A stretch of DNA of 64,000 bases, from NCBI RefSeq assembly GCF_014844035.1, contig NZ_CP062159.1:3348001-3412000 (forward strand), in the 5' to 3' direction. Below are positions 1 to 64,000 of this stretch, piece by piece (the stretch's first letter is position 1; the number at the start of each line of letters is the position of its first letter). Under the pieces are notes generated by a model, which was not told where the DNA came from, did no database searches, and worked only from the letters and a program-made list of their open reading frames with translations. Both the position numbers and the translations under genes were made by a program. Source of the DNA: Flavobacterium sp. MDT1-60. GTDB taxonomy: Bacteria > Bacteroidota > Bacteroidia > Flavobacteriales > Flavobacteriaceae.

Positions 1-266
1 TCAATTTCGTCAACTAAAGTTTTGACAACACTTCCACCGGCAACTCCTAACAATAAAATATGATCCATAGTAAGAATGGCTTTATATCCGATATTCCGTA
101 ATCCATACCTTAATATACGTTGTAAACTTCCATAAGAATAATTTGTGTTTTCAGAATCCAAAACCAATTCACCATTTGCCCATGTAACTTCGATCATTTT
201 GCTTCTTGCCGATTTTTTCTTGAAAATTTTGATTGGAATCAGATAACTAAAAAATTTTTGGATCAT
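1..266 (-). CDS. Spermidine-synthase-like methyltransferase-fold protein (N-terminal part only)
   Basis: The open frame starts at 266 and runs off the left edge, so only about 88 N-terminal residues are visible. They include the pair ENTNYSYGSLQR and a glycine-rich LLGVAGGSVVKTL segment, which resembles the nucleotide-binding start of the spermidine synthase fold used by polyamine aminopropyltransferases and by bacterial spermidine-synthase-like proteins. The recognition rests on remembered family patterns, and the catalytic residues lie outside the window. It is divergent from the acyltransferase at 333. An arginine decarboxylase lies 11 kb away, but many such orphan proteins are not true aminopropyltransferases. 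Confidence 0.6.
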   Translation of the reverse strand, partial: MIQKFFSYLIPIKIFKKKSARSKMIEVTWANGELVLDSENTNYSYGSLQRILRYGLRNIGYKAILTMDHILLLGVAGGSVVKTLVDEI

Positions 267-332
267 TTGTAAAGCTTTTATTCAAAAATACCATTTTAAA
301 TCTTTTATTTTGCATGAAATAATAAATTTTTA

Positions 333-884
333 ATGAAGAAACAGTTGTACAAATTCATCTTTTTTAAGCTGATGGGCTGGAAAATAAGAGGAATTGAAAA
401 TGCGGAAGTTAAAAAATGTGTGATGATGGTGATGCCACATACAAGTAATCATGATTTTTATTTAGGAATTTTTACTCGTGGAATTTCGGGATTAGAAATG
501 AACTGGGTTGGAAAGAAAGAATTATTCAGATTTCCTTTTGGATATTATTTCAGAAGTGTAGGAGGTGAACCTCTAGATCGTTCGGGTGGGTTGAATAAAG
601 TCGATTCAATTGCTGCAATTTTTGATCGCAAAGAAGTTTTTCGTTTAGCCGTAGCTCCAGAAGGAACCCGTAAAGAAGTAGCAGAAATTAAAAGTGGATT
701 TTATTATATTGCACTTAAAGCAAATGTGCCAATTATCCCAGTTGCTTTTGATTGGGGTAAAAAAGAAGTTAATTTAGGAAAGCCTTTTTGTCCAACAGGA
801 GATTACGAAGCCGACTTACAAATTTTGAAAAAGCATTATGATGACGTTCTGGGTAAAATTCCGCAAGATGGATTTAGGTTGTAA
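333..884 (+). CDS. 1-acyl-sn-glycerol-3-phosphate acyltransferase family protein (PlsC-like)
   Basis: This is a short (183 aa) lysophospholipid acyltransferase-family protein. The catalytic HX4D box is visible as HTSNHD (H36, D41) and the acyl-acceptor block as PEGTR (residues 109-113). Family members transfer an acyl chain to lysophosphatidic acid or related lysolipids at the inner membrane. There is no obvious N-terminal membrane helix beyond the hydrophobic start, and the compact length is common for Bacteroidota paralogues outside the main plsC. The exact acceptor cannot be told from sequence. An AT-rich leader precedes the ATG, and no convincing -7 element was found. Confidence 0.85.
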   Translation: MKKQLYKFIFFKLMGWKIRGIENAEVKKCVMMVMPHTSNHDFYLGIFTRGISGLEMNWVGKKELFRFPFGYYFRSVGGEPLDRSGGLNKVDSIAAIFDRKEVFRLAVAPEGTRKEVAEIKSGFYYIALKANVPIIPVAFDWGKKEVNLGKPFCPTGDYEADLQILKKHYDDVLGKIPQDGFRL

Positions 885-959
885 TTTTCTAGTTTTAAAC
901 AATTAAATCCAATTTAATGGTTTCATCGTAAGTATAGATAACTTTCTAAAATTATACTT

Positions 960-1967
960 ATGAAAAATCTATTTATTACATCTGCTTTTTTGATTTTATG
1001 CTTTTCATCTTGTGACAGTAATGATACAGAGAATAATGCGCCAATGCCTGAATCCACTTTAGTAACATCAAGTAATACTTCAGGAAAAATTACCTTCACC
1101 AATTTATTAGCTACTGCACCAAATGTAAAATCTTTTACAATAGCTTCTTTAGATGCCGAGGGAATTTCATATAACAGTGAAACTGATGCTGTAATTGTAG
1201 CTTCAAGAACGACAAATAAATTAGAAGTCTATTCTGGAATAAAAAATGCTCTTGCAGCGGGTACTGATAATTTAATGTTGTCCCTAAGCAGTATCACTGG
1301 TGACTTTACTAACGCCAGGGAAACTGCAGTTTCCGGAGACATAGTTGTAGTCGCACAAGATCAGCTTGCCTCTAACGGTATGATAAACAAACTTTTTGTT
1401 TATCAAAAAACAACTAATGGTTTTACATTGTTAAAAACATTTACAACTGATTTCAAACTTTGGGGAATCCACATTAACGGAAATGATTTATTTGCTGTAG
1501 CTGACCTGACAGGAGATTTAGTTTTCTTTAAGAATTTTATGACTAATGCCTCCGGAACTATTCCTGCAACAAAAAGAGTTACAATTGCGGGCTTAACACG
1601 TTCGCATGGAATTACCTACTCTTCGTCTGATGACATAATGATTTTAACAGATGTTGCAAGTGCAGCCTCAGGAACTGATGGAGGATTAATTATAATAAAA
1701 AATTTCTCAAACGTTTTTAATAAAACTGAGGCATCGGCCACGATTGCATTAATGAACCAGATTCGAATTTATGGACCAAATTCTACTCTAGGAAACCCTG
1801 TAGATGTAGCATATGATAATGCAACTCAGAAAATATATGTTGCAGAAAGATTAAATGCAGGCGGACAAGTTTTAACCTACAGTTTTCCAATGGCATCGGG
1901 TGATTTCGCCCCAATTAATGTAAGAGCAGAAGCTGGTGTTACGTCAATCTTTCTTCTCCGAAAATAA
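960..1967 (+). CDS. Surface-type lipoprotein with beta-propeller-like repeats, unknown function
   Basis: The 335-aa protein has a lipoprotein signal peptide ending FSSC, with the lipidated Cys at about residue 18. It is followed by an acidic DSNDTEN stretch, the kind of sequence that can direct lipoproteins to the cell surface in Bacteroidota. The mature part has repeated short beta-strand blocks of the form GISYNSETDAVIVASR, GIHINGNDLFAVAD, GITYSSSDDIMILTD and VDVAYDNATQKIYVAER, about 50-60 residues apart. This suggests a YncE/SMP-30-like beta-propeller. The enzyme activity or ligand is unknown. It is a single gene followed by its own terminator. Confidence 0.7.
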   Translation: MKNLFITSAFLILCFSSCDSNDTENNAPMPESTLVTSSNTSGKITFTNLLATAPNVKSFTIASLDAEGISYNSETDAVIVASRTTNKLEVYSGIKNALAAGTDNLMLSLSSITGDFTNARETAVSGDIVVVAQDQLASNGMINKLFVYQKTTNGFTLLKTFTTDFKLWGIHINGNDLFAVADLTGDLVFFKNFMTNASGTIPATKRVTIAGLTRSHGITYSSSDDIMILTDVASAASGTDGGLIIIKNFSNVFNKTEASATIALMNQIRIYGPNSTLGNPVDVAYDNATQKIYVAERLNAGGQVLTYSFPMASGDFAPINVRAEAGVTSIFLLRK

Positions 1968-2005
1968 TTTACTTTGTGTAAACTATTAAATTATCAGAAA
2001 ATATG

Positions 2006-2040
2006 CTTGGCTTCGAAATTGGAGCTAAGGATATTTTTTT
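2006..2040 (+). terminator. Rho-independent terminator after the lipoprotein gene
   Basis: Arms CTTGGCT (2006-2012) and AGCTAAG (2023-2029) form a 7-bp stem with one G-U pair, followed by GATATTTTTTTT. Confidence 0.55.
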
Positions 2041-2130
2041 TGACATAAAAAGATCTTTTTTTTCAGTTACGTGAGAATCGCTTAAATGAAAAATATTTTG
2101 AATTTTTTTTAAATATGCGAAAATTTAAAA

Positions 2131-2607
2131 TTACGGGATATATACCTTAAATGTCCCATTTTTATAAAAAAAGACAATTTTCTCAATTTCGCCTTCTGTT
2201 GAAATTAAATTTGAGTTTTTTGCTTCAACTGAATTTCTTGTTTCTGATTTTTCATCTTCCTTATAATTGATCTCAGAAAATAAATTTCCACCAATAAAAT
2301 TTTCATTTGATGAAATAGGAGCGAGAGGTTTTACAATTTCAGAAGCTATATCTTGTTTTGAATTTAAACTTTCATCTTCTGTTTTAGGAAAATTTCCTTT
2401 CCCGTTTAATATCCAATAAAGATCTACATCTGGAAAAACTTCCAAAATTTTCATTACAAAATCCAAACTAGGTTTGTTTCTGCCAGAAAGCAGGTGAGAC
2501 ATACTAGAACGCTGCACGCCAATTTTATCGGCAAAAGAAGAGGCATTTAAATTATAATAATCTAATATAATTTCAAGCCGTTTTACAAAATCATCGATGT
2601 TTACCAT
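2131..2607 (-). CDS. XRE-family helix-turn-helix transcriptional regulator
   Basis: This 158-aa protein has an N-terminal HTH_XRE domain (about residues 6-65). The motif FADKIGVQRSSMSHLLSGRNKPS is the phage-repressor-like recognition helix region, and it is followed by LDFVMKILEVFPDVDLYWILNGKG, typical of this Bacteroidota family. The C-terminal half is low complexity and ends IVFFYKNGTFKVYIP. No S24 peptidase motif is seen, so it is not a LexA/CI-type self-cleaving repressor. The gene is divergent from the M14 peptidase. Six palindromes lie in the shared 312-bp gap, one of them across its own start codon, which argues strongly for autoregulation. Confidence 0.85.
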   Translation of the reverse strand: MVNIDDFVKRLEIILDYYNLNASSFADKIGVQRSSMSHLLSGRNKPSLDFVMKILEVFPDVDLYWILNGKGNFPKTEDESLNSKQDIASEIVKPLAPISSNENFIGGNLFSEINYKEDEKSETRNSVEAKNSNLISTEGEIEKIVFFYKNGTFKVYIP

Positions 2608-2685
2608 TGTAAATTATTGTTTCAAATATCTATGTTTACAAATGTAACCAAAAGAATCTAATATAGCAATTTTACAGTTGTAAAT
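2599..2685. promoter_or_regulatory. Three operator palindromes upstream of the XRE gene
   Basis: Three 16-bp palindromes fit GTTTACNNNNGTAAAC. Site 1 is GTTTACCATTGTAAAT (2599-2614) and overlaps the XRE start codon. Site 2 is GTTTACAAATGTAACC (2634-2649). Site 3 is TTTTACAGTTGTAAAT (2670-2685). Site 2 covers the -7 element of the leftward promoter and site 3 abuts its -33 element. Assigning them to the adjacent XRE protein is inference. Confidence 0.75.
2639..2669 (-). promoter_or_regulatory. Leftward promoter of the XRE regulator
   Basis: On the minus strand, TTG (2667-2669) is followed after 20 bases by TACATTTG (2639-2646), an exact Bacteroidota TAnnTTTG -7 element. It lies inside operator site 2, so a bound repressor would block it. 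Confidence 0.65.
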
Positions 2686-2833
2686 AATCAATACGGAGCT
2701 TAATAAGGCTATATGTAGCTTTAGGTGTATATAGTTAATGTACTGATATACTGAAATTTAAACTTTATTATTTGAATTAATAACAAATGTTAATTATTAA
2801 TCTAATAAAGAACAGTTTAAACCTTAAAAAACT

Positions 2834-2906
2834 GTTTACAATTATAAATTTCTTTCTTTTTCAACTGTTTACAATTGTAAAAATAAAGATGTTTACTTTT
2901 GTAAAC
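2834..2906. promoter_or_regulatory. Three operator palindromes upstream of the M14 peptidase
   Basis: The sites are GTTTACAATTATAAAT (2834-2849), GTTTACAATTGTAAAA (2867-2882) and GTTTACTTTTGTAAAC (2891-2906). The last is a perfect GTTTAC-N4-GTAAAC palindrome. They have the same consensus as the three sites on the XRE side of the gap. The remaining stretch 2686-2833 is AT-rich and shows nothing else recognisable. Confidence 0.75.
2875..2901 (+). promoter_or_regulatory. Rightward promoter of the M14 peptidase
   Basis: TTG (2875-2877) is followed after 16 bases by TACTTTTG (2894-2901), an exact TAnnTTTG match. The -7 element sits in the operator at 2891-2906 and the -33 element in the operator at 2867-2882. 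Transcription would start close to the ATG at 2920. Confidence 0.6.
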
Positions 2907-2919
2907 TAATTAAAAGACA

Positions 2920-4074
2920 ATGAATTTAGAAGAATTATTTAGCCTATACAAAGAACAATCTATAGAAGGACGATACCTGACATTAGAACATATTCAACCT
3001 TTATTAGACAAATTAAATACTAATAATCAAGTAAAACTTATTGGTAAATCTGTTTTGGATAAACCTATATATAGCTACGAAATTGGTACAGGGGAAACTC
3101 GTATTTATCTTTGGTCGCAAATGCACGGAAACGAGAGCACAACAACTAAAGCACTTTTTGATTTTATTAATGTCCTAAACAGCGGATCAGATTTTGCTCA
3201 GAAACTGCTTCAAGTATTTACCTTTTACGCAATTCCAATTCTGAATCCTGATGGAGCAGCACTTTATACACGTGAAAATGCCAATAAAATTGACTTAAAT
3301 CGCGATTCTCAAAACCTCACTCAACCAGAAAGCAAAGTTCTAAGAGAAGTTTTTGAAACTATTAAACCACATTATTGCTTTAATCTTCATGATCAGCGCA
3401 CTATTTTTGGTGCTGGTGATACTGGGAAACCAGCAACAGTTTCGTTTTTAGCACCATCTTATAATGAAGAAAGAGAAATAAACGAAAACAGATTAAAGGC
3501 TATAAATTTAATTGCAGGACTGAATGATGTACTGCAAAAATATATTCCAGGACAAGTTGGACGTTTTGATGATTCATTCAATATCAACTGCATAGGGGAT
3601 ACTTTTCAATTTTTAGGTGTACCTACTATTTTATTTGAAGCGGGTCATTTTCCTAATGATTATGAGCGTGAGATCACTCGAAAGTTCATATTTTTCTCAC
3701 TTATTTCAAGTTTTAAATTGCTTAGCGAAAACGATTTAGTTGATAATAGAATTAATGATTATTTGAATATTTCACAAAATAAAGTGGTTTTTTATGATTT
3801 TATGTATAAAAACATCAAAATAAATTATGATGGTATCGAAATTATTACGAATTTTGTCGCACAATACAAAGAAGAATTGATTGAAAATAAGATTCACTTT
3901 AATGCCTGCATCGCTGAAGTAGGTGAATTAGAAAATTATTTTGGACATTATGAATATGACGCTCAGGGAGCAATTTATTCAGATAATCACAATAATTTTC
4001 CGAAAGTGAACGAAAAAGCAGATTTTTATTTAAATAAAAATGTTAAATTTGTTAACGGATTGATAAAAAGTTAA
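2920..4074 (+). CDS. M14-family zinc carboxypeptidase-like protein
   Basis: This 384-aa protein carries the M14 zinc site HGNE (H69, E72) and a third ligand His in FNLHDQ (H157). It also has the substrate-binding NPDGA...DLNRD block (about 109-129) and the catalytic Glu in FEAGHF (E240). No signal peptide is visible, so the protein is probably cytoplasmic, as for murein-peptide or amino-acid-conjugate processing members rather than digestive carboxypeptidases. The substrate is unknown. The C-terminal 110 residues form an extra domain of unknown role. Its promoter is overlaid by the XRE-type operators, so it is the likely controlled target of that regulator. Confidence 0.8.
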   Translation: MNLEELFSLYKEQSIEGRYLTLEHIQPLLDKLNTNNQVKLIGKSVLDKPIYSYEIGTGETRIYLWSQMHGNESTTTKALFDFINVLNSGSDFAQKLLQVFTFYAIPILNPDGAALYTRENANKIDLNRDSQNLTQPESKVLREVFETIKPHYCFNLHDQRTIFGAGDTGKPATVSFLAPSYNEEREINENRLKAINLIAGLNDVLQKYIPGQVGRFDDSFNINCIGDTFQFLGVPTILFEAGHFPNDYEREITRKFIFFSLISSFKLLSENDLVDNRINDYLNISQNKVVFYDFMYKNIKINYDGIEIITNFVAQYKEELIENKIHFNACIAEVGELENYFGHYEYDAQGAIYSDNHNNFPKVNEKADFYLNKNVKFVNGLIKS

Positions 4075-4151
4075 TTTTTATGTGAATTTGTTGTTTTTTA
4101 TATATATTTTTATACTTTGTAATAGCAATTAGTAATATTAATTAAAGAATT

Positions 4152-4631
4152 ATGAGTAAATTTCGTTTAGATGAAGTAGATCACCAGATTTTAGATATGT
4201 TAATAGACAATACGAGAGTTCCGTTTACTGACATTGCAAAAAAACTATTGATATCTGCTGGAACAGTACATGTTAGAGTAAAAAAGATGGAAGACGCCGG
4301 TATAATAATGGGATCTTCATTAGCCTTAGATTACGACAAATTAGGGTATTCATTTATTGCTTATGTGGGTGTATTCCTTAATAATACATCTCAAACAAAA
4401 TTTGTATTAGAGCGAATCAATCAAATTCCATTCGTTACCGTAGCTTCTGTAACTACAGGAAAATTTAATATTTTTTGCAAAATTAGAGCAAAAGACACTA
4501 AACACGCGAAAGAAGTTATCTTTATGATTGACGATATTGAAGGGGTTTACAGAACAGAAACTATGATTTCATTAGAGGAAAGTATTAACGATAAGAAGCG
4601 TTTGATGCATACTATTTTTAAGAATATGTAA
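4152..4631 (+). CDS. Lrp/AsnC-family transcriptional regulator
   Basis: The 159-aa protein has the classic layout: an N-terminal AsnC-type helix-turn-helix (about 5-50, LDMLIDNTRVPFTDIAKKL and TVHVRVKKMEDAGII) and a C-terminal RAM ligand-binding domain (about 70-145). These proteins sense amino acids and form dimers or octamers. It lies 77 bp after the M14 peptidase on the same strand, so co-transcription is possible. A terminator follows immediately. The ligand is not predictable. Confidence 0.9.
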   Translation: MSKFRLDEVDHQILDMLIDNTRVPFTDIAKKLLISAGTVHVRVKKMEDAGIIMGSSLALDYDKLGYSFIAYVGVFLNNTSQTKFVLERINQIPFVTVASVTTGKFNIFCKIRAKDTKHAKEVIFMIDDIEGVYRTETMISLEESINDKKRLMHTIFKNM

Positions 4632-4663
4632 TCTTTTCTTGAATGCTATATTAAAATATAACC

Positions 4664-4688
4664 TCAAGTTTATTCTTGGGGTTTTTTT
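4664..4688 (+). terminator. Rho-independent terminator after the Lrp gene
   Basis: CTCAAG (4664-4669) pairs with CTTGGG (4676-4681, one G-U pair) around a 6-base loop, followed by seven T. Confidence 0.7.
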
Positions 4689-4721
4689 ATGACTAATTAA
4701 CCAACCAACTACAACACGATT

Positions 4722-7307
4722 ATGTACACGTTGCCAAAAATTGAACGTTTTAATCAAGATGTTCTCTCAAAATATCACATTTATAATAGTGTTTTCATAA
4801 CATTACCCTTCGATTCTATTGATAATACGGGAGTTTTACTGCCGTTATTCACAGAAACATGCGAAACGGGGTTTAGAAAACAAGAAACACCAAAAGAAAT
4901 TTTTGATTTCTTTTCAAATAAATACTTAAATAACGCTTCTGAGAAAGAAAAAATCGACTTAATGTTTCGATTTATTCAATATATAGAACGTCAGATCGTA
5001 TTGTTTGATGCTATTGAAGACGCCGCTTTTCCTGCCGTTAATAATATGGAAGGACGCGGATCTCTGCGCGATATCAAAGAAAAAACGGATGCTAAGGAGA
5101 AAAATGAGGAATTAGTTGAATTTCTTGAAAATTTTAATGTTAGAACGGTTCTAACAGCGCATCCAACACAATTCTACCCTGGACCAGTTTTAGGAATTAT
5201 AAATGATTTAACGGATGCTATTCGTCTAAATGATTTATTAAAAATAAAACAATTACTGGCACAATTAGGAAAGACACCTTTTATTCAGAATGAAAAGCCA
5301 AATCCATATGACGAGGCGGTTAGTTTGATCTGGTATTTAGAAAATGTATTTTATGCCACTTCCGGAGAAATTGTTCATTATTTGCAAAAAAACATCCTTC
5401 ATGGAAGCGCTATTAAAAACCAATTAATCAAACTTGGTTTCTGGCCAGGAGGTGATCGTGACGGAAATCCTTTTGTGACAACTGAAATCACTTTAAAAGT
5501 AGCAGAACGTTTGCGTACCTCTATTTTGAAGTGTTATTATGTTGAAATGAGAAACTTAAAGAGAAAGTTAACTTTTTCAGGTGTAGATACTTTGGTAGCC
5601 GAACTTGAACATAAACTTTACCGTTCCGTTTTTTATTCTAAAGGTGAAATTTACATTACTTTAGAAGAATTATTAGCACAATTAAATAAAATCAGGACTA
5701 TCATTATCGAAAAACACCAATCGCTATATTTAGACGAATTGGAAGCCTTTTTGGTAAAAATCAATTTATTTGGTTTTCATTTTGCAACTTTAGATATTCG
5801 TCAGAATAGTAAAATTCATGACGCTGTTTTTAAAGATGTTGTGAATTATTATTTAAATTCAGGTTCAGACATATTTCCTCAAAATTATTTCGAATTATCA
5901 GAGACAGAAAAATTAGATGTTTTGTCTAAGGTTAAAGGACAATTAAATCCTGCTCATTTTAATGATGAAATTACAAGATCAACATTAGAATCTGTACAAG
6001 CTATTAAAACCATTCAGCAACGCAATGGTGAATTTGGTGCCAATCGTTATATTATTAGTAATAACGAAAGTGCATTAAACGTAATGGAAACTTTCGCCAT
6101 GATTCGTCTGAATAATTGGGAGAATCCATCTGTTGATATCATTCCGCTTTTTGAATCGGTTGACGATTTGCAGAATGCGCATGAAATTATGGAGCAGTTA
6201 TATACCAATCCTGAATACTCTAAGCATTTACAGGAAAGAGGTAACAAACAAACTATTATGCTTGGTTTCTCTGATGGAACTAAAGATGGTGGTTATTTGA
6301 TGGCCAACTGGAGTATTTACCAGGCTAAAATTTCATTGACTGAAATCTCACGAAAATATGGTATTCACGCTATTTTCTTTGATGGACGTGGTGGACCTCC
6401 GGCTCGTGGAGGTGGAAAAACGCATAAATTTTATGCATCACTTGGTCCAAAAATTGAAAATAATGAGATCCAGATTACGGTTCAGGGACAAACAATCAGT
6501 TCAAACTTTGGAACTTTGGATTCTTGTCGTTATAATATCGAAAACTTATTAAGTGCAGGTGTTACCAATCAGGTTTTTAGTAAAGAAGATAATGAATTGA
6601 ATGCTGATGAGACTCAGATTTTGACGCAATTGGCTGATTTAGGATATGAGAAATATTTAAGTTTTAAGAATCATCCGAAATTCATTCCGTATTTAGAAAA
6701 GATGAGTACTTTGAAATATTACTCTAAAACAAATATCGGAAGCCGCCCGTCAAAAAGAAGCAAATCAGAATCTTTAGATTTTGCTGATTTAAGAGCAATT
6801 CCATTTGTTGGCTCTTGGAGCCAGTTAAAACAAAATGTACCCGGTTTCTTTGGAGTAGGTTCTGCTTTAAAATATTTTGAAGAAAGTGGTCAATGGGATA
6901 AAGTGAGTGATTTATACCATAATTCATTGTTCTTTAAAACGTTATTAGAAAACAGTATGATGTCATTGGCAAAATCATTTTTACCATTAACAGCGTATAT
7001 GCGAAATGATCCAGAGTTTGGTGAATTCTGGCAAATCATCTACGATGAATTTTCAGAAACAAAACGTCTTCTACTTAAAATTGCGGGCCATAAAACCTTA
7101 ATGGAAAATTATCCTGATGGTATAGCTTCAATTCAGATAAGAGAGCGTATTGTGCTGCCATTGTTGACAATACAACAATATGCGTTATTAAGAATTAACG
7201 AATTGAATAATGACAAAAGCGGTAATGAAGAGTTGATTAAAGTATATGAAAAAATCGTAACAAGATCTCTTTTCGGAAATACAAATGCGAGTCGTAACTC
7301 TGCTTAA
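4722..7307 (+). CDS. ppc: Phosphoenolpyruvate carboxylase
   Basis: This enzyme carboxylates PEP with bicarbonate to oxaloacetate, refilling the TCA cycle. The 861-aa sequence has all main blocks: VLTAHPTQ with the catalytic His (H147), WPGGDRDGNP (about 241-250), GFSDGTKDGGYLMANW and the glycine-rich FFDGRGGPPARGGG loop. The late blocks SRPSKRS and RAIPFVGSWSQ are also present. The C-terminus reads NTNASRNSA, a Bacteroidota variant of the usual QNTG end. It stands alone between a terminator and the DinB gene 40 bp downstream, with which it may form an operon. Confidence 0.95.
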   Translation: MYTLPKIERFNQDVLSKYHIYNSVFITLPFDSIDNTGVLLPLFTETCETGFRKQETPKEIFDFFSNKYLNNASEKEKIDLMFRFIQYIERQIVLFDAIEDAAFPAVNNMEGRGSLRDIKEKTDAKEKNEELVEFLENFNVRTVLTAHPTQFYPGPVLGIINDLTDAIRLNDLLKIKQLLAQLGKTPFIQNEKPNPYDEAVSLIWYLENVFYATSGEIVHYLQKNILHGSAIKNQLIKLGFWPGGDRDGNPFVTTEITLKVAERLRTSILKCYYVEMRNLKRKLTFSGVDTLVAELEHKLYRSVFYSKGEIYITLEELLAQLNKIRTIIIEKHQSLYLDELEAFLVKINLFGFHFATLDIRQNSKIHDAVFKDVVNYYLNSGSDIFPQNYFELSETEKLDVLSKVKGQLNPAHFNDEITRSTLESVQAIKTIQQRNGEFGANRYIISNNESALNVMETFAMIRLNNWENPSVDIIPLFESVDDLQNAHEIMEQLYTNPEYSKHLQERGNKQTIMLGFSDGTKDGGYLMANWSIYQAKISLTEISRKYGIHAIFFDGRGGPPARGGGKTHKFYASLGPKIENNEIQITVQGQTISSNFGTLDSCRYNIENLLSAGVTNQVFSKEDNELNADETQILTQLADLGYEKYLSFKNHPKFIPYLEKMSTLKYYSKTNIGSRPSKRSKSESLDFADLRAIPFVGSWSQLKQNVPGFFGVGSALKYFEESGQWDKVSDLYHNSLFFKTLLENSMMSLAKSFLPLTAYMRNDPEFGEFWQIIYDEFSETKRLLLKIAGHKTLMENYPDGIASIQIRERIVLPLLTIQQYALLRINELNNDKSGNEELIKVYEKIVTRSLFGNTNASRNSA

Positions 7308-7347
7308 GATTAGATAATTTAAATTTATTTTATAAAAAATAGTAAAA

Positions 7348-7863
7348 ATGAATTCAAGTCAATTATTAGAAAATGAGTATTCAGGTGGATTTGCAACTTA
7401 TATTAAAGAAGCCGGAGAGGTTAATTTGATCGAAGAATTAGAAATTTCACTTCATGATTTTATCAGGTTTGTTCAAAATATTCCGATGGATAAATTTGAT
7501 TATCGATATGCAGAAGGAAAGTGGACCATCAAAGATATTATTCAGCATCTTATAGATTGCGAACGTATTTTTGCATATCGTGCATTACGATTTTCAAGAA
7601 ATGACAAAACTCCTTTGGCTAGTTTTGAAGAAGATGATTACGCAAACAGCACCAACTCAAACAGTAGAAGTATTCAGGATTTATTAACTGAACTTTCTGC
7701 GTTAAGACATTCAACGTTATTATTATACAAAAGTTTATCTGAAGAACAGCTTAAACGTATTGGAACAGCTTCTAATATTCAGATTTCTGTTCGAGCATTA
7801 GGTTTTGTTATCATAGGGCATCAAAAGCATCATCAAAATGTTTTTCAGGAGAGATATTTATAA
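7348..7863 (+). CDS. DinB-superfamily protein
   Basis: This 171-aa four-helix DinB/YfiT-type protein carries candidate metal-ligand histidines in KDIIQHLIDCE and in GHQKHHQNV, the usual three-His layout. Members include thiol transferases (bacillithiol or mycothiol dependent) and damage-inducible proteins of unknown role. The WTIKDIIQHLIDCERIFAYR segment is characteristic. It is 40 bp downstream of ppc and shares a convergent terminator with recQ. A second DinB protein is encoded at 48205-48645. Confidence 0.85.
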   Translation: MNSSQLLENEYSGGFATYIKEAGEVNLIEELEISLHDFIRFVQNIPMDKFDYRYAEGKWTIKDIIQHLIDCERIFAYRALRFSRNDKTPLASFEEDDYANSTNSNSRSIQDLLTELSALRHSTLLLYKSLSEEQLKRIGTASNIQISVRALGFVIIGHQKHHQNVFQERYL

Positions 7864-7887
7864 TCTTTAAAATATTTAGCATAAAAA

Positions 7888-7913
7888 AATCCTGTGAATA
7901 ATTTCACAGGATT
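7888..7913. terminator. Bidirectional terminator between the DinB and recQ genes
   Basis: An 11-bp perfect stem, AATCCTGTGAA / TTCACAGGATT, has a 4-base loop and is flanked by A and T runs. It serves both convergent genes. Confidence 0.85.
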
Positions 7914-7931
7914 TTTTGTTTTGACACAAGA

Positions 7932-10040
7932 CTATTTATTCCTTTCAACAATAGCGAGACCAAAGCGTATCTTATCATAAGATAATTTTTCTTCAAAATG
8001 GTCGTAATAAGGTTTTAGTGCTGTTGGATACTCCAGTACTATTTGTGCTTTATGCAATTGTTTAACTTCATCCTCAGTAATAAATGAACTTAGATCTATG
8101 TCTTCACCATCTACATATAGTTTTGTCAGGTGTGAAACAATTGTTGTTTGCCCTAAATTTCGTTTTCCCGCAATTTCTTCAATGCTGTTTCCGTTTTTAA
8201 AAAGTTCTAAAGTTGTTTTATAAGTATTGCTTTCTTTTTTAACTTTAGTATTTGCTTTTTTTACTTTTTCATAATAAATAATTGCATCTATAAATTCAGA
8301 GCCATATTTTTCGAGTTTAGCTTTTCCAACACCTTCAATTGCAAGGAATTCTTCGTCGCTCATTGGTCGTAGCGTTTCCATTTGTCTTAAAGCGGCATCG
8401 CTAAAAATTACATAGGCAGGAACTTCTTCATCTTTAGCAATCTCGTAACGTAATTTTCGAAGTATTTCAAAAAGAGAACTTTTAGTTGTTTTAGCTTTTG
8501 GTTCTTTGATTTCGCTTTTATCAATTACTTTTTTAACAACTGTGTTTAATTTTACTTTTTCGCCTTCGAACAAAACTTTTTTAGCAAAAGGAGTTAGTAA
8601 GATTTTGTTGTGCTGATGAAAGGCAATCTCACAATAACCCAAATTAATTAGTTGAATTAAATATTGATTCCAATCGTACCATGAAATATCAGCACCAATT
8701 CCGTATGTTTTTAAGTTTTGATAATTTTTTTCGTAGATATACGCATTTTTTGAGCCTCTTAAAAAATCTACAATTACAGCCAAAGGTTCAGATTCCTGTA
8801 AGCGACTAATAGCTGATAAAGCTTTTTGCGCGAGAATCGTACCATCGAAAAAAGTTGGAGGATTTTTACAAATATCGCAGTTACCGCAATTCTCTTTAAC
8901 CAATTCACCAAAATAGGAGAGTAGAATTTTTCTTCTACAGCTCAATGCATCGGCATATTGTTTCATTCTTTCCAACTTTGCCAGCTGAACATCAGAATTC
9001 AACCCTTCAGAAGCAAACTTCTGTAACTGAATCACATCGGCATAACTTTCAAACAAAATAGTTTCTGCAGGCAAGCCATCACGGCCGGCACGGCCAATTT
9101 CCTGATAATAGCCTTCAATATTTTTGGGTAAATTATAATGAATCACCCAACGAACATTCGATTTATCAATTCCCATTCCGAAAGCAATTGTAGCACAAAC
9201 CACCTGACAATCATCATTTATAAATTCATCTTGTGTTTTGGCTCGCAGTTTATTATCTAAACCTGCATGATATGCTTTTGCCGTAATTCCCTGCTTTTGT
9301 AATTTATCAGCAAGTTCCTCAGTTGTCTTTCTGCTTAGGCAATAAATTATCCCTGATTCATTTGGTTTATTTTCGACAAAATCTATAATTTGTTTTACAC
9401 GATCAAGCGCCGGGCGAACTTCTAAACTTAAATTCTTCCTGTCAAATGAAGCTATAAATGTTTTCGGGTTTTTTAATTTGAGTTGTTTTGTAATATCGGT
9501 ACGCGTTGCTTTATCAGCTGTTGCGGTCAAAGCTAAAACCGGAGTAGAAGGGAAGCGGCTCTTTAAATATCCTAAATTAGTGTAAGCAGGTCTGAAATCA
9601 TGTCCCCAGGATGAAATACAATGTGCTTCGTCAATTGCGATAAGGCTAATAGTCAGTTCATTAAAAACAACATCCAGATAAGATAAACTTTCAGGAGCAA
9701 TATAAACCAGTTTAAAATTATTCGATTTTAAATTATCAATATAAAATTGCTGTTCCTCGCCAGATTGACTGCTATTGATATAACAGGCATTAATTCCGTT
9801 AGTTTTTAAACTATCAACCTGATCTTTCATTAACGCGATTAGTGGAGAAATGACAATAGTAATTCCAGGCAGAACTAAAGCAGGCAGTTGAAAACATATC
9901 GATTTTCCGCCACCTGTAGGCATAATTGCCAAAGTATCCTGACCGGTAAGTATTGTATTGATTATTGTTTCCTGATTTGGACGAAATTTTTCAAATCCAA
10001 AATTCTCTTTTAGTTTGGCGTGTAATAGTTCTGTGTTCAT
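7932..10040 (-). CDS. recQ: ATP-dependent DNA helicase RecQ
   Basis: This 3'-5' DNA helicase acts in recombination and fork repair. In order, it has Walker A (PTGGGKS, about 41-47), the DEAH box (about 137-140) in LIAIDEAH, and helicase motif VI in YYQEIGRAGRDG. The RQC zinc-binding cysteines follow (CRRKILLSYFGE...NCGNCDICKNPP), then an HRDC domain (about 520-600) with the helix-hairpin EGVGKAKLEKYG, and a C-terminal helical tail. The length (702 aa) fits Bacteroidota RecQ. It is monocistronic and convergent with the DinB gene. Confidence 0.95.
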   Translation of the reverse strand: MNTELLHAKLKENFGFEKFRPNQETIINTILTGQDTLAIMPTGGGKSICFQLPALVLPGITIVISPLIALMKDQVDSLKTNGINACYINSSQSGEEQQFYIDNLKSNNFKLVYIAPESLSYLDVVFNELTISLIAIDEAHCISSWGHDFRPAYTNLGYLKSRFPSTPVLALTATADKATRTDITKQLKLKNPKTFIASFDRKNLSLEVRPALDRVKQIIDFVENKPNESGIIYCLSRKTTEELADKLQKQGITAKAYHAGLDNKLRAKTQDEFINDDCQVVCATIAFGMGIDKSNVRWVIHYNLPKNIEGYYQEIGRAGRDGLPAETILFESYADVIQLQKFASEGLNSDVQLAKLERMKQYADALSCRRKILLSYFGELVKENCGNCDICKNPPTFFDGTILAQKALSAISRLQESEPLAVIVDFLRGSKNAYIYEKNYQNLKTYGIGADISWYDWNQYLIQLINLGYCEIAFHQHNKILLTPFAKKVLFEGEKVKLNTVVKKVIDKSEIKEPKAKTTKSSLFEILRKLRYEIAKDEEVPAYVIFSDAALRQMETLRPMSDEEFLAIEGVGKAKLEKYGSEFIDAIIYYEKVKKANTKVKKESNTYKTTLELFKNGNSIEEIAGKRNLGQTTIVSHLTKLYVDGEDIDLSSFITEDEVKQLHKAQIVLEYPTALKPYYDHFEEKLSYDKIRFGLAIVERNK

Positions 10041-10145
10041 TGAGTGTTATTTTTAAATATAAATTTAAAGAAATTTCTTATAAAACATAAAACATTAAAT
10101 TTATTATTTAAAGAAAATATCAGGTTTTAATCCGGGTTAATAAAA

Positions 10146-10170
10146 AAAGGAACCCGAGTAGAGTTCCTTT
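10146..10170 (-). terminator. Rho-independent terminator after the acidic protein gene
   Basis: AAAGGAAC / GTTCCTTT is an 8-bp stem with a 9-base loop. It is followed on the minus strand by a T run, just past the stop of the gene at 10191-10598. Confidence 0.75.
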
Positions 10171-10190
10171 AGTTTATTTAGAAAGAGAAA

Positions 10191-10598
10191 TTAATCCTCA
10201 TCGTCTTCATCATCATCTTCGTCAGCAATATCATCCGGGTCTCTGTCATCATCATCGTCATCACCACCATCAACATCTGGCTTATCTTCTTTTTCATCTT
10301 CCTCGTCATCATCAATATCATCATCAAGATCAAGTCCTTTTACTGGTTCGATTACGTCAACATCTACGTCGATATCATCGTCTTCATCGTAGTTCTCGAT
10401 TCTGTCAGCAAGTTTAGTACTAATTTTTACTAAATAAATAGTGTCTTCAGTACGAACTTCAACAGCTTCGATCAATTCGTTTTTAGCATTTCTAAAACGG
10501 ATTACATCCGAATCATCATAACCATCAGGAAACTTTTCTACCAAAAGGTTTAAAATTTCATTGGTAAGTTTAGCGTAGTCTACTATAACTCTTTTCAT
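10191..10598 (-). CDS. Small protein with an extremely acidic C-terminal tail, unknown function
   Basis: The first 80 of 135 residues form an ordinary alpha/beta segment (MKRVIVDYAKLTNEILNLL and a YDDSDVIRFRNAKNELIEAVEV stretch). The last 55 are almost wholly Asp and Glu with a few Lys, Pro and Gly. Such tails often act as nucleic-acid mimics or bind basic partners. Similar Flavobacterium proteins are sometimes labelled DNA primase, but no primase motif is visible here. It sits 7 bp downstream of the deoxyhypusine-synthase-like gene, so it is probably the last gene of that operon. Confidence 0.7.
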   Translation of the reverse strand: MKRVIVDYAKLTNEILNLLVEKFPDGYDDSDVIRFRNAKNELIEAVEVRTEDTIYLVKISTKLADRIENYDEDDDIDVDVDVIEPVKGLDLDDDIDDDEEDEKEDKPDVDGGDDDDDDRDPDDIADEDDDEDDED

Positions 10599-10605
10599 AA
10601 AATAT

Positions 10606-11574
10606 CTATAAATCTAATAAATAAGCAAAAATTAACGGTGCAACAATCGTAGCATCCGACTCAATAATAAATTTCGGGGTTTTTATATCTAATTTACCCC
10701 AAGTGATTTTCTCATTTGGTACTGCTCCAGAATAAGAACCATAACTGGTTGTTGAATCTGAGATTTGGCAGAAATAACTCCAAAATGGAATATCATGCAT
10801 TTCCATATCCTGATACAACATTGGTACCACACAAATAGGAAAATCTCCTGCAATACCACCACCAATTTGGAAAAATCCAATTCCATTAGCACTATTTTTT
10901 GGATACCAGTCAGCAAGGAATGTCATATATTCAATTCCTGATTTCATGGTAGATGCTTTTAAATCGCCTTTGATTACATATGAAGCAAAGATATTTCCCA
11001 TTGTACTATCTTCCCATCCCGGAACAATAATAGGCAAATTTTTCTCAGCAGCAGCGTACATCCAGCTATCTTTTAAATCGATCTCATAATATTCTTCTAA
11101 TACACCAGACAACAGCATTTTATACATAAATTCATGTGGAAAATAACGTTCTCCTTTATCATCAGCATCTTTCCAGATCTTGTAAATATGTTTTTGTAAA
11201 CGACGAAATGCTTCATGCTCAGGAATACAAGTGTCGGTAACACGATTTAATCCTCTTTCTAGTAAAGCCCATTCGTCTTCAGGTGTCAAATCACGATAAT
11301 TTGGCACTCTTTCATAGTGAGAGTGTGCAACTAAATTCATGACATCTTCTTCCAGATTGGCTCCGGTACAAGAAATAATTTGTACTTTATCTTGTCTAAT
11401 TATTTCGGCAAAAATTTTACCAATTTCTGCTGTACTCATAGCGCCAGCCATACTAACCATCATTTTAGCACCGTTTGCCAGTTGTTGTTCATATGCTTTT
11501 GCAGCATCAACTAAGGCAGCAGAGTTAAAGTGTAAATAATGTTTTTCAATAAACTGACTGATTGGTCCTTTCAT
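10606..11574 (-). CDS. Deoxyhypusine-synthase-like protein, probable homospermidine synthase
   Basis: The 322-aa protein belongs to the NAD-dependent deoxyhypusine synthase family. The lysine that forms the imine with the aminobutyl group is kept in the block SGAVPNEKITWGK (K294), matching the eukaryotic SGARPDEAVSWGK. NAD-site motifs TGANLEED and GGGIAGDFP are also present. Bacteria lack the eIF5A substrate, so bacterial members are thought to use a polyamine such as putrescine as acceptor and give homospermidine. Homospermidine is reported as the main polyamine of Flavobacterium. It lies 96 bp downstream of arginine decarboxylase on the same strand, which supports polyamine synthesis. Assignment of the product is inference. 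Confidence 0.8.
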   Translation of the reverse strand: MKGPISQFIEKHYLHFNSAALVDAAKAYEQQLANGAKMMVSMAGAMSTAEIGKIFAEIIRQDKVQIISCTGANLEEDVMNLVAHSHYERVPNYRDLTPEDEWALLERGLNRVTDTCIPEHEAFRRLQKHIYKIWKDADDKGERYFPHEFMYKMLLSGVLEEYYEIDLKDSWMYAAAEKNLPIIVPGWEDSTMGNIFASYVIKGDLKASTMKSGIEYMTFLADWYPKNSANGIGFFQIGGGIAGDFPICVVPMLYQDMEMHDIPFWSYFCQISDSTTSYGSYSGAVPNEKITWGKLDIKTPKFIIESDATIVAPLIFAYLLDL

Positions 11575-11670
11575 TTTTTTTGTTTTTTTTGAATTAAAAG
11601 TTTAACCTTTTAGATGATACTGCAAATTAATAATTTTATAGATATTAACATTTAATTTGCAAGTTTTTTT

Positions 11671-13074
11671 TTATATTTTTTTTGTGTAGCCTAAAATCTT
11701 TAAAACATCGTCAGAAGTCTGTTGTTCTGAGAAAACCTCAGTGCCAATAATTCCGTTTTCATCACGATCTATTAAAATATGTTTAGGCTGCGGAATCAAA
11801 CAGTGGTGTAAACCTCCGTATCCTCCAATTGTTTCCTGATACGCACCTGTATTAAAGAAACCAATGTACAATGGCTTTTCTTTGTTGTATTTAGGCAGAT
11901 AAATCGCGTTCATATTTTGTTCTGAATTGTAATAGTCGTCACTATCGCAAGTCAAACCACCTAATAAAACCCGCTCGTAAGTATCATTCCAACGGTTAAC
12001 CGCCAACATGATAAAACGTTTGTTTATCGCCCAAGTATCTGGCAAAGTGGTAATGAATGACGAGTCAATCATATTCCATTTCTCTCTATCATTTTGTTGT
12101 TTTTGATATAAAATCTGATAGATTGCGCCACCGCTTTCACCAACTGTAAATGATCCAAATTCTGTAAAGATGTTTGGAACATCAACTTCGGCCTCATCGC
12201 ATGCAATTTTAATCTGATTGATAATTTCATCAATCATATATTGGTAATCATATTCAAATGCAAGAGAGTTTTTAATTGGGAAACCACCTCCAATGTTCAA
12301 GCCATCAAGAGTAGGGCATTCCTTTTTAAGCGCAATGTATACTTTAATACACTTTACCAACTCATTCCAGTAATATGCTGTATCGTTAATTCCGGTATTG
12401 ATAAAAAAGTGAAGCATTTTTAGCTCTAATTTATCATTTTCCTGAATTTGTTTTTTATAAAACGAAACTATGTTTTTGTATCCTATACCTAATCTTGACG
12501 TGTAAAACTCAAATTTAGGTTCTTCCTCAGCCGCAATTCGAATTCCAATTTTGAATTTTCCTTTGATTTCAGCCTGAAGCAAATCTAATTCTTCATAATT
12601 ATCAATAATCGGAATAGTATTTTTATGTCCGTTATTAATTAGTCTTGCAATATTGGAAATATACTCGTCTCTTTTAAATCCATTACAAATTACATACGTA
12701 CTCTTGTTGATTTTACCATTCTCCAACAAATTTTCAACAATATTGATGTCAAATGCAGAAGAAGTTTCTACGTGAATATTATTCTTAAAAGCTTCATTCA
12801 TAATATATTCAAAATGAGAGCTTTTTGTACAATAACAATAGTAATACTTTGCTTCGTATTTGTTTTTTTCCATTGATTTTCTGAACCAGGCTTTTGCCTT
12901 ATTAATGTTTTCAGAAATTTGTGGTAAGTAGGTAAATTTTAATGGGGTTCCGTATTGTTCAACCAATTTCATCAAATCGATATTATGAAACTGTAAGTTG
13001 TCTTTGTTCAATTTAAATTCCTCTTGAGGAAAGTAATACGTTTGATTAATTAGGTCGGAATATTTTGTATTCAT
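11671..13074 (-). CDS. Arginine decarboxylase (PLP, fold type III)
   Basis: This enzyme decarboxylates arginine to agmatine, the first step of the agmatine route to putrescine. The 467-aa sequence has the PLP lysine in YCTKSSH (K84), a phosphate-binding GGGFP, and the late substrate-site Cys in GGLTCDSDDYY followed by FFNTGAY. It is shorter than the 630-aa E. coli SpeA type and matches the compact Bacteroidota form. It sits upstream of the deoxyhypusine-synthase-like gene. No agmatinase or agmatine deiminase is seen nearby, so agmatine must be processed by an enzyme encoded elsewhere. A diaminopimelate-type specificity is less likely but not excluded by sequence alone. Confidence 0.8.
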   Translation of the reverse strand: MNTKYSDLINQTYYFPQEEFKLNKDNLQFHNIDLMKLVEQYGTPLKFTYLPQISENINKAKAWFRKSMEKNKYEAKYYYCYCTKSSHFEYIMNEAFKNNIHVETSSAFDINIVENLLENGKINKSTYVICNGFKRDEYISNIARLINNGHKNTIPIIDNYEELDLLQAEIKGKFKIGIRIAAEEEPKFEFYTSRLGIGYKNIVSFYKKQIQENDKLELKMLHFFINTGINDTAYYWNELVKCIKVYIALKKECPTLDGLNIGGGFPIKNSLAFEYDYQYMIDEIINQIKIACDEAEVDVPNIFTEFGSFTVGESGGAIYQILYQKQQNDREKWNMIDSSFITTLPDTWAINKRFIMLAVNRWNDTYERVLLGGLTCDSDDYYNSEQNMNAIYLPKYNKEKPLYIGFFNTGAYQETIGGYGGLHHCLIPQPKHILIDRDENGIIGTEVFSEQQTSDDVLKILGYTKKI

Positions 13075-13135
13075 TTATTTTTAAATATTTTAAGTTGAAA
13101 TTTTTAAATTTAGTAAACGGAGTTAAATCTAAAAT

Positions 13136-13315
13136 TCAAACCCTAATATTGGCAAATACAATTTCCAGTTTTTCGTGTTCTGCTTTCGAGTCTAAAAACA
13201 CTTCAAAACAAAAAGGACTTTTACTATTATAAAAACGATTCAGTATTCTTAGTAAAGAACTATTGAGGCGGTTTCTATAAGAACTAAAGTGTCTTTGTTT
13301 TCTGTTTGTTTTCAT
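13136..13315 (-). CDS. Possible small basic protein, 59 aa
   Basis: A short open frame fills most of the 298-bp gap between aroB and arginine decarboxylase. It starts ATG at 13315 and ends TGA at 13136. The predicted protein starts with the basic stretch MKTNRKQRHFSSYRNRLN and ends KLEIVFANIRV. No family is recognised. It is on the same strand as both neighbours and reads as plausible protein, but there is no independent support. Confidence 0.35.
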   Translation of the reverse strand: MKTNRKQRHFSSYRNRLNSSLLRILNRFYNSKSPFCFEVFLDSKAEHEKLEIVFANIRV

Positions 13316-13372
13316 CGTGGCAAATGTAAAAAATAATATATACCTAAAGCAATGCTTTTGATTAAAAAAAGT

Positions 13373-14440
13373 TTAAGATTTATAATCTTGAAACGCTTCC
13401 AGAATCAATTTATTTTCAACAGATTGATTAATTCTTATTTTCCCGATTCCTTCAATTAAAGCAAACTGAATTAATCCATACTCATTTTTTTTGTCATGAA
13501 TAAGCAATTCCAATATCGGATCAATGTCATTTTCTTCAATTTGGACATCGTCATAAATGCTTTTAAGAGTACTTTTAATTTCATTATATTCTTCAGTAGA
13601 AATTAAGTTTTTATGCAATGAGATATAACTTTCCAGAATCATTCCGATAGCGATTGCTTCACCGTGCAATAAAGTTGTTTTGGTTTCGCTTTCCAGAAAA
13701 TAACTTTCAATAGCATGTCCTAAAGTATGCCCGAAGTTTAAAGCTTTACGAATGTTTTTTTCTGTTGGATCCTGAATTACGATATTATTTTTAATTTCAA
13801 CAGAACGGTAAATTAGTTCATCAAAATCAGCATAATCAATCGATTTTAAATCTAAAAACTGTTTCCAGTAGGCGGAGTCATATATCAGTCCGTGTTTTAG
13901 CATTTCAGCTAAACCAGAACGCATTTCGCTTTGCGATAAAGTTTCAAGATAGTTTGTATCGATTAAAACCATTTGAGGTACGTTAATAACGCCAATTTGA
14001 TTTTTAAGATTTCCTAAGTCAACTCCCGTTTTTCCTCCAACAGAAGCATCAACCATAGATAATAAAGTTGTTGGAATATTGATAAAATTAACGCCACGTT
14101 TGAAAGTTGAAGCCACAAATCCGCCTAAATCAGTCACAACACCACCACCAACGTTGATTATAAGCGATTTTCTGTCCGCACCAAGTTCTGTTAATACATT
14201 CCATATCTGAATACAGGTTTCTATATTTTTATTCGCTTCCCCGGCTTCAAATTCAATAATTTCAATATTTAAATCGGTTTCAAGTAAAGGCAAAAATTTT
14301 GGTAAGCAATGTTCATTTGTTTCATTATCAACTACAATAAACAAATTAGAGTATTTATTTTCTTTTAAATGTGCATTTAAGGCTATATATGCATTTTGGT
14401 TGAAATGCACTAGATAATTATTGGCTTGAATTGATTGCAT
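13373..14440 (-). CDS. aroB: 3-dehydroquinate synthase
   Basis: This is the second enzyme of the shikimate pathway, converting DAHP to 3-dehydroquinate with NAD and a divalent metal. Visible signatures are NVGGGVVTDLGGFVASTFKRGVNFINIPTTLLSMVDASVGGKTGVD (written here as family hallmarks) and the metal-site histidines in FGHTLGHAIES and LLHGEAIAIGM. The open frame extends to 14467, but the Met at 14440 (MQSIQANNYLV) matches the usual start of the family and is preferred. It is divergent from proline dehydrogenase across a 270-bp gap. Confidence 0.93.
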   Translation of the reverse strand: MQSIQANNYLVHFNQNAYIALNAHLKENKYSNLFIVVDNETNEHCLPKFLPLLETDLNIEIIEFEAGEANKNIETCIQIWNVLTELGADRKSLIINVGGGVVTDLGGFVASTFKRGVNFINIPTTLLSMVDASVGGKTGVDLGNLKNQIGVINVPQMVLIDTNYLETLSQSEMRSGLAEMLKHGLIYDSAYWKQFLDLKSIDYADFDELIYRSVEIKNNIVIQDPTEKNIRKALNFGHTLGHAIESYFLESETKTTLLHGEAIAIGMILESYISLHKNLISTEEYNEIKSTLKSIYDDVQIEENDIDPILELLIHDKKNEYGLIQFALIEGIGKIRINQSVENKLILEAFQDYKS

Positions 14441-14685
14441 ATTTCTTTTTGGTTTATGAAACCACAAAATACGGCATTTTTAACTAAATAATATTCAAAC
14501 TTTAAGTATAATTTGTTTCAAAAACAGCTTAAATAAAATGGTATTAAATAACCAAATTCTATTTTGTCATATTTTTTTGTCATTTTGCAAAATATTGTTT
14601 TTTCTGTTAAAGCTTACTTTAGCATTTTAACAGTACTGAACGCAAAATACGACCTGTTTTATTAAATAATATTCAAAACTCTCTC

Positions 14686-14693
14686 TATATTTG
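14686..14693 (+). promoter_or_regulatory. -7 promoter element for proline dehydrogenase
   Basis: TATATTTG is an exact TAnnTTTG match ending 17 bp before the ATG. No clear TTG -33 element lies at standard spacing. The rest of the 14441-14685 gap is AT-rich with nothing else recognised. Confidence 0.5.
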
Positions 14694-14710
14694 CACAAAA
14701 AACAACCTAA

Positions 14711-15880
14711 ATGAAAAAAATATTTGATAACACTCAAGTAGCATTTTCGCTTAAAAGTGATACTGAACTTGACAGAGCTTATTTTCTTTTTAAAATGATT
14801 GATAGCGAACCTTTGGTAAGAATTGGAACTGCTGTAACTAATTTTGCTATCAAAGCGCATCTTCCAGTTGAAGGATTGATTCGTGCAACAGTTTTTGATC
14901 ATTTTTGTGGAGGAGTAAATGAAGATGACTGTATAACTGTAGTAGATAAAATGTTTACAAAAGGCGTTTCATCTGTTTTAGATTATTCAGTGGAAGGAAA
15001 GGAAGAAGAAGCACAATTTGATGCAGCTTTAGAAATGACTTTAAAAACAATCGAATTTGCTAAAGAACGTTTAGCAATTCCATTTGCTGTTTTCAAACCA
15101 ACAGGTTTAGGACGTTTTGAATTATATGAGAAATTGGGCGAAAAACAAACTTTAAGTCCGGCAGAACAAGCAGAGTGGGATAGAGTTGTAGCGCGTTTTG
15201 ACAAAGTTTGCAGTGAAGCTCATAAAAAAGATGTGGCTTTATTAATTGATGGTGAAGAAAGTTGGATGCAGGATGCAGCTGATGACCTGGTTACCGATAT
15301 GATGCGTAAATACAATAAAGAAAAAGCTATTGTTTTCAACACATTGCAAATGTACCGTTGGGATCGCTTGGATTATTTGAAAAAACTACATGAAATTGCC
15401 AAAAATGAAGGCTTTTTTATTGGAATGAAATTAGTTCGCGGTGCTTATATGGAAAAAGAAAACAAAAGAGCCGAAGAAAAAAATTACGTTTCACCAATTT
15501 GCGTTTCTAAAGAAGCAACAGACGTAAACTACGATGCAGCTGTTCATTATATGTTAGATCATTTAGAGACTATGTCAATTTTCGCAGGAACTCATAACGA
15601 ATTGAGTTCTTATAAATTGATGGAAATGATGCAGGAAAAAGGAATTGCTAAAAATGATACCAGAATCTGGTTTGGGCAATTATATGGCATGAGTGATAAC
15701 ATTAGTTACAACTTAGCTGAAAATGGTTATAACGTCGCTAAATACTTGCCATTTGGCCCCGTAAAAGATGTTATGCCGTACTTAATTCGTCGTGCTGAGG
15801 AAAACACTTCAGTTGCAGGACAAACAAGCCGCGAATTATCTATGATTAAAGCAGAACGTAAACGTAGAAAAGGAAAATAG
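14711..15880 (+). CDS. Proline dehydrogenase (monofunctional)
   Basis: The 389-aa flavoenzyme oxidises proline to delta-1-pyrroline-5-carboxylate. The TIM-barrel signatures LVRGAYMEKE and the C-terminal FAD/proline site YLPFGPVKDVMPYLIRRAEEN, with the paired arginines, are clear. It is the stand-alone PRODH form. No P5C dehydrogenase domain is fused and none is next to it. It has its own promoter and a strong terminator, so it is monocistronic. Confidence 0.92.
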   Translation: MKKIFDNTQVAFSLKSDTELDRAYFLFKMIDSEPLVRIGTAVTNFAIKAHLPVEGLIRATVFDHFCGGVNEDDCITVVDKMFTKGVSSVLDYSVEGKEEEAQFDAALEMTLKTIEFAKERLAIPFAVFKPTGLGRFELYEKLGEKQTLSPAEQAEWDRVVARFDKVCSEAHKKDVALLIDGEESWMQDAADDLVTDMMRKYNKEKAIVFNTLQMYRWDRLDYLKKLHEIAKNEGFFIGMKLVRGAYMEKENKRAEEKNYVSPICVSKEATDVNYDAAVHYMLDHLETMSIFAGTHNELSSYKLMEMMQEKGIAKNDTRIWFGQLYGMSDNISYNLAENGYNVAKYLPFGPVKDVMPYLIRRAEENTSVAGQTSRELSMIKAERKRRKGK

Positions 15881-15918
15881 TTTTCAGTTTTCTATGTCAG
15901 TTTACAATTTATATAAAA

Positions 15919-15945
15919 AAAGCTCCAATTTATTATTGGAGCTTT
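15919..15945 (+). terminator. Terminator after proline dehydrogenase
   Basis: AAAGCTCCAAT / ATTGGAGCTTT is an 11-bp perfect stem with a 5-base loop, ending in TTTTT. Confidence 0.85.
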
Positions 15946-16033
15946 TTGCATTAAACCCTATAGTTTTTTTGAACATTATCTATTCCTCATATATAAACCG
16001 GCCTTTAGTTCGGTTTAACATTTATATCCAGAA

Positions 16034-16076
16034 AAAGCAAACCCGACAGGCTTTTAAAACTTGTCGGGTTTGCTTT
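16034..16076 (-). terminator. Terminator after the ABC exporter gene
   Basis: A 15-bp perfect stem (16034-16048 with 16062-16076, core AACCCGACA / TGTCGGGTT) lies just past the stop of the minus-strand ABC gene. Together with the hairpin at 15919 it separates the two convergent genes. Confidence 0.8.
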
Positions 16077-16097
16077 ATAATTGGAATTTAGAATTTC

Positions 16098-17887
16098 TTA
16101 AGAGTTACTAAACTGCAGATTACTCAGGTTTTTATAAATACCGTTTTCGAGATTTATAAGCTCCTGATGTGTTCCTTCTTCTGTAATTTTTCCGTTATCT
16201 AAAACCAGGATTTTATCTGCATTTCTAATAGTTGAAAGACGGTGCGCAATAATAATGCTTGTTCTTCCTTCCATCAAAACTTCCAGCGCTTCCTGAACTA
16301 ATTTTTCGCTTTCACTATCTAAAGATGAAGTTGCTTCATCTAAAATTAAAATACTCGGATTTTTAAGTAAAGCTCTTGCGATCGCAATTCTTTGACGTTG
16401 ACCTCCAGATAATTTTACACCGCGTTCTCCAACCAATGTTTCAAATTTTTCAGGAAAACCTTCTACAAAATTTAATGCATTAGCTTGTTTTGCTGCTAAC
16501 ATGATTTCTTCTTCAGAAGCATCAGGTTTTCCGTATGCAATGTTTTCTCTGATGGTTCCTCCAAATAAAATCACATCCTGGGGAACAATGCTCATGTTTC
16601 CACGAAGATTTTCTAAGTCATAATCGTAGATATTTTTACCGTCAACCAGAATTCCACCTGAAGTTATATCGTAAAAGCGTAATAATAAAGATGAAATAGT
16701 AGATTTTCCGGCACCACTCGGACCAACAATCGCTATTTTTTGACCGAATTCTGCAGTGAAATTCACATCTTTTAAAACTTCAACTTCCTTGCGGGAAGGA
16801 TAACTAAAAGCAACATTTTTGAAAGAAACATTCCCTTTAATTTTTTCTATAAGAGTTCCTTTTTGATTTGCATTGATAGCTTCAGGAACTTCTTCTAATA
16901 ATTCAAAAACGCGTTCAGTTGCTCCAACCGCTTTTTGAATTTGAGCATACATCTCGGCAATTCCTCCAAAAGAAGCACCAATAAAGGTTGTATAAAGTAC
17001 GAATGAAATTAAATCTCCGACACCTTCAACTTCACCTTTTATAGTCAATGTGATTCCGTACCATACTACCGCAACCACGCATCCAAAAAGGCATAGAATA
17101 ATAAACGATGCAAAATATCCTCTGTACTGACCACCTTTAATTGCGATTTTCACAATTTCTTTGATCTTATTTTTATAACGCTGAATTTCGTACCATTCGT
17201 TTGCAAAAGCTTTTACATTGCTGATTCCTTGTAAAGTTTCTTCAACAATTACCTGGCTTTCGGCTACTTTGTCCTGTGTTTTTTTTCCGTATTTACGAAT
17301 AAATCTTCCAAAAATAACCGCAGCAACGGCTACAATCGGAACAATGGCCAACATCATTAAAGTTAATTTAGGGCTAATACTTCCTAAAATAACAAAACCT
17401 CCAATAATCAAAATTAACTGACGTAAAAACTCAGCAATTGTTGTGGTAAAAGTATCTTGTAATTGCGAAATATCAGCGCTGATACGGCTGTTCAATTCTC
17501 CAACACGTTTTTGAGAATAGAAAGACATTGGTAGTTTTACCAGGTTTTCGTATAATGCAAAACGAATATTAGAAAGTGAGTTTTCAGTAAAATTTACAAA
17601 AAGAGAAATTCTGAAAAAGAGAAGATTGCCTGTAAGGTAAGAATTACCATAAGTCCAGCAGCAATTTCGTTTGCCCTGCTTAGATCTTTATTGGTAACAC
17701 AATCGACCAACATTCCCATTAATTTAGGGAAGGCGAGGGCAGTGGCGCTGGTTAATAAGAGAAAAATCAAGCCAAGGAAAAATTTCCATTTGTGACTTTT
17801 ACCATATTTAAAAATTCGGAGTGCTTTTTGAAGGGAATTAGAGTCTAATTTAGCTTTAGGTAAATCGTTTTCTTGAAATCTAGCCAT
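16098..17887 (-). pseudogene. ABC-type exporter half-transporter (MsbA/LmrA-like), interrupted by a one-base frameshift
   Basis: Two overlapping-frame pieces together make one complete fused membrane-plus-ATPase exporter of about 596 aa. The N-terminal piece (from MARFQEN at 17887) contains the first transmembrane helices (FFLGLIFLLLTSATALAF) and breaks at a run of five A on the plus strand (17614-17618). Adding one base restores the frame, giving IFSFFRISLFVNFTENSL and joining MSFYSQKRVGELNSRIS. The C-terminal piece has Walker A (GPSGAGKS), the signature LSGGQRQR, Walker B (ILILDEATSSLD) and the H-loop (AHRLST). The gene may be truly broken, or the break may be a homopolymer sequencing error. 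The substrate is unknown. Confidence 0.85.
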
Positions 17888-18073
17888 TTGAGTATACAAT
17901 TAAGGTATGCAAATGTATGATTCTAGCGAGTGAATACAAAAGAATATTCCAAATTACCTTTTCAGTTTTCATTTTTTAACTTAATACTAAGAAAACGTTA
18001 CTTTTTAAAAAGCTGAAGAATAGCGAGGTAAACAGAATCATTAAAAAATATTTCATTTTTTTTCTAAAAATAC

Positions 18074-18103
18074 TTGCAAATACGAATTCTAGCTGTATAT
18101 TTG
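18074..18103 (+). promoter_or_regulatory. Promoter of tRNA-Val
   Basis: TTG (18074-18076) is followed after 19 bases by TATATTTG (18096-18103), an exact TAnnTTTG. The mature tRNA begins 35 bp further on. Confidence 0.7.
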
Positions 18104-18137
18104 CATTCGCTATCACAAATAACAACCTAGTAAAATA

Positions 18138-18215
18138 GGGCGATTAGCTCAGCTGGTTCAGAGCACCTCGTTTACACCGAGGGGGTCGGGGGTTCGAACC
18201 CCTCATCGCCCACCA
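18138..18215 (+). tRNA. tRNA-Val (anticodon TAC)
   Basis: A complete cloverleaf is visible. The acceptor stem GGGCGAT pairs with ATCGCCC. The D arm is GCTC...GAGC. The anticodon arm CCTCG / CGAGG encloses TTTACAC (anticodon TAC), and the T arm is GGGGG-TTCGAAC-CCCTC. The CCA end is encoded (18213-18215). Its promoter lies upstream and a terminator follows within 10 bp. The last 26 bases up to 18213 recur exactly at 23044-23069. Confidence 0.95.
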
Positions 18216-18223
18216 AAATTTAT

Positions 18224-18260
18224 AAACCTCCATAGTCATTTGATTTTGGAGGTTTTTTTA
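18224..18260 (+). terminator. Terminator after tRNA-Val
   Basis: AAACCTCCA (18224-18232) pairs with TGGAGGTTT (18247-18255), followed by further T. Confidence 0.8.
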
Positions 18261-18282
18261 GTTGGAAATAGTAGAGTAAATA

Positions 18283-18298
18283 TTGGATCAAGAACAAA
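18283..18298 (+). repeat. Left terminal inverted repeat of the IS
   Basis: TTGGATCAAGAACAAA is an exact inverse of 19706-19721. Confidence 0.8.
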
Positions 18299-18301
18299 AA
18301 A

Positions 18302-18329
18302 ATGGATCATGCGCAAAAATTGGGGATTA
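18302..18329 (+). repeat. Second, degenerate terminal-repeat copy at the left IS end
   Basis: Reading inward from 18302, 21 of 28 bases match the 28-bp right end read on the minus strand, including the TGGATCA and TTGGGGAT blocks that the outer 16-bp copy lacks. It overlaps the stop codon of the catalytic ORF. It looks like a tandem partial duplication of the terminus. Confidence 0.5.
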
Positions 18330-19157
18330 TGCAAAAAGATTAGATAATCTAAATAAGAAGAAGTCTATATTTCTTACTCCTCTAAATTGGCTTCTAAATG
18401 CTTTTATTTTTGCATTGAAAGATTCTGCCGAAGCATTTGTACTTCTGTTATCAAAATAGTTTAAGATTGACTGGTAATTAAAAGTTATGGTATTGAGTAA
18501 ATTATTAAAGTTTTTAAAACCTGACTCCTCAACATTTCTATACCAATGAGCCAGTTTGGTCATTGCAATGTGTTTGTCATTGTTGTTATTGTAAATCCCT
18601 CGAAGTTGTTGATTTAGATTATATGCTGTTTTTATATCGGAATATAATTCAAAGAGGATTTGCGCTCTTTCTTGTTGATCCTTGGTCCATTTTTCTCGAG
18701 ATTTGTATAACAGATATCTACTTCTTGCCAGTAGCTGTTTAACGGAATCTCCATTGGATAAAAGTTGTGGTATATATGCTTTATTTTCTCTTTTTGCCAG
18801 CGATATCAAATGATTCTCAGCCTCCATGGCTTCCCATCGGTGTTTGATCCTGATCTCTTGTAAGGCTTCCAGCGCTAACTTTTGAACATGGAACCTATCG
18901 GTAACTTGTATGGCTTTGGAGAAACATCTTTTTGATATTAGTTTCATAGAATTGGCCATATCGAGTGTTATTTCTTGTACACCCGATCTCTTTTTGTAAT
19001 CTATCTTACTAATGTGCTCTATGACCTGATCTGCTTTTGTTCCGGCAACAATAGCCACCAGGGAGCCTTTTTTACCTTTAAATTTCTTGTTGGTCACAAT
19101 GGTGTAAAGCTCTCCCTGAGACAAAGCTACTTCATCAATTGATAAATGTGTACCCAT
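18327..19157 (-). CDS. IS transposase, catalytic region (ISAon1/ISL3-type)
   Basis: The catalytic DDE transposase has HLSIDEVALSQGELYTIV with the first acidic residue, DMANSM with the second, and the conserved TDRFHVQKLALEAL block of ISL3-type enzymes. It ends close to the left terminal repeat. The listed ATG at 19157 is probably not the true beginning. The same frame is open up to 19319 and encodes transposase-like sequence (FFGVNGKKLQRQYKKHL) upstream of that Met, with no ATG. The product may therefore be made by frameshifting from the upstream ORF or from a non-ATG start. Confidence 0.85.
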   Translation of the reverse strand: MGTHLSIDEVALSQGELYTIVTNKKFKGKKGSLVAIVAGTKADQVIEHISKIDYKKRSGVQEITLDMANSMKLISKRCFSKAIQVTDRFHVQKLALEALQEIRIKHRWEAMEAENHLISLAKRENKAYIPQLLSNGDSVKQLLARSRYLLYKSREKWTKDQQERAQILFELYSDIKTAYNLNQQLRGIYNNNNDKHIAMTKLAHWYRNVEESGFKNFNNLLNTITFNYQSILNYFDNRSTNASAESFNAKIKAFRSQFRGVRNIDFFLFRLSNLFA

Positions 19158-19302
19158 ATTCCCAGGGTAAACAATCCACTGGTGAGCATGTTCGCGTGGA
19201 GCCCAGGAAGTGAAGCAACTCAGGTGCTTTTTATATTGTCTTTGAAGTTTTTTACCGTTAACCCCGAAGAAGCCTCCAATGGTGTGACAATCAGTAGAAC
19301 TC

Positions 19303-19650
19303 TTATCTATTAATTTCTTTTAAAAAAGCCGCAAACTCTTGAGTCATGCGGGTTCCCTTGGCTACTAAATTCCAATCTCTTTTAATAATTTCTCCTGTGT
19401 TTTTATTGGTCCAACGACGTCTTTTAATGTGCAGATACACATACTTACCCCTCAAAGGGAAATCCTGAATAGTAATCTCATCCTGAAATCCCTTTGAGAC
19501 CAGTTCAAAGGAACTAAATTCTTGTGGAGGCTTAATTTTCTCTTCAAAATACAAGTGTAATATCTCTTCTGTATTAGCGGAAGAAACTACTTCAAAATGA
19601 TCTACTAAAAAATCAGGAAGCATAAATTTTAAAAGCTCTATAGGGGTCAT
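19303..19650 (-). CDS. IS transposase N-terminal-region protein (ISAon1-type)
   Basis: The 115-aa protein starts MTPIELLKFMLPDFLVDHFEV and contains the segment RGKYVYLHIKRRRWTNKNTGEIIKRDWNLVAKGTRMTQEFAAFLKEIN, recognised as the separate N-terminal part that precedes ISAon1-family transposases. It carries basic residues suited to DNA binding. Its stop at 19303-19305 lies inside the open part of the catalytic frame, which is in the +1 frame relative to it. Confidence 0.8.
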   Translation of the reverse strand: MTPIELLKFMLPDFLVDHFEVVSSANTEEILHLYFEEKIKPPQEFSSFELVSKGFQDEITIQDFPLRGKYVYLHIKRRRWTNKNTGEIIKRDWNLVAKGTRMTQEFAAFLKEINR

Positions 19651-19705
19651 CTTAAATTCTTAGATTGCAAATTTCTCATTTTATTTTGACATTTCATCCC
19701 CAAGA

Positions 19706-19721
19706 TTTGTTCTTGATCCAA
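19706..19721 (-). repeat. Right terminal inverted repeat of the IS
   Basis: TTTGTTCTTGATCCAA is the exact inverse of 18283-18298. Confidence 0.8.
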
Positions 19722-19821
19722 AAAAATCTTGCTCTTAATTAACCTTAACTTCCTATCCGTTTTTTATTAGCATATCCATTCATAGTGTGAACAGATAATA
19801 GACACAGTTCCTAAGTTAGTT

Positions 19822-20223
19822 TTACACTCTTGTATTCTGATTAAAATGCTGCAGTATTTGTTTGGGTGCTACGATTACTTCTCTACGAATAGAATCAAAC
19901 CATTCTACTTCTTTAGTAACTTCTGCACAGCATTCGTTTTTTGAGTTGAAAAAGCAACTTTTAATTTTGATTTTGTCATCCATATAACAATTTTCCATTT
20001 TAACAAAAAAAGGCTCGGTAAACATCAAATTTTTATAACAGACTAATACATGATTTCCTTCTTGTAAGCCTAGATGCGAAGCATTGAGTTTCTCTTTTGA
20101 AAATCCGTTATTAAACAAAAAATGATATAATAATCGAAGCGTGTATGAGATATACGCATTACTTTCCATTACCATAACATCATCTACATCCTCTCCGGTA
20201 ACAACATAATTTTTACAGATCAT
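19822..20223 (-). CDS. Hypothetical protein, possibly hotdog-fold thioesterase-like
   Basis: This 133-aa protein has no certain family. The pattern ESNAYISYTLRLLYHFLFNNGFSKEKLN, followed by strands ending VCYKNLMFTEPFFVKMENCYM and KIKSCFFNSKNECCAEVTKEVEWFD, resembles acyl-ACP or 4HBT-type hotdog thioesterases (helix then antiparallel sheet). No catalytic Asp or Glu can be placed with confidence. It is cysteine-rich (six Cys), which is unusual here. It lies between the IS and the YceI cassette, alone on its strand segment. Confidence 0.5.
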   Translation of the reverse strand: MICKNYVVTGEDVDDVMVMESNAYISYTLRLLYHFLFNNGFSKEKLNASHLGLQEGNHVLVCYKNLMFTEPFFVKMENCYMDDKIKIKSCFFNSKNECCAEVTKEVEWFDSIRREVIVAPKQILQHFNQNTRV

Positions 20224-20386
20224 TTAAAATTTTAGTTAGGATTATTTAAAAAAAGAGGTCAGCTAGGTATGAAACTGACCTCATAACATTAGTCATGTTT
20301 GATGATCTTCCAAATCAAAAAGATATCTATTTAGCTAATAGTAGTGGGTAATTTCTATTATCTAAATATTGATGTATTGAAAACGA

Positions 20387-20941
20387 TCATTTAATCAATA
20401 AAAAATTATAATTAATTTTTATTTTATCAGCAATTTTTTTTCTAACCAAATTCGGTATTTCTATATCAAAATCTTCCGGTTTTACTTCAAAAGAACCAAT
20501 AGCATTAACCCCGTTAGCAGCTTTTGAAACTTTTACGATAACTGATACAGGTTGTGCTTTTCCATGAATGGTAAGATCTCCTTTTAAAGTGAAATTTTTA
20601 GCTGTATTTGTAACTTTAGAAATATCAAAATCTTCTATTTTACCTTTTAATGTGGCTTTTGAGAACTTTTCAGATTCCATGTAATTTTCGTTGAAATGTT
20701 CCTCCATTAAAGCCACCTTAAAACGGAAGCCTTTTATAAGAACCAAAGCAGCAAAATCTCCTGTTGATTGTTCTAAAACTGCAGACGCACTTTTATTTTC
20801 AGCAGAAACTTCTTCATACGAAGACATAGAAGCCTGAAATTTTATACTGCCTGTTTTTGTAATCAATTTTTGCGCAAATCCATTTGTATTTACAACAATT
20901 ATCAATAGCAATACAACGAAATTAATAAGTGGTTTTTTCAT
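20387..20941 (-). CDS. YceI-family periplasmic protein
   Basis: The 184-aa protein has an N-terminal signal peptide (LINFVVLLLIIVVNTNGFAQ) and the YceI lipocalin-like barrel pattern. GSIKFQASM opens the barrel, FSKATLKGKIEDFD lies mid-way, and FTLKGDLTIHGKAQPVSVIVKV near the end is the best hallmark. YceI proteins bind isoprenoid quinones or other amphiphiles in the periplasm. It lies 5 bp after the cytochrome c lipoprotein gene and is the last gene of a four-gene leftward operon (22628 to 20387). Confidence 0.88.
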   Translation of the reverse strand: MKKPLINFVVLLLIIVVNTNGFAQKLITKTGSIKFQASMSSYEEVSAENKSASAVLEQSTGDFAALVLIKGFRFKVALMEEHFNENYMESEKFSKATLKGKIEDFDISKVTNTAKNFTLKGDLTIHGKAQPVSVIVKVSKAANGVNAIGSFEVKPEDFDIEIPNLVRKKIADKIKINYNFLLIK

Positions 20942-20946
20942 AATGA

Positions 20947-21345
20947 TTAATTTTCTTTAAGTCCGTCTGTATTCCATTTTACAATGATATCTATATTTGC
21001 CTGAGACATTCTTCCTGCCTGAGGCATGATACCTTGTTGTCCGGTTTGTAATTGAATTCGACTTAATAAACCTGCGTTTTCAACTGCTGCTTTTACTTCG
21101 GCATATGTAGTAAGAGGTCTGAAACCTGCAGATCTTCCGCTTTGATGACAGCCTATACAATTGGCATCAATAACTGCTTTAGCGTTTTTAGTATAGCTAA
21201 ATGTGGCTACTGGTTCAGGAGTTGGTGTTCCGGGTCCAGGAGGTGTTACTGTGTCTGGCGGTGTTTCGATATCCTGAAATGTGTCAGAATCACTGCAACT
21301 CGTTAGTGCAGCAAGTAAAATTGTAAGTACTATTGCCTTTTTCAT
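20947..21345 (-). CDS. Cytochrome c-like lipoprotein
   Basis: This 132-aa lipoprotein (lipobox LTSC, Cys17) has a Pro/Thr-rich linker of about 30 residues and then one haem-binding CIGCH (C63, C66, H67). A candidate axial Met is M107 in GIMPQAG. It resembles c-type cytochrome domains found in Bacteroidota anchored electron-transfer proteins. It is translated between the DUF5777 barrel and YceI, so it probably carries electrons at the outer or inner membrane face together with them. Redox partners are unknown. Confidence 0.88.
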   Translation of the reverse strand: MKKAIVLTILLAALTSCSDSDTFQDIETPPDTVTPPGPGTPTPEPVATFSYTKNAKAVIDANCIGCHQSGRSAGFRPLTTYAEVKAAVENAGLLSRIQLQTGQQGIMPQAGRMSQANIDIIVKWNTDGLKEN

Positions 21346-21365
21346 AATTTATTTGTTTGTAGTTA

Positions 21366-22208
21366 TTAAAATACTCTGTATAGGTTAAATCCAAAAAAGA
21401 AATCTCCCTTTCCCCAGTCACCAGAGGCATTAGTAAGATATCCGCTCTCACTCATGGCTTGTGAATTGGTAAATATTAGTTGAAAAACGTGTCCGCCGGT
21501 TTCTACATCCAGACCTACTGATAATGGGTTTTTGTAAAATTCAGGTTTGTCAAAATTGTGCATATACTCTAAATTGACAGATAATCTTTTCGTTATTTTG
21601 TAACGTCCTCCACCACCAAAAGAAAACTGATTATCTCTTTCTATATCAGGGTTATAGAGGTTTTTGTGTACAAATGATGGCACTAATTCTAATGATAATT
21701 TTTCACTCACTTTTCTTGATATCAACAACTGTTGCACGTAAGTCATACGATGTTTAAATTCTAAGCCGGGATATTGATCCGTTTCTAAAAATGTATTGAT
21801 ATCCGCAACACTGTACCCGACAATATCTACAGGAAAATTGGCATCTTGCCTCATCATTCGGTATTTCACTCCGGTTTCATACATTTTGTTTAACGTATGT
21901 CTGGAAAGACTTACTGATAACCAATCTGTAACTCCATAAATACCACCTAATTTTGTAGTAGCGTTATCAAGACCAAAAAAACTATCAAAACCATCTTTTA
22001 CAGTACCAAAACGGTGTGAGACTACAAAATAAAACTCTTTTTTCGCAGGCATTTTCGTTGTCTGTAAGGTTACCAGCTGTAAAGCCTTAAAAGTTGCTGT
22101 CGAGTAGCTTTCTTCTACCTGAGTAGAATCAAGACCGTTCAGTAAATCTTCTTGCGAATATGCCATGGTAGCAAAAAAAAGGCAGATTGGGACTAAAAAT
22201 TTCTTCAT
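21366..22208 (-). CDS. DUF5777-family outer-membrane beta-barrel protein
   Basis: The 280-aa protein has a signal peptide ending AYSQ. The mature part is made of alternating aromatic beta strands (FYFVVSHRFG, WLSVSLSRHTLNKMYETGVKYR, LSVNLEYMHNFD) and ends in an aromatic residue (FGFNLYRVF), as outer-membrane barrels do. The pattern matches Bacteroidota DUF5777 proteins, whose function is not established. They recur next to cytochrome c and YceI proteins, which suggests a role in redox or respiratory metabolism. Confidence 0.82.
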   Translation of the reverse strand: MKKFLVPICLFFATMAYSQEDLLNGLDSTQVEESYSTATFKALQLVTLQTTKMPAKKEFYFVVSHRFGTVKDGFDSFFGLDNATTKLGGIYGVTDWLSVSLSRHTLNKMYETGVKYRMMRQDANFPVDIVGYSVADINTFLETDQYPGLEFKHRMTYVQQLLISRKVSEKLSLELVPSFVHKNLYNPDIERDNQFSFGGGGRYKITKRLSVNLEYMHNFDKPEFYKNPLSVGLDVETGGHVFQLIFTNSQAMSESGYLTNASGDWGKGDFFFGFNLYRVF

Positions 22209-22232
22209 AAATTGATTAATTATTTTATTTAT

Positions 22233-22628
22233 TTATTTATTAATGGTGCATTGGTCTAATTTAACCTCCTCAAATAGTTCATCATAACCAATACATTTGC
22301 CTTTAACCGTTACTTTATTATTTATATGTTTCTCTTTTATTTTTTGGGTAAACAAACAAAAAACAGTACTTTCAAGTATGATCACAGAGTCTGTTTCTTT
22401 GGTTACTTTACCGGTAATTTCAATTGTTTTATTGAGATACAGTGAATCTGCCTTTTTCGGATTTGAGTTATAATCTTTAAGTAATTTTGCTGCTGTTATA
22501 CTAAAATCCGGCATTTCTGATTCTATATTACGTGCTTCCTTAAAGAGAAATCCGTAATAAAAATATATACCCGCCGAAACCAGTAACAACAAGGCGACAA
22601 TTACAAATGCTATTTTTTTTCTTTTCAT
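22233..22628 (-). CDS. OB-fold (tRNA_anti-like) membrane-anchored protein
   Basis: A short protein has an N-terminal transmembrane helix (IAFVIVALLLLVSAGIYFYY) and an extracytoplasmic OB-fold domain (SLYLNKTIEITGKVTKETDSVIILES...KVTVKGKCIGYD) of the tRNA_anti-like type. The start at MKRKKIA (22628) is preferred to the upstream Met at 22652. It is the first gene of the YceI/cytochrome/DUF5777 operon. These proteins are co-located with YceI and cytochromes in many Bacteroidota, but the molecular role is unknown. Confidence 0.75.
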   Translation of the reverse strand: MKRKKIAFVIVALLLLVSAGIYFYYGFLFKEARNIESEMPDFSITAAKLLKDYNSNPKKADSLYLNKTIEITGKVTKETDSVIILESTVFCLFTQKIKEKHINNKVTVKGKCIGYDELFEEVKLDQCTINK

Positions 22629-22757
22629 ATTTATTCTTTTGATAAAGTTCAATACTAAAACAGCTTTGATGCAGATTACCCTACCAAAGAATTGTTATTT
22701 TATGAAAAAAAATAAAAAAAGGGAATGGGATTTTTTATAAATCCTGTATAAATAGCT

Positions 22758-22994
22758 TTAGAGAGAAACTCTAAAGCACATATTTGAAGTTCTTTGTAAT
22801 GCAAATGTTTCAACTTCTTCTATAGAATTTGTGAAAGAACTTATTCTATAATATTCGCTGATTTCATTTTTACTGTTTAAGATAATTAAGATTGATACAC
22901 CTAAATTGTATTGAATTCCATTTGCGGTTTTCCACTTATAAGTAGAGGAAATATTAACCTGCGAAATAAAATTGAGACAATAATTAAAAAACAA
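22758..22994 (-). CDS. Possible short or truncated protein beside the tRNA remnant
   Basis: A 78-aa open frame with believable composition (KWKTANGIQYNLGVSILIILN, EISEYYRISSFTNSIEEVETFAL) but no recognised family. It begins at the very edge of the decayed tRNA at 22997, so it may be a gene fragment left by a past insertion or deletion. It could equally be non-coding. Confidence 0.3.
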   Translation of the reverse strand: MFFNYCLNFISQVNISSTYKWKTANGIQYNLGVSILIILNSKNEISEYYRISSFTNSIEEVETFALQRTSNMCFRVSL

Positions 22995-22996
22995 AA

Positions 22997-23070
22997 TTAG
23001 CTCTGTTCGTTAAGAGCATTCTGATTTTTAATCGGAACTGATTGGGGGTTCGAACCCCTCATCGCCCACA
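22997..23070 (+). pseudogene. Decayed tRNA-Lys-like gene (anticodon-loop TTT)
   Basis: A tRNA-like sequence without a 5' acceptor strand. The D-arm (GCTC...GAGC, altered loop) and an anticodon stem-loop TCTGA-TTTTTAA-TCGGA are recognisable. The T arm and 3' acceptor half are intact and identical over 26 bases to tRNA-Val (23044-23069 versus 18188-18213). The variable region (CTGATT) is abnormal, and the 5' flank ACAAAAT cannot pair with ATCGCCC. It is followed by its own terminator. It is either a degraded tRNA or an attachment-site fragment of an excised or captured element. Confidence 0.75.
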
Positions 23071-23078
23071 GAAAAACA

Positions 23079-23109
23079 AATAAAGCCACTGGAAGACAGT
23101 GGCTTTATT
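23079..23109 (+). terminator. Terminator after the tRNA remnant
   Basis: A 13-bp perfect stem (23079-23091 with 23097-23109, core AAAGCCACTG / CAGTGGCTTT). It looks like a normal tRNA terminator and supports a once-functional tRNA here. 23110-23237 holds nothing else recognisable. Confidence 0.75.
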
Positions 23110-23237
23110 CTTTTTAAATCTCTACTATAATTTACCAATGAATTCTTCTTTCTTTGAAAGCTTTCAACTATGAATTCGCTATTTCCAGTTGTTAATAAGA
23201 CTGTTTGTTGGAATTATTTGTCGTCTTCAATATCTGA

Positions 23238-24251
23238 TTAGTTATTAATTATTGGAATTAACTTGCTTCCAATCAATTCAATTGATCTCATGAGCTGTTT
23301 ATGCGATAATCCGGCATTATCCATTTGAAAAGTAAATCTGGAGATACCCTCTAAATCTTCACTAATTTTCATTATTTTGTCTGCTACCTCCTGAGGTTCT
23401 CCTACAAGCAAAGATCCAGCACCACTTACCTGAGTATTAAAATAAGATTGTGTTACAGCTGGCCATCCTCGTTCTTTACCTATTCTGGTAAACGTTTCTG
23501 CGTATCCGGGAAAGTAATCATTCAGTGCCTTGCTTTTATTAGATGCTACATATCCGAAACAATGAATGCCTACTTTTAATTTTTCAGGAGAATGTCCAGC
23601 CAGTCGTCCTGCTTCTTTATACAAATCAACCAACCCTCTAAACCGTTTTGGTTCACCTCCAATAATGGCAATCATAAGCGGCAGTCCTAATTTACCCGCT
23701 CTTACAAAGGATTCAGGGGTTCCGCCAGCGCCAATCCACAGAGGTATCGTTTCTTGAAAAGGTCTAGGGTATATCATTTGATTTTTTAAAGGTGCTCTGA
23801 ATTTCCCTGACCAGCTTACCTCTTTATTATTTTGTATTTGGATTAAAAGATCTAATTTTTCTTCAAAAAGAGCATTATAATCTTCAAATTTAAATCCAAA
23901 TAAAGGAAATGATTCTGTAAACGAGCCGCGTCCCAACACTAGTTCTGCTCTCCCTCTGGAAATAAGATCAAGTGTTGCAAATTCCTGAAAAACTCTGACC
24001 GGATCGGCGGCACTCAAAATAGTTACTGCGCTGGTTAGTTTTATTTTTTTAGTTCTGGCGGAAGCCGCAGCTAAAATAACCGTTGGCGCTGAATCAAAAA
24101 AATCACTGCGATGATGTTCACCAATGCCAAAGATTGATAAACCCGCCTGATCAGCCTGTTCTATTCGAGTCAGTAAATTTTCGAGTATAACTGCACCTTC
24201 AGCTGCGCTTTCAATTGTACCTGATGCAAAACTGTTTATTCCTATTTCCAT
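23238..24251 (-). CDS. LLM-class (luciferase-like) flavin-dependent oxidoreductase
   Basis: The 337-aa TIM-barrel flavoprotein of the bacterial luciferase superfamily starts MEIGINSFASGTIESAAEGAVIL. It has the family block GIGEHHRSDFFDSAPTVILAAASARTKKIKLTSAVTILSAADPVRVFQEFATLD with RGRAELVLGRGSF. Members use reduced flavin to oxidise small molecules. The substrate cannot be read from sequence. It lies next to the azoreductase gene (148 bp apart, same strand) in a redox cluster with HxlR regulators. Confidence 0.88.
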   Translation of the reverse strand: MEIGINSFASGTIESAAEGAVILENLLTRIEQADQAGLSIFGIGEHHRSDFFDSAPTVILAAASARTKKIKLTSAVTILSAADPVRVFQEFATLDLISRGRAELVLGRGSFTESFPLFGFKFEDYNALFEEKLDLLIQIQNNKEVSWSGKFRAPLKNQMIYPRPFQETIPLWIGAGGTPESFVRAGKLGLPLMIAIIGGEPKRFRGLVDLYKEAGRLAGHSPEKLKVGIHCFGYVASNKSKALNDYFPGYAETFTRIGKERGWPAVTQSYFNTQVSGAGSLLVGEPQEVADKIMKISEDLEGISRFTFQMDNAGLSHKQLMRSIELIGSKLIPIINN

Positions 24252-24349
24252 ACTATTTTCTTAAAACAAAATTATATTCGCACTGCTATTTTTAAATACT
24301 TATATTCATTTATACAAAGTATTAATAGAACTTTTTAATAATAAAAAAC

Positions 24350-24374
24350 CTCATAGATTTTCAAAACCTATGAG
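24350..24374 (-). terminator. Terminator between azoreductase and LLM oxidoreductase genes
   Basis: CTCATAG (24350-24356) pairs with CTATGAG (24368-24374) and is followed on the minus strand by a T run, so it terminates the azoreductase gene. Confidence 0.65.
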
Positions 24375-24399
24375 ATTATACTAATTGATTTATATCGAA

Positions 24400-25029
24400 T
24401 TATGCTATTACTATGCTGTCAAATGCTCTTTGGATTGCTGCCTCTTTAATACCTTCAAGTTGGGCACCATCTGCACGGAAAGCAGTAAAATCGGTTAGTC
24501 CAAGAAATGCTAAACTTGCTTTAAGCAAAGGCACATTAAAGTCTTTATCAAGATAAGGTATGTTGAATTCCGGAATTTCAGGAGCGTTTATATTATATAT
24601 CCAGCCTGATGAAAAAGCGATATATACTTTTTTACCATGCACTAGACCTTCCGGACCTGTCGGGGTATATTGGAAAGTGACATTAGCTCTGGTAATATGA
24701 TCCAAAAAAGTTTTTAAGTTAGAAGTAATTGTAAAATTAAACATAGGAGACTCAATTACAATAATGTCTGCTTCTGTTAATGCCGCAATGGCATCGTCGG
24801 AGAATTTTACAGCAGTAATTTGTTCCGGTGTGCGGCTTTCTTCAGGGGTATAAAATGCGTTTATTAGATTTTCGTTCAAATGAGGAAAAGGATTCTTAAT
24901 TAGGTCAAATTCTTTCACTTCACTTCCTGGGTAGGTTTCAATAATTTTGTCTACGATAGCATTACCTAATTTTCTACTAATAGATATATCCATTCGGGGA
25001 CTTGATTTAACGTGCAATATTTTTTTCAT
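24400..25029 (-). CDS. azoR: FMN-dependent NADH-azoreductase
   Basis: This 209-aa flavodoxin-like protein has the AzoR hallmarks KKILHVKSSPRMDISISRKLG (start), the FMN-binding SPMFNFTITSNLKTFLDHI and the FSSGW loop. It reduces quinones and azo compounds by two electrons with NADH, which protects cells from thiol-specific electrophile stress. It is divergent from an HxlR regulator, an arrangement like the quinone-sensing regulator/azoreductase pairs known in Firmicutes. Its -7 element sits inside a palindrome in the shared gap. Confidence 0.92.
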   Translation of the reverse strand: MKKILHVKSSPRMDISISRKLGNAIVDKIIETYPGSEVKEFDLIKNPFPHLNENLINAFYTPEESRTPEQITAVKFSDDAIAALTEADIIVIESPMFNFTITSNLKTFLDHITRANVTFQYTPTGPEGLVHGKKVYIAFSSGWIYNINAPEIPEFNIPYLDKDFNVPLLKASLAFLGLTDFTAFRADGAQLEGIKEAAIQRAFDSIVIA

Positions 25030-25062
25030 GATTTTACTTTTTAAATAATATTAATTTTATTC

Positions 25063-25135
25063 AGCAAATGTATGTACATTTGCTAACAAATAGTTAGTAG
25101 TAATAAAAAGGTTAGTAGTAACTTTTAGGTTAGTG
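25063..25135. promoter_or_regulatory. azoR/HxlR control region: palindrome plus 18-bp-spaced direct repeats
   Basis: AGCAAATGTA (25063-25072) and TACATTTGCT (25075-25084) form a palindrome with a 2-base centre. Both strands read TACATTTG, so back-to-back -7 elements are possible, and the leftward one fits azoR. Downstream lie three copies of GTTAGT, starting at 25093, 25111 and 25129, exactly 18 bp apart. The first two extend to GTTAGTAGTAA. These are likely sites for the HxlR protein. Confidence 0.6.
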
Positions 25136-25155
25136 CTTTTAGATAATCAGTAATT

Positions 25156-25527
25156 ATGATAGCAAAAGAAGGTCAGAAAGTGATGTACACAGAGGTACAG
25201 TGCCTGAGGAATATAGCAGCAATAGAAGATGCATTATATGTTGTAGGAGGCAAATGGAAATTGAGGATAATCATCGCACTGGTGAGCGGTTATGTAAGGT
25301 TTAATGAAATGCAGCGTACGATAAATGGAATTTCAGCAAGGGTGCTTTCGAATGAATTAAAGGATTTGGAAATAAATGGGCTGGTTACAAGGGTTGTACA
25401 TGCAGATTTAAAGCCGGTAATTGTAGAATATGTTCCAACAGAATATGCGCAGAGTTTGGGGAAAATAATCTCAGCTTTAACAGAATGGGGTCTCAACCAT
25501 AAACTTAAAATTACACAAGAATCATAG
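25156..25527 (+). CDS. HxlR-family winged-helix regulator (azoR-linked)
   Basis: The 123-aa single-domain winged helix has the HxlR pattern ALYVVGGKWKLRIIIALVSGYVRFNEMQRTINGISARVLSNELKDLEINGLVTR. Cys16 is in the position often used by thiol- or quinone-responsive HxlR proteins. The open frame begins ATG at 25156, and an internal Met at residue 10 (MYTEVQCLRN) is also possible. It is divergent from azoR and probably represses it until oxidised. Confidence 0.88.
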   Translation: MIAKEGQKVMYTEVQCLRNIAAIEDALYVVGGKWKLRIIIALVSGYVRFNEMQRTINGISARVLSNELKDLEINGLVTRVVHADLKPVIVEYVPTEYAQSLGKIISALTEWGLNHKLKITQES

Positions 25528-25616
25528 TTTTTTTATATTCAAGAATCGTAATAAAAGTATTTTAAAGATTAGACATAGTTTTCTCTAAAGCAATATAACA
25601 GACTAAAAATAAAATG

Positions 25617-25644
25617 GCAGCCCGGATTACCTGATAAAGGCTGC
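25617..25644 (-). terminator. Weak hairpin between HxlR and DsbA-like genes
   Basis: GCAGCC (25617-25622) / GGCTGC (25639-25644) with a long loop. On the minus strand it is followed by a T-rich run after the DsbA-like gene. Confidence 0.4.
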
Positions 25645-25670
25645 TCTTTCATTTTATAAATATAGAAAAC

Positions 25671-26660
25671 TTACTTTTTTATATACAGTTTACCTGTTTT
25701 AATTGTTTTTGCACTCAAGTGTCCATCCCATAACTGCTCTTCAAGAATTGCAGCTGCTTCCTGTGTTGGCTTATCCAAAATAACAGCATATTCTTTAGCC
25801 GAGAGCGTTGGATAAACTTTAAACAGCTCAAGGGGTTCATCTGAAGATACTGCCTTTTTTTTCTTCGCCTCGGGATGCATAGCCAATAGTGCATTTTCAT
25901 AAGATTCATAGGACTTGGATCCATTAACGGTGAGTTTATTCCCTGAGTCATCAGCAAAAATTAAGGTTGGGAAACCGCGAACTCCAAGATCTCTGGCATA
26001 CTCTAAATCTTTTTTAAAGTTTATTTTACCATCACCGGCATAGTCTGCTTCTAATTTTTTGATATCAAGGCCTGCCAGTGCGGCTGCGGCGGCTATGTTT
26101 TCCCATTTAGCAATATTCTTCTTGTCAAGAAATAATTTCTCGCGCAGTATTCGCATAAAGACAACTGCTTTTTCCTTATCCTGAATTTGTGCAGCCTTCA
26201 TTGCAATACAGGAAGGATAAGAGGAATCTAAGGGATCTTCAAGCCATACATCGCCATCAATTGGCATTTCATAATACAAACTTGCCTCATCCCAATGATG
26301 CGCAACATCTGAAGGCTTGCTAATACCTCCGCTGTTATAGCTCCAGTCTGGCAGAAGTCCGCCCATTCTGTAATCAATTTCAAAATAATCACCATATTCG
26401 AGTTTTAGCTTCCTAAGCTCTGGCTCTATCCCCCAGCATGAAGAACAGATGGGGTCGGTATAGTATATAATCTTGACAGGTTTGCTGGTTAGTTTAATCA
26501 CTGCTTCTTTAGAAGTTTCACCACCAGCAGGCATCTCACATAAGCCGCTTTCAGGGTCACACATTAAAGGGTTTGTTTTATTTTCGTTCATTTTACTTGT
26601 ATTTTGGGACTGGCAGGTCATAGTGCCGGTCAGGATTAATATTAGTGTTAATAATTTCAT
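25671..26660 (-). CDS. DsbA-family protein (FrnE/SpxH-like) with a C-terminal extension
   Basis: The 329-aa thioredoxin-fold protein has the redox motif CSSCWG (C72, C75) in PVKIIYYTDPICSSCWGIEPELRKLK. It has the cis-Pro loop in GVRGFPTLIF and the helical insertion seen in FrnE and YjbH/SpxH-type proteins. An N-terminal pair of cysteines (C34, C41, in MCDPESGLCEMP) may be a second redox or metal site. The extra N-terminal hydrophobic stretch (MKLLTLILILTGTMTC) could be a lipoprotein signal. An internal start at MNENK (residue 24) would make it cytoplasmic. It is divergent from a second HxlR gene. Confidence 0.85.
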   Translation of the reverse strand: MKLLTLILILTGTMTCQSQNTSKMNENKTNPLMCDPESGLCEMPAGGETSKEAVIKLTSKPVKIIYYTDPICSSCWGIEPELRKLKLEYGDYFEIDYRMGGLLPDWSYNSGGISKPSDVAHHWDEASLYYEMPIDGDVWLEDPLDSSYPSCIAMKAAQIQDKEKAVVFMRILREKLFLDKKNIAKWENIAAAAALAGLDIKKLEADYAGDGKINFKKDLEYARDLGVRGFPTLIFADDSGNKLTVNGSKSYESYENALLAMHPEAKKKKAVSSDEPLELFKVYPTLSAKEYAVILDKPTQEAAAILEEQLWDGHLSAKTIKTGKLYIKK

Positions 26661-26801
26661 TTCTTTCCAGACAGTTTTTCAACGCTTTCAGTATTTGACC
26701 GGAGATATTTAAAAATGATTTTGCAACGAAATAGATAATCGTAAAATTTGTTTTCATAACTCCCCAATGTTTTATACATGAATTTGTTCTAATTTTGACG
26801 C

Positions 26802-26816
26802 AAAGTTGACAACTTT
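26802..26816. promoter_or_regulatory. Candidate operator between the DsbA-like gene and HxlR
   Basis: AAAGTTGACAACTTT is a perfect 7-bp-arm palindrome with a one-base centre, 36 bp upstream of the HxlR ATG in the divergent gap. It has no similarity to the other two HxlR sites. Confidence 0.45.
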
Positions 26817-26851
26817 ACAAATACAAGTCAATTAGTCAAAAAAACTGGACT

Positions 26852-27163
26852 ATGAAAAAAAATGAAAATTTAGATAGTGATTGTCCCGCAGAGGGAATGC
26901 TAAAGCAACTTTCAGGAAAGTGGAAGCCACAGATATTTCTGCTTGCGCTGAAAGGTGCGGTACGATTTAACGGGCTGTTAAGAGAAATCAATGGATCCAG
27001 CAAGCAATCCATTGCTACAGCACTTCGTGAATTAGAAGAATCAGGTTTTTTAGAGAGGAGTATTATCAGTCAAAAGCCGCTTCATATTGAATACAATTTA
27101 TCGCCTAAAGGCAGATCCCTGGTTCCCGTATTAAAGCAGCTTGAATTATTTTCGGGGCAATAA
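26852..27163 (+). CDS. HxlR-family winged-helix regulator (DsbA-linked)
   Basis: The 103-aa protein is CPAEGMLKQLSGKWKPQIFLLALKGAVRFNGLLREINGSSKQSIATALRELEESGFLERS..., a minimal HxlR winged helix with one N-terminal Cys just ahead of the first helix. It is divergent from the DsbA-like gene. It is clearly different in sequence from the azoR-linked and NmrA-linked copies. Confidence 0.88.
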   Translation: MKKNENLDSDCPAEGMLKQLSGKWKPQIFLLALKGAVRFNGLLREINGSSKQSIATALRELEESGFLERSIISQKPLHIEYNLSPKGRSLVPVLKQLELFSGQ

Positions 27164-27301
27164 CCGTTGCAAATGCTAATTTTAAAGATTAAAAATTACT
27201 GGATGCACATAAATATTGTTTAATTTTTGGTGCCGTACTAAATTTTAAAAGAATAGTTCACTTCTAAGCAATCGGTATTCCATTTTGTATAAGAAAGATT
27301 A

Positions 27302-27676
27302 TTAATTCTTTTTTTTAAAATCTGACGTCTCCATTTCCTCCAGAGCCCATTCTACCATAGCATGGATTACAGGTATCAGCCTTACGGCTGATTCTGAGCA
27401 AGAGTAAGTAACAAATGGCGGCACTACAGGTTTGGATTCCCTGATAACCAATCCATCTTTTTCCAGCTGTTTCAAATGCTGGATTAGTACCTTTTCTGTA
27501 ATTGCCGGTATAGCCCGTCTTAATTCACTATACCGCTTGCTTCCCGTTGATAATTGGTAAATTATAATGGGCTTCCAGTAACCACTTATCTTTTCCATAA
27601 CATAAGTTACCGGGCATAACTGTAATGCGATTCTCTTATTTTCCTGAATTGTAGAGCTTTCTTTAATTGCTGTCAT
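27302..27676 (-). CDS. HxlR-family winged-helix regulator (NmrA-linked)
   Basis: The 124-aa regulator starts at MTAIKESS (27676). The open frame continues to 28060, but the extra part is antisense to the NmrA-like gene and is not protein-like. The HxlR block is CPVTYVMEKISGYWKPIIIYQLSTGSKRYSELRRAIPAITEKVLIQHLKQLEKDGLVIRESK, with a Cys in the expected sensor position. It is divergent from the NmrA-like oxidoreductase, which it probably represses through the site at 27697-27718. Confidence 0.88.
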   Translation of the reverse strand: MTAIKESSTIQENKRIALQLCPVTYVMEKISGYWKPIIIYQLSTGSKRYSELRRAIPAITEKVLIQHLKQLEKDGLVIRESKPVVPPFVTYSCSESAVRLIPVIHAMVEWALEEMETSDFKKKN

Positions 27677-27696
27677 AATTACATACTTTAGGGTAA

Positions 27697-27731
27697 GTAC
27701 TTGTATAAAAGTAAGTACAAATATACCTTTG
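27697..27731. promoter_or_regulatory. HxlR operator and promoter of the NmrA-like gene
   Basis: GTACTT (27697-27702) and AAGTAC (27713-27718) form a perfect inverted repeat with a 10-base centre. The rightward promoter TTG (27701-27703) N20 TACCTTTG (27724-27731) starts inside it. On the minus strand, TATATTTG (27718-27725) is an exact -7 for the HxlR gene itself. A GTAAGTAC direct repeat is embedded. Confidence 0.7.
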
Positions 27732-27755
27732 TATTTCAATTTAAAAAAATAAATA

Positions 27756-28634
27756 ATGAGAATTACGATTTTAGGCTCACTTGGAAATATTGGAAAACCA
27801 TTAACTGAATTACTTGTAAATGGCAACCATGAGGTTACTGTTATTAGCAGCAGCGAGGATAGAAAAACTGAAATAGAAAACCTGGGTGCAAAAGCCGCAA
27901 TTGGCACCATTAATGACATTGATTTTTTAACAGGCGTATTTAAGCAAAGTGATGCTGTTTTCACTATGACACCACCTAACATGGGAGGAAGTGACATCAT
28001 TAAAAATACAACTAATGCAGGCGGAATTATTGCAAAGGCTATTTCCAATTCCGGTATCAAGCGTGTAGTTATGCTAAGCAGTATTGGAGCTGATTCACCG
28101 GTTGATAATGGTCCTATAAAAAGCTTGTATAATATAGAACAGTTATTTAATGAACTTCAAGATGTTTCGGTTACAATTTTACGTGCGGGTTATTTTTATA
28201 CTAATCTATATGGAAACATACCGATGATTAAAGAAATGGGAATAATAGGAGGGAACTACCCAGGCTCGGCTGCTATTGCTTTAGTTCATCCTAAAGATAT
28301 CGCTGTGGCTGTGGCCAATGATATAATAAAAGTAGGTACTCAAAACAGTATACAATATATTGTCAGCGACTATCGTACTGCGGACGATATTGCGGAAGTT
28401 CTTGGAAAAGCAATAGAAAAGAGTGACTTAAAATGGGTAGAATTTACAGATGAGCAGTCTCTGCAAGGAATGCAGCAGGCAGGATTGCCAGAGGAAATTG
28501 CAGGCATATTTACAGAAATGGGACTGGGAATTAGAACTGGAGTTTTACAGAAGGATTTTTTAGATAAGAAATCACCTATTGCAGGAAATACTAAACTTGA
28601 GGATTTTGCAAAGGAATTTGCACTAAGTTATTAA
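27756..28634 (+). CDS. NmrA-like NAD(P)-binding oxidoreductase
   Basis: The 292-aa Rossmann protein starts MRITILGSLGNIGKPLTELLVNGNHEVTVISSS, with the dinucleotide-binding GxxGxxG and no catalytic YxxxK. This is typical of the NmrA/QOR2 group that binds NAD(P)H and either senses redox or reduces quinones. AVFTMTPPNM and SSIGADSPVDNGPIKS are family-like. Its regulator is the divergent HxlR gene 80 bp away. It is followed by a terminator-like hairpin 140 bp downstream. Confidence 0.85.
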   Translation: MRITILGSLGNIGKPLTELLVNGNHEVTVISSSEDRKTEIENLGAKAAIGTINDIDFLTGVFKQSDAVFTMTPPNMGGSDIIKNTTNAGGIIAKAISNSGIKRVVMLSSIGADSPVDNGPIKSLYNIEQLFNELQDVSVTILRAGYFYTNLYGNIPMIKEMGIIGGNYPGSAAIALVHPKDIAVAVANDIIKVGTQNSIQYIVSDYRTADDIAEVLGKAIEKSDLKWVEFTDEQSLQGMQQAGLPEEIAGIFTEMGLGIRTGVLQKDFLDKKSPIAGNTKLEDFAKEFALSY

Positions 28635-28776
28635 GCCTATTCATTTTGTTTTTGAAATATTTTAGAGGATGAACAATTACGGTATTTGAACCATTAGGAA
28701 ATTTACCTTAAGTTATCAAAAATGTTAAAACTGGAATCAAGTGTACGATTGTGAACCCTGATTGCCTGCCAATATT

Positions 28777-28814
28777 AAATGGCGCTAACTGAAGACAGAT
28801 GGCGTCATTTTTTT
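28777..28814 (+). terminator. Terminator of the NmrA-like gene; rest of the 28635-28975 gap empty
   Basis: AAATGGCGC (28777-28785) pairs with GCGTCATTT (28802-28810) over 9 bp with one G-U, followed by T. It lies 140 bp past the stop codon. The remaining 341-bp gap to the CheB/CheR gene is AT-rich with no ORF or RNA recognised. Confidence 0.6.
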
Positions 28815-28975
28815 GGAAAGTAAAGAACGTATAAAATTTAAAATTCTTTTATGTGAACTTCATAGGATAAAATTCAAGCCTTTTAATAAAAGATTTAAGG
28901 CTGTTGAATGACTGTTATGGTGAATTCTAAAAATTTAAAATCAGCCTCTTCCCAGTAAAATTAGGCTCGCATTTT

Positions 28976-31900
28976 TTATATTGGTAATATTACATGAAAT
29001 TCTGCACCAACATTTTCTTTTGCCTTAGAAAAAATAATACCATTGTGATTTTCTACAATTTTTTTACCAATAGATAACCCAATTCCGTTACCAGTATACA
29101 CTTCATTGCTGTGCAGTCTTTGAAACATAGTAAAGATCTTGTTTTCAAATTGTTTGTCGAAACCTATACCATTATCTTTAATAATTATTTCGCAGTAACC
29201 CAATTTTTGATCCAAAGTTGGAAACTTTTTAATTTGAGTTAAAGTAAGTTCGCGTGAACTTATTTCTATCTTGCAAATTGAATCGTCATTTTTGCAAAAC
29301 TTAAGAGCATTACTAATTAAGTTGTAAAAAAGTTGATTCATTTGCAAGGGAACAGCATTAATAAAAGGCAATTTATGCTGTTTAATTTCAATGCTTTTCT
29401 GCTCTATTAGCAACTCAAAATCAACAAGGATATTTTCAACAATCTTATTTAGATCAGTTTTTACAAATTGTTTCTCAGGATTATTAAGATACGAATAGGC
29501 TAATAAATCTTTAATCAGCGTATTCATCCTTACAGAGGATTTACTGATTTTTTCCAATATAATCAGGGCTTCATCAGAAATATTTTCCTCCATATCTAAC
29601 AATCTGCTGATAAACATTAATATCTTACGTAAAGGTTCCTGTAAATCATGACTTGCTACGTATGCATATTCTTGTAGCCTGACATTGGCAACATGCAGTT
29701 TTTTGACAGAGCTTTCAAGTTCAGTATTAGCATTTAGCAAATCTGCTGTACGTTCCAAAACCTTGGCCTCAAAACCATCTGAAAGAACCTGCAGTTTTTT
29801 TTCAGCAATCCTTCTTTCTGTAATATCTTCAATAGCGAGCAGTATCAATTGTTTTTTACTGGTTTCATTTGTTACCTGCCTAACGTTTAACAGCATAATA
29901 CTTTCACCGTAAGGCAAAAGATTTAAATTTACCTGATAATCATCAATCTGTGATTTTTCTTTAAGTACCTTTTCAAGCATTTCACGCATCGGATTATTAT
30001 CAAAAAGGTGATTTTGAATTTCATAAATAAGTTTACCGGCTGCCTCTTCTTTTGCAATACTGTATTTTTTTGCGAATGCACGGTTAATATTTTTAATTCT
30101 TAAATCAGAATCCAGCACCACTATAGGTTCTCTTAGTGTGGCTACAATAGCTTCAGTGTAATTTTTAGAAATATTAATCTCCTGCTGTTTATTTAAAAGT
30201 TCCTGATTAATCTGCAAAAGTTCTTCATTACTCGACTGCAGTTCTTCCTTAGATGTTTCTAATTCTTCATTAAGGCTTTGCAGCTCTTCACTCCCGCTTA
30301 ATAATTCTTCATTGGCACTCTGCAGTTCCTCGTTAGACGCCTCCTGATCCTCATTGATAGCATTAACATCATCATGTATTTTTGCCAATTCTTTTTCAAG
30401 CTGTGCAATCCTTTTTAAATTTACATTTTCAAACATCTCATCCACGCTGAACTTCGTCGAGTCAGTTTCCAGTTTACTAACAACGCTTTTGTAAAACAAC
30501 ACTAAAAAGTAAGGTTCGGAAGTATCCTTGAGTGGCAGTAATTCAATTGTAATTACACTAATAACTCCCTTGCTTTTAATCTGTATGTCTTCTTTTTTTA
30601 TAGGCAACCCAGTTTCTTTGACTTTATGCCAGGCATTGCGAAGCTCAAAAGCAAGTCCTTCCCGAGCCATTTTTAGTAGATTGAAGGTTGGTTTTCCTGT
30701 CGAAAGCTCAACAAATTCGGTAATAGATCCGTTTATATGAACTATATCCATTTGCTCATTCACAATTACGCTGGCCGGAGTATAGTTGGCGAGTAAAAGT
30801 GATTCAGCACTTTTACTAAAATCTTCTTTTATAATTTCTTTTCTTTTTATAACAGATTTGAACGTTTTTAATTTCTCATTAGCTCCTAATCCCGAATGAA
30901 CAAATCTTCCTGATACGTTCTTGCGAATATAAATTTTTCCAGATTTATCGAATGACTGAAAAAGTTCAGCAGCAGGAACTGCGGTTTCTGATTTTCCTAA
31001 AAGTAAAAAACCATTTTCTTTCAATGCGTAATGAAAAGTGGTCAGTGATTTTTTCTGCAACAAAGAATCCATATATATAAATACATTTCTGCAGGTTACT
31101 AAATCCATTTTGGCAAAAGGAGGATCGTTTAAAAAATTATGAACTGCGAAAACACACAAATCCCTAATTTGTCGTTTTATAGTATAGCCATTAGTATTAG
31201 TTGTAAAATATTTGGAAAGAATATCTTCAGAAACATTACGCATTTGGGATTTTCTATAAAATCCAATTCTGGCTTTTTTAATAGCCGCTTCTGAAATATC
31301 CGAAGCAAAAATCTGAATTTCCTTTCCTTGTAGATTATCTCCTAAAAATTCATGAAGAGCGATAGCTATTGTATAAGCTTCTTCACCGGTAGAACAGCCT
31401 GCAATCCAGATGCGTATAGTGTTGCTTTCCGTGATTCTGCCTGATAATAATGGAAAAACTTTTTCTCTCATTATCTCAAAAATTTTGGCATCTCTAAAAA
31501 ACTCAGTGACAGGTATAAGCAGATCGTTAAACAAATCTTCTGATGCTAATTTATCTCCTCGCAACAATGTAAGATAATCTTTAAGACTTACAATATTGCT
31601 CAATGCCATTCTTCTTGCAATACGACGTCGCACGGTAGTTTGTTTATAATAGGTAAAATCAACTCCGCTGTGATGGCGTAAAATTTTAATAATTTCCTCA
31701 AAAATCGCTTCATCGTCAGGATCATTTTCTTCACTAACAATATCTTTTGATTTAGAAAGACTGATCAATTTTTCTATCATTTTTGCCGGTGGCATTACAT
31801 AATCAACAACTCCTTCATTAATTGCGTTTTGTGGCATTTCATTATGAGTAGCATCAAGATCCTGCGCAAAAGTAATACCTCCGTGTTTTTTGATGGCCTT

Positions 31901-32341
31901 TAATCCGATTGTTCCGTCAGAACCATTTCCTGAAAGCAAAACACCGTAGGCTAAGTCAAGATGGACTTCGGCCAATGAAGTAAAAAAAATATCTATTGCC
32001 TGATTTTTGGTGTCTTTTACACGGGGACTTAATTTTAGTACTCCATCAAAAGAGGTTAGCATTTTATTTTCCGGAATAACATAAATATTATTTGGCGCTA
32101 AATGAATATCGTCTGTAATTTCATTAATGGGAATTTTAGCAACTCTCGCAAGCAGCTTGGTAAGTATACTGTCATGATGCGGATGCAAATGCTGTACAAC
32201 TACATAAGCCATTTCAGAATCGACAGGAATAGCATCAATAAACTGGCTAAAGGCTTCTAATCCACCAGCTGAGGCTCCAATACCAACAATGGGAAAATCC
32301 TGGCGTGTAGCCTTTGGTAAAGTTTTGTCGGAGATATGCAT
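28976..32341 (-). CDS. CheB-CheR-PAS-histidine kinase hybrid sensor
   Basis: Numbering below is from the longer open frame starting at 32377; the start at MHISDK (32341) is preferred. The CheB methylesterase domain (about 28-200) has the triad S36/H63/D154 (GASAGG, QHLHPHH, GNGSDG). The CheR methyltransferase (about 225-490) has the SAM motif AGCSTGEEAYT. A PAS-like region (about 530-640) is followed by a heptad-like coiled coil of Glu/Leu-rich EEL repeats (660-735), a second PAS (740-855), HisKA with H910 (ASHDLQEP) and HATPase (N1023, DNGIGF, GNGIGLSIG). The CheB part has no receiver domain. A receiver gene follows as its probable partner. No chemoreceptor or flagellar gene is nearby, so the output is probably not chemotaxis. 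Confidence 0.92.
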   Translation of the reverse strand: MHISDKTLPKATRQDFPIVGIGASAGGLEAFSQFIDAIPVDSEMAYVVVQHLHPHHDSILTKLLARVAKIPINEITDDIHLAPNNIYVIPENKMLTSFDGVLKLSPRVKDTKNQAIDIFFTSLAEVHLDLAYGVLLSGNGSDGTIGLKAIKKHGGITFAQDLDATHNEMPQNAINEGVVDYVMPPAKMIEKLISLSKSKDIVSEENDPDDEAIFEEIIKILRHHSGVDFTYYKQTTVRRRIARRMALSNIVSLKDYLTLLRGDKLASEDLFNDLLIPVTEFFRDAKIFEIMREKVFPLLSGRITESNTIRIWIAGCSTGEEAYTIAIALHEFLGDNLQGKEIQIFASDISEAAIKKARIGFYRKSQMRNVSEDILSKYFTTNTNGYTIKRQIRDLCVFAVHNFLNDPPFAKMDLVTCRNVFIYMDSLLQKKSLTTFHYALKENGFLLLGKSETAVPAAELFQSFDKSGKIYIRKNVSGRFVHSGLGANEKLKTFKSVIKRKEIIKEDFSKSAESLLLANYTPASVIVNEQMDIVHINGSITEFVELSTGKPTFNLLKMAREGLAFELRNAWHKVKETGLPIKKEDIQIKSKGVISVITIELLPLKDTSEPYFLVLFYKSVVSKLETDSTKFSVDEMFENVNLKRIAQLEKELAKIHDDVNAINEDQEASNEELQSANEELLSGSEELQSLNEELETSKEELQSSNEELLQINQELLNKQQEINISKNYTEAIVATLREPIVVLDSDLRIKNINRAFAKKYSIAKEEAAGKLIYEIQNHLFDNNPMREMLEKVLKEKSQIDDYQVNLNLLPYGESIMLLNVRQVTNETSKKQLILLAIEDITERRIAEKKLQVLSDGFEAKVLERTADLLNANTELESSVKKLHVANVRLQEYAYVASHDLQEPLRKILMFISRLLDMEENISDEALIILEKISKSSVRMNTLIKDLLAYSYLNNPEKQFVKTDLNKIVENILVDFELLIEQKSIEIKQHKLPFINAVPLQMNQLFYNLISNALKFCKNDDSICKIEISSRELTLTQIKKFPTLDQKLGYCEIIIKDNGIGFDKQFENKIFTMFQRLHSNEVYTGNGIGLSIGKKIVENHNGIIFSKAKENVGAEFHVILPI

Positions 32342-32421
32342 GATTTTAATTTTAAATTTCAAAGTGAGTATTATCAATGTAAATCAATGCAAAAGAGGGC
32401 TTTGTTACTGCATTGCTTAAA

Positions 32422-32874
32422 CTAAACCCTAATGATAAAAGATTCAAATTCCAAGTGCTTTAACTTTTCTTCCCAATCCATTTCAATAACTTTTTTTAAT
32501 AATTTCTTTAAATCATTAAAATCAGTTGGTTTTACAATATAAGCATTAGCTCCTAATCCAAAAGTATTCTTGATACCATCTTCTGTTGCCGATGTTGAAT
32601 AAATTGCTATTATGGGGATGTCTTTAAATTTAGTATCATCTCGAATTTGTTTTAAGCTTTCAAAGCCTGACATGACAGGCATGTTAAGATCTAAAAATAT
32701 AATATCGGGAATACCAAGTTCTTTATCATTAAGACGATTTAAAAGTTGCAAACCATTTTCACAATATTCAATCGGAAAATTAAGATGAATATCTGCTACT
32801 GCATCAGCAAAGAAATCCCTGTCATCGGCATCATCATCAGTTAGCAAAATCCTTATATTCTCTTTTTTATGCAT
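32422..32874 (-). CDS. Single-domain response regulator (Rcp1-like)
   Basis: The receiver domain has the phosphorylation site Asp in IIFLDLNMPVMSGFE, the acidic pocket in LLTDDDADDRDFF, the Thr/Ser in AIYSTSATED and the Lys in YIVKPTDF. There is no output domain. The start at MHKKENIRIL (32874) is preferred to the upstream Met at 32928. It precedes the hybrid kinase by 80 bp on the same strand, so the two form an operon in which the kinase phosphorylates this receiver. Partner output is unknown. Confidence 0.9.
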   Translation of the reverse strand: MHKKENIRILLTDDDADDRDFFADAVADIHLNFPIEYCENGLQLLNRLNDKELGIPDIIFLDLNMPVMSGFESLKQIRDDTKFKDIPIIAIYSTSATEDGIKNTFGLGANAYIVKPTDFNDLKKLLKKVIEMDWEEKLKHLEFESFIIRV

Positions 32875-33099
32875 TATATATTTATGATTTACTTCAAATG
32901 TACGCTTTAATAAATGGCAGGAGTTCAATTACAATACTTTTCTTCCCATTTTAATAAAAACTAAAGCCAAAATGGGGAAGTTTACCGCAATTTGTGTTCG
33001 ACAAAACCCTCCTATTGAATTTATTTTTTATATTCTATTGGAAATAAGAATAAAGTTTAATAGCCAAATTTATAAATACATATATTTTAAAAGTATTAA

Positions 33100-34410
33100 T
33101 CAGTTCGAATTACCTGATCCAATTTTATATCGTTTCATATTCACTGCATTAAAAGAATAGGATACCATAAGATAACTCCACAGTGCTAACTTATTTTCAT
33201 CTTGTATTTTTGGTAAGTATTTCATTGCGTCTGTTGATTTATAAAAAGAAAATGCATAGTTAATCTCCAGCTCTTTTACAGGTATATATTTTAATGACAG
33301 ATCATTTTCAAATCCAAGAAATTTTGAGGTTTCATTACCTAAATTATTCACCAAAGGGTATTGTGTATAAAATAGATGGAAATCTGAACGGAGTGAAAGT
33401 TTAGGACTTAATGATATTGTAGTAAAAAGATAAGGATTCACTAAGCCTTTTCCATTAACATCATTTGGGAAACGAGTAAATACATTCATATTTCCGTTAA
33501 ACTTCCATGTTACACCATATAAAACATCAAAATCCCCAGAATTATTTATCGATAAATGAGGACTGCTACCACTGATTATTTCAGCACCCAAACGCCATAT
33601 AATTTTTTGTAAAGACAATTTAATTTCGGGCTGAAAATAGTAGGCAAATAATTTCTGTCCTTTAGGATTGTGACCAAATTGTAAATAACTATTCAGGGTA
33701 TAGTACCACTGTTTCTTTTTAAGCTCTATTCGCCCACCTGATGTGGCGCGCGTGTACATTTGTCCTGAATTTGCATCTTCTAAAAAATCAATGACATTTA
33801 AAGAATTAAAAGAAAACCCGTTATTAAAATTGTAGTTAAAGTTGTTAACTAATAAATATTTGTATTTATTGGACGCCACGGGAGAATAGGTAGGTTCGAA
33901 TTCATTGCCATAGTTTCTGGTGAATAAAAAAAAGAAGTCATTAGAAAAATGTTTCGAAGATTTCATTATTCGTATCCCTTCGTGAGCTCTGCCTTGCTGT
34001 GCCCACGGAGCATCCGAAAACAATCTGCCATTATCTAACAAAATACTCTGTCTTCCTAAACGAACATTTATTGACTTAAATTTCGTTTCAAGAAATAGCT
34101 GATAAAAGTTAATACTTCCAACTTTAGAAGCCTTATTGTTTTCATCCCAAAGATGAATTTCCTGCAAATCAGATTTGACCAGCCATTTTTCTCTTGCATA
34201 TTGCATCGAAATCCTATTACGCTGTGTAATATAGAAGTAAGGATCGATTGAGTCATTAGGAGGAAGTATATAATTGGAAGTATACTCGGCCCTTGGTCTT
34301 ATTTCAATATTCATAAAGAACTGCTGAGACAAGCTATCTTTTTGTTGCGCATTTACCTGAATGATAGATATGACGAGAAAAAACAAGAACAGATTTTTTT
34401 TAACCAGCAT
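33100..34410 (-). CDS. Alginate-export-type outer-membrane porin
   Basis: About 436 aa with a signal peptide ending QVNAQQ (start at MLVKKN, 34410; an in-frame Met lies 12 bp upstream). The mature part is an aromatic-strand barrel. It opens with NIEIRPRAEYTSNYILPP and has the Alginate_exp hallmarks YITQRNRISMQYAREKWLVKSDLQEIHLWD and VRLGRQSILLDNGRLFSDAPWAQQGRAHEGIRI. It ends in strands of YxFSFYKST type. Family members are substrate-selective outer-membrane channels. Here there are no alginate genes nearby, so the cargo is unassigned. It is upstream of nothing obvious on its strand. Confidence 0.8.
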   Translation of the reverse strand: MLVKKNLFLFFLVISIIQVNAQQKDSLSQQFFMNIEIRPRAEYTSNYILPPNDSIDPYFYITQRNRISMQYAREKWLVKSDLQEIHLWDENNKASKVGSINFYQLFLETKFKSINVRLGRQSILLDNGRLFSDAPWAQQGRAHEGIRIMKSSKHFSNDFFFLFTRNYGNEFEPTYSPVASNKYKYLLVNNFNYNFNNGFSFNSLNVIDFLEDANSGQMYTRATSGGRIELKKKQWYYTLNSYLQFGHNPKGQKLFAYYFQPEIKLSLQKIIWRLGAEIISGSSPHLSINNSGDFDVLYGVTWKFNGNMNVFTRFPNDVNGKGLVNPYLFTTISLSPKLSLRSDFHLFYTQYPLVNNLGNETSKFLGFENDLSLKYIPVKELEINYAFSFYKSTDAMKYLPKIQDENKLALWSYLMVSYSFNAVNMKRYKIGSGNSN

Positions 34411-34600
34411 ATTTACTATCATATTTCTTTTATCCTATAGATTTAATATACAAATATAGTAATAGTAAATTTTATCTTTATCTGCATAGTAGTTTGTTAA
34501 ACTGTGGTTATGTTATATTTTGTTAAGAAATTGAGTGCTACTTCGTGTTTTGGTTTTTAAATCTTGTAAAAATTGGTTTTAAAATAGCTTTTAAACCAAA

Positions 34601-34634
34601 AAAAGCTCCGGATAATAATGGGAGCTTTTTGTCC
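34601..34634 (-). terminator. Terminator of the amidohydrolase gene
   Basis: AAAAGCTCC (34601-34609) pairs with GGAGCTTTT (34621-34629) over 9 bp, just past the stop codon of the leftward amidohydrolase gene. Confidence 0.75.
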
Positions 34635-34652
34635 TGTTGCATCTTATCTTCA

Positions 34653-36389
34653 TTAATCAACAAAATAAACCTTTTTAATTTTATTTTTTTCAATATGATA
34701 GATTGCAACAGCTTCAACTATTTTTTTTCCAAACTGAACACGTTCTTTGTCTATCACGATATTGCCCTGAACAATTCGGCCAATTAATTCACAATGCAAA
34801 TTTGGAAACTTATCAAACATTGCAGCGTAGTTTTTACGCATTTGTGCTTTGCCTTTTTCAATTAATTTGTCAGGGTAAGTATAAATCTCAACATCCTCGG
34901 CATAGGGTTCTAAAAAAGCATCTATATTTCTGAAATTGTAAGCATTTAATTGTCTTTGAACTAATGCAATTGGAGTTTCTTCTATAATTGATTCGGGATT
35001 AAAAACAACGCCTTTATTGATTACACGAGATATTTTTGAAAGGTTTTCAATATTATCAACCGGATTAGCATCCAGCAAAATCAGATTTGCTTTTTTACCA
35101 ACGGAAATCGTTCCAAATTCGTTTTCTTTATTTAAAATTTTAGCGCCGTTAATGGTAGATGCCTCAATTATTTTCCAAGTACTCATTCCGCTTTTTTGCA
35201 TCGCCATAAGTTCATTTAAATAAGATGAAGCATGCAAAGTACCAATGTTTCCGGCATCTGTTCCTGTCGCAATTAAAACCCCTGCATCTGAAAGTTTTTT
35301 AAGATTTTCTGAAGTTATGGCATTAACCTTATTAATTCTTGCAATCTCTTTTTCTGAATCCATTCGCCTTTTGTATTTATTGACAAGCAACGTATCAGAT
35401 AAATGTTTCAGGTCTAAAAGCGATCCTAATTGAAAAGGATTTGCAGTTTGTAATTCATGATTGCTCATTTGTAGTTTCTGTCCGAAAGTATTCTCATAGC
35501 CATTATATACGACCAAAGTAGGACAGAGGATCGTTTTGTTCTTTTTCAGTAATTGAACAAAATCATCTTTTATAATTTCATCCTCCACACTGTGTACCAG
35601 AAAATCACAACCATTTTCTACCGCTAACTGTGCCGTAATTCTTTCTGTAGCATGAACCGCTACTTTTAAATTGTTTTTGTGTGCTTCTTCAATAATTGCT
35701 TTAATGATCGGCAAATTTTTTCGGGCACTTGCTTCGGTTTCTAAACCATCTGCTCCGGCGATGTACCAAATTTTGATAAAATCAGGATGATGTGGCAATT
35801 GTTCCTGAACCATTTTTATTCCATCATCAATATTTTTAACTAAACTAAATGGTTCTTCATCTTTTAGATTTTCATAAGCTTTAGGTTCGTAAGTTGTCAA
35901 TAACGGACCTGTCATATAAATGGATGGTGCGAAATCTTTATTTTTGAATGATTCTCTTTGTTTTAAATAACTGTATGATGCACCAACATCGATCACATTA
36001 GTAATACCATTTTGAAGATATCTTCTTAATTTGTCTTCCATTGTCTCATGCGCCAGTTTCATTTCTTTTTCATAAGGAAATTCACTTCTTAAATTAATGA
36101 CATCAGGGCGTGTGTACAATCCGCCATTCTGAAAAAAATGTACGTGGGCATCGGTCAGTCCGGGAAACAGAAATTTACCTTTTCCATCAATTACTGTTGC
36201 ATTCGCAGGTATTTTTATTTTACCGGATTGAATTTTAGAAATTAAATCATTGGTAATAACAACGGTTTGGTTAGAAACTAATTTTTGTTTTTCAACATCG
36301 GCTATCGTAACATTAGTAATATAAGTCTGGGCGAAAAGCGGAGAAAATAAAACTGGAAATACGATTGTAAAAAGAAGTTTTTTTATCAT
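34653..36389 (-). CDS. Amidohydrolase fused to a SnoaL/NTF2-like domain
   Basis: The 578-aa protein has a signal peptide (LLFTIVFPVLFSPLFAQ), so it is periplasmic or exported. The TIM-barrel amidohydrolase (about 25-450) has the metal-site HVH in FPGLTDAHVHFF, a later His in VAVHATE and HSVED, and the Asp in IATGTDAGNIG. The C-terminal 110 residues (RQLNAYNFRNIDAFLEPYAEDVEIYTYPDKLIEKGKAQ) look like a SnoaL/NTF2-like domain. The substrate is unknown. It may hydrolyse amide or imino bonds in dipeptides or cyclic amides. Confidence 0.82.
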   Translation of the reverse strand: MIKKLLFTIVFPVLFSPLFAQTYITNVTIADVEKQKLVSNQTVVITNDLISKIQSGKIKIPANATVIDGKGKFLFPGLTDAHVHFFQNGGLYTRPDVINLRSEFPYEKEMKLAHETMEDKLRRYLQNGITNVIDVGASYSYLKQRESFKNKDFAPSIYMTGPLLTTYEPKAYENLKDEEPFSLVKNIDDGIKMVQEQLPHHPDFIKIWYIAGADGLETEASARKNLPIIKAIIEEAHKNNLKVAVHATERITAQLAVENGCDFLVHSVEDEIIKDDFVQLLKKNKTILCPTLVVYNGYENTFGQKLQMSNHELQTANPFQLGSLLDLKHLSDTLLVNKYKRRMDSEKEIARINKVNAITSENLKKLSDAGVLIATGTDAGNIGTLHASSYLNELMAMQKSGMSTWKIIEASTINGAKILNKENEFGTISVGKKANLILLDANPVDNIENLSKISRVINKGVVFNPESIIEETPIALVQRQLNAYNFRNIDAFLEPYAEDVEIYTYPDKLIEKGKAQMRKNYAAMFDKFPNLHCELIGRIVQGNIVIDKERVQFGKKIVEAVAIYHIEKNKIKKVYFVD

Positions 36390-36534
36390 AGTGAACCTTT
36401 ATTAATTATTTTTTGATGTTATTCATTTAATTCAAATACAAGCAAAATAAGCTGATATTGTGTAATTAGACTTAGCTAATATAAGAAATATCTTTATTCT
36501 GAATAATTAATCAAATCGGCAATATGATCTGTAA

Positions 36535-37361
36535 TCAATTTACTTTTTCTCTGAATTGAGCAGGAGAAATCCCTTCCTTATTTTTAAAAAACCTGCTGAA
36601 GCTTTGTAAATCCTGATAACCAAGATCGTAAGCAATTTCTTTTATGGACAGTTGTGTATAAGCAATTTGTTTTCTTGCATGAATCATAATACGGTCATGA
36701 ATTATACTCAACGGAGGTCTTCAGAAAAAACAGCAAAAAGATTAGATAAGGTTTTTGGAGATTTATTAAGTTTTGAAGCATAAAAGGCCACATCATGATG
36801 TTTGGCAAAATGCCCTTCAACAAGGTAATTAAATTCTCTTATAATATCGGCCTGACTATTTTCAAGTTTGACATAATTGGCGGTCGCCATCAGGCTTCTA
36901 GCACACAAAATCAGCACACGTTTTAACATCGACTGTAACATGTCGATTTGTAAATTGTCTTTAGCATCCATTTCTTCTAACAAAATATCCCATGTAGTTT
37001 CCAGGCTTTGAAGGTGGGTTTCTGAAATCGAAACTACCGGAATTCCCATGGCGCCATAAAACAAAAGTCCTTTGCTTCCCACTTCATTATCATTATTTAT
37101 GATGCAAAAAAAGTTCTGATTGAATCTTAGCATTTTGGTACTTTCAACTTCTAAATAATCAATTTGATGAAATTCAGTCAAAAAAATAATTTCATTTTGA
37201 GATAATTTGTATTTGACTTTATCAATCGAAATATTCATTTGAGAGCCTGTATTCCAAAGTAATGTCAATTCGGTGTCTTTAGCTCCAAATACCAGATCTT
37301 TATTCTCAGCATTAATCTCTGTCAACAATAAAAATTCGTGTGAAGTTCCTTTATAAACCAT
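36535..37361 (-). pseudogene. AraC-type transcriptional regulator, interrupted by a one-base frameshift
   Basis: The upstream frame (37361 to 36708) gives an N-terminal ligand domain and the first helices of the DNA-binding domain (YASKLNKSPKTLSNLFAVFSE), then stops. The next frame continues as PPLSIIHDRIMIHARKQIAYTQLSIKEIAYDLGYQDLQSFSRFFKNKEGISPAQFREKVN (to the stop at 36535), an obvious AraC C-terminus. Adding one base at about 36718-36722 (a short T run on the plus strand) rejoins them. It may be a sequencing error or true inactivation. It is leftward and divergent from the GAPDH gene, and the ligand is unknown. Confidence 0.85.
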
Positions 37362-37458
37362 AATTAGATGTAGCAGTTATGAAGTGTAAATGTAATTATT
37401 ATAGGTTTTAAAATGTTATTCAAACAATGTTACTTAATAACTATAAAAAAAAATTAAA

Positions 37459-37492
37459 ATCCTGCAATCTGATTTTGATTAGATTGTAGGAT
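37459..37492. other. Stable hairpin in the 326-bp gap between the AraC-type gene and gap
   Basis: ATCCTGCAATCT (37459-37470) pairs with AGATTGTAGGAT (37481-37492) over 12 bp with one G-U. No T run follows on the plus strand, but the minus-strand side is T-rich. No gene ends here, so it may be an attenuator, a short transcript end or an old repeat. The rest of 37362-37687 is AT-rich, with a near -7 match GAACTTTG at 37648-37655 in front of gap. Confidence 0.45.
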
Positions 37493-37687
37493 ATAACAAA
37501 TAATACAGTTACTTACTTGATTATTAAAGTTGTATATTTATAAAACTTCTCGTTAGTGTTGAAAAATAGGCAAAGTTTTTTACATCTTAAGGAAAAATAG
37601 CCAACTCTTCGGGAAAATTTGTCTAACCCCGACGACAGGAATAAGTGGAACTTTGTAGTGTCTTTATATATTTAAAATTTTAATAAA

Positions 37688-38671
37688 ATGAAAAAAATAG
37701 CAATTAATGGTTTTGGAAGAATTGGAAGATCATCACTAAAAATAATTTTGGATACTCCGGATTTAGAGGTGGTAGGAATTAATGATTTAATGACAATTGA
37801 AAATGCAGTTTACTTATTAAAGTACGACAGTATTTATGGCAAGTACGACAAAAAAGTAACTTTTGAAGGTGATTTTATATTGATTGATGATCGCAAAATA
37901 AGATTTACATCTATAAAAGATCCTGCTGAATTGCCCTGGAAAGATTTGCAAGTCGATGTAGTAATAGAAAGTACTGGCTTTTTTACCAATAAAGCAGATG
38001 CAGAGAAACACTTAACCGCAGGATCTAAATTTGTTGTAATATCCGGACCAACTAAAGATACTCCAACCGTTGTTCACGGAGTGAATACCGAAGATGGCAA
38101 AGTTGCCGTTTTTTCATGTGCAAGCTGTACTACGAATAATATAAGTCCGATCATAGAAATTTTAGGAAGAAGAATTGGTATTAAAAAAGCCATTCTAAAT
38201 ACAACTCACGCATACACAGCATCACAAACATTGGTTGATGCTCCGTCTAAAAGAGAACCAAGAATGGGAAGAACAGCAGGAATGAATTTAGCTCCAGCTG
38301 CTACAGGTGCCGCAATTGCAACCACAAAAGCTTTACCTCAATATTTAGGAAAGTTTGACGGTGTTGCAGTGAGAGTTCCGGTTGCCGTTGGTTCAATATC
38401 TGATATTACTTTTGTAACCGAAAAACCTACCACAGTTGAAGAAATTAATTCGGTCTTAATCGAAGAAGCAAAAACAGATCGCTATCATAAAGTAGTTGCT
38501 GTGACTGATGAACCACTGGTTTCTACGGATATTATAAAAAGTCCTTTTGCTGCCACTGTCGATTTAGAAATGACAAGAGTTGTAGATGGTGATTTGGTAA
38601 AAGTAATGGCATGGTATGACAATGAATGGGGTTTTACCAACCAAATGATCAGACAGATTCAGGAATTATAA
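37688..38671 (+). CDS. gap: Type I glyceraldehyde-3-phosphate dehydrogenase
   Basis: This 327-aa glycolytic enzyme has the Rossmann GFGRIGR at the N-terminus, the nucleotide-discriminating Asp in GINDL (D33, expected for NAD), the catalytic Cys147 in SCASCTTN and the base His174 in NTTHAYTASQ. The late binding block WYDNEWGFTNQ is complete. Its stop is 47 bp before the PNPOx-like gene, so the two may be co-transcribed. Housekeeping versus paralogue status cannot be decided from one window. Confidence 0.95.
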   Translation: MKKIAINGFGRIGRSSLKIILDTPDLEVVGINDLMTIENAVYLLKYDSIYGKYDKKVTFEGDFILIDDRKIRFTSIKDPAELPWKDLQVDVVIESTGFFTNKADAEKHLTAGSKFVVISGPTKDTPTVVHGVNTEDGKVAVFSCASCTTNNISPIIEILGRRIGIKKAILNTTHAYTASQTLVDAPSKREPRMGRTAGMNLAPAATGAAIATTKALPQYLGKFDGVAVRVPVAVGSISDITFVTEKPTTVEEINSVLIEEAKTDRYHKVVAVTDEPLVSTDIIKSPFAATVDLEMTRVVDGDLVKVMAWYDNEWGFTNQMIRQIQEL

Positions 38672-38718
38672 AGTTTAAAATTTTCCAGAAGCAAAGTAGA
38701 AAATCTAAAGCATCAGTT

Positions 38719-39333
38719 ATGAATTACGCACAATTAGCATTTACAGATAATATTAAAAAGATTCAGGAAGAAGCCGGAAGCAGAAATTCTTATGACCGAA
38801 TGGAAAAAATGTCGGTTGTGGATGGATTAACGGACAATGAAATTAACTTTATTGATGACAGGGATAGTTTCTATATGGCCAGTTTTGGAGAAAATGAATA
38901 TCCGTACATTCAGCATCGTGGCGGACCCGCCGGATTTATTAAAGTCATTGACAACAAAACAATTGGAATTGTTGATTTTTCAGGAAACAGACAATACATT
39001 TCTACAGGGAATATTTCTAAGAATGAAAAAGTAGCACTTATAATGGTTTCATATCCGCAAAGAGCACGATTAAAAATCTATGCAAAAGCAAAAATTGTAG
39101 AACTGAAAGACAATGAAGCATTATATAATTCTTTAAAACCCGAAGATTATAAATTCCGACCGGAAAGAATGATGGTTTTTGAAATTCAGGCATACGATTG
39201 GAATTGCCCACAGCATATTACGCCACGTTATTCAACCGAAGAAATTGAAGAAGCCTTATTGCCTCAAAAAAAATACATCAGTGATCTCGAAAATAAAGTA
39301 AAAGAACTTGAATTGAAATTATTAGAAAAATAG
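38719..39333 (+). CDS. Pyridoxamine-5-phosphate-oxidase-like flavin protein
   Basis: The 204-aa protein has the PNPOx split-barrel pattern DRDSFYMASFGENEYPYIQHRGGPAGFIKVIDNKTIGIVDFSGNRQY, with the FMN-site RGGPAGF. These proteins are mostly general stress or flavin oxidoreductases and rarely true PdxH. The start is placed at MNYAQLAF (38719), not at the upstream in-frame Met inside gap. It ends in a short coiled coil (YISDLENKVKELELKLLEK) and is followed, in frame after its TAG stop, by a deacetylase remnant. Confidence 0.82.
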   Translation: MNYAQLAFTDNIKKIQEEAGSRNSYDRMEKMSVVDGLTDNEINFIDDRDSFYMASFGENEYPYIQHRGGPAGFIKVIDNKTIGIVDFSGNRQYISTGNISKNEKVALIMVSYPQRARLKIYAKAKIVELKDNEALYNSLKPEDYKFRPERMMVFEIQAYDWNCPQHITPRYSTEEIEEALLPQKKYISDLENKVKELELKLLEK

Positions 39334-39483
39334 GCAAACAGGAATATTGATATTTTGGCTTTCGGTGCGCATCCTGATGATGTAGAGTGGAACGTTATCC
39401 GGGAACTCTTAATTTACTGGATTTATTATAATAGAACAAACTCCATTAGCCACGGCGAATGGAGTTTTATTCAAATAAACTAA
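39334..39483 (+). pseudogene. Remnant of a PIG-L deacetylase (BshB1-like) gene
   Basis: The frame continuing past the PNPOx stop encodes NIDILAFGAHPDDVE (39343-39387), matching the metal-binding start (AHPDD) of BshB1-type PIG-L deacetylases. It then breaks into WNVIREL... and stops at 39483. Only the first 15 codons are recognisable, so the rest was lost. In one other frame the bases after GAG read ERYPGTLNLLDLL and then stop, which I cannot assign. Confidence 0.6.
39438..39470 (+). terminator. Terminator after the PNPOx/remnant region
   Basis: AAACTCCATT (39438-39447) / AATGGAGTTT (39458-39467) is a 10-bp stem followed by T-rich bases. Confidence 0.7.
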
Positions 39484-39493
39484 AATTAGTTTT

Positions 39494-40231
39494 TTACCAC
39501 GGGCTAACTCCGCTTTCATCTTCAATATCATTACTATAAAACATTCCTGTTGGCGCATCATCAGCTGTCACGGTATGTTTAATGATAAAAGTTGCAGCAC
39601 TTTCAACTGTTCCGGGACCACTGTGGTGATTAAAATCTGTTGCGGTATAGCCAGGGTCAATTGCGTTTACTTTGAATGACAAATCCTTAAGTTCATATGC
39701 TAATGTAATAGTGTAGGCATTTAGGGCAGCTTTTGAAGTCACATAACTAGTGGCTTTAAAATTATAATATTTCCAGCTTGGATCGCTGTGTAAGGTTAAA
39801 GACCCTAAACCCGAAGTAATATTGCTGATTCTTGGACTCTCTGACTTTTTAAGCAATTCTAAAAATGTCTGCGTAACACTAATTACACCAAAAAAGTTGG
39901 TATCAAATACATGCTGAATATCTGTAATGGATGTATTTGAAGCATTTTGAGGAAACTCTCCGCTGATACCGGCATTGTTAATTAGAATATCTAATTTACC
40001 TTGTTCTTTTTCTACAATATTCTTTGCTGCTAAAATCGATTCTGGTTTCGTGACATCAATTTCAATGGCTTTGATATTTTCAAATCCATCCTTTTTCAAT
40101 TCCTGCGCAACTGCATTTCCTTTTTCAAGATCACGGGCTCCTAAATAAACGAATAATCCTTTTTTTGAAAGTTGTTTTGAAATTTCTAATCCAATACTTC
40201 TATTAGCTCCTGTAATTAATACTATCTTCAT
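39494..40231 (-). CDS. SDR-family NAD(P)-dependent oxidoreductase
   Basis: The classical short-chain dehydrogenase (245 aa) has ITGANRSIGLEIS (TGxxxGIG variant), NNAGIS, the catalytic Ser near NITSGLGSL and the YxxxK pair in YVTSKAALNAY. The substrate is unknown. The Crp/Fnr regulator gene lies immediately upstream (78 bp) on the same strand. The gap between them holds a palindrome placed upstream of a -7-like element, so the gene is probably controlled by that regulator. Confidence 0.9.
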   Translation of the reverse strand: MKIVLITGANRSIGLEISKQLSKKGLFVYLGARDLEKGNAVAQELKKDGFENIKAIEIDVTKPESILAAKNIVEKEQGKLDILINNAGISGEFPQNASNTSITDIQHVFDTNFFGVISVTQTFLELLKKSESPRISNITSGLGSLTLHSDPSWKYYNFKATSYVTSKAALNAYTITLAYELKDLSFKVNAIDPGYTATDFNHHSGPGTVESAATFIIKHTVTADDAPTGMFYSNDIEDESGVSPW

Positions 40232-40257
40232 TTTTTTATTGTTTTAAATTATTGAAG

Positions 40258-40302
40258 CAAAGTTCCTTCATTAAAAAATGAAATCATTTGCCAAATGACA
40301 AA
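40258..40302 (-). promoter_or_regulatory. Crp/Fnr-type operator and -7 element of the SDR gene
   Basis: The minus strand reads TTTGTCATTTGGCAAA (40287-40302). It shares all but one base with TTTGTCATATGGCAAA upstream of the regulator gene. An inner TCATTTGCCAAATGA palindrome is perfect. A GAACTTTG element (40258-40265) has its upstream edge 29.5 bp from the palindrome centre. Confidence 0.6.
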
Positions 40303-40309
40303 AAGCATT

Positions 40310-40879
40310 TTAACGAATACTTTTTCTAATTCTGCTCAATGAAGATTGTGTAATACCTAAATATGAAGCGATATAGGAAAGCGGAATACGATTGACAACA
40401 TTGGGATAAATTTTTAGAAACATCAAATAACGTGTCGTAGCATCTTCTGAAACCAACGGACTTCTTCTTTCTATTTTTAGTATTAATGCCCTTGAAGTAA
40501 TTTTATTTACAATGGCTTCCCACGGAATGATAATATCTAAAAGTTCTTTCCAGTCCTTTTTAGAAAAAACCAGTATTCTGCAATCTGTAATTGCCTGAAC
40601 ATAAGCATTTGAACAAATATCATTGTTAAAACTCTCCAAATCTACCACCAGATTGTTTTCATCAATAAAATATTTGGTAATTTCATCGCCTTTGTTGTTG
40701 TAGTAACAAACTCTAATAATTCCTTCTAAAGTAAAACCAACTTCCTGAGCAATTTTCCCTGCTTCAGAAAAATACTCATCTTTCAGCAGGATTTTCTCTG
40801 TTGCTTTTTTTGAAATTAAGTCAAGTTGATGTTGATTTAAGTTTCCAAATTGCAGTATATATTCTATAAATTCTTTCAT
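40310..40879 (-). CDS. Crp/Fnr-family transcriptional regulator (SDR-linked)
   Basis: The 189-aa protein has an N-terminal cyclic-nucleotide-binding-like domain (EYFSEAGKIAQEVGFTLEGIIRVCYYNNKGDEITKYFIDENNLVVDLESF) and a C-terminal winged helix (IPLSYIASYLGITQSSLSRIRKSI). No cysteine cluster for an Fe-S site and no clear cAMP-binding arginine are visible, so the ligand is unknown. A copy of its candidate operator lies 34 bp upstream of its start, so autoregulation is likely. Confidence 0.87.
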   Translation of the reverse strand: MKEFIEYILQFGNLNQHQLDLISKKATEKILLKDEYFSEAGKIAQEVGFTLEGIIRVCYYNNKGDEITKYFIDENNLVVDLESFNNDICSNAYVQAITDCRILVFSKKDWKELLDIIIPWEAIVNKITSRALILKIERRSPLVSEDATTRYLMFLKIYPNVVNRIPLSYIASYLGITQSSLSRIRKSIR

Positions 40880-40912
40880 ACGCGCAATTTAAGGATAGTT
40901 AATGTAGTAGAA

Positions 40913-40928
40913 TTTGTCATATGGCAAA
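40913..40928. promoter_or_regulatory. Palindrome upstream of the Crp/Fnr gene
   Basis: TTTGTCATATGGCAAA is an imperfect palindrome that nearly repeats the site at 40287-40302 (15 of 16 bases). A TAAATTG sequence starts 29.5 bp from its centre, but the implied start site falls at the ATG (40879), so the promoter reading is less certain. Confidence 0.55.
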
Positions 40929-40938
40929 AAAAATTAAT

Positions 40939-41400
40939 TTATAGCGTCATTTTGTCCAACTCATCCTCAAGACGATCGAAATTCTCTTCATTTTTATCTA
41001 CCACATACGGCCTAAGTTTTGCACACTCTTCGGCAGTATCGAAAACCATTCTGAAAACTATTTTTGTCTGGTCATCAGCTATTTTCGCAAAGGTAGCCAC
41101 GATGTTGAATAAAGGCTTAGAAATGCGAATCCAGGCAATTTCGCTTGGTTTTTCAATTTTCACAAATTCACATTCATTTTGAAAATTTCCTTTATCCGGA
41201 GCGTGCATTACAAATTTCCATCTACCACCCGGTCTAAAATCAAATTCTTCGAATGTATTGGTAAAACCTTTTGGTCCCCACCAGTTTTTTAGATGGTTTG
41301 GATCTGTCCAGGCTTTAAAAACAAGTTCCTGAGAAAAGTTTATGACTCTCGAACTTACAATTTCGCAGTCAGCAGTTGTAGGAAAAGTTACTGTCGCCAT
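40939..41400 (-). CDS. SRPBCC-domain protein (AHSA1-like)
   Basis: A 153-aa START-like helix-grip protein. RVINFSQELVFKAWTDPNHLKNWWGPKGFTNTFEEFDFRPGGRWKFVMHAPDKG is the typical AHSA1 opening, with the hydrophobic cavity lined by the same aromatics. These bind lipids or small molecules and are often linked to ArsR regulators, though none is here. It is 60 bp upstream of the Crp/Fnr gene on the same strand. Confidence 0.88.
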   Translation of the reverse strand: MATVTFPTTADCEIVSSRVINFSQELVFKAWTDPNHLKNWWGPKGFTNTFEEFDFRPGGRWKFVMHAPDKGNFQNECEFVKIEKPSEIAWIRISKPLFNIVATFAKIADDQTKIVFRMVFDTAEECAKLRPYVVDKNEENFDRLEDELDKMTL

Positions 41401-41418
41401 TTTTTATTTCGTATTAAA

Positions 41419-41868
41419 TTATTTAATAGTTAATTCCATTATTGGCATATATCTGTCTTTAATAGAAGTTTCAATTTCTCCCACTTTAACAAAACCCAAT
41501 TTAGAATAAAAGGGCTCTGCATTAGGTTCAGAATTAAGAGTTATTGTATTTGCGTTTGTTTTGATGTTAAATAAAAAGTGTTCCATTAATAGCCGACCTA
41601 ATCCTTTCCCAATATATTCCGGAAGAACAAATAAATTATCCAGTTTTATAGTCTTCTCATCTTGATTAAAGAAGGAATAGTAGCCCACAATCTGATCTTC
41701 AACAGATAATTTATAAACCGGATTTGCATCTATATAACTCGAAGTGATTGTTAGAAATTCAGACCAAATTTCAATTTGTTCTTCTGAGTATCCCCAAAAT
41801 GCTTTTGATTTTCTGGTAATTTGGGTCAAAATCTGATGATCGGTATTAATCGCTTTTTCTATGGTCAT
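41419..41868 (-). CDS. GNAT-family N-acetyltransferase
   Basis: The 149-aa protein has the acetyl-CoA binding block IKLDNLFVLPEYIGKGLGRLLMEHFL (Q/RxxGxG/A loop variant) and the late beta-strand ANTITLNSEPNAEPFYSKLGFVKVGE. It is a general acetyltransferase with unknown substrate, and is 18 bp upstream of the SRPBCC gene. Confidence 0.85.
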   Translation of the reverse strand: MTIEKAINTDHQILTQITRKSKAFWGYSEEQIEIWSEFLTITSSYIDANPVYKLSVEDQIVGYYSFFNQDEKTIKLDNLFVLPEYIGKGLGRLLMEHFLFNIKTNANTITLNSEPNAEPFYSKLGFVKVGEIETSIKDRYMPIMELTIK

Positions 41869-42010
41869 TTCTTTTATAAAAACTTAAAAATTGAACACTA
41901 AAATTAGATAAAAAAGTTGTTGCTAAAAAATTAAAGCTTTCTTAAATTGGTTTGAATGCATTCTTAGTTATTGTAAATTAGCTATATACGATAATTTAAA
42001 TATAAAAACC

Positions 42011-42451
42011 ATGAAAAATAGAATCCTAATGGTCGTTTTATTACTAGGCTTTGTAATATCGGCGAAAGCACAAAAAAAAATTGAAACTACCGAATTACCT
42101 AAACCGGCACAGGAATTTCTTAAAAAATACTTTAGCAATACCACAATTGATATTGCCAAAAAAGATGCTGAACATGGTGAAAAAGGGTATGAGGTAAAAC
42201 TAAAAGATGGAACCGAAGTTGAATTCTGGAAAGACGGTTCGTATCGCGAAGTCGATGGCGATGATAAACCAATTCCGACCGGATTTATTCCTGCGTCTGT
42301 CAAAGATTATGTCGCAAAAAATTATCCAAATGAAAAAATAACCCATATCGATTATGGCCACAAAGATCTTGATGTTGATTTAACAAATAACATTGACCTT
42401 GAATTTACTAAAGAAGGTAAAATTTTAAAAGATAAAAATAACGTCAAGTAA
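42011..42451 (+). CDS. PepSY-like (DUF2874-type) secreted protein
   Basis: The 146-aa protein has a signal peptide ending AKAQKK and two repeats of the PepSY-like layout. LPKPAQEFLKKYFSNTTIDIAKKDAEHGEKGYEVKLKDGTEVEFWKDGSYREVDG is followed by a second copy, IPASVKDYVAKNYPNEKITHIDYGHKDLDVDLTNNIDLEFTKEGKIL. Such periplasmic proteins bind metals or inhibit peptidases; the role here is unknown. It has its own terminator. Confidence 0.82.
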   Translation: MKNRILMVVLLLGFVISAKAQKKIETTELPKPAQEFLKKYFSNTTIDIAKKDAEHGEKGYEVKLKDGTEVEFWKDGSYREVDGDDKPIPTGFIPASVKDYVAKNYPNEKITHIDYGHKDLDVDLTNNIDLEFTKEGKILKDKNNVK

Positions 42452-42465
42452 TTTTTGAAAAAGAG

Positions 42466-42504
42466 AAGCCTCCAAAATCAATGAATTTGGAGGCTTTTTT
42501 TTTG
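42466..42504 (+). terminator. Terminator after the PepSY-like gene
   Basis: AAGCCTCCAAA (42466-42476) / TTTGGAGGCTT (42486-42496) is an 11-bp stem followed by T. The rest of the 42452-42733 gap is AT-rich with no gene. Confidence 0.85.
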
Positions 42505-42733
42505 AGTTTTTAGTATAAACTTTTCACAAGTGTATAATCTTTATACATCGCTATTTTAGCTTAAAACTTCTAATCAACTCATTGTCAGTTTAAAATGATA
42601 ATGGCATAAGGCTTGTAAAATGGGATATAGTCATATTTCTTCGAATAAATATTTTTATCATTTTTTGACATTAATTAATATTCAAAAGGAATGCCAATTT
42701 AATAAAAGCCATTAAGAAACAGCAATTGCCATT

Positions 42734-44194
42734 ATGAAAAGCGAAACAATTATTCAGGAACAATTTTACACTTCAAGCAATATTTGCAACAAAAATGAAC
42801 TTCATATTAACAGTTCCATTTTCAATATTAAGAATCAATCTTCAAATAAAGATTTAAAGAAAAACGTAAATTCATTAAGTTTTATTGTGCTTATTGGCAC
42901 TTTTGCCTTAATGCTTGCGGGGTCTTTTTTAGTCTATAAATTACAATCAGACTTTGATCAGTTTCACATCGACAGAATAAACTCCGCGTGGGGCCTGCCT
43001 TTTTTAATTTTAACTGCAGCTTTATTCTTCTTTCAAACAGGTTCGTTTCTATATAATTTATATCTGTATTTTAAATATAAACCGATTGAATCCGTTTCAG
43101 ATGAATTATTACCAACGTGTACCGTAATTGTACCTGCATATAACGAAGGGAAATTGGTTTGGGAAACTTTATTAAGTCTTGCAGACAGCGATTTTCCGGA
43201 ACAAAAGCTACAAATTCTTGCTATTGATGATGGAAGTAAGGACGATACCTGGTACTGGATGCAACAGGCAAAAATTAAATTAGGAGATCGTTTGTCCATC
43301 TACCAACAACCCGAAAATAAAGGGAAGCGTCATGCTTTACATCGCGGATTTGAACTTGGTACAGGAGAAATTTTTGTAACCGTTGACAGTGATTCAATTG
43401 TGAAAAAAGATACTTTACGAAACATTGTAAGTCCGTTTGTTGTTGATGAAAAATGTGGCGCTGTTGCTGGAAATGTTCACGTTTTGAACAATAAAAAAGC
43501 TTTGTTGCCTAAAATGCTAAATGTGAGTTTCGTAATGAGTTTTGAATTCATGCGTTCTGCTGAAAGCATGTTAGGTTCTGTTCTTTGTACTCCGGGTGCA
43601 GCAGCAGCGTATCGCCGTGATGCTGTATTTAATTGTCTGTCAGAATGGATTGATCAAACTTTTATGGGACAGCCGTCTGACATTGGTGAAGATCGAGCTA
43701 TGACCAATATGATTTTGAAACAAGGATTACATGTTTTATTCCAAAGAAACGCAGTGGTTCTTACAAATGTTCCGGAAGAATATGTGGGTTTATATAAAAT
43801 GTTTATCAGATGGGGCAGAAGCAATGTACGTGAGAATATTATGATGGCACAATATGTTTTTAAAGATTTTAGAAAGGAGTCTAAATTTGGTGCCCGACTT
43901 CTATTTTTAAATCAATCGCTAAAAATTGTTATGGCTTATCCTTTTTTACTATTTATGCTATTTTTTATCGCGATACATCCAATATTGTTTTTTAGTTCAA
44001 CACTTTTAAGCATTTTAATAGTATCGAGTTTCTCTGTATTATTTTATGCAAAAAGATATAGTTTATCTGAAGCTTTCTGGGCATACTCATACAGTATTTT
44101 TTATACTTTCAGTTTATTCTGGATTACGCCATATGCTATTGCAACAGCCAATAAAAGAGGCTGGTTAACAAGAGGTTTATCTGAAGTAAAATAA
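42734..44194 (+). CDS. Processive glycosyltransferase family 2 membrane protein
   Basis: The 486-aa enzyme has two N-terminal transmembrane helices (about 48-68 and 86-105), a GT-A domain and a C-terminal helix group. The active-site residues are visible: DDGS (165-168), DSDS (218-221, the DxD), GED (318-320, the catalytic base region) and RW (359-360, of the Q/RxxRW product-binding motif). The set resembles cellulose/hyaluronan/chitin-type processive synthases. The polymer and accessory genes are unknown; nothing else for export is next to it. Confidence 0.85.
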   Translation: MKSETIIQEQFYTSSNICNKNELHINSSIFNIKNQSSNKDLKKNVNSLSFIVLIGTFALMLAGSFLVYKLQSDFDQFHIDRINSAWGLPFLILTAALFFFQTGSFLYNLYLYFKYKPIESVSDELLPTCTVIVPAYNEGKLVWETLLSLADSDFPEQKLQILAIDDGSKDDTWYWMQQAKIKLGDRLSIYQQPENKGKRHALHRGFELGTGEIFVTVDSDSIVKKDTLRNIVSPFVVDEKCGAVAGNVHVLNNKKALLPKMLNVSFVMSFEFMRSAESMLGSVLCTPGAAAAYRRDAVFNCLSEWIDQTFMGQPSDIGEDRAMTNMILKQGLHVLFQRNAVVLTNVPEEYVGLYKMFIRWGRSNVRENIMMAQYVFKDFRKESKFGARLLFLNQSLKIVMAYPFLLFMLFFIAIHPILFFSSTLLSILIVSSFSVLFYAKRYSLSEAFWAYSYSIFYTFSLFWITPYAIATANKRGWLTRGLSEVK

Positions 44195-44210
44195 AGTTTT
44201 TTTATATATC

Positions 44211-44245
44211 AAAACGCCGCAAAACAGATGATTTTGTGGCGTTTT
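44211..44245. terminator. Terminator between the glycosyltransferase and GNAT genes
   Basis: AAAACGCCGCAAAA (44211-44224) / TTTTGTGGCGTTTT (44232-44245) is a 14-bp stem with a single G-U. It serves both convergent genes. Confidence 0.85.
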
Positions 44246-44270
44246 AGTTTATAGATTTAATGTTTTGAAA

Positions 44271-44708
44271 TTATGTTTTATGAAGCACAAAAGAAATATA
44301 CTCACCATGATCTGAAATGCCTTTGTCTCCAGCAATAAAACCTCTTTTTTTATAAAATTCAATAGCTCTGGTATTCTTTTCCAAACATTTTAGTGTGATT
44401 GGAGTTTTCATTATCTGAATAGCTTCTTCCAGTAGTTTTGTTCCAATTTTATGCTGCTGAAATTCATCATCAATATAAAAATGATGAATAAAATTTCCCG
44501 GAAGCCATAACGAAATAAATCCGACAACTTTATCATTAAACAGAGCAACCAGAACAAATTCACCTTGTGTTTCATGATCAAAATCTGTAAGATTATAATT
44601 TTGAGTATCCAGCCAATAAAATGTCTTTTGGCGAACTTCCTGAAATATTCTTTGTAAATCGGTTATGTGATTTTTATTTTTTTCAACGATTTGAAGCATC
44701 TTTTTCAT
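44271..44708 (-). CDS. GNAT-family N-acetyltransferase
   Basis: The 145-aa protein has the acetyl-CoA loop FQQHKIGTKLLEEAIQIMKTPITLKCLEKNTRAIEFYKKRGFIAGDKGIS. No partner gene tells its substrate. It differs clearly from the GNAT at 41419 and is not a duplicate. Confidence 0.85.
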   Translation of the reverse strand: MKKMLQIVEKNKNHITDLQRIFQEVRQKTFYWLDTQNYNLTDFDHETQGEFVLVALFNDKVVGFISLWLPGNFIHHFYIDDEFQQHKIGTKLLEEAIQIMKTPITLKCLEKNTRAIEFYKKRGFIAGDKGISDHGEYISFVLHKT

Positions 44709-44796
44709 TTAAACTCATACAACTCAAATTTACAATAAAATAGGTTTTATTTGCTTTTTAAGTTTACAAAATGTATGACTCTTAAACACAAAAAAA

Positions 44797-44822
44797 CTCC
44801 TAACGACCAAGGTAGTTAGGAG
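44797..44822 (-). terminator. Terminator of the small lipoprotein gene
   Basis: CTCCTAAC (44797-44804) / GTTAGGAG (44815-44822) is followed on the minus strand by a T run, downstream of the leftward lipoprotein gene. Confidence 0.7.
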
Positions 44823-44884
44823 CTAATATGTTTTTTTGGTATGTTATTCTTTTATTTTAAATTGCTGTAGAATGAAATTTCTGC

Positions 44885-45253
44885 TTATATTTTCTTAAGT
44901 GTTAATTTCATTTCTCTGCTGTCCAATATTAACTGATCGTCTGTAATAGTACTTTCACAAGGGTATGGAGTTCCTGTTTCATCCTTAATTACCAGGCTTT
45001 TTCCTTTTTTTGTTAAGGCATAAGTTCCATCGGTTATTTCTCTTTGTAAATATCCTGTTACATGACCATCTTCAGTAAACGTCAGCATTCCATTTGTTAA
45101 AATTGCAGTTTTAGCAGAATCTGACAGTGGCATTTTAGGTTCTACGGCAGTAATCTTCCAGGAATTTACCAATTTGTTTCTCTTGTTATGACATGAAATC
45201 ATAAATAATGTCAACAATGCAATTCCGAGGATAAATAATTTAGACTTTTTCAT
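44885..45253 (-). CDS. Small lipocalin-like lipoprotein
   Basis: The 122-aa lipoprotein (signal peptide with Cys in FMISCHNK) has a short beta-barrel-like pattern. LVNSWKITAVEPK opens it and ends with LTLKKI. It resembles the lipocalin-like DUF family common in Flavobacteria. The ligand is unknown. Confidence 0.65.
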   Translation of the reverse strand: MKKSKLFILGIALLTLFMISCHNKRNKLVNSWKITAVEPKMPLSDSAKTAILTNGMLTFTEDGHVTGYLQREITDGTYALTKKGKSLVIKDETGTPYPCESTITDDQLILDSREMKLTLKKI

Positions 45254-45390
45254 GGTTTTGAGATTAAAAATTAAACATGAAAAGTTACAAAAAAAATATA
45301 TTCGTTTTATATTTTTCTAGGAAAATATCTAATAATTAGTCTCTTAGGATTAAAAATAATTCTTTTTGATTTCCTTTTACAGACTCAAAT

Positions 45391-46323
45391 CTAGTTCAGT
45401 GTAAGAGCTCCAAGAATCTCTTCATATAAAAATGGCCCACCGGGATAAGTCGCCGTATAATCGAGATTCATCCAAACCTGACCGCGGTCATCAATATGAT
45501 AATGAATTCTTTTTCCGTAACTTTCCTTTACAAAAAGTACATTTTTTATAAGATAATTGACTTTTTCAAGATCAATTAAGGAACCAATCAAAATTTCAGG
45601 GTAAATATGTCCTTTTGTATGAATAAGTCTTGGAGTACCACCAATAGAACGAATAGCCGCAGCCATTAAAATAGAATGATCATCACAATCTCCTGAAAAA
45701 TATTCTAATGATTCACTGGCAGTTGCAATATAATCTCCTTCCTTAGGGTCATTTACATAATTCCAACGGCTATTGATCTCTTTAAAGACAGCAAAACACT
45801 GAATTATAGTTCTGTAATCTGAATATCCTTTAATCCCTTTAAAATGCTTTGTTGTAGCCATTATAGCAAAATTACGAACCTTCGGGTTTTGATATTCTAT
45901 TGCATTGATAATTTTTGATTTGTTTGGGAACGGTAGAAGTTTTGCTGCGATAATATCTTGTGGAAAAGGATTATCAGACATGGTGTAAATCATCGAATTA
46001 TAATCTTCAGAAATTTCATTGAAACCATAATTCCCGATAACACTTCCATAAAATAAAACTAATAAATACAAGGCAACACAAAGAATAATAATCGTTCGAA
46101 GCAACATCAAAAAAAAGAAAATAGCCGCAAAAACCAATATAAAAATAAAAACACGATCTAAATTGAAAGGCCATTTCAGATCGATTAAATTTTGATGCAG
46201 AATGATGAATACCGGAATTGTAATTAAAAGACTTAAGAGCATAATAATAATCCTATCCCAAGGTGATTTCACCTGTAATTTGGATTTTAATTGCGGAAAG
46301 TCGATTTTAGGGAATTTCATCAT
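45391..46323 (-). CDS. Transglutaminase-domain membrane protein
   Basis: The 310-aa protein has two to three N-terminal transmembrane helices (about 24-108) and a C-terminal extracytoplasmic cysteine-protease-like transglutaminase domain. Its Cys is in YFSGDCDDHSILMAAAIRSIGGTPRL, its His in HTKGHIYPEIL and its Asp in MNLDYTAT. It is related to the family that includes microbial transglutaminases and peptide cyclase-like enzymes. The role is unknown. It lies 19 bp after the NMT1-like SBP gene on the same strand. Confidence 0.82.
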   Translation of the reverse strand: MMKFPKIDFPQLKSKLQVKSPWDRIIIMLLSLLITIPVFIILHQNLIDLKWPFNLDRVFIFILVFAAIFFFLMLLRTIIILCVALYLLVLFYGSVIGNYGFNEISEDYNSMIYTMSDNPFPQDIIAAKLLPFPNKSKIINAIEYQNPKVRNFAIMATTKHFKGIKGYSDYRTIIQCFAVFKEINSRWNYVNDPKEGDYIATASESLEYFSGDCDDHSILMAAAIRSIGGTPRLIHTKGHIYPEILIGSLIDLEKVNYLIKNVLFVKESYGKRIHYHIDDRGQVWMNLDYTATYPGGPFLYEEILGALTLN

Positions 46324-46341
46324 AAGAATTAAAAGCAGTTT

Positions 46342-47193
46342 TTACAGCGCTTTTACCGTTTCAACAAAAGTACTTTTTTTATCAATAATTCCCAGATCAA
46401 ATAATTGATTTTGAATTTTATCAAATGCTTTTTCATTTAAATGTTTTTGAGACCACTGTGTTAGCTTTAGCCATTCCTGAATATCTTCTATTTTTTGATT
46501 GAAAAGATCTGCCAGAGTTTTGTCAATATCCGGAATTTCAGTAAAATCATGAGTTGTTTTGTTGATGATTTCGAGGATTTTCTCTACAACTTTTGGATTC
46601 TTTTTCAAAAACTCATCACGAACTGTAATTACAAAGGATGGCCATGGAGTAGGGCAGTCGCCAACACGCCTAAAAATTCCCTGATCAACAAGTGGTTTGG
46701 TCATGAAACGTTCCCACATAAAATAATCAGCAGTTCCGTTTGTCAAAGCTTCAACAGCACCATCAATTGTATTTATAATTTCAAATTGCAAACTATCTGT
46801 TGCCCAACCTTGCTCATGTGCGTTTACGTAGGCCATCAGTTGCGAGCCTGAACCTAATCTGGAAATAGCTGCTTTTTTGTCTTTAAGATCTTTTATAGAA
46901 TGAAAATCTGATTCTGCAGCAACGTGAATTCCCCAAATTAAAGGAGATTGCACGTAAATCTGAACGATTTTACTTGGGTTTCCGGCAACAATATCTTTTA
47001 CAATTCCTTCTGTCAAAATAACGGCAATATCAGCTTCACCATCACGCAACATCTGACACATTTTGCCGGTACCTTCAGGAATATTTTTCCATTGTAAATC
47101 AATATTTTCTGCTTCAAATTCGCCATTTTCAATGCATAGATGCCATGGTAAATTGAAGTGTTCAGGAACACCAACAATTTTTACAGTTTTCAT
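46342..47193 (-). CDS. NMT1/SsuA-like substrate-binding protein lacking a signal peptide
   Basis: The 283-aa protein has the periplasmic-binding fold of nitrate/sulfonate/taurine binding proteins: IPEGTGKMCQMLRDGEADIAVILTEGIVKDIVAG and IKDLKDKKAAISRLGSGSQLMAYVNAHEQGW are hallmarks. It begins directly with MKTVKIVGVPEHFNLPW, with no secretion signal or lipobox. No permease or ATPase gene is adjacent, so it may be a cytoplasmic sensor, an enzyme such as a thiamine or pyrimidine precursor synthase, or a miscalled start. It precedes the transglutaminase gene. Confidence 0.75.
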   Translation of the reverse strand: MKTVKIVGVPEHFNLPWHLCIENGEFEAENIDLQWKNIPEGTGKMCQMLRDGEADIAVILTEGIVKDIVAGNPSKIVQIYVQSPLIWGIHVAAESDFHSIKDLKDKKAAISRLGSGSQLMAYVNAHEQGWATDSLQFEIINTIDGAVEALTNGTADYFMWERFMTKPLVDQGIFRRVGDCPTPWPSFVITVRDEFLKKNPKVVEKILEIINKTTHDFTEIPDIDKTLADLFNQKIEDIQEWLKLTQWSQKHLNEKAFDKIQNQLFDLGIIDKKSTFVETVKAL

Positions 47194-47241
47194 TAGTTTA
47201 AGTTTAAGTTAAGTTGTTTGGTGTGCGTATTTTAAATTTGT

Positions 47242-47715
47242 TTAGTTTTTTAATAAATCTGCTCTGTGTTTCTCAGAGATATAAGGCTCCGCAAATTCTA
47301 TTATTTCCTGTGTCTCATATTCTTTGAGGATATTTTTTACAATTGAATAGTCGATATCTCTCACTATTTCAACAGCGAGAAAGGTATCATTCAAGTTTTC
47401 TGATAAACAATTAATAGCTTTTAGTTTTTCTCTAATTGCCTCTTTATCAAAATCTTTTTCTAAAATTAAAATCTGAACTATTGAATTTCCTGAATGTTCG
47501 ATGGTTTCCAGATAAACGAAATTCTTTTCATTTTCATCATATTCAGCATAAAAAAGATCAGCTGTTGCTATAGATGCTCCAAAAAACGGAATATTATCTA
47601 ATTTGAAAAATCCCTTCTCCAAATTAATAATTTCAGCCCACATGGTTTCTGAAACTGTTTCTCCTAAAAAATCACTGTAATATTTAAATAAGATTTTTTT
47701 ATGTGTGTCTGCCAT
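47242..47715 (-). CDS. DUF4265-like protein
   Basis: The 157-aa protein has the DUF4265 pattern TMWAEIINLEKGFFKLDNIPFFGASIATADLFYAEYDENEKNFVYLETIEHSGNSIVQIL. This is a cytoplasmic domain of unknown function, often found near immunity or toxin loci, but no toxin gene is adjacent here. It is 48 bp from the SBP gene. Confidence 0.75.
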   Translation of the reverse strand: MADTHKKILFKYYSDFLGETVSETMWAEIINLEKGFFKLDNIPFFGASIATADLFYAEYDENEKNFVYLETIEHSGNSIVQILILEKDFDKEAIREKLKAINCLSENLNDTFLAVEIVRDIDYSIVKNILKEYETQEIIEFAEPYISEKHRADLLKN

Positions 47716-47808
47716 TATTTAATTTATACTTTTTTTTAAGCTCATCACAATAATAATTTTGAGTGATGCTTATTAATTATCTAATTTTCAAATTGACTAA
47801 TTAGTTAT

Positions 47809-48201
47809 CTAATCAATCTCGTCAATTACTGCTTTTAATGGTGATATAACTATTCGATATCCGTCAGGATCCTGAAACATTTTTCCATTTTCATTCCAAA
47901 ATGGGTTAATTGCAGCTATTATTGAAATATTGTTACGTACAAGCTTATTTTCCAATTCATTGTAATCTGAAATTGTCTTCGGATAAAGTACAATTACATC
48001 TTCTTCATCAAAAGTATGTTTCGCTTTTGAGTCAGATTGCGTAAATTCAAAATGCCAGTCCAAACCTGATTTTCCAATAAAAACACCATCGTAATTATTG
48101 TGATTCTGAAAACCGCCTAATCGTTCGAAACCGAGAATGTCAACATAAAAATTTTCAATTCTCTCTAAATCATTCGTGTGTCGGGCCACTCTTAAAAACA
48201 T
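47809..48201 (-). CDS. VOC-family protein (glyoxalase/dioxygenase fold)
   Basis: This 130-aa vicinal-oxygen-chelate protein begins MFLRVARHTNDLERIENFYVDILGFERLGGFQNHNNYDGVFIGKSGLDWHFEFTQSD and ends FQDPDGYRIVISPL. The metal ligands His8, His55 and Glu/His near the end are plausible. It may bind a small metabolite or an antibiotic. It is 3 bp downstream of the DinB gene, so they are co-transcribed. Confidence 0.87.
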   Translation of the reverse strand: MFLRVARHTNDLERIENFYVDILGFERLGGFQNHNNYDGVFIGKSGLDWHFEFTQSDSKAKHTFDEEDVIVLYPKTISDYNELENKLVRNNISIIAAINPFWNENGKMFQDPDGYRIVISPLKAVIDEID

Positions 48202-48204
48202 AAT

Positions 48205-48645
48205 CTATGATCTGATTTGATTAATATGATGCTCTAAGTGTTCTACATAATCTGTAATTAAAAATTTTAAATCAATAACAGATTCATCGCTTAAAATAAT
48301 TTTATAATCTAAAGCTTTCTCATCAACAGATTTCATAATTCTGATGATTTGTTTGTTTAGCGAAAGCCATAATTGGTTTAGTTCATTAATTTCTTTAGAC
48401 TGATATTGATTTAAATTTACTAAATCAATCTGATTATAAGGTCTGTGACGATATGGTTTTTCCAGATAATTGATTTCTGTAAAGCGAACTAAATTGTGAA
48501 TTGCAGAATCAACTAAATGGCCTAAAACTTCTTTTTTAGACCATTTCCCTGGTTTTCTTTCTTCTAAAATAATTGGATCAATTGTTGAAAAATAATTTGA
48601 ATTTTCATTCAACAATTGCTCAAATTTAAAAATTGAATCTTCCAT
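48205..48645 (-). CDS. DinB-superfamily protein
   Basis: The 146-aa four-helix protein has WSKKEVLGHLVDSAIHNLVRFTEINY and the late VEHLEHHINQI, giving the DinB metal-binding His set. It is a probable thiol- or metal-dependent enzyme of unknown substrate. It forms a transcription unit with the VOC protein (3 bp), possibly continuing from the nucleoside phosphorylase gene (19 bp). Confidence 0.87.
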   Translation of the reverse strand: MEDSIFKFEQLLNENSNYFSTIDPIILEERKPGKWSKKEVLGHLVDSAIHNLVRFTEINYLEKPYRHRPYNQIDLVNLNQYQSKEINELNQLWLSLNKQIIRIMKSVDEKALDYKIILSDESVIDLKFLITDYVEHLEHHINQIRS

Positions 48646-48664
48646 GAATTATTTAATTATCTAA

Positions 48665-49534
48665 TTATTTCCCTGCCAGCTTATTCAATGTATAAGCAAT
48701 AAGTTCATCAACTGCTTTATAAGGATCTTCACTAAAAGTTCCTGAAGCACGGTTGGCAATAATAGCATTTAAAGATAGTGCATTATGTCCTAATAGTGCC
48801 GAAAGTCCATAAATAGCCGCTGTCTCCATTTCTAAATTAGTGATTCTATTATCGTCAAAATCAAAATTATCCATTTTATTGTTTAATGCTGAATCTTGAA
48901 TATTCAAACGTAATACACGGCCTTGTGGGCCATAAAACCCACCGGCAGTTGCTGTAATTCCTTTAAAAATTTTATCAGATTCTATAATTTTTTCTAAAGT
49001 TTCAGAACACGGAATCGCATAAGGTCTTCCTTTTCGGATATCCCAATTGGTATGCATTATGAAAGCATCTTCTAATGCATCCTGCGAAACATCGTCAATT
49101 AAATAGGAGCGGAGCATATTATCTAATCCTAATCCGAATTTAGACATTACAAAACTATCCACAGGAATGTCAGCATGCAAAGAACCCGAAGTTCCAATTC
49201 TGATGATATTCAAAGAAGTCAAATTTTCTTTTGGCTGACGTGTTTCTAAATCAATGTTTACCAACGCATCTAATTCATTCAAAACAATATCAATGTTATC
49301 CGGCCCAATTCCGGTTGACATTACAGAGATTCGTTTTCCTTTATAAGTTCCGGTTTGGGTCTTAAATTCTCTTTTTTGTGTAGAAAATTCAATGGTATCA
49401 AAAAACTGAGTAATTTTTTCAACTCTATTCTGATCTCCAACAAAAATTATATCGTGTGCAATGTGTTCAGGACGCAGGTTTAAGTGGTAAACACTTCCGT
49501 CTGGATTTAGTATTAATTCTGATGCTTGTATCAT
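48665..49534 (-). CDS. Nucleoside phosphorylase (uridine phosphorylase-like)
   Basis: The 289-aa protein is of the PNP/UDP superfamily: MSTGIGPDNIDIVLNELDAL and NIIRIGTSGSLHADIPVDSFVM are family-like, and ITNLEMETAAIYGLSALLGHNALSLNAIIANRASG is the late ribose-binding block (MExE). It cleaves nucleosides with phosphate to base plus ribose-1-phosphate. Base specificity is unknown. It is the first of three genes running left to the VOC gene. Confidence 0.88.
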   Translation of the reverse strand: MIQASELILNPDGSVYHLNLRPEHIAHDIIFVGDQNRVEKITQFFDTIEFSTQKREFKTQTGTYKGKRISVMSTGIGPDNIDIVLNELDALVNIDLETRQPKENLTSLNIIRIGTSGSLHADIPVDSFVMSKFGLGLDNMLRSYLIDDVSQDALEDAFIMHTNWDIRKGRPYAIPCSETLEKIIESDKIFKGITATAGGFYGPQGRVLRLNIQDSALNNKMDNFDFDDNRITNLEMETAAIYGLSALLGHNALSLNAIIANRASGTFSEDPYKAVDELIAYTLNKLAGK

Positions 49535-49586
49535 TTTTTTGAGGTGCTAAGGTTCTGAGTAGCTAAGGTTCTAAGGCTTAAAAAAT

Positions 49587-49741
49587 AAATTCCAATTTTT
49601 TAAAATTCCAAATTCCAATCTTAAATTTAGCCAAAGCTTTGCAAACTTTGTGTTTTTTTAATTAAAACTTCGAATTATAATTCTTAGCGGGCTTTGCATT
49701 TTTTTTGAATTGGAATTTGGGATTTTTAAAAATTGGGATTT
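49587..49741. repeat. Long imperfect inverted repeat in the phosphorylase-SUI1 gap
   Basis: Arms of about 34 bases (49587-49620 and 49707-49741) pair imperfectly. Both contain AATTCCAA-type blocks (AAATTCCAATTTTTTAAAA on the left). The loop holds CCAAAGCTTTGCAAACTTTG and GGGCTTTGC. The whole forms a large AT-rich stem in a 211-bp non-coding gap. It resembles intergenic repeat elements, with a related short copy at 50130-50160. Confidence 0.6.
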
Positions 49742-49745
49742 AATA

Positions 49746-50078
49746 TTAGCCACCAACTCTTTTTGTTTTAAAGCCTTTTTCTTTTAAAATAGCCATGATT
49801 TTGTCACGATAATCGCCCTGGATGATGATCGAGTCATCTTTAAAAGTCCCGCCAACACTTAGTTTGGTTTTAATTTCTTTGGCCAGAATTTTAAAATCTT
49901 CATCAGATCCTTCGTAGCCTTCTATTATGGTGGTTGCTTTTCCTTTTCGTTTTTCAAATTTGCAGATCATAGGCTCTTTCTGAACATACAGAACGTGCTC
50001 TTGTTCCTGAATTTTCTCAGGTTCATTTGATTCAACGTGATCCGGAAATAAATTTTTTAATTGATCTTGTAAGTCCAT
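49746..50078 (-). CDS. SUI1/eIF1-like translation factor (YciH-type)
   Basis: The 110-aa protein has the C-terminal SUI1 domain (about 35-108): FEKRKGKATTIIEGYEG, LAKEIKTKLSVGGTFKDDSIIIQGDYRDKIMAILKEKGF. Bacterial YciH proteins bind the 30S subunit and tune start-codon selection. It has the hallmark GG-T-KDDSIIIQGD. It is separated from neighbours by repeats and is probably transcribed alone. Confidence 0.88.
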   Translation of the reverse strand: MDLQDQLKNLFPDHVESNEPEKIQEQEHVLYVQKEPMICKFEKRKGKATTIIEGYEGSDEDFKILAKEIKTKLSVGGTFKDDSIIIQGDYRDKIMAILKEKGFKTKRVGG

Positions 50079-50129
50079 AAATTTTTTATTCTAAAAAATA
50101 AGCTTCAATAAATATAGTTCATAAAAATC

Positions 50130-50160
50130 AAATTCCAAACTCCAGGTTGAATTGGAATTT
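50130..50160. repeat. Short inverted repeat in the SUI1-dioxygenase gap
   Basis: AAATTCCAA (50130-50138) / TTGGAATTT (50152-50160), with the same core as the larger element at 49587-49741. It can end transcription from the dioxygenase gene. Confidence 0.55.
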
Positions 50161-50188
50161 GGAATTTTAATATTGAAATTTAATAAGT

Positions 50189-51139
50189 TTATTTTTTAAT
50201 TAAACCTAAATCTACTAAACGTTCGTATAAATAATCTCCTGCTGTGATGTCTTCAAATTTCTTAGGATTTTCAGCATCAATACAGTTTTCTAAACAATCT
50301 AAACGCATATCGCTTACAGGGTGCATGAAAAACGGTACAGAAAAACGAGATGTTCCCCATAATTCTCTTGGCGGATTTACAACCTGGTGGATCGTTGATT
50401 TTAGTTTGTTATTGGTATGTCTTGACAACATATCTCCAACATTAATTACTAATTCATCATCTGCTGCGATTGCGTCAATCCATTCTCCATCATGATTTTG
50501 AACCTGAAGCCCTTTTCCCTGAGCGCCCATTAAAAGTGTAATCAGGTTGATATCACCGTGAGCCGCAGCACGAATGGCGTTTTCTGGCTCAGAAGTAATT
50601 GGTGGATAATGAATTGGTCTTAAAATTGAGTTTCCTTCTTTAGCATACTGATCAAAATAAAACTCGTCTAAACCTAAATGCAAAGCCAAAGCTCTTAAGA
50701 CATAAACACCTGTTTTTTCAAGCATTTGATACGCTTCTTTACCAACTACATTAAAACGTGGTAATTCTTTAACTTCAACATTTTCAGGATATTCTGAAGC
50801 GTATTTTGAATCTTTGTCAACATACTGACCAAAATGCCAAAATTCTTTCAAATCTCCCTCTTTACGTCCTTTAGCATGCTCTTTTCCAAAAGATACATAA
50901 CCTCTTTGTCCGCCAATACCGGGAATTTCATAATTATGCTTAGTTTCTACTGGCAAAGCGAAAAATTTTCTAATTTCGCTATAAAGCTCGTTTACTAACT
51001 GGTCGTCTAAAAAATGACCTTTTAGGGCTACGAAGCCAATGTTTTCAAATGCACTGCCGATTTCATTTACAAATTTTTGTTTACGTTTCGGGTCGTCCGA
51101 AAGGAAATCACGTAAGTCTACACTAGGAATGTTTTGCAT
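50189..51139 (-). CDS. Isopenicillin-N-synthase-like Fe(II)/2-oxoglutarate dioxygenase
   Basis: The 316-aa protein has the DIOX_N start IPSVDLRDFLSDDP and IGFVALKGHFLDDQLVNELY. The iron ligands H and D are in RAAAHGDINLITLLMG, the third His is in LKSTIHQVVNPP, and the 2-oxoglutarate Arg is in TSRFSVPFF. The substrate is unknown; members hydroxylate or desaturate small metabolites. It is divergent from the E1 gene over 176 bp. Confidence 0.9.
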   Translation of the reverse strand: MQNIPSVDLRDFLSDDPKRKQKFVNEIGSAFENIGFVALKGHFLDDQLVNELYSEIRKFFALPVETKHNYEIPGIGGQRGYVSFGKEHAKGRKEGDLKEFWHFGQYVDKDSKYASEYPENVEVKELPRFNVVGKEAYQMLEKTGVYVLRALALHLGLDEFYFDQYAKEGNSILRPIHYPPITSEPENAIRAAAHGDINLITLLMGAQGKGLQVQNHDGEWIDAIAADDELVINVGDMLSRHTNNKLKSTIHQVVNPPRELWGTSRFSVPFFMHPVSDMRLDCLENCIDAENPKKFEDITAGDYLYERLVDLGLIKK

Positions 51140-51280
51140 ACTTTACATTTTTTGTTTAAGATGAAAGGTGTCGAAAAACCTTTCAATAACAAAGGTAGAG
51201 AATATTTTAGAATTGAATTTTAAAAGTTATAATAAAATCAAAAAAATATAACAAAAACGAATAAAATTGTTATATTTTTC

Positions 51281-51288
51281 TATATTTG
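51281..51288 (+). promoter_or_regulatory. -7 element of the E1 fusion gene
   Basis: TATATTTG is an exact TAnnTTTG match 28 bp upstream of the ATG. No TTG lies at canonical spacing. Confidence 0.5.
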
Positions 51289-51315
51289 AAACGCTAAAAA
51301 AAAACTAACAACCCT

Positions 51316-53292
51316 ATGATCTTTTACAGACAAAACCTTACTGATGCCAAATTACTAGAATTATATAAAAGAATCCTCAAACCTCGTTTGATCGAAGAAA
51401 AGATGCTCATCCTGATTCGTCAGGGAAAAGTATCAAAATGGTTTTCCGGAATAGGGCAGGAAGCCATTGCAGTAGGAGTAACAGCTGTTTTAGATGAATC
51501 CGAATATATATTACCAATGCACCGGAATTTGGGAGTTTTTACCACTCGTGATATTCCATTACATCGATTATTTTCGCAATGGCAGGGCAAAGCAAATGGT
51601 TTTACAAAAGGAAGAGACCGCAGTTTTCACTTTGGAACTCAGGAGTATAAAATCATAGGGATGATTTCGCATTTGGGTCCGCAATTAGGAATTGCAGACG
51701 GAATTGCGTTAGCCGATAAACTTCAGAATAATAAAAAAATAACAGCCGCATTTACTGGCGAAGGTGCTACCAGCGAAGGAGATTTTCACGAAGCATTGAA
51801 TATTGCTGCCGTTTGGAAATTGCCTGTAATGTTTATTATTGAAAATAATGGTTACGGGCTTTCAACGCCTACAAATGAACAATATTTATGTACCAATCTC
51901 GCTGACAAAGGTATTGGTTACGGCATTGAGAGTCATATTATTGACGGAAATAATATTCTGGAAGTTTACAACAAACTTTCGGAATTAAAAGAACAAATGC
52001 AAAACGATCCACATCCGGTTTTATTAGAATTTAAAACCTTTAGAATGCGTGGGCACGAAGAGGCGAGTGGTACCAAATATGTTCCGCAGGAATTGATGGA
52101 CGAATGGGCTGAAAAAGATCCTGTGACAAATTATCGAAAATTTTTAACAGAAACTGGAGTCTTAACAGCTGAATTTGATGAACAATTACATGCTGAAATC
52201 AAACAGGAAATCGATGAAAACTTAGCTATTGCTAACGCTGAACCAGAAATCATTCCAACTTACAGTGGAGAATTAGATGATGTTTATAAACCATTTATTT
52301 ATGAAGAAGTTACTCATTCTGAAGAAACTAAAAATATTCGATTTATAGATGCGATCAGAAATAGTCTTGAACAATCGATGCAAAATCATAGAAACCTGAT
52401 TATTATGGGTCAGGATATTGCAGAGTATGGTGGTGCTTTTAAAATCACAGATGGTTTTGTTGAGTTTTTTGGAAAAGACAGAGTTCGCAATACGCCAATT
52501 TGTGAAAGCGCTGTAGTTTCAACAGGAATGGGGTTATCAATTAATGGTTACAAAGCGATAGTAGAAATGCAATTTGCTGATTTTGTTTCAACAGGATTTA
52601 ATCCGATTGTGAATTTATTGGCAAAATCACATTACCGCTGGGGAGAAAAAGCTGATGTTGTGGTTCGTATGCCTTGTGGTGGCGGTACACAAGCTGGCCC
52701 GTTTCACTCGCAAACAAACGAAGCCTGGTTTACCAAAACTCCGGGTTTAAAAGTAGTTTACCCAGCCTTTCCTTATGACGCAAAAGGTTTATTAAATACC
52801 TCAATTAATGATCCGAATCCAGTTTTATTTTTTGAACATAAGCAATTGTACCGAAGCGTTTATCAGGATGTTCCAACTGATTATTATACTATTCCGTTAG
52901 GAAAAGCAGCTGTTTTAAAAGAAGGAAATAATGTAACTATTATTGCTTTTGGCGCTCCAGTTCACTGGGCATTAGATACATTAGCCAATAATCCTGAAAT
53001 TGATGCTGATTTAATTGATTTGCGGACACTTCAACCTTTAGATACCGAAACAATTTTTGCATCGGTTAAAAAGACCGGAAAAGTAATTATTTATCAGGAA
53101 GACACCCTGTTTGGTGGGATTGCCAGCGATATTTCGGCTTTAATTATGGAAGAATGTTTTGAATATCTGGATGCTCCGGTAAAAAGAGTAGCCAGTTTAG
53201 ATTCGCCAATTCCGTTTACAAAAGCATTAGAAGATCAATTCTTACCAAAAAATCGTTTTGAAGAGGTTTTATTCGATTTATTGAAATATTAA
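51316..53292 (+). CDS. Fused alpha-beta E1 component of a branched-chain 2-oxoacid dehydrogenase
   Basis: The 658-aa protein joins the alpha chain (TPP site GEGATSEGDFHEALN...IENNGYG, the GDG-NN type motif) and the beta chain (about 335-658, starting IRFIDAIRNSLEQSM) in one polypeptide. Separate alpha and beta genes are the norm, but fusions of this type are common in Bacteroidota. It decarboxylates branched-chain 2-oxoacids (or possibly 2-oxoglutarate or pyruvate) and passes the acyl group to an E2 lipoyl protein encoded elsewhere. The segment SHLGPQLGIADGIALADK helps place it in the BCKDH group. Confidence 0.9.
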   Translation: MIFYRQNLTDAKLLELYKRILKPRLIEEKMLILIRQGKVSKWFSGIGQEAIAVGVTAVLDESEYILPMHRNLGVFTTRDIPLHRLFSQWQGKANGFTKGRDRSFHFGTQEYKIIGMISHLGPQLGIADGIALADKLQNNKKITAAFTGEGATSEGDFHEALNIAAVWKLPVMFIIENNGYGLSTPTNEQYLCTNLADKGIGYGIESHIIDGNNILEVYNKLSELKEQMQNDPHPVLLEFKTFRMRGHEEASGTKYVPQELMDEWAEKDPVTNYRKFLTETGVLTAEFDEQLHAEIKQEIDENLAIANAEPEIIPTYSGELDDVYKPFIYEEVTHSEETKNIRFIDAIRNSLEQSMQNHRNLIIMGQDIAEYGGAFKITDGFVEFFGKDRVRNTPICESAVVSTGMGLSINGYKAIVEMQFADFVSTGFNPIVNLLAKSHYRWGEKADVVVRMPCGGGTQAGPFHSQTNEAWFTKTPGLKVVYPAFPYDAKGLLNTSINDPNPVLFFEHKQLYRSVYQDVPTDYYTIPLGKAAVLKEGNNVTIIAFGAPVHWALDTLANNPEIDADLIDLRTLQPLDTETIFASVKKTGKVIIYQEDTLFGGIASDISALIMEECFEYLDAPVKRVASLDSPIPFTKALEDQFLPKNRFEEVLFDLLKY

Positions 53293-53361
53293 TTGCAAAG
53301 AGTAAATTGCTTTGCAGAATAAACATTTTTTCTATCTTTAAAGCACAAAAAAACTTAACTT

Positions 53362-55104
53362 ATGAAAAAACTGTTTATTTCATTTTTTGCCATTTTATTA
53401 CTTTTTTCCTGTAATAAAAGCGCTAAAACCACTACAGACAAAGCTTTAGATCAAAAATTTGATAAGTACAAAGACGGATTTGTTACCGATTTATGGAAAA
53501 TTAATCCGGGGTGGGCTTCGGGAGTTGGTTATCATAAATTAGATAGTATTCTGGTGATTCCGGACGCGAAGGAAACGAAAGCACAACTTGATTTTGCCAA
53601 TGCCCAATTGGATTCACTAAAACAATATGATATTGAAAGTTTGTCTAATAATAATAAGACCGATTTTCAAATGATAAAAAATCAGTTAGAAGCGACGATT
53701 TTCAGTATTAAAGAACTAAAAGCGTCTGAATGGAATCCTGCAGAATATAATGTCTGTGGTGCTTTCGCAGAAATTTTAAATGGAAAATACGATGCTGCAG
53801 AAGTTCGCTTACGTGCTTTTAATATCAAAATGAATAACATTCCGGCTTATTACGAAGCTGCAAAAAAGAATATAAAAAATCCAACAATTGAACATACTGA
53901 TCTTGCAATTGCACAGAACATTGGCGGTTCTTCTGTTTTTGAAGATGATTTAAACGCTGCTTTAACACAAAGCAAATTGAGTGCTGCTGAGAAAAAAGAA
54001 ATGCAAGACAAAGCAAAAGTTTCAATAAAAGCCATTAAAGATTATGCTGACTGGCTACAAAAATTACCAAATAAAACGCCTCGTTCTTTTAGATTAGGAG
54101 CCGATTTGTATGCGAAGAAATTCAACTTCGACATTCAATCCAGTTATACAGCTGACGAAATTTATAAAATTGCAGTTGATCACAAAAATGATTTGCATGA
54201 CAAAATGTTTGTAATTGCAGATAAACTTTGGTCAAAATACAAAGGAAATGCGCCAAAACCCACTGATAAACTGGATTTAATCAAACAGGTTATTGATAAA
54301 ATTTCATTACAGCACACTACTCCGGAGAAATTTCAATCGGAAATCGAAAAACAAATTCCAGAATTGATAACCTACGTTAAAGCGAAAAATTTATTATATA
54401 TCGATCCGTCAAAACCTTTAGTAGTGCGTAAAGAACCAGCTTATATGGCGGGTGTTGCAGGTGCTTCCATTTCTGCTCCGGGACCATATGATAAAAATGC
54501 AGATACTTATTATAACGTAGGAAGTATGTCTGGCTGGACGGCTGAAAATGCCGAAAGTTATTTACGCGAATACAACGACTATATTCTTCAAATTTTAAAC
54601 ATTCACGAAGCAGTTCCAGGGCATTACACACAATTGGTTTACAGCAATCAGTCGCCAAGTATTATAAAATCTATTTTAGGGAACGGCGCCATGGTAGAAG
54701 GCTGGGCAGTTTATGCTGAAAAAATGATGTTAGAGAGCGGTTATAAAAACTCTGATGAAATGTGGTTAATGTATTATAAATGGAATTTGAGAGCAACTTG
54801 TAATACCATTTTAGATAACAGTGTTCACACCAAAGGCATGTCTAAAGAAGATGCCATGATTTTACTTACCAGAGAAGCTTTTCAGCAGCAAGCCGAAGCA
54901 GAAGGGAAGTGGAAGCGTGTAACGTTATCACAAGTGCAATTATGCTCTTATTTTACAGGATATACCGAGATTTATAATTTAAGAGAAGAACTTAAGAAAA
55001 AAGAAGGTGATACCTTTAATTTAAAACAATTTCATGAAAAATTCCTAAGTTTTGGAAGCGCTCCCGTAAAATACATCAAAGAATTAATGTTATCTAAAGA
55101 GTAA
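53362..55104 (+). CDS. DUF885-family lipoprotein with a zinc-protease-like site
   Basis: The 580-aa lipoprotein (lipobox LFSC, Cys17) belongs to the DUF885 family. The motif HEAVPGHYTQL contains the HExxxGH-like zinc-binding signature, and GWAVYAEKMMLESGY carries the later Glu ligand. These are predicted metallopeptidases tethered at a membrane face. No activity is established. It has no close partner gene but ends in a strong terminator. Confidence 0.85.
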   Translation: MKKLFISFFAILLLFSCNKSAKTTTDKALDQKFDKYKDGFVTDLWKINPGWASGVGYHKLDSILVIPDAKETKAQLDFANAQLDSLKQYDIESLSNNNKTDFQMIKNQLEATIFSIKELKASEWNPAEYNVCGAFAEILNGKYDAAEVRLRAFNIKMNNIPAYYEAAKKNIKNPTIEHTDLAIAQNIGGSSVFEDDLNAALTQSKLSAAEKKEMQDKAKVSIKAIKDYADWLQKLPNKTPRSFRLGADLYAKKFNFDIQSSYTADEIYKIAVDHKNDLHDKMFVIADKLWSKYKGNAPKPTDKLDLIKQVIDKISLQHTTPEKFQSEIEKQIPELITYVKAKNLLYIDPSKPLVVRKEPAYMAGVAGASISAPGPYDKNADTYYNVGSMSGWTAENAESYLREYNDYILQILNIHEAVPGHYTQLVYSNQSPSIIKSILGNGAMVEGWAVYAEKMMLESGYKNSDEMWLMYYKWNLRATCNTILDNSVHTKGMSKEDAMILLTREAFQQQAEAEGKWKRVTLSQVQLCSYFTGYTEIYNLREELKKKEGDTFNLKQFHEKFLSFGSAPVKYIKELMLSKE

Positions 55105-55127
55105 CATTTTACAAGATATTTAAATTG

Positions 55128-55166
55128 AAAAGGTTTGATGAGATTAGTATCTTATCAAACCTTTTT
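55128..55166. terminator. Terminator between DUF885 and oxidoreductase genes
   Basis: A 17-bp stem around TAGT pairs AAAAGGTTTGATGAGAT (55128-55144) with ATCTTATCAAACCTTTT (one G-U). It is bidirectional between convergent genes. Confidence 0.85.
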
Positions 55167-55172
55167 CTTTTG

Positions 55173-56144
55173 TTAGATCGTTATAACTAAACGTTTACCG
55201 TCTGAAACATCAGCATTCCACATTTGTTCAATATCAATTAGTTTAACTTCTTCAATATCTACCTTTATTTTGTTTTGAGCGGCCAGAAGAAACATTTCCG
55301 GAAGTATTTCCGATAACAACAATTTTAGTTCTTCTTTTGACCAACTGCCTAAACCAGAGCCTGATAATTGAATATCAACGCTTCTTAAAATTCCTGCTGA
55401 CAACTGAATAGCATCTCCAGCCATACTTCCAATATTAACATAACGTACTTTATGGGTAAAGGAACCATTGCCCTTTAAAGCTGAAAGGATTAATTCCGCA
55501 GTATGTCCCCATAAATAATCTAAAACGATATCTATTGGTGTATTTAAATGAATTTCCTTAAGCTTTTTGATAATCGTTTCGTCATCTTGTTTTAATGAAA
55601 TAATTTCATCAGCGCCTAAATCTAATAGTTTTTGGAATGTTTTTTCATTTCTTGCGGTAACAATTATTCTTTTTGCTCCATAATGTTTTGCAATCTGAAT
55701 GGCCATTTGACCTGTAAAACCAGCACCGCCGTTTATCAAAACAGTTTCTCCTGGTTTTATTCCTGCTCTAAATTTAAGCGCAATTGCAGATCCTGCAACT
55801 GCATTTGGCATCGCGGCTGCTATCGTATTGCTAATTCCTTCAGGCAATGGAACAAGAATATTTTTATCTATAATTGTTTTCTCTGCGATTGTACCGGTAA
55901 TGCCACGGGCATACACTCTTGTGCCATTTTCTAACAAACCTATGGCATCACTACCAACAACAAATCCGTTTTCATTGTGATTTTCTGAAGAATAATGTTT
56001 ACCGCTGGCTTTTCCTTTATCTAAATTGGTAATAGCAACGGCTTTTACCAAAAGTAAAATTTCGTTATCATTTTGTGGAATTGGTTCTGCAAATTCTGCA
56101 TATTTTGGCGATTCGCCCTTTTTATAAACTACTGCTGCTTTCAT
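55173..56144 (-). CDS. Zinc-type alcohol dehydrogenase / quinone oxidoreductase
   Basis: The 323-aa medium-chain reductase has the GroES-like N-terminus (MKAAVVYKKGESPKYAEFAEPIPQNDNEILLLVKAVAI) and the NAD(P)-binding Rossmann block VLINGGAGFTGQMAIQIAKHYGAKRIIVTAR. No catalytic zinc-binding Cys/His set is apparent, so it is more likely a quinone-oxidoreductase type. The Crp/Fnr gene upstream on the same strand probably regulates it, through a palindrome centred 29.5 bp upstream of a strong -7 element. Confidence 0.88.
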   Translation of the reverse strand: MKAAVVYKKGESPKYAEFAEPIPQNDNEILLLVKAVAITNLDKGKASGKHYSSENHNENGFVVGSDAIGLLENGTRVYARGITGTIAEKTIIDKNILVPLPEGISNTIAAAMPNAVAGSAIALKFRAGIKPGETVLINGGAGFTGQMAIQIAKHYGAKRIIVTARNEKTFQKLLDLGADEIISLKQDDETIIKKLKEIHLNTPIDIVLDYLWGHTAELILSALKGNGSFTHKVRYVNIGSMAGDAIQLSAGILRSVDIQLSGSGLGSWSKEELKLLLSEILPEMFLLAAQNKIKVDIEEVKLIDIEQMWNADVSDGKRLVITI

Positions 56145-56164
56145 AATTATTAAATTTTATGAGG

Positions 56165-56209
56165 CAAAGTTAGAGTGCGATTTATGAGCTGACGATAACA
56201 TTTGTTATC
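56165..56209 (-). promoter_or_regulatory. Crp/Fnr-type operator and promoter of the oxidoreductase gene
   Basis: GATAACATTTGTTATC (56194-56209) is a palindrome with 7-bp arms. On the minus strand, TAACTTTG (56165-56172) is an exact TAnnTTTG, and its upstream edge is 29.5 bp from the palindrome centre. This places the centre near -43 from the start, close to a class II activator position. Confidence 0.6.
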
Positions 56210-56295
56210 AAATGAAATTTTCCACCATATAAGTTATATAAGCTCATTTAAACTTGGCTTATAATTAATCATATACTTTATTTGGTGAAATTCAA

Positions 56296-56871
56296 TTATT
56301 TTTTATGAAGCAATTGACTTTTAATTCGGCTTAAATGAACTGTACTAACTCCAAGATAAGAAGCAATGTAATGTTGTTGCACTCGCTGCAGTACTTGAGG
56401 CCTTTCTTTAATTAAACTAAGATAACGTTGAGTAGGGGAGTCTTTTATAAAAGAAACAAAATGTTTTATATAATCAAATGTACGCTCAAAAAGCATATTA
56501 ATAAACCTATCTCGCAATTCTGGAACTTCTTTGATTTCTTCTAAAATTTTATCCAGATCTTTTTTTTGAATACACCACAAAACAGAAGATTCAATGGTTT
56601 CAATAACAACCGGACTTGGTAATTTTTTCATGAAACTTTCAATAGAAGCCACACTTTGATTTTCGAAAAAAAACTGAGTAGTTAAATCTTTTCCGTTATT
56701 ATTAAACCAAACCCGAATACAGCCTTTTTCGATTATAAAAAGCTTTTTTGAGATTTCGCCTTCTTCCAGAAGACTTGTTTTTGCTGGAACTTCAAGGCGT
56801 TGGAAGTAACTTGTATATTCATTCCATTTTGAATCGTCGAGAGGGAATTTATTTCGGAATTTATCAAACAT
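56296..56871 (-). CDS. Crp/Fnr-family transcriptional regulator (oxidoreductase-linked)
   Basis: The 191-aa protein has a cyclic-nucleotide-binding-like domain (VPAKTSLLEEGEISKKLFIIEKGCIRVWFNNNGKDLTTQFFFENQSVASIESFMKK) and the DNA-binding end VQQHYIASYLGVSTVHLSRIKSQLLHKK. It is only broadly similar to the regulator at 40310. Its first 8 bases overlap the RDD-family gene, so the two are co-translated. It probably controls the oxidoreductase just downstream. Confidence 0.87.
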   Translation of the reverse strand: MFDKFRNKFPLDDSKWNEYTSYFQRLEVPAKTSLLEEGEISKKLFIIEKGCIRVWFNNNGKDLTTQFFFENQSVASIESFMKKLPSPVVIETIESSVLWCIQKKDLDKILEEIKEVPELRDRFINMLFERTFDYIKHFVSFIKDSPTQRYLSLIKERPQVLQRVQQHYIASYLGVSTVHLSRIKSQLLHKK

Positions 56872-57469
56872 TATCTTTTACTACTTTAGTTCTTGAAATT
56901 GCATCATGAAAGCCATTTCGAGAATAGAAAAATGAAAATCTATCAAAAGGAATAAGTCTGCAAAATGTTCTACTGATAATATCGATAAGTTCTGGTTTAT
57001 TTCCTTCTAAAGTTACAACCTTAGTTTTAGTTATAATCTTTCCCAAAGTTTTTTGAAATCCATACTCAAGCGGGATATAATAAAGTGCTACAAAAAAAAC
57101 TAGAGAACCAAGTCTATAAATAGATAATTGAGCTCTGCCTACTAATGGTAAAAAGGTTTCCAAGACTGGAACAATAATGCAATAAAGAATAAAAATCACA
57201 ATAAAATCAATTATAAAATTTACAAATCGAATTCTTGCTCCAACTGTATTGTTTTCAATCTTTTTGATAACCTGATTTTCGAGTTCAACTTTTGCTGTTA
57301 TTTTTTCAAATTTAGAAGCATCAATTTGCCTTAAATCAATTTCCTTTTCTGCAGCGTCAATAGCCGATTCTTGATATTTGGTACGATTTACTGTAACGAT
57401 TTTAATTAATTCTTCGTCTGTTTTGTTAGACATTACCTTGGTAAAGTTGTTCTCCATACTTGACATCAA
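56864..57469 (-). CDS. RDD-family membrane protein
   Basis: The 201-aa protein has a soluble N-terminal part of about 70 residues and two to three transmembrane segments in an RDD domain (about 77-185). VGARIRFVNFIIDFIVIFILYCIIVPVLETF carries the R-D pair pattern of the family, and GFQKTLGKIITKTKVVTLEGNKP is the RDD end. RDD proteins are of unknown role, some linked to Na+/Li+/H+ antiport. The start may be one of several clustered Met, as MSNKTDEELIK (57433) is also plausible. Confidence 0.8.
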   Translation of the reverse strand: MMSSMENNFTKVMSNKTDEELIKIVTVNRTKYQESAIDAAEKEIDLRQIDASKFEKITAKVELENQVIKKIENNTVGARIRFVNFIIDFIVIFILYCIIVPVLETFLPLVGRAQLSIYRLGSLVFFVALYYIPLEYGFQKTLGKIITKTKVVTLEGNKPELIDIISRTFCRLIPFDRFSFFYSRNGFHDAISRTKVVKDNV

Positions 57470-57490
57470 TATTATTTAAACAATATAAAA

Positions 57491-57898
57491 CTAATTTGAA
57501 TTCGATTTCAATTCAAACAATTGCACCTGACTTTTCAATCGGTCAATCAACAAATTCATCATTCTTTTATTTAGACTTGACGAATTTTGAATGTAAGTTT
57601 CATATTCTTCAATCGTAAAAAGTGCCATCACAATTCCTTTTAAAGAGTTTCTGAATTTAATATCTTTTTGAATGGAATTTTCTATCACCTGGAGTTTCTT
57701 TTCGACGGTATACGAATAGAAATCGGCTTTGTTTTTATTTACGTAGTTGATAAACACCGCAATAAACAAATCATTTTGCAGTTTTAAAATAGGCCTAATC
57801 GTCTGATTTTGAAACAACTCATCTGCCGAAGATTGAGCACTTACAGTTCCTAAAGTTTCGCCTCTGAATTCTCTTAAAAAAGTGTCTCTATCTGCCAT
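57491..57898 (-). CDS. Hypothetical protein, 135 aa
   Basis: A 135-aa soluble, helix-rich protein with no hallmark motifs. MADRDTFLREFRGETLGTVSAQ opens it. Homologues in Flavobacterium are sometimes named glyoxalase, which the sequence does not support. It precedes the RDD gene by 21 bp and is divergent from the thioesterase, so it probably heads a three-gene unit. Confidence 0.75.
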   Translation of the reverse strand: MADRDTFLREFRGETLGTVSAQSSADELFQNQTIRPILKLQNDLFIAVFINYVNKNKADFYSYTVEKKLQVIENSIQKDIKFRNSLKGIVMALFTIEEYETYIQNSSSLNKRMMNLLIDRLKSQVQLFELKSNSN

Positions 57899-57967
57899 GT
57901 TTTTTCTTTAAATTTAGAAAAAATTCCAATACAAAAAAATCTATTTTTACTCTTATAAATTAAAATT

Positions 57968-58351
57968 ATGCGATTTCATACCAGAAAGTGGGTTAAGCCC
58001 GAAGATTTAAATCCAAACGGAACTTTATTCGGAGGAAAATTATTAGCGTGGATTGATGAAGAACTAGCTTTGTACTCCATTGTGCAACTTCAAAACCCGA
58101 AAGTAGTAACCAAATACATGTCAGAAATCAATTTTAAAAGTTCTGCCCGTCAGGGTGATATCGTAGAAATTGGAATTGATGTCGTTAAATTCGGAAATAC
58201 ATCACTGGTTTTAAAATGCGCAGTAAGAAACATGATGACGCGTGAAATCATTATTACAATTGACCATACAACAATGGTTAATTTAGATGAAGATGGTAAA
58301 CCAAAAGCGCACGGAAAAACCCAAATCGAATTCGTAAAAGACCGTTTATAA
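57968..58351 (+). CDS. Acyl-CoA thioesterase (YciA-like hotdog)
   Basis: The 127-aa hotdog-fold protein has the catalytic Asp-region block NPNGTLFGGKLLAWIDEELALYSI (the N-x-G-x-x-x-G-G...D pattern) and the strand FKSSARQGDIVEIGIDVVKFGNTSLVLKCAVRNMMTREIIITIDHTTMVNLDEDGKP. It hydrolyses acyl-CoA esters in the cytoplasm. The chain preference is unknown. Confidence 0.9.
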   Translation: MRFHTRKWVKPEDLNPNGTLFGGKLLAWIDEELALYSIVQLQNPKVVTKYMSEINFKSSARQGDIVEIGIDVVKFGNTSLVLKCAVRNMMTREIIITIDHTTMVNLDEDGKPKAHGKTQIEFVKDRL

Positions 58352-58411
58352 TTTTTTTACCATATAAGTGACAGAAGTTCATTTTAACTAAGTTTAAAAA
58401 AACATTTACCA

Positions 58412-58840
58412 ATGCTTAAAAATTTTGTAATCGTTACTTTTTTGTCTGCATTTTTAATTTCCTGTAATTCAAAAGAAGAAAAGGATAAATACAATCGTAT
58501 TATCTATCGTGCAGTTAATGGCAAGGACACCGCGATTTTAGACATCAAAATAAACGACAAGAGATTTTACGGGCGTTATGAAATACTATATCATAAATTC
58601 GGTAAGGATTCCGGCGATGTAAGAGGGGATCTGAGAGGCGACACCCTACGAGGTGACTTTCATTTTATTGCTAACGGAGGAAGCTGGAAAAGAATCCCGA
58701 TAGCTTTATTAAAAAAAGATAATAAACTGATTCTGGGAAAAGGTGTAATCGGAACCTATTTCAATCTTCCGCTTTTTATTCATGAAATTCCGATAGAATA
58801 CAATAAATCAGCGTTTGTTTTTGAAAAGATTGAAAAATAA
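58412..58840 (+). CDS. Small hypothetical lipoprotein
   Basis: The 142-aa lipoprotein (Cys in FLISCNSK, residue 18) has a short globular part with repeated GDxRGDLRGDTLRGDF-type charged turns (about 68-82), which look like a small beta-sheet. The family is unknown. It is 60 bp after the thioesterase gene and ends at the repeat element at 58841. Confidence 0.65.
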   Translation: MLKNFVIVTFLSAFLISCNSKEEKDKYNRIIYRAVNGKDTAILDIKINDKRFYGRYEILYHKFGKDSGDVRGDLRGDTLRGDFHFIANGGSWKRIPIALLKKDNKLILGKGVIGTYFNLPLFIHEIPIEYNKSAFVFEKIEK

Positions 58841-59012
58841 GTTTCAGGTTTTCTTTGTTTCAGGTTTCAAGTTTAGATGATGTATTTAACCGCAAAGTTC
58901 GCAAGGTTCACAAATGACGACTTTGCGTTCATAGCGTAAACCTTTGCGAACTTTGCGGTTAAATTATGTTCAAAGTAACACAACCTGAAACTTTAAACCT
59001 GAAACCTGAAAC
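58841..59012. repeat. Intergenic palindromic element with nested inverted repeats
   Basis: The inner arms are TTTAACCGCAAAGTTCGCAA (start 58885) and its near inverse at 58939-58963, giving a 24-bp stem with one bulge. The outer arms are GTTTCAGGTT-type repeats on the left (58841-58874) and AAACCTGAAAC-type repeats on the right (58988-59012). It lies in the convergent gap of the lipoprotein and MscS genes and may act as a two-way terminator. Confidence 0.7.
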
Positions 59013-59021
59013 AAAAAAAAC

Positions 59022-60278
59022 TTACTCCAATCTCCCTATTTTGGAAGGCAATTCGAATATTTCCAAATCAAAATATTCAACAGAGGCCATTATATGATCA
59101 AAAATATCGGACATAATATATTCGTAATTTGCCCAGCGTTTATCACTTGAAAATGCATAAATTTCTAAAGGAACTCCATGCTCACTCGATTGCAGCTGGC
59201 GACACATGATATGCATGTTTTTATTCAATCCGGGATGATCAAGCAGATACTGCATGATGTATTTTCGAAACAAACCTAAATTCGTCATATTTCGACCATT
59301 CAAAGACAAGGTTTTATCGATACCGTGCATAACATTATATTTTTCAATTTCAGCTTGTCTGGTTACGATATAAGAAGAAATAAGCTGTACTTTTTTCATC
59401 TGATTCAAATCTTCATTTGTCAGAAAACGAATACTGCTGCTTTTGATTAATACATGTCTTTTAATACGTCTTCCGTCAGATTTTTGCATACCGCGCCAGT
59501 TCTGAAAAGAGTCTGAACTTAAAGCATAGGTTGGAATCGTTGTAATGGTATTATCAAAATTTCGAACTTTCACGGTCGTTAAGTTAATTTCAATTACATC
59601 TCCATCGGCACCAAATTTATCCATCGTAATCCAGTCGCCAATACGAACCATATCGTTAATAGCAACCTGAACACTGGAAACAAATCCTAAAATAGTATCT
59701 CTGAAAATCAAGATGATAATAGCAGAAAGTGTTCCTAAAATAGTAAGTAATTCCCCTTTTTTGATTCCGAATAATGTCGAAATAATCATGGCAACGCCAA
59801 AAATCCAAAGCACAATCATAATAACCTGAACGAAGCTGTCGATCGGTTTGTCGCTGTATTCGGGCTTTTGTTTTAAATAATCACGTAAGGCATTAAAAAT
59901 CGTTCTGATAATCCATAAACTGATCAAAACGATATAAATACCCACTATTTTCCCAAAAAGAGTTTCCCAATATTCATAGCGATCCAGGATTATGGGTACA
60001 GCCTTATAGATAAAGAAAAACGGAATTAAATACGCCGTATATTTTGTTGTTTTATTATGAATCAGGTAATCGTCAAACTTTGTTTTGGTTTTTTGCGCAA
60101 AAATGGCGGTCAAGGTAACTAAAACAAATTTTGCGACATAATAAATGGCGTAAGCCAAAGCCACCATAATGGCAATATTAAAGATCAGGCTGATATAAGA
60201 CGCAAAGTTGCGACTCATTCCCCAATCTCTAAAAAGCGGATATAAAAAGTTAAATATTTTATCCAAAGGCTTATGCAT
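59022..60278 (-). CDS. MscS-family mechanosensitive ion channel
   Basis: The 418-aa membrane protein has several N-terminal helices (ISLIFNIAIMVALAYAIYYVAKFVLVTLTAIFA and FVQVIMIVLWIFGVAMIISTLFGI). The MscS pore-lining/beta domain follows, with AIIILIFRDTILGFVSSVQVAINDMVRIGDWITMDKFGADGDVIEINLTTVKVRNFDNTITTIPTYAL. It protects against osmotic down-shock. The cytosolic C-terminus is long and of unknown role. Its first 8 bases overlap the DUF3817 gene. Confidence 0.9.
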   Translation of the reverse strand: MHKPLDKIFNFLYPLFRDWGMSRNFASYISLIFNIAIMVALAYAIYYVAKFVLVTLTAIFAQKTKTKFDDYLIHNKTTKYTAYLIPFFFIYKAVPIILDRYEYWETLFGKIVGIYIVLISLWIIRTIFNALRDYLKQKPEYSDKPIDSFVQVIMIVLWIFGVAMIISTLFGIKKGELLTILGTLSAIIILIFRDTILGFVSSVQVAINDMVRIGDWITMDKFGADGDVIEINLTTVKVRNFDNTITTIPTYALSSDSFQNWRGMQKSDGRRIKRHVLIKSSSIRFLTNEDLNQMKKVQLISSYIVTRQAEIEKYNVMHGIDKTLSLNGRNMTNLGLFRKYIMQYLLDHPGLNKNMHIMCRQLQSSEHGVPLEIYAFSSDKRWANYEYIMSDIFDHIMASVEYFDLEIFELPSKIGRLE

Positions 60279-60558
60279 TATTTTCTAAATATTTTTTCTC
60301 GATGTAGAAAGTTCCAAACGGAATAAGAGATGCAATCAAAATAATTCCGAAGATTTTGAGATCCCAGTTTTGAGATTTTCTAAGTAAAAAGGCCAAAATA
60401 ATATACCCAATAAATAATACTCCATGTGTCATTCCTAACGGACGTAGTAAAGTATGATAGAGTTCAGGGTTATTGGTTTTAATGAAAAGCATGTTTGCGA
60501 ATAAAACTAAATAGGAGATTCCTTCTAAAATTGCAGTAACTTTGAAAATCTTGAGCAT
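60271..60558 (-). CDS. DUF3817-family membrane protein
   Basis: The 95-aa protein has three transmembrane helices (about 8-27, 45-61, 70-88) and the DUF3817 hallmarks EGISYLVLF and LGMTHGVLFIGY. The function is unknown. It overlaps the MscS gene by 8 bases and is divergent from the DUF6155 gene. Confidence 0.8.
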   Translation of the reverse strand: MLKIFKVTAILEGISYLVLFANMLFIKTNNPELYHTLLRPLGMTHGVLFIGYIILAFLLRKSQNWDLKIFGIILIASLIPFGTFYIEKKYLENNA

Positions 60559-60660
60559 GTATCTATTTTTTGAATTTATACGAGCAAAATTAAGTATTAG
60601 GATTGGTTTTTGCGATATGAATCCGGAAACTAATTTATTTTTGTATCTTAAACTTTGATA

Positions 60661-61194
60661 ATGAGTAAGCGCGATTTAAAAAAATATTTAGCCGAATTAA
60701 ATAAGGAACAACTCGAAGAGCAAATTATCGAATTATACGAGAAATTTATTCCGGTAAAAACCTTTTATGATTTTGTTTTCAATCCCAAAGAAGACAAACT
60801 CTTACAGGAAAGTAAAACAAAAATTTCTCATGAATATTTTCCTGTCAAAAAGCCAAACGCAAAATGGCGTCCAAAAGCCAAAATGCGTCGGTCTGTAGCA
60901 CAGAAAATGATCAAGCATTTTATTCTGTTAGGTGTTGATCCTTTTATCATTGCTGATTTGATGTTGTATAATATCGAAATAGCGCAAACGTTTTCTTCAG
61001 GAAACTTAATAAAGCAGGAATTGTTTTACAAAAGCATGTTTAATTCTTTCGAGCAAGCTGTAAATTTTATAATTTCTAACGGGATTTTATCTGAATTTAA
61101 AGCAAGAATTTTAGATATTCAACAGCAAACTATTCAACAAAAATGGAAAAACAAGTATGATTTTGAAGCAATTCTGGACAAAATCGACTTATAA
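60661..61194 (+). CDS. DUF6155-family protein
   Basis: The protein of about 177 aa starts at MSKRDLKKYL (60661). The upstream TTG at 60655 is less likely. It is rich in Lys and helical in character. Segments KKPNAKWRPKAKMRRSVAQKMIKHFILLGVDPFIIADLMLYNIEIAQTFSSG fit Flavobacterium DUF6155. The function is unknown. The next gene is a DEAD/DEAH helicase 108 bp downstream. Confidence 0.75.
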   Translation: MSKRDLKKYLAELNKEQLEEQIIELYEKFIPVKTFYDFVFNPKEDKLLQESKTKISHEYFPVKKPNAKWRPKAKMRRSVAQKMIKHFILLGVDPFIIADLMLYNIEIAQTFSSGNLIKQELFYKSMFNSFEQAVNFIISNGILSEFKARILDIQQQTIQQKWKNKYDFEAILDKIDL

Positions 61195-61274
61195 AAACAC
61201 TTCTCATAAAAAATCTTATTTAAAAAAAACATTTATTTTAGGTTAAAATAAGATGAATAACTGTTTTTTAGGTG

Positions 61275-61282
61275 TATTTTTG
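61275..61282 (+). promoter_or_regulatory. -7 element of the DEAD/DEAH helicase gene
   Basis: TATTTTTG is an exact TAnnTTTG match 20 bp before the ATG. No TTG -33 element is evident. Confidence 0.45.
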
Positions 61283-61302
61283 CAAAAATCCAAAAATAAA
61301 CA

Positions 61303-62841
61303 ATGTCTCAAAACACTTTAGAAATAGAAAGAGAAGAGAAAAAAGAACTTTATGCATATCAAAAAGGCGATATTGACGCTATTTTTGAACGTTTAGATAA
61401 TGCTCCTGCTCAACATCATCTATTGTACCAATTACCTACCGGTGGAGGAAAAACTGTAATTTTTTCTGAAATCGTTCGTCGTTATTTAGCTCATAATGAC
61501 AAAAAAGTGGTTGTATTAACACACCGTATAGAACTTTGTAAGCAAACTTCAAAAATGCTTAAAGGGTTTGGTGTCAGCAACAAAATAATCAATAGTAAAG
61601 TAAAAGAATTGCCTGATCAAAACGATTATTCTTGTTTCGTGGCGATGGTTGAAACTTTAAAAAATCGTATCAATGACGAGAAATTACATCTTGATAACAT
61701 TGGTTTGGTGATTATTGATGAGGCACATTACAATTCATTTAGAAAATTATTAAACTCATTCAAAAACGCTTTTATTCTTGGAGTAACAGCAACACCTTTG
61801 AGTTCAAATATAAAATTACCAATGCATCAGAGTTACGACGAACTTATTGTAGGAGATACAATTAGTTCGTTGATTGACAAAGGATTCCTTGCACGCGCTA
61901 CAACTTACAGTTATGATGTTGGTTTAACTTCATTAAAAGTGGGTATCAACGGAGATTATACCGTAAAATCTTCTGATGATTTGTATACCAATACAATTAT
62001 GCAGGAAAAACTGTTACATGCTTATACAGAACGTTCTTTGGGTAAAAAAACCTTGATTTTCAACAACGGTATTCATACTTCATTATATGTATATGAAACG
62101 TTTAGAGAAGCGGGTTACGACATTAGACACCTTGATAACACAAGTAGTTCAGAAGAACGTAAAGATATTTTAGCATGGTTTAAGAAAACTCCGGATGCGA
62201 TTTTAACATCAGTAGGAATTTTAACTACCGGTTTTGATGAGCCAACTGTTGAGACCATTATCTTAAACAGAGCAACAAAATCCTTAACGTTATACTACCA
62301 GATGATCGGTCGTGGATCTCGTAAATTACCTGGTAAAGACGAATTTACGGTTATCGATTTAGGTAATAATGCCGCGCGTTTTGGATTGTGGAGTGAGCCG
62401 GTTAACTGGCAACATATCTTTAAATCACCTGAATTTTATTTGGAAAATCTGCGTGATGACACTGAAATTGAATTGTATTTCAAATATAGTATGCCTCCGG
62501 AATTACGTGCAAAATTCAGTAAAACTGCCGATGTTACTTTTGATGTTGATGAGGAACATAAATTAATCATCAAACAGAATTTACGTTCTAAAGTAGTATT
62601 AGACAAATCACTAGAGCAGCATGCTGCAATGTGCGTAGACAATACTGAAACATTACAAGAAGCAAAATCATTAGGAAAAGAGCTTGACGACGATATCGAA
62701 TGCCGAATCAAACGTTACGCAAAATGTTTGAGTCAATGCAGTAAAAACTACCGCGAATGGCTGGTTGACGATTATAAATTGAAAATGGTTTTATTAATCG
62801 GTAAAAAATACCGTGAAAAAATCATGAACGAACCGGATTGA
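61303..62841 (+). CDS. DEAD/DEAH-box (ResIII-type) helicase
   Basis: The 512-aa SF2 helicase has Walker A PTGGGKT (about 45-51), the DEAH box in LVIIDEAHYNSF and motif III in GVTATP. The second RecA domain follows with LTTGFDEPTVETIILNRATKSLTLYYQMIGRGSRKL (motif VI). The C-terminal 130 residues carry a few cysteines (CVDN, CRIKRYAKCLSQCSK) and may be an added accessory domain. It is similar to ERCC3/Rad25-type or type-III restriction-like helicases, but no methylase gene is beside it. Confidence 0.88.
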   Translation: MSQNTLEIEREEKKELYAYQKGDIDAIFERLDNAPAQHHLLYQLPTGGGKTVIFSEIVRRYLAHNDKKVVVLTHRIELCKQTSKMLKGFGVSNKIINSKVKELPDQNDYSCFVAMVETLKNRINDEKLHLDNIGLVIIDEAHYNSFRKLLNSFKNAFILGVTATPLSSNIKLPMHQSYDELIVGDTISSLIDKGFLARATTYSYDVGLTSLKVGINGDYTVKSSDDLYTNTIMQEKLLHAYTERSLGKKTLIFNNGIHTSLYVYETFREAGYDIRHLDNTSSSEERKDILAWFKKTPDAILTSVGILTTGFDEPTVETIILNRATKSLTLYYQMIGRGSRKLPGKDEFTVIDLGNNAARFGLWSEPVNWQHIFKSPEFYLENLRDDTEIELYFKYSMPPELRAKFSKTADVTFDVDEEHKLIIKQNLRSKVVLDKSLEQHAAMCVDNTETLQEAKSLGKELDDDIECRIKRYAKCLSQCSKNYREWLVDDYKLKMVLLIGKKYREKIMNEPD

Positions 62842-62889
62842 TTTTTTAAATTAAATGTTAACTGCAAAAAGTTAAAAGTTTCAAAAGAC

Positions 62890-62975
62890 TATCATTTTGA
62901 AAAAGGAGAAATCATATTACAAAGCATCGCATTGCATGCTAAGGATTATGTGATTTCTCCTTCGTCGAAATGATA
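62890..62975. repeat. Intergenic inverted-repeat element (AAGGAGAAATCA core)
   Basis: Two 25-base arms (62890-62914 and 62951-62975) pair with three mismatches around the core AAGGAGAAATCA / TGATTTCTCCTT. The sequence matches a repeat I remember from Flavobacterium-type genomes. It lies between the two helicase genes. Confidence 0.6.
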
Positions 62976-63066
62976 AAAAGAATCGAAGATTCTATAAAAT
63001 CATTTTAATCTGAGTAATCTGTGGCAGAAATCTAAAATCTAAAATCAGAACTCTAAAATACAAGTT

Positions 63067-64000
63067 ATGTCTAAACAATTCTCAGCATTAGGAGTTTCAG
63101 CACCAATATTAAAAGCATTAAGCGAATTAAACATTGTTGAACCGACAGAAATTCAACAAAAAACAATTCCGCTTTTACTGTCTGAAACGCACGATGTAGT
63201 TGGTTTAGCCAAAACAGGAACCGGAAAAACAGCTGCCTTTGGATTGCCATTATTGCAGTTAATTAATACCGAAATAGCAACAGTTCAAGCTATAATTTTA
63301 GTTCCGACAAGAGAACTTGGACAACAAATATTTAGAAATTTAGAAGATTTTGGAAAACATATTCCAAATATATCTATAGCTTCAACTTGTGGTGGAATCC
63401 CAATAAAACCACAAATTGAACGTCTAACACAGCCAACACAAATTGTTGTGGCAACACCAGGGCGTTTAATTGATTTAATTCAGCGTAAAGCAATTGACTT
63501 AAAACAAACTCAGTATTTAGTTTTAGATGAAGCCGATGAAATGGTTTCTATCCTAAAAGAAAGTTTGGACGAAATTGTAGCCGAACTTCCTAAAAAACAT
63601 CGCACTTTATTATTTTCAGCAACTTTGCCTGGAACAATAAAACAACTGATTCAGAATTACTTAAATAAAAATGTAGTTCAGGTAAGTGCCAATATGGAAA
63701 CTGTTGGTAACCAAGGAATAGATCATGAATATATTGTAGTTGACCCGATTGAAAAATTAGATGTTTTGATGCACTTTTTAAATTCTAAAGAAGGAGAACG
63801 CGGAATTATTTTCTGTAAAACCAAAGCTGCAGTCAATAAATTAGCTAAAAATCTGGCCATAAACCGTTTTTCTTCAGGAGCACTTCATGGAAGCTTGTCT
63901 CAGGGAATTCGTGACAGAATTATGGAGCAATTTCGTGAAGGACACATCAATATTTTAGTTGCAACCGATTTAGCTGCAAGGGGAATTGACGTAAAAGAGA
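63067..64000 (+). CDS. DEAD-box RNA helicase (partial, runs off the right edge)
   Basis: The first 311 residues are in the window. They include the Q-motif EPTEIQQKTIP, Walker A AKTGTGKTAA, PTRELGQQI, the DEAD box in YLVLDEADEMV, SAT in LLFSATLPGT and motif V in LVATDLAARGID. These are typical of RhlE/CsdA-type ribosome- or RNA-remodelling helicases. The C-terminus lies beyond base 64000. Confidence 0.93.
   Translation, partial: MSKQFSALGVSAPILKALSELNIVEPTEIQQKTIPLLLSETHDVVGLAKTGTGKTAAFGLPLLQLINTEIATVQAIILVPTRELGQQIFRNLEDFGKHIPNISIASTCGGIPIKPQIERLTQPTQIVVATPGRLIDLIQRKAIDLKQTQYLVLDEADEMVSILKESLDEIVAELPKKHRTLLFSATLPGTIKQLIQNYLNKNVVQVSANMETVGNQGIDHEYIVVDPIEKLDVLMHFLNSKEGERGIIFCKTKAAVNKLAKNLAINRFSSGALHGSLSQGIRDRIMEQFREGHINILVATDLAARGIDVKE

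Follow-up and report, generated by a model that had tools for sequence, protein, structure and literature searches.

A probable operator array between an XRE-type regulator gene and an M14 carboxypeptidase gene in Flavobacterium, and a possible autorepression loop

In Flavobacterium sp. MDT1-60, an XRE-type regulator gene and an M14 peptidase gene diverge from a gap of 312 bp, start codon to start codon, that carries a series of similar palindromes. The layout raises the question of which protein the palindromes serve, and how sites on both sides of the gap might act on the two promoters. The window analysed here is a stretch of 64 kb within a single-contig genome of 5.56 Mb. Comparison with related genomes points, with a probability of about 0.6 for the explanation as a whole, to a bend-assisted autorepression loop that would combine XRE autorepression, repression of M14 and looping of the gap.

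The XRE-type repressor gene occupies positions 2131–2607 on the minus strand and encodes a protein of 158 residues. The protein is sequentially composed of a helix-turn-helix (HTH) domain (residues 1–73), a linker and a short C-terminal β hairpin (residues 144–156). The HTH domain matches Pfam HTH_3 with an E value of 3.9e-6 and 27.2 bits, above the curated cut-off of 23, and only generic HTH labels exceed their cut-offs in Pfam and NCBIfam profile searches. An AlphaFold2 model with a mean pLDDT of 68 contains five helices (residues 4–68), a low-confidence linker and the hairpin; the HTH blocks score 81–87 and the C terminus 84. In an alignment of 61 sequences, conservation is concentrated in the HTH domain and the hairpin, and the linker is variable. 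The protein ranges from 118 to 166 residues across 60 family loci. Its fold matches include C.BclI, C.AhdI, SinR and 434 repressor, each with an E value above 0.001. An XRE match is present in 285 of 299 sampled Flavobacteriaceae genomes.

The M14 gene (positions 2920–4074, plus strand) encodes 384 residues and matches Pfam Peptidase_M14 with an E value of 9.2e-12. Residues H69, E72, R118, N127, R128 and H157 are kept in all 61 aligned sequences and E240 in 60 of 61. We take these residues to be the HxxE...H zinc ligands, the NR motif and the catalytic glutamate, and with their conservation in 60–61 of 61 sequences the protein is assigned as a zinc carboxypeptidase. Assignment as an MpaA murein tripeptide amidase was rejected, the score of 28.1 bits being below the curated cut-off of 157. 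The structure model of the M14 protein is unusable (mean pLDDT 40.5). No signal peptide is apparent in the sequence as judged by eye, and the enzyme is probably cytosolic. A longer M14 paralogue of 469–499 codons occurs at eight loci of family genomes (L155–L162), with no sites upstream.

Downstream of M14 lies an AsnC/Lrp-type gene (positions 4152–4631), which adjoins M14 in 76 of 78 Flavobacterium loci. The M14–asnC gap (window 4075–4151) is 77 bp long in 73 of these 76 loci, and something in it seems constrained; the asnC–pepC gap is less uniform, at 86–100 bp in 75 Flavobacterium loci. On the other side of XRE, positions 960–1967 hold a gene of 335 residues that appears lipoprotein-like by eye and has no Pfam or NCBIfam match. 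A similar gene, again judged by eye, lies immediately before M14 in two genomes that lack XRE.

Six probable operators and their conservation

Six sites matching GTTTACNNNNGTAAAC with up to two mismatches lie between positions 2599 and 2906. Elsewhere in the window there are three more, and the window as a whole yields 3.54 matches on average when shuffled. A matrix derived from 89 family loci, only one of which (L113) is of the same genus and from which the window itself was left out, ranks exactly these six sites as the window's top six. The six palindromes described by the first-pass annotation are thus real, with 1, 1, 2, 2, 1 and 0 mismatches, respectively. Its best copy is indeed perfect, but it is the only perfect one and two of the others carry two mismatches. 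This copy, operator 6, is also the sole perfect GTTTACNNNNGTAAAC in the genome.

Operators 1–3 form the cluster on the XRE side. Operator 1 (2599–2614, one mismatch) covers the XRE start codon at 2607–2605 on the minus strand, confirming the overlap noted before. Operator 2 (2634–2649, one mismatch) contains the −7 element of the XRE promoter, TACATTTG, at 2646–2639 on the minus strand. Operator 3 (2670–2685, two mismatches) adjoins a likely −33 TTG of the XRE promoter at 2667–2669 on the minus strand, 20 bp from the −7 element, which was read from the sequence by a promoter consensus that we assume. Operators 1 and 2 are present in 78 of 78 Flavobacterium loci, and operator 3, the least conserved, in 55.

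Operators 4–6 form the cluster on the M14 side. Operator 4 (2834–2849) has two mismatches and is present in 75 of 78 loci. Operator 5 (2867–2882, one mismatch) lies over the presumed −33 region of the M14 promoter, as placed by position, and operator 6 (2891–2906) contains the M14 −7 element, TACTTTTG, at 2894–2901 on the plus strand; both are present in all 78 loci. The two −7 elements are exact copies of TAnnTTTG, each pointing at its gene and each inside a site, as had been proposed. Across the family, 57 of 89 loci have a TAnnTTTG within an XRE-side operator and 66 have one within an M14-side operator.

Because the start codon lies inside operator 1, residues 2–3 of the XRE protein are written by one half-site of the operator. 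The protein starts with MVN in 80 of 80 Flavobacterium loci; among 89 family loci, 76 have MVN, MIN or MLN, some of the remaining rows having a misplaced start.

A seventh near-copy (TTTAC-N5-GTAAAC) outside the gap does exist, although it spans 1968–1983 and not 1969–1983. It directly follows the stop codon of the gene at 960–1967, and its spacing is off by one base. It was rejected as a conserved site: in a rough scan, the best match downstream of XRE has one mismatch in 10, two in 54 and three in 14 of 78 Flavobacterium loci.

The genus sample comprised the best 80 of at least 525 confirmed relatives, all from Flavobacterium or Flavobacteriaceae records. M14 is divergent from XRE in 78 of these 80 loci, with 310–313 bp from start codon to start codon; the remaining two contigs stop short of M14 by about 130 and 270 bp. 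By the 89-locus matrix, each operator stays within one base of a single layout, and conservation of the sites in orthologous gaps, as the first-pass annotation had predicted, ranges from 55 to 78 of 78 loci per site. The fixed length of the gap is weakened as special evidence, since the M14–asnC gap is equally fixed.

The family sample of 99 loci was made up of 29 fetched from the XRE search besides the window's own, 30 from weak-match genomes and 40 from further down the match list. Of these loci, 96 have one or more TTTACNNNNGTAAA sites with no more than one mismatch, the exceptions being L182, L188 and L196. The 99 regions contain 301 sites, whereas their dinucleotide shuffles have a mean of 9.2 and a maximum of 17. 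A divergent M14 accompanies XRE in 89 of the loci, 88 of which have sites.

Sites within the same mismatch limit extend beyond the family. In other families of the order, they occur in 20 of 22 loci (42 sites vs 2.0 in shuffles; two loci without a site), 20 of the 22 loci having been hand-picked to span families. Outside the order, 24 of the best class-level matches were taken; 15 of them have sites before XRE (38 vs 1.6 in shuffles) and nine have none. No M14 match was found in the 1.5-kb flanks of any of the 24 class-level loci. The expectation that the motif concentrates beside XRE orthologues, and in front of few other genes, is therefore borne out at all three levels, at counts far above shuffles. 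At six loci outside Flavobacteriales (L331, L335, L336, L337, L340 and L341), members of the same repressor family stand beside quite different genes, with operators kept.

The central element and a possible loop

The middle of the gap had been called featureless. It instead contains a conserved element of 36 bp at 2717–2752 on the minus strand. Conserved blocks are already seen in the middle of an alignment of 79 Flavobacterium gaps. An ab initio search of 71 family gap middles, which replaced a hand-made pattern, yielded the 36-bp motif TgTTTATCAGTTATTTAAAtattTTTATaTAAAgTa with a log-likelihood of 575; two shuffled sets, for which 8 starts were used instead of 15, gave 122 and 130. Positions 2717–2752 are the window's best place for the motif on both strands, at 16.6 bits. 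Places on the other strand of the gap score 12.7 and 12.4 bits and the best place outside the gap 10.4. Across Flavobacterium, the top-scoring place of a locus falls within the gap in 73 of 78 cases.

The element contains an exact IHF consensus, WATCARNNNNTTR (as TATCAGTACATTA), at 2736–2748 on the minus strand. The consensus is the published one (PMC8421141). Among the 71 family middles, exact matches number 20 on the XRE strand and 3 on the other, compared with a mean of 1.7 and a maximum of 5 in shuffles. The core of the family element matches exactly in 19 of 71 cases, with one mismatch in 28 and with two or more in 24. With 15 exact copies across the 64-kb window, the consensus counts for little on its own. 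The genome has three matches to PF00216 (HU/IHF), one of them partial.

The positions of the operators relative to the element core were compared in 60 loci. These were obtained from the 89 loci with M14 by dropping 18 with a gap outside 250–420 bp and 11 of the remaining 71 with an element below 12 bits. The operator centres form a comb with a best period of 11.25–11.5 bp. On the M14 side its teeth lie near −53.5, −64, −75.5, −85.5, −95.5, −107.5, −119.5, −130.5, −143.5, −154.5 and −165, and on the XRE side near +59, +69, +81.5, +93.5, +103, +115.5 and +128.5. The operator near +93 is absent in a clade of eight.

Fixed spacings of 24 and 34–35 bp between neighbouring operators account for part of the comb, so shifts of whole clusters are its informative part. 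The outer M14-side operator, assigned in 51 of the 60 loci, lies at 143.5 bp (±1) in 26, at 154.5 in 16 and elsewhere in nine. Single loci have it at 128.5, 130.5, 134.5, 140.5, 141.5, 151.5, 164.5, 176.5 and 188.5 bp, and some of these positions are out of step. A quick M14 tree, with 21 of 57 inner branches unresolved, implies at least eight interchanges between the 143.5 and 154.5 states.

When nearest relatives were paired, 9 of 13 changes in element-to-operator distance larger than 2 bp differed by at most 1 bp from a multiple of 11 (M14 side, 7 of 10; XRE side, 2 of 3), by a criterion set after the comb had been seen and counted by hand. For the control distance from operator to M14 start, itself bimodal, the figure was 2 of 11 (Fisher p 0.019). 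A script with its own windows of 9–12 and 20–24 bp gave 6 of 10 and 3 of 3, vs 1 of 11 for the control. Random shifts of whole modes reached the observed periodicity in 3.5% of trials (0.035). The phasing statistics are moderate and post hoc.

From these comparisons we infer binding, repression, looping, bending, a bridge and a signal, arranged as follows. The gap would be the autoregulatory region of the XRE repressor, whose dimers would bind palindromes with the centre TTTACAATTGTAAA on both sides. The −7 element of the XRE promoter lies in operator 2 and that of the M14 promoter in operator 6, so binding would shut both promoters, and operator 1 over the start codon would add an extra block after the promoter. 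A small DNA loop would bring the two operator clusters together, and a bend at the central element, most likely introduced by an HU/IHF-type protein, would favour it. The C-terminal hairpins of the repressor, on their flexible linkers, are the likely bridge. Such a local switch would keep repressor and carboxypeptidase low until some signal releases repression. For cooperation of the two clusters through a bend-assisted loop in particular, we would give even odds.

XRE dimers might instead bind the clusters independently and block the two divergent promoters with no loop, the central element being a site for another regulator of XRE, either an activator or an architectural protein. The site data fit such simple autorepression equally. 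The element lies 94 bp from the operator at the XRE −7 element in 26 of 53 loci, a near-fixed distance that an upstream activator site would also keep. Its conserved right half, TTTATnTAAAGT, lies outside the IHF consensus and could be bound by another protein. We nevertheless regard independent binding as less likely than the loop. The distances between operators and element move mostly in steps near 11 bp, and distal operators persist in loci that have no obvious divergent gene.

Five class-level loci, L333, L334, L336, L337 and L340, keep distal operators in this way. Their genomes are unannotated here, and frames were read mechanically. In L333, the gene upstream is oriented towards XRE, with its end at −284; operators lie at −272, −255 and −198 and also near the start, and a scan of 700 bp shows no divergent frame of at least 40 codons. 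In L334, the closest frame of at least 90 codons is co-directional and ends 1 kb upstream, and a divergent frame of 52 codons starts at −483. Operators of L334 lie at −247 and −192, the latter weak, and its element lies at −138 with 25.5 bits. In L336, L337 and L340, a co-directional upstream gene ends near −200 and operators lie between −140 and −177. L336 has a divergent frame of 42 codons inside the gap; the longer frames of L337 and L340 are antisense to the upstream gene. L333 and L335 carry full operator arrays without a central element.

On the simplest reading, the distal sites would be an auxiliary cluster for XRE's own promoter, and the M14-side sites may serve more than the peptidase gene. 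A wider form of the bend-assisted loop is tentatively suggested. An XRE repressor with a linker-tethered hairpin would have folded its own promoter around an HU/IHF-type bend since early in Bacteroidia, with spacing kept in helical-turn steps of about 11–11.5 bp. The loop would then predate the link to M14, which would have joined in Flavobacteriales.

The protein that probably acts on the sites

The sites follow XRE and not M14, as they fall to chance level without XRE and are kept with XRE where no M14 is near. Of the 299 family genomes, 14 have no XRE match and three have only marginal ones; an M14 relative is present in 13 of these 17. The best loci of these 13 provided 11 usable M14 upstream regions, nine from genomes without an XRE match and two from marginal ones. 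These 11 regions contain a single site, with one mismatch at −312, vs 0.8 in shuffles, and the other ten have none. Two Flavobacterium genomes without XRE keep M14 at 63–65% identity; one has no site and the other a single one-mismatch site.

The second of these Flavobacterium genomes, which also lacks the operator array, retains at locus L287 a 17-residue stretch (raw coordinates 2829–2879) that is 53% identical to the XRE C terminus (E value 2.7e-4 in a search of two loci). This suggests that the repressor decayed in place and that the array was lost with it.

The operators lie over the XRE gene's own promoter and are conserved with the gene, as in an autoregulated repressor. The pattern of sites with and without XRE makes it very likely that the XRE protein binds the sites and represses its own gene. 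The protein probably represses M14 as well in Flavobacteriales, and this predicted control of M14 is a feature of that order.

The first-pass annotation had named chance frequency of the palindrome across the genome as a ground for refutation. Such a frequency is literally found: 25 places match GTTTACNNNNGTAAAC with one mismatch at most, four of them in the gap, vs 37 for a reversed control, and TTTACNNNNGTAAA at 38 places, also with four in the gap, vs 42. Yet this is expected of a dedicated local operator, and the chance level elsewhere in the genome points to a local switch. The six gap sites rank 1, 2, 3, 6, 7 and 9 in the genome by a sequence model that included these sites and scored 150 of 12,818 first-look candidates.

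A regulon in the window's genome is not supported, the motif being at or below control outside the gap and the best outside places having E values of at least 0.19. Six of eight outside places inspected are inside open frames of at least 60 codons. One operator-like site (G000:C1:4149939-4149954; E 0.19) lies 37 bp before a gene that reads as aldo-keto-reductase-like; it is a single unsupported candidate and possibly due to chance. In 80 family genomes, TTTACANNTGTAAA occurs 188 times, with 0 to 9 copies per genome, vs 61 for the reversed control. Gap regions hold 0.66 copies each, which explains only part of the excess, and the excess extends to genomes without XRE. A few further targets may exist in other family genomes; no wider regulon is seen in the window's genome.

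A regulator other than XRE, for example the AsnC/Lrp-type protein encoded at 4152–4631, is an improbable owner of the palindromes. The steady proximity of its gene to M14 in Flavobacterium would suit it, XRE binding itself being deduced, and TTTACANNTGTAAA still numbers 11, vs 3 for the control, in five family genomes without an XRE match. Against it, the regions upstream of M14 have no more sites than chance in genomes lacking XRE, sites persist with XRE where the flank has no M14, and XRE's own start codon lies inside an operator. That the AT-rich gap is merely undiverged, by chance or shared ancestry, can be dismissed despite its near-fixed length in Flavobacterium, because the middle columns of the gap alignment diverge while the sites stay, and family members in which M14 identity is mostly 40–53% still carry about three sites each.

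Related systems and implications

The proposed loop resembles several known systems in part. In the gal operon repressosome of E. coli, formed by GalR and HU, two operators are looped by repressor contacts and an architectural protein bends the DNA between them, acting on a local target. The switch proposed for the XRE–M14 gap would share the local target, the loop and the bend between operators. However, gal uses a LacI-type repressor and two single operators, whereas the array has an XRE repressor, three sites per side, an IHF-type consensus and a proposed loop.

Lambda CI binds clusters of three operators at divergent promoters, makes linker and C-terminal contacts and regulates its own gene. 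CI proteins of the lambda and 434 type have the same type of HTH fold, 434 repressor being among the weak sequence and fold matches of XRE. In contrast, no CI C-terminal domain is predicted in XRE, which has a long low-confidence linker and a short hairpin, and its gene is chromosomal and present in nearly all sampled family genomes.

Restriction-modification C proteins act on their own promoters and, like SinR, are small regulators of the XRE fold. The XRE protein is larger than these regulators, and its gap has six spaced operators and a central element. No restriction-modification gene was recognised, by reading, among the eight frames of at least 80 codons in window positions 1–8000.

The period of the comb is close to that of the lac repressor loop, for which two in vivo data sets are fitted by a spacing dependence of 11.08 and 11.60 bp per turn (PMC1762422). 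The lac values were measured, whereas the comb is an evolutionary pattern with moderate statistics. A literature search, with most subscription papers outside its scope, found nothing on this XRE regulator or on such a loop in Bacteroidota.

For a regulator that is near-universal in the sampled Flavobacteriaceae, the array provides a likely operator and target gene along with a mechanism that can be tested. Even without a loop, the gap is a well-defined and deeply conserved local switch beside a carboxypeptidase. If the loop does exist, the locus would provide an example of repression by looping in Bacteroidota and, through its natural variation in spacing, an experiment on DNA's helical repeat in vivo. 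Should the ancient-loop reading also hold, genome comparison alone would record that repeat, at about 11–11.5 bp.
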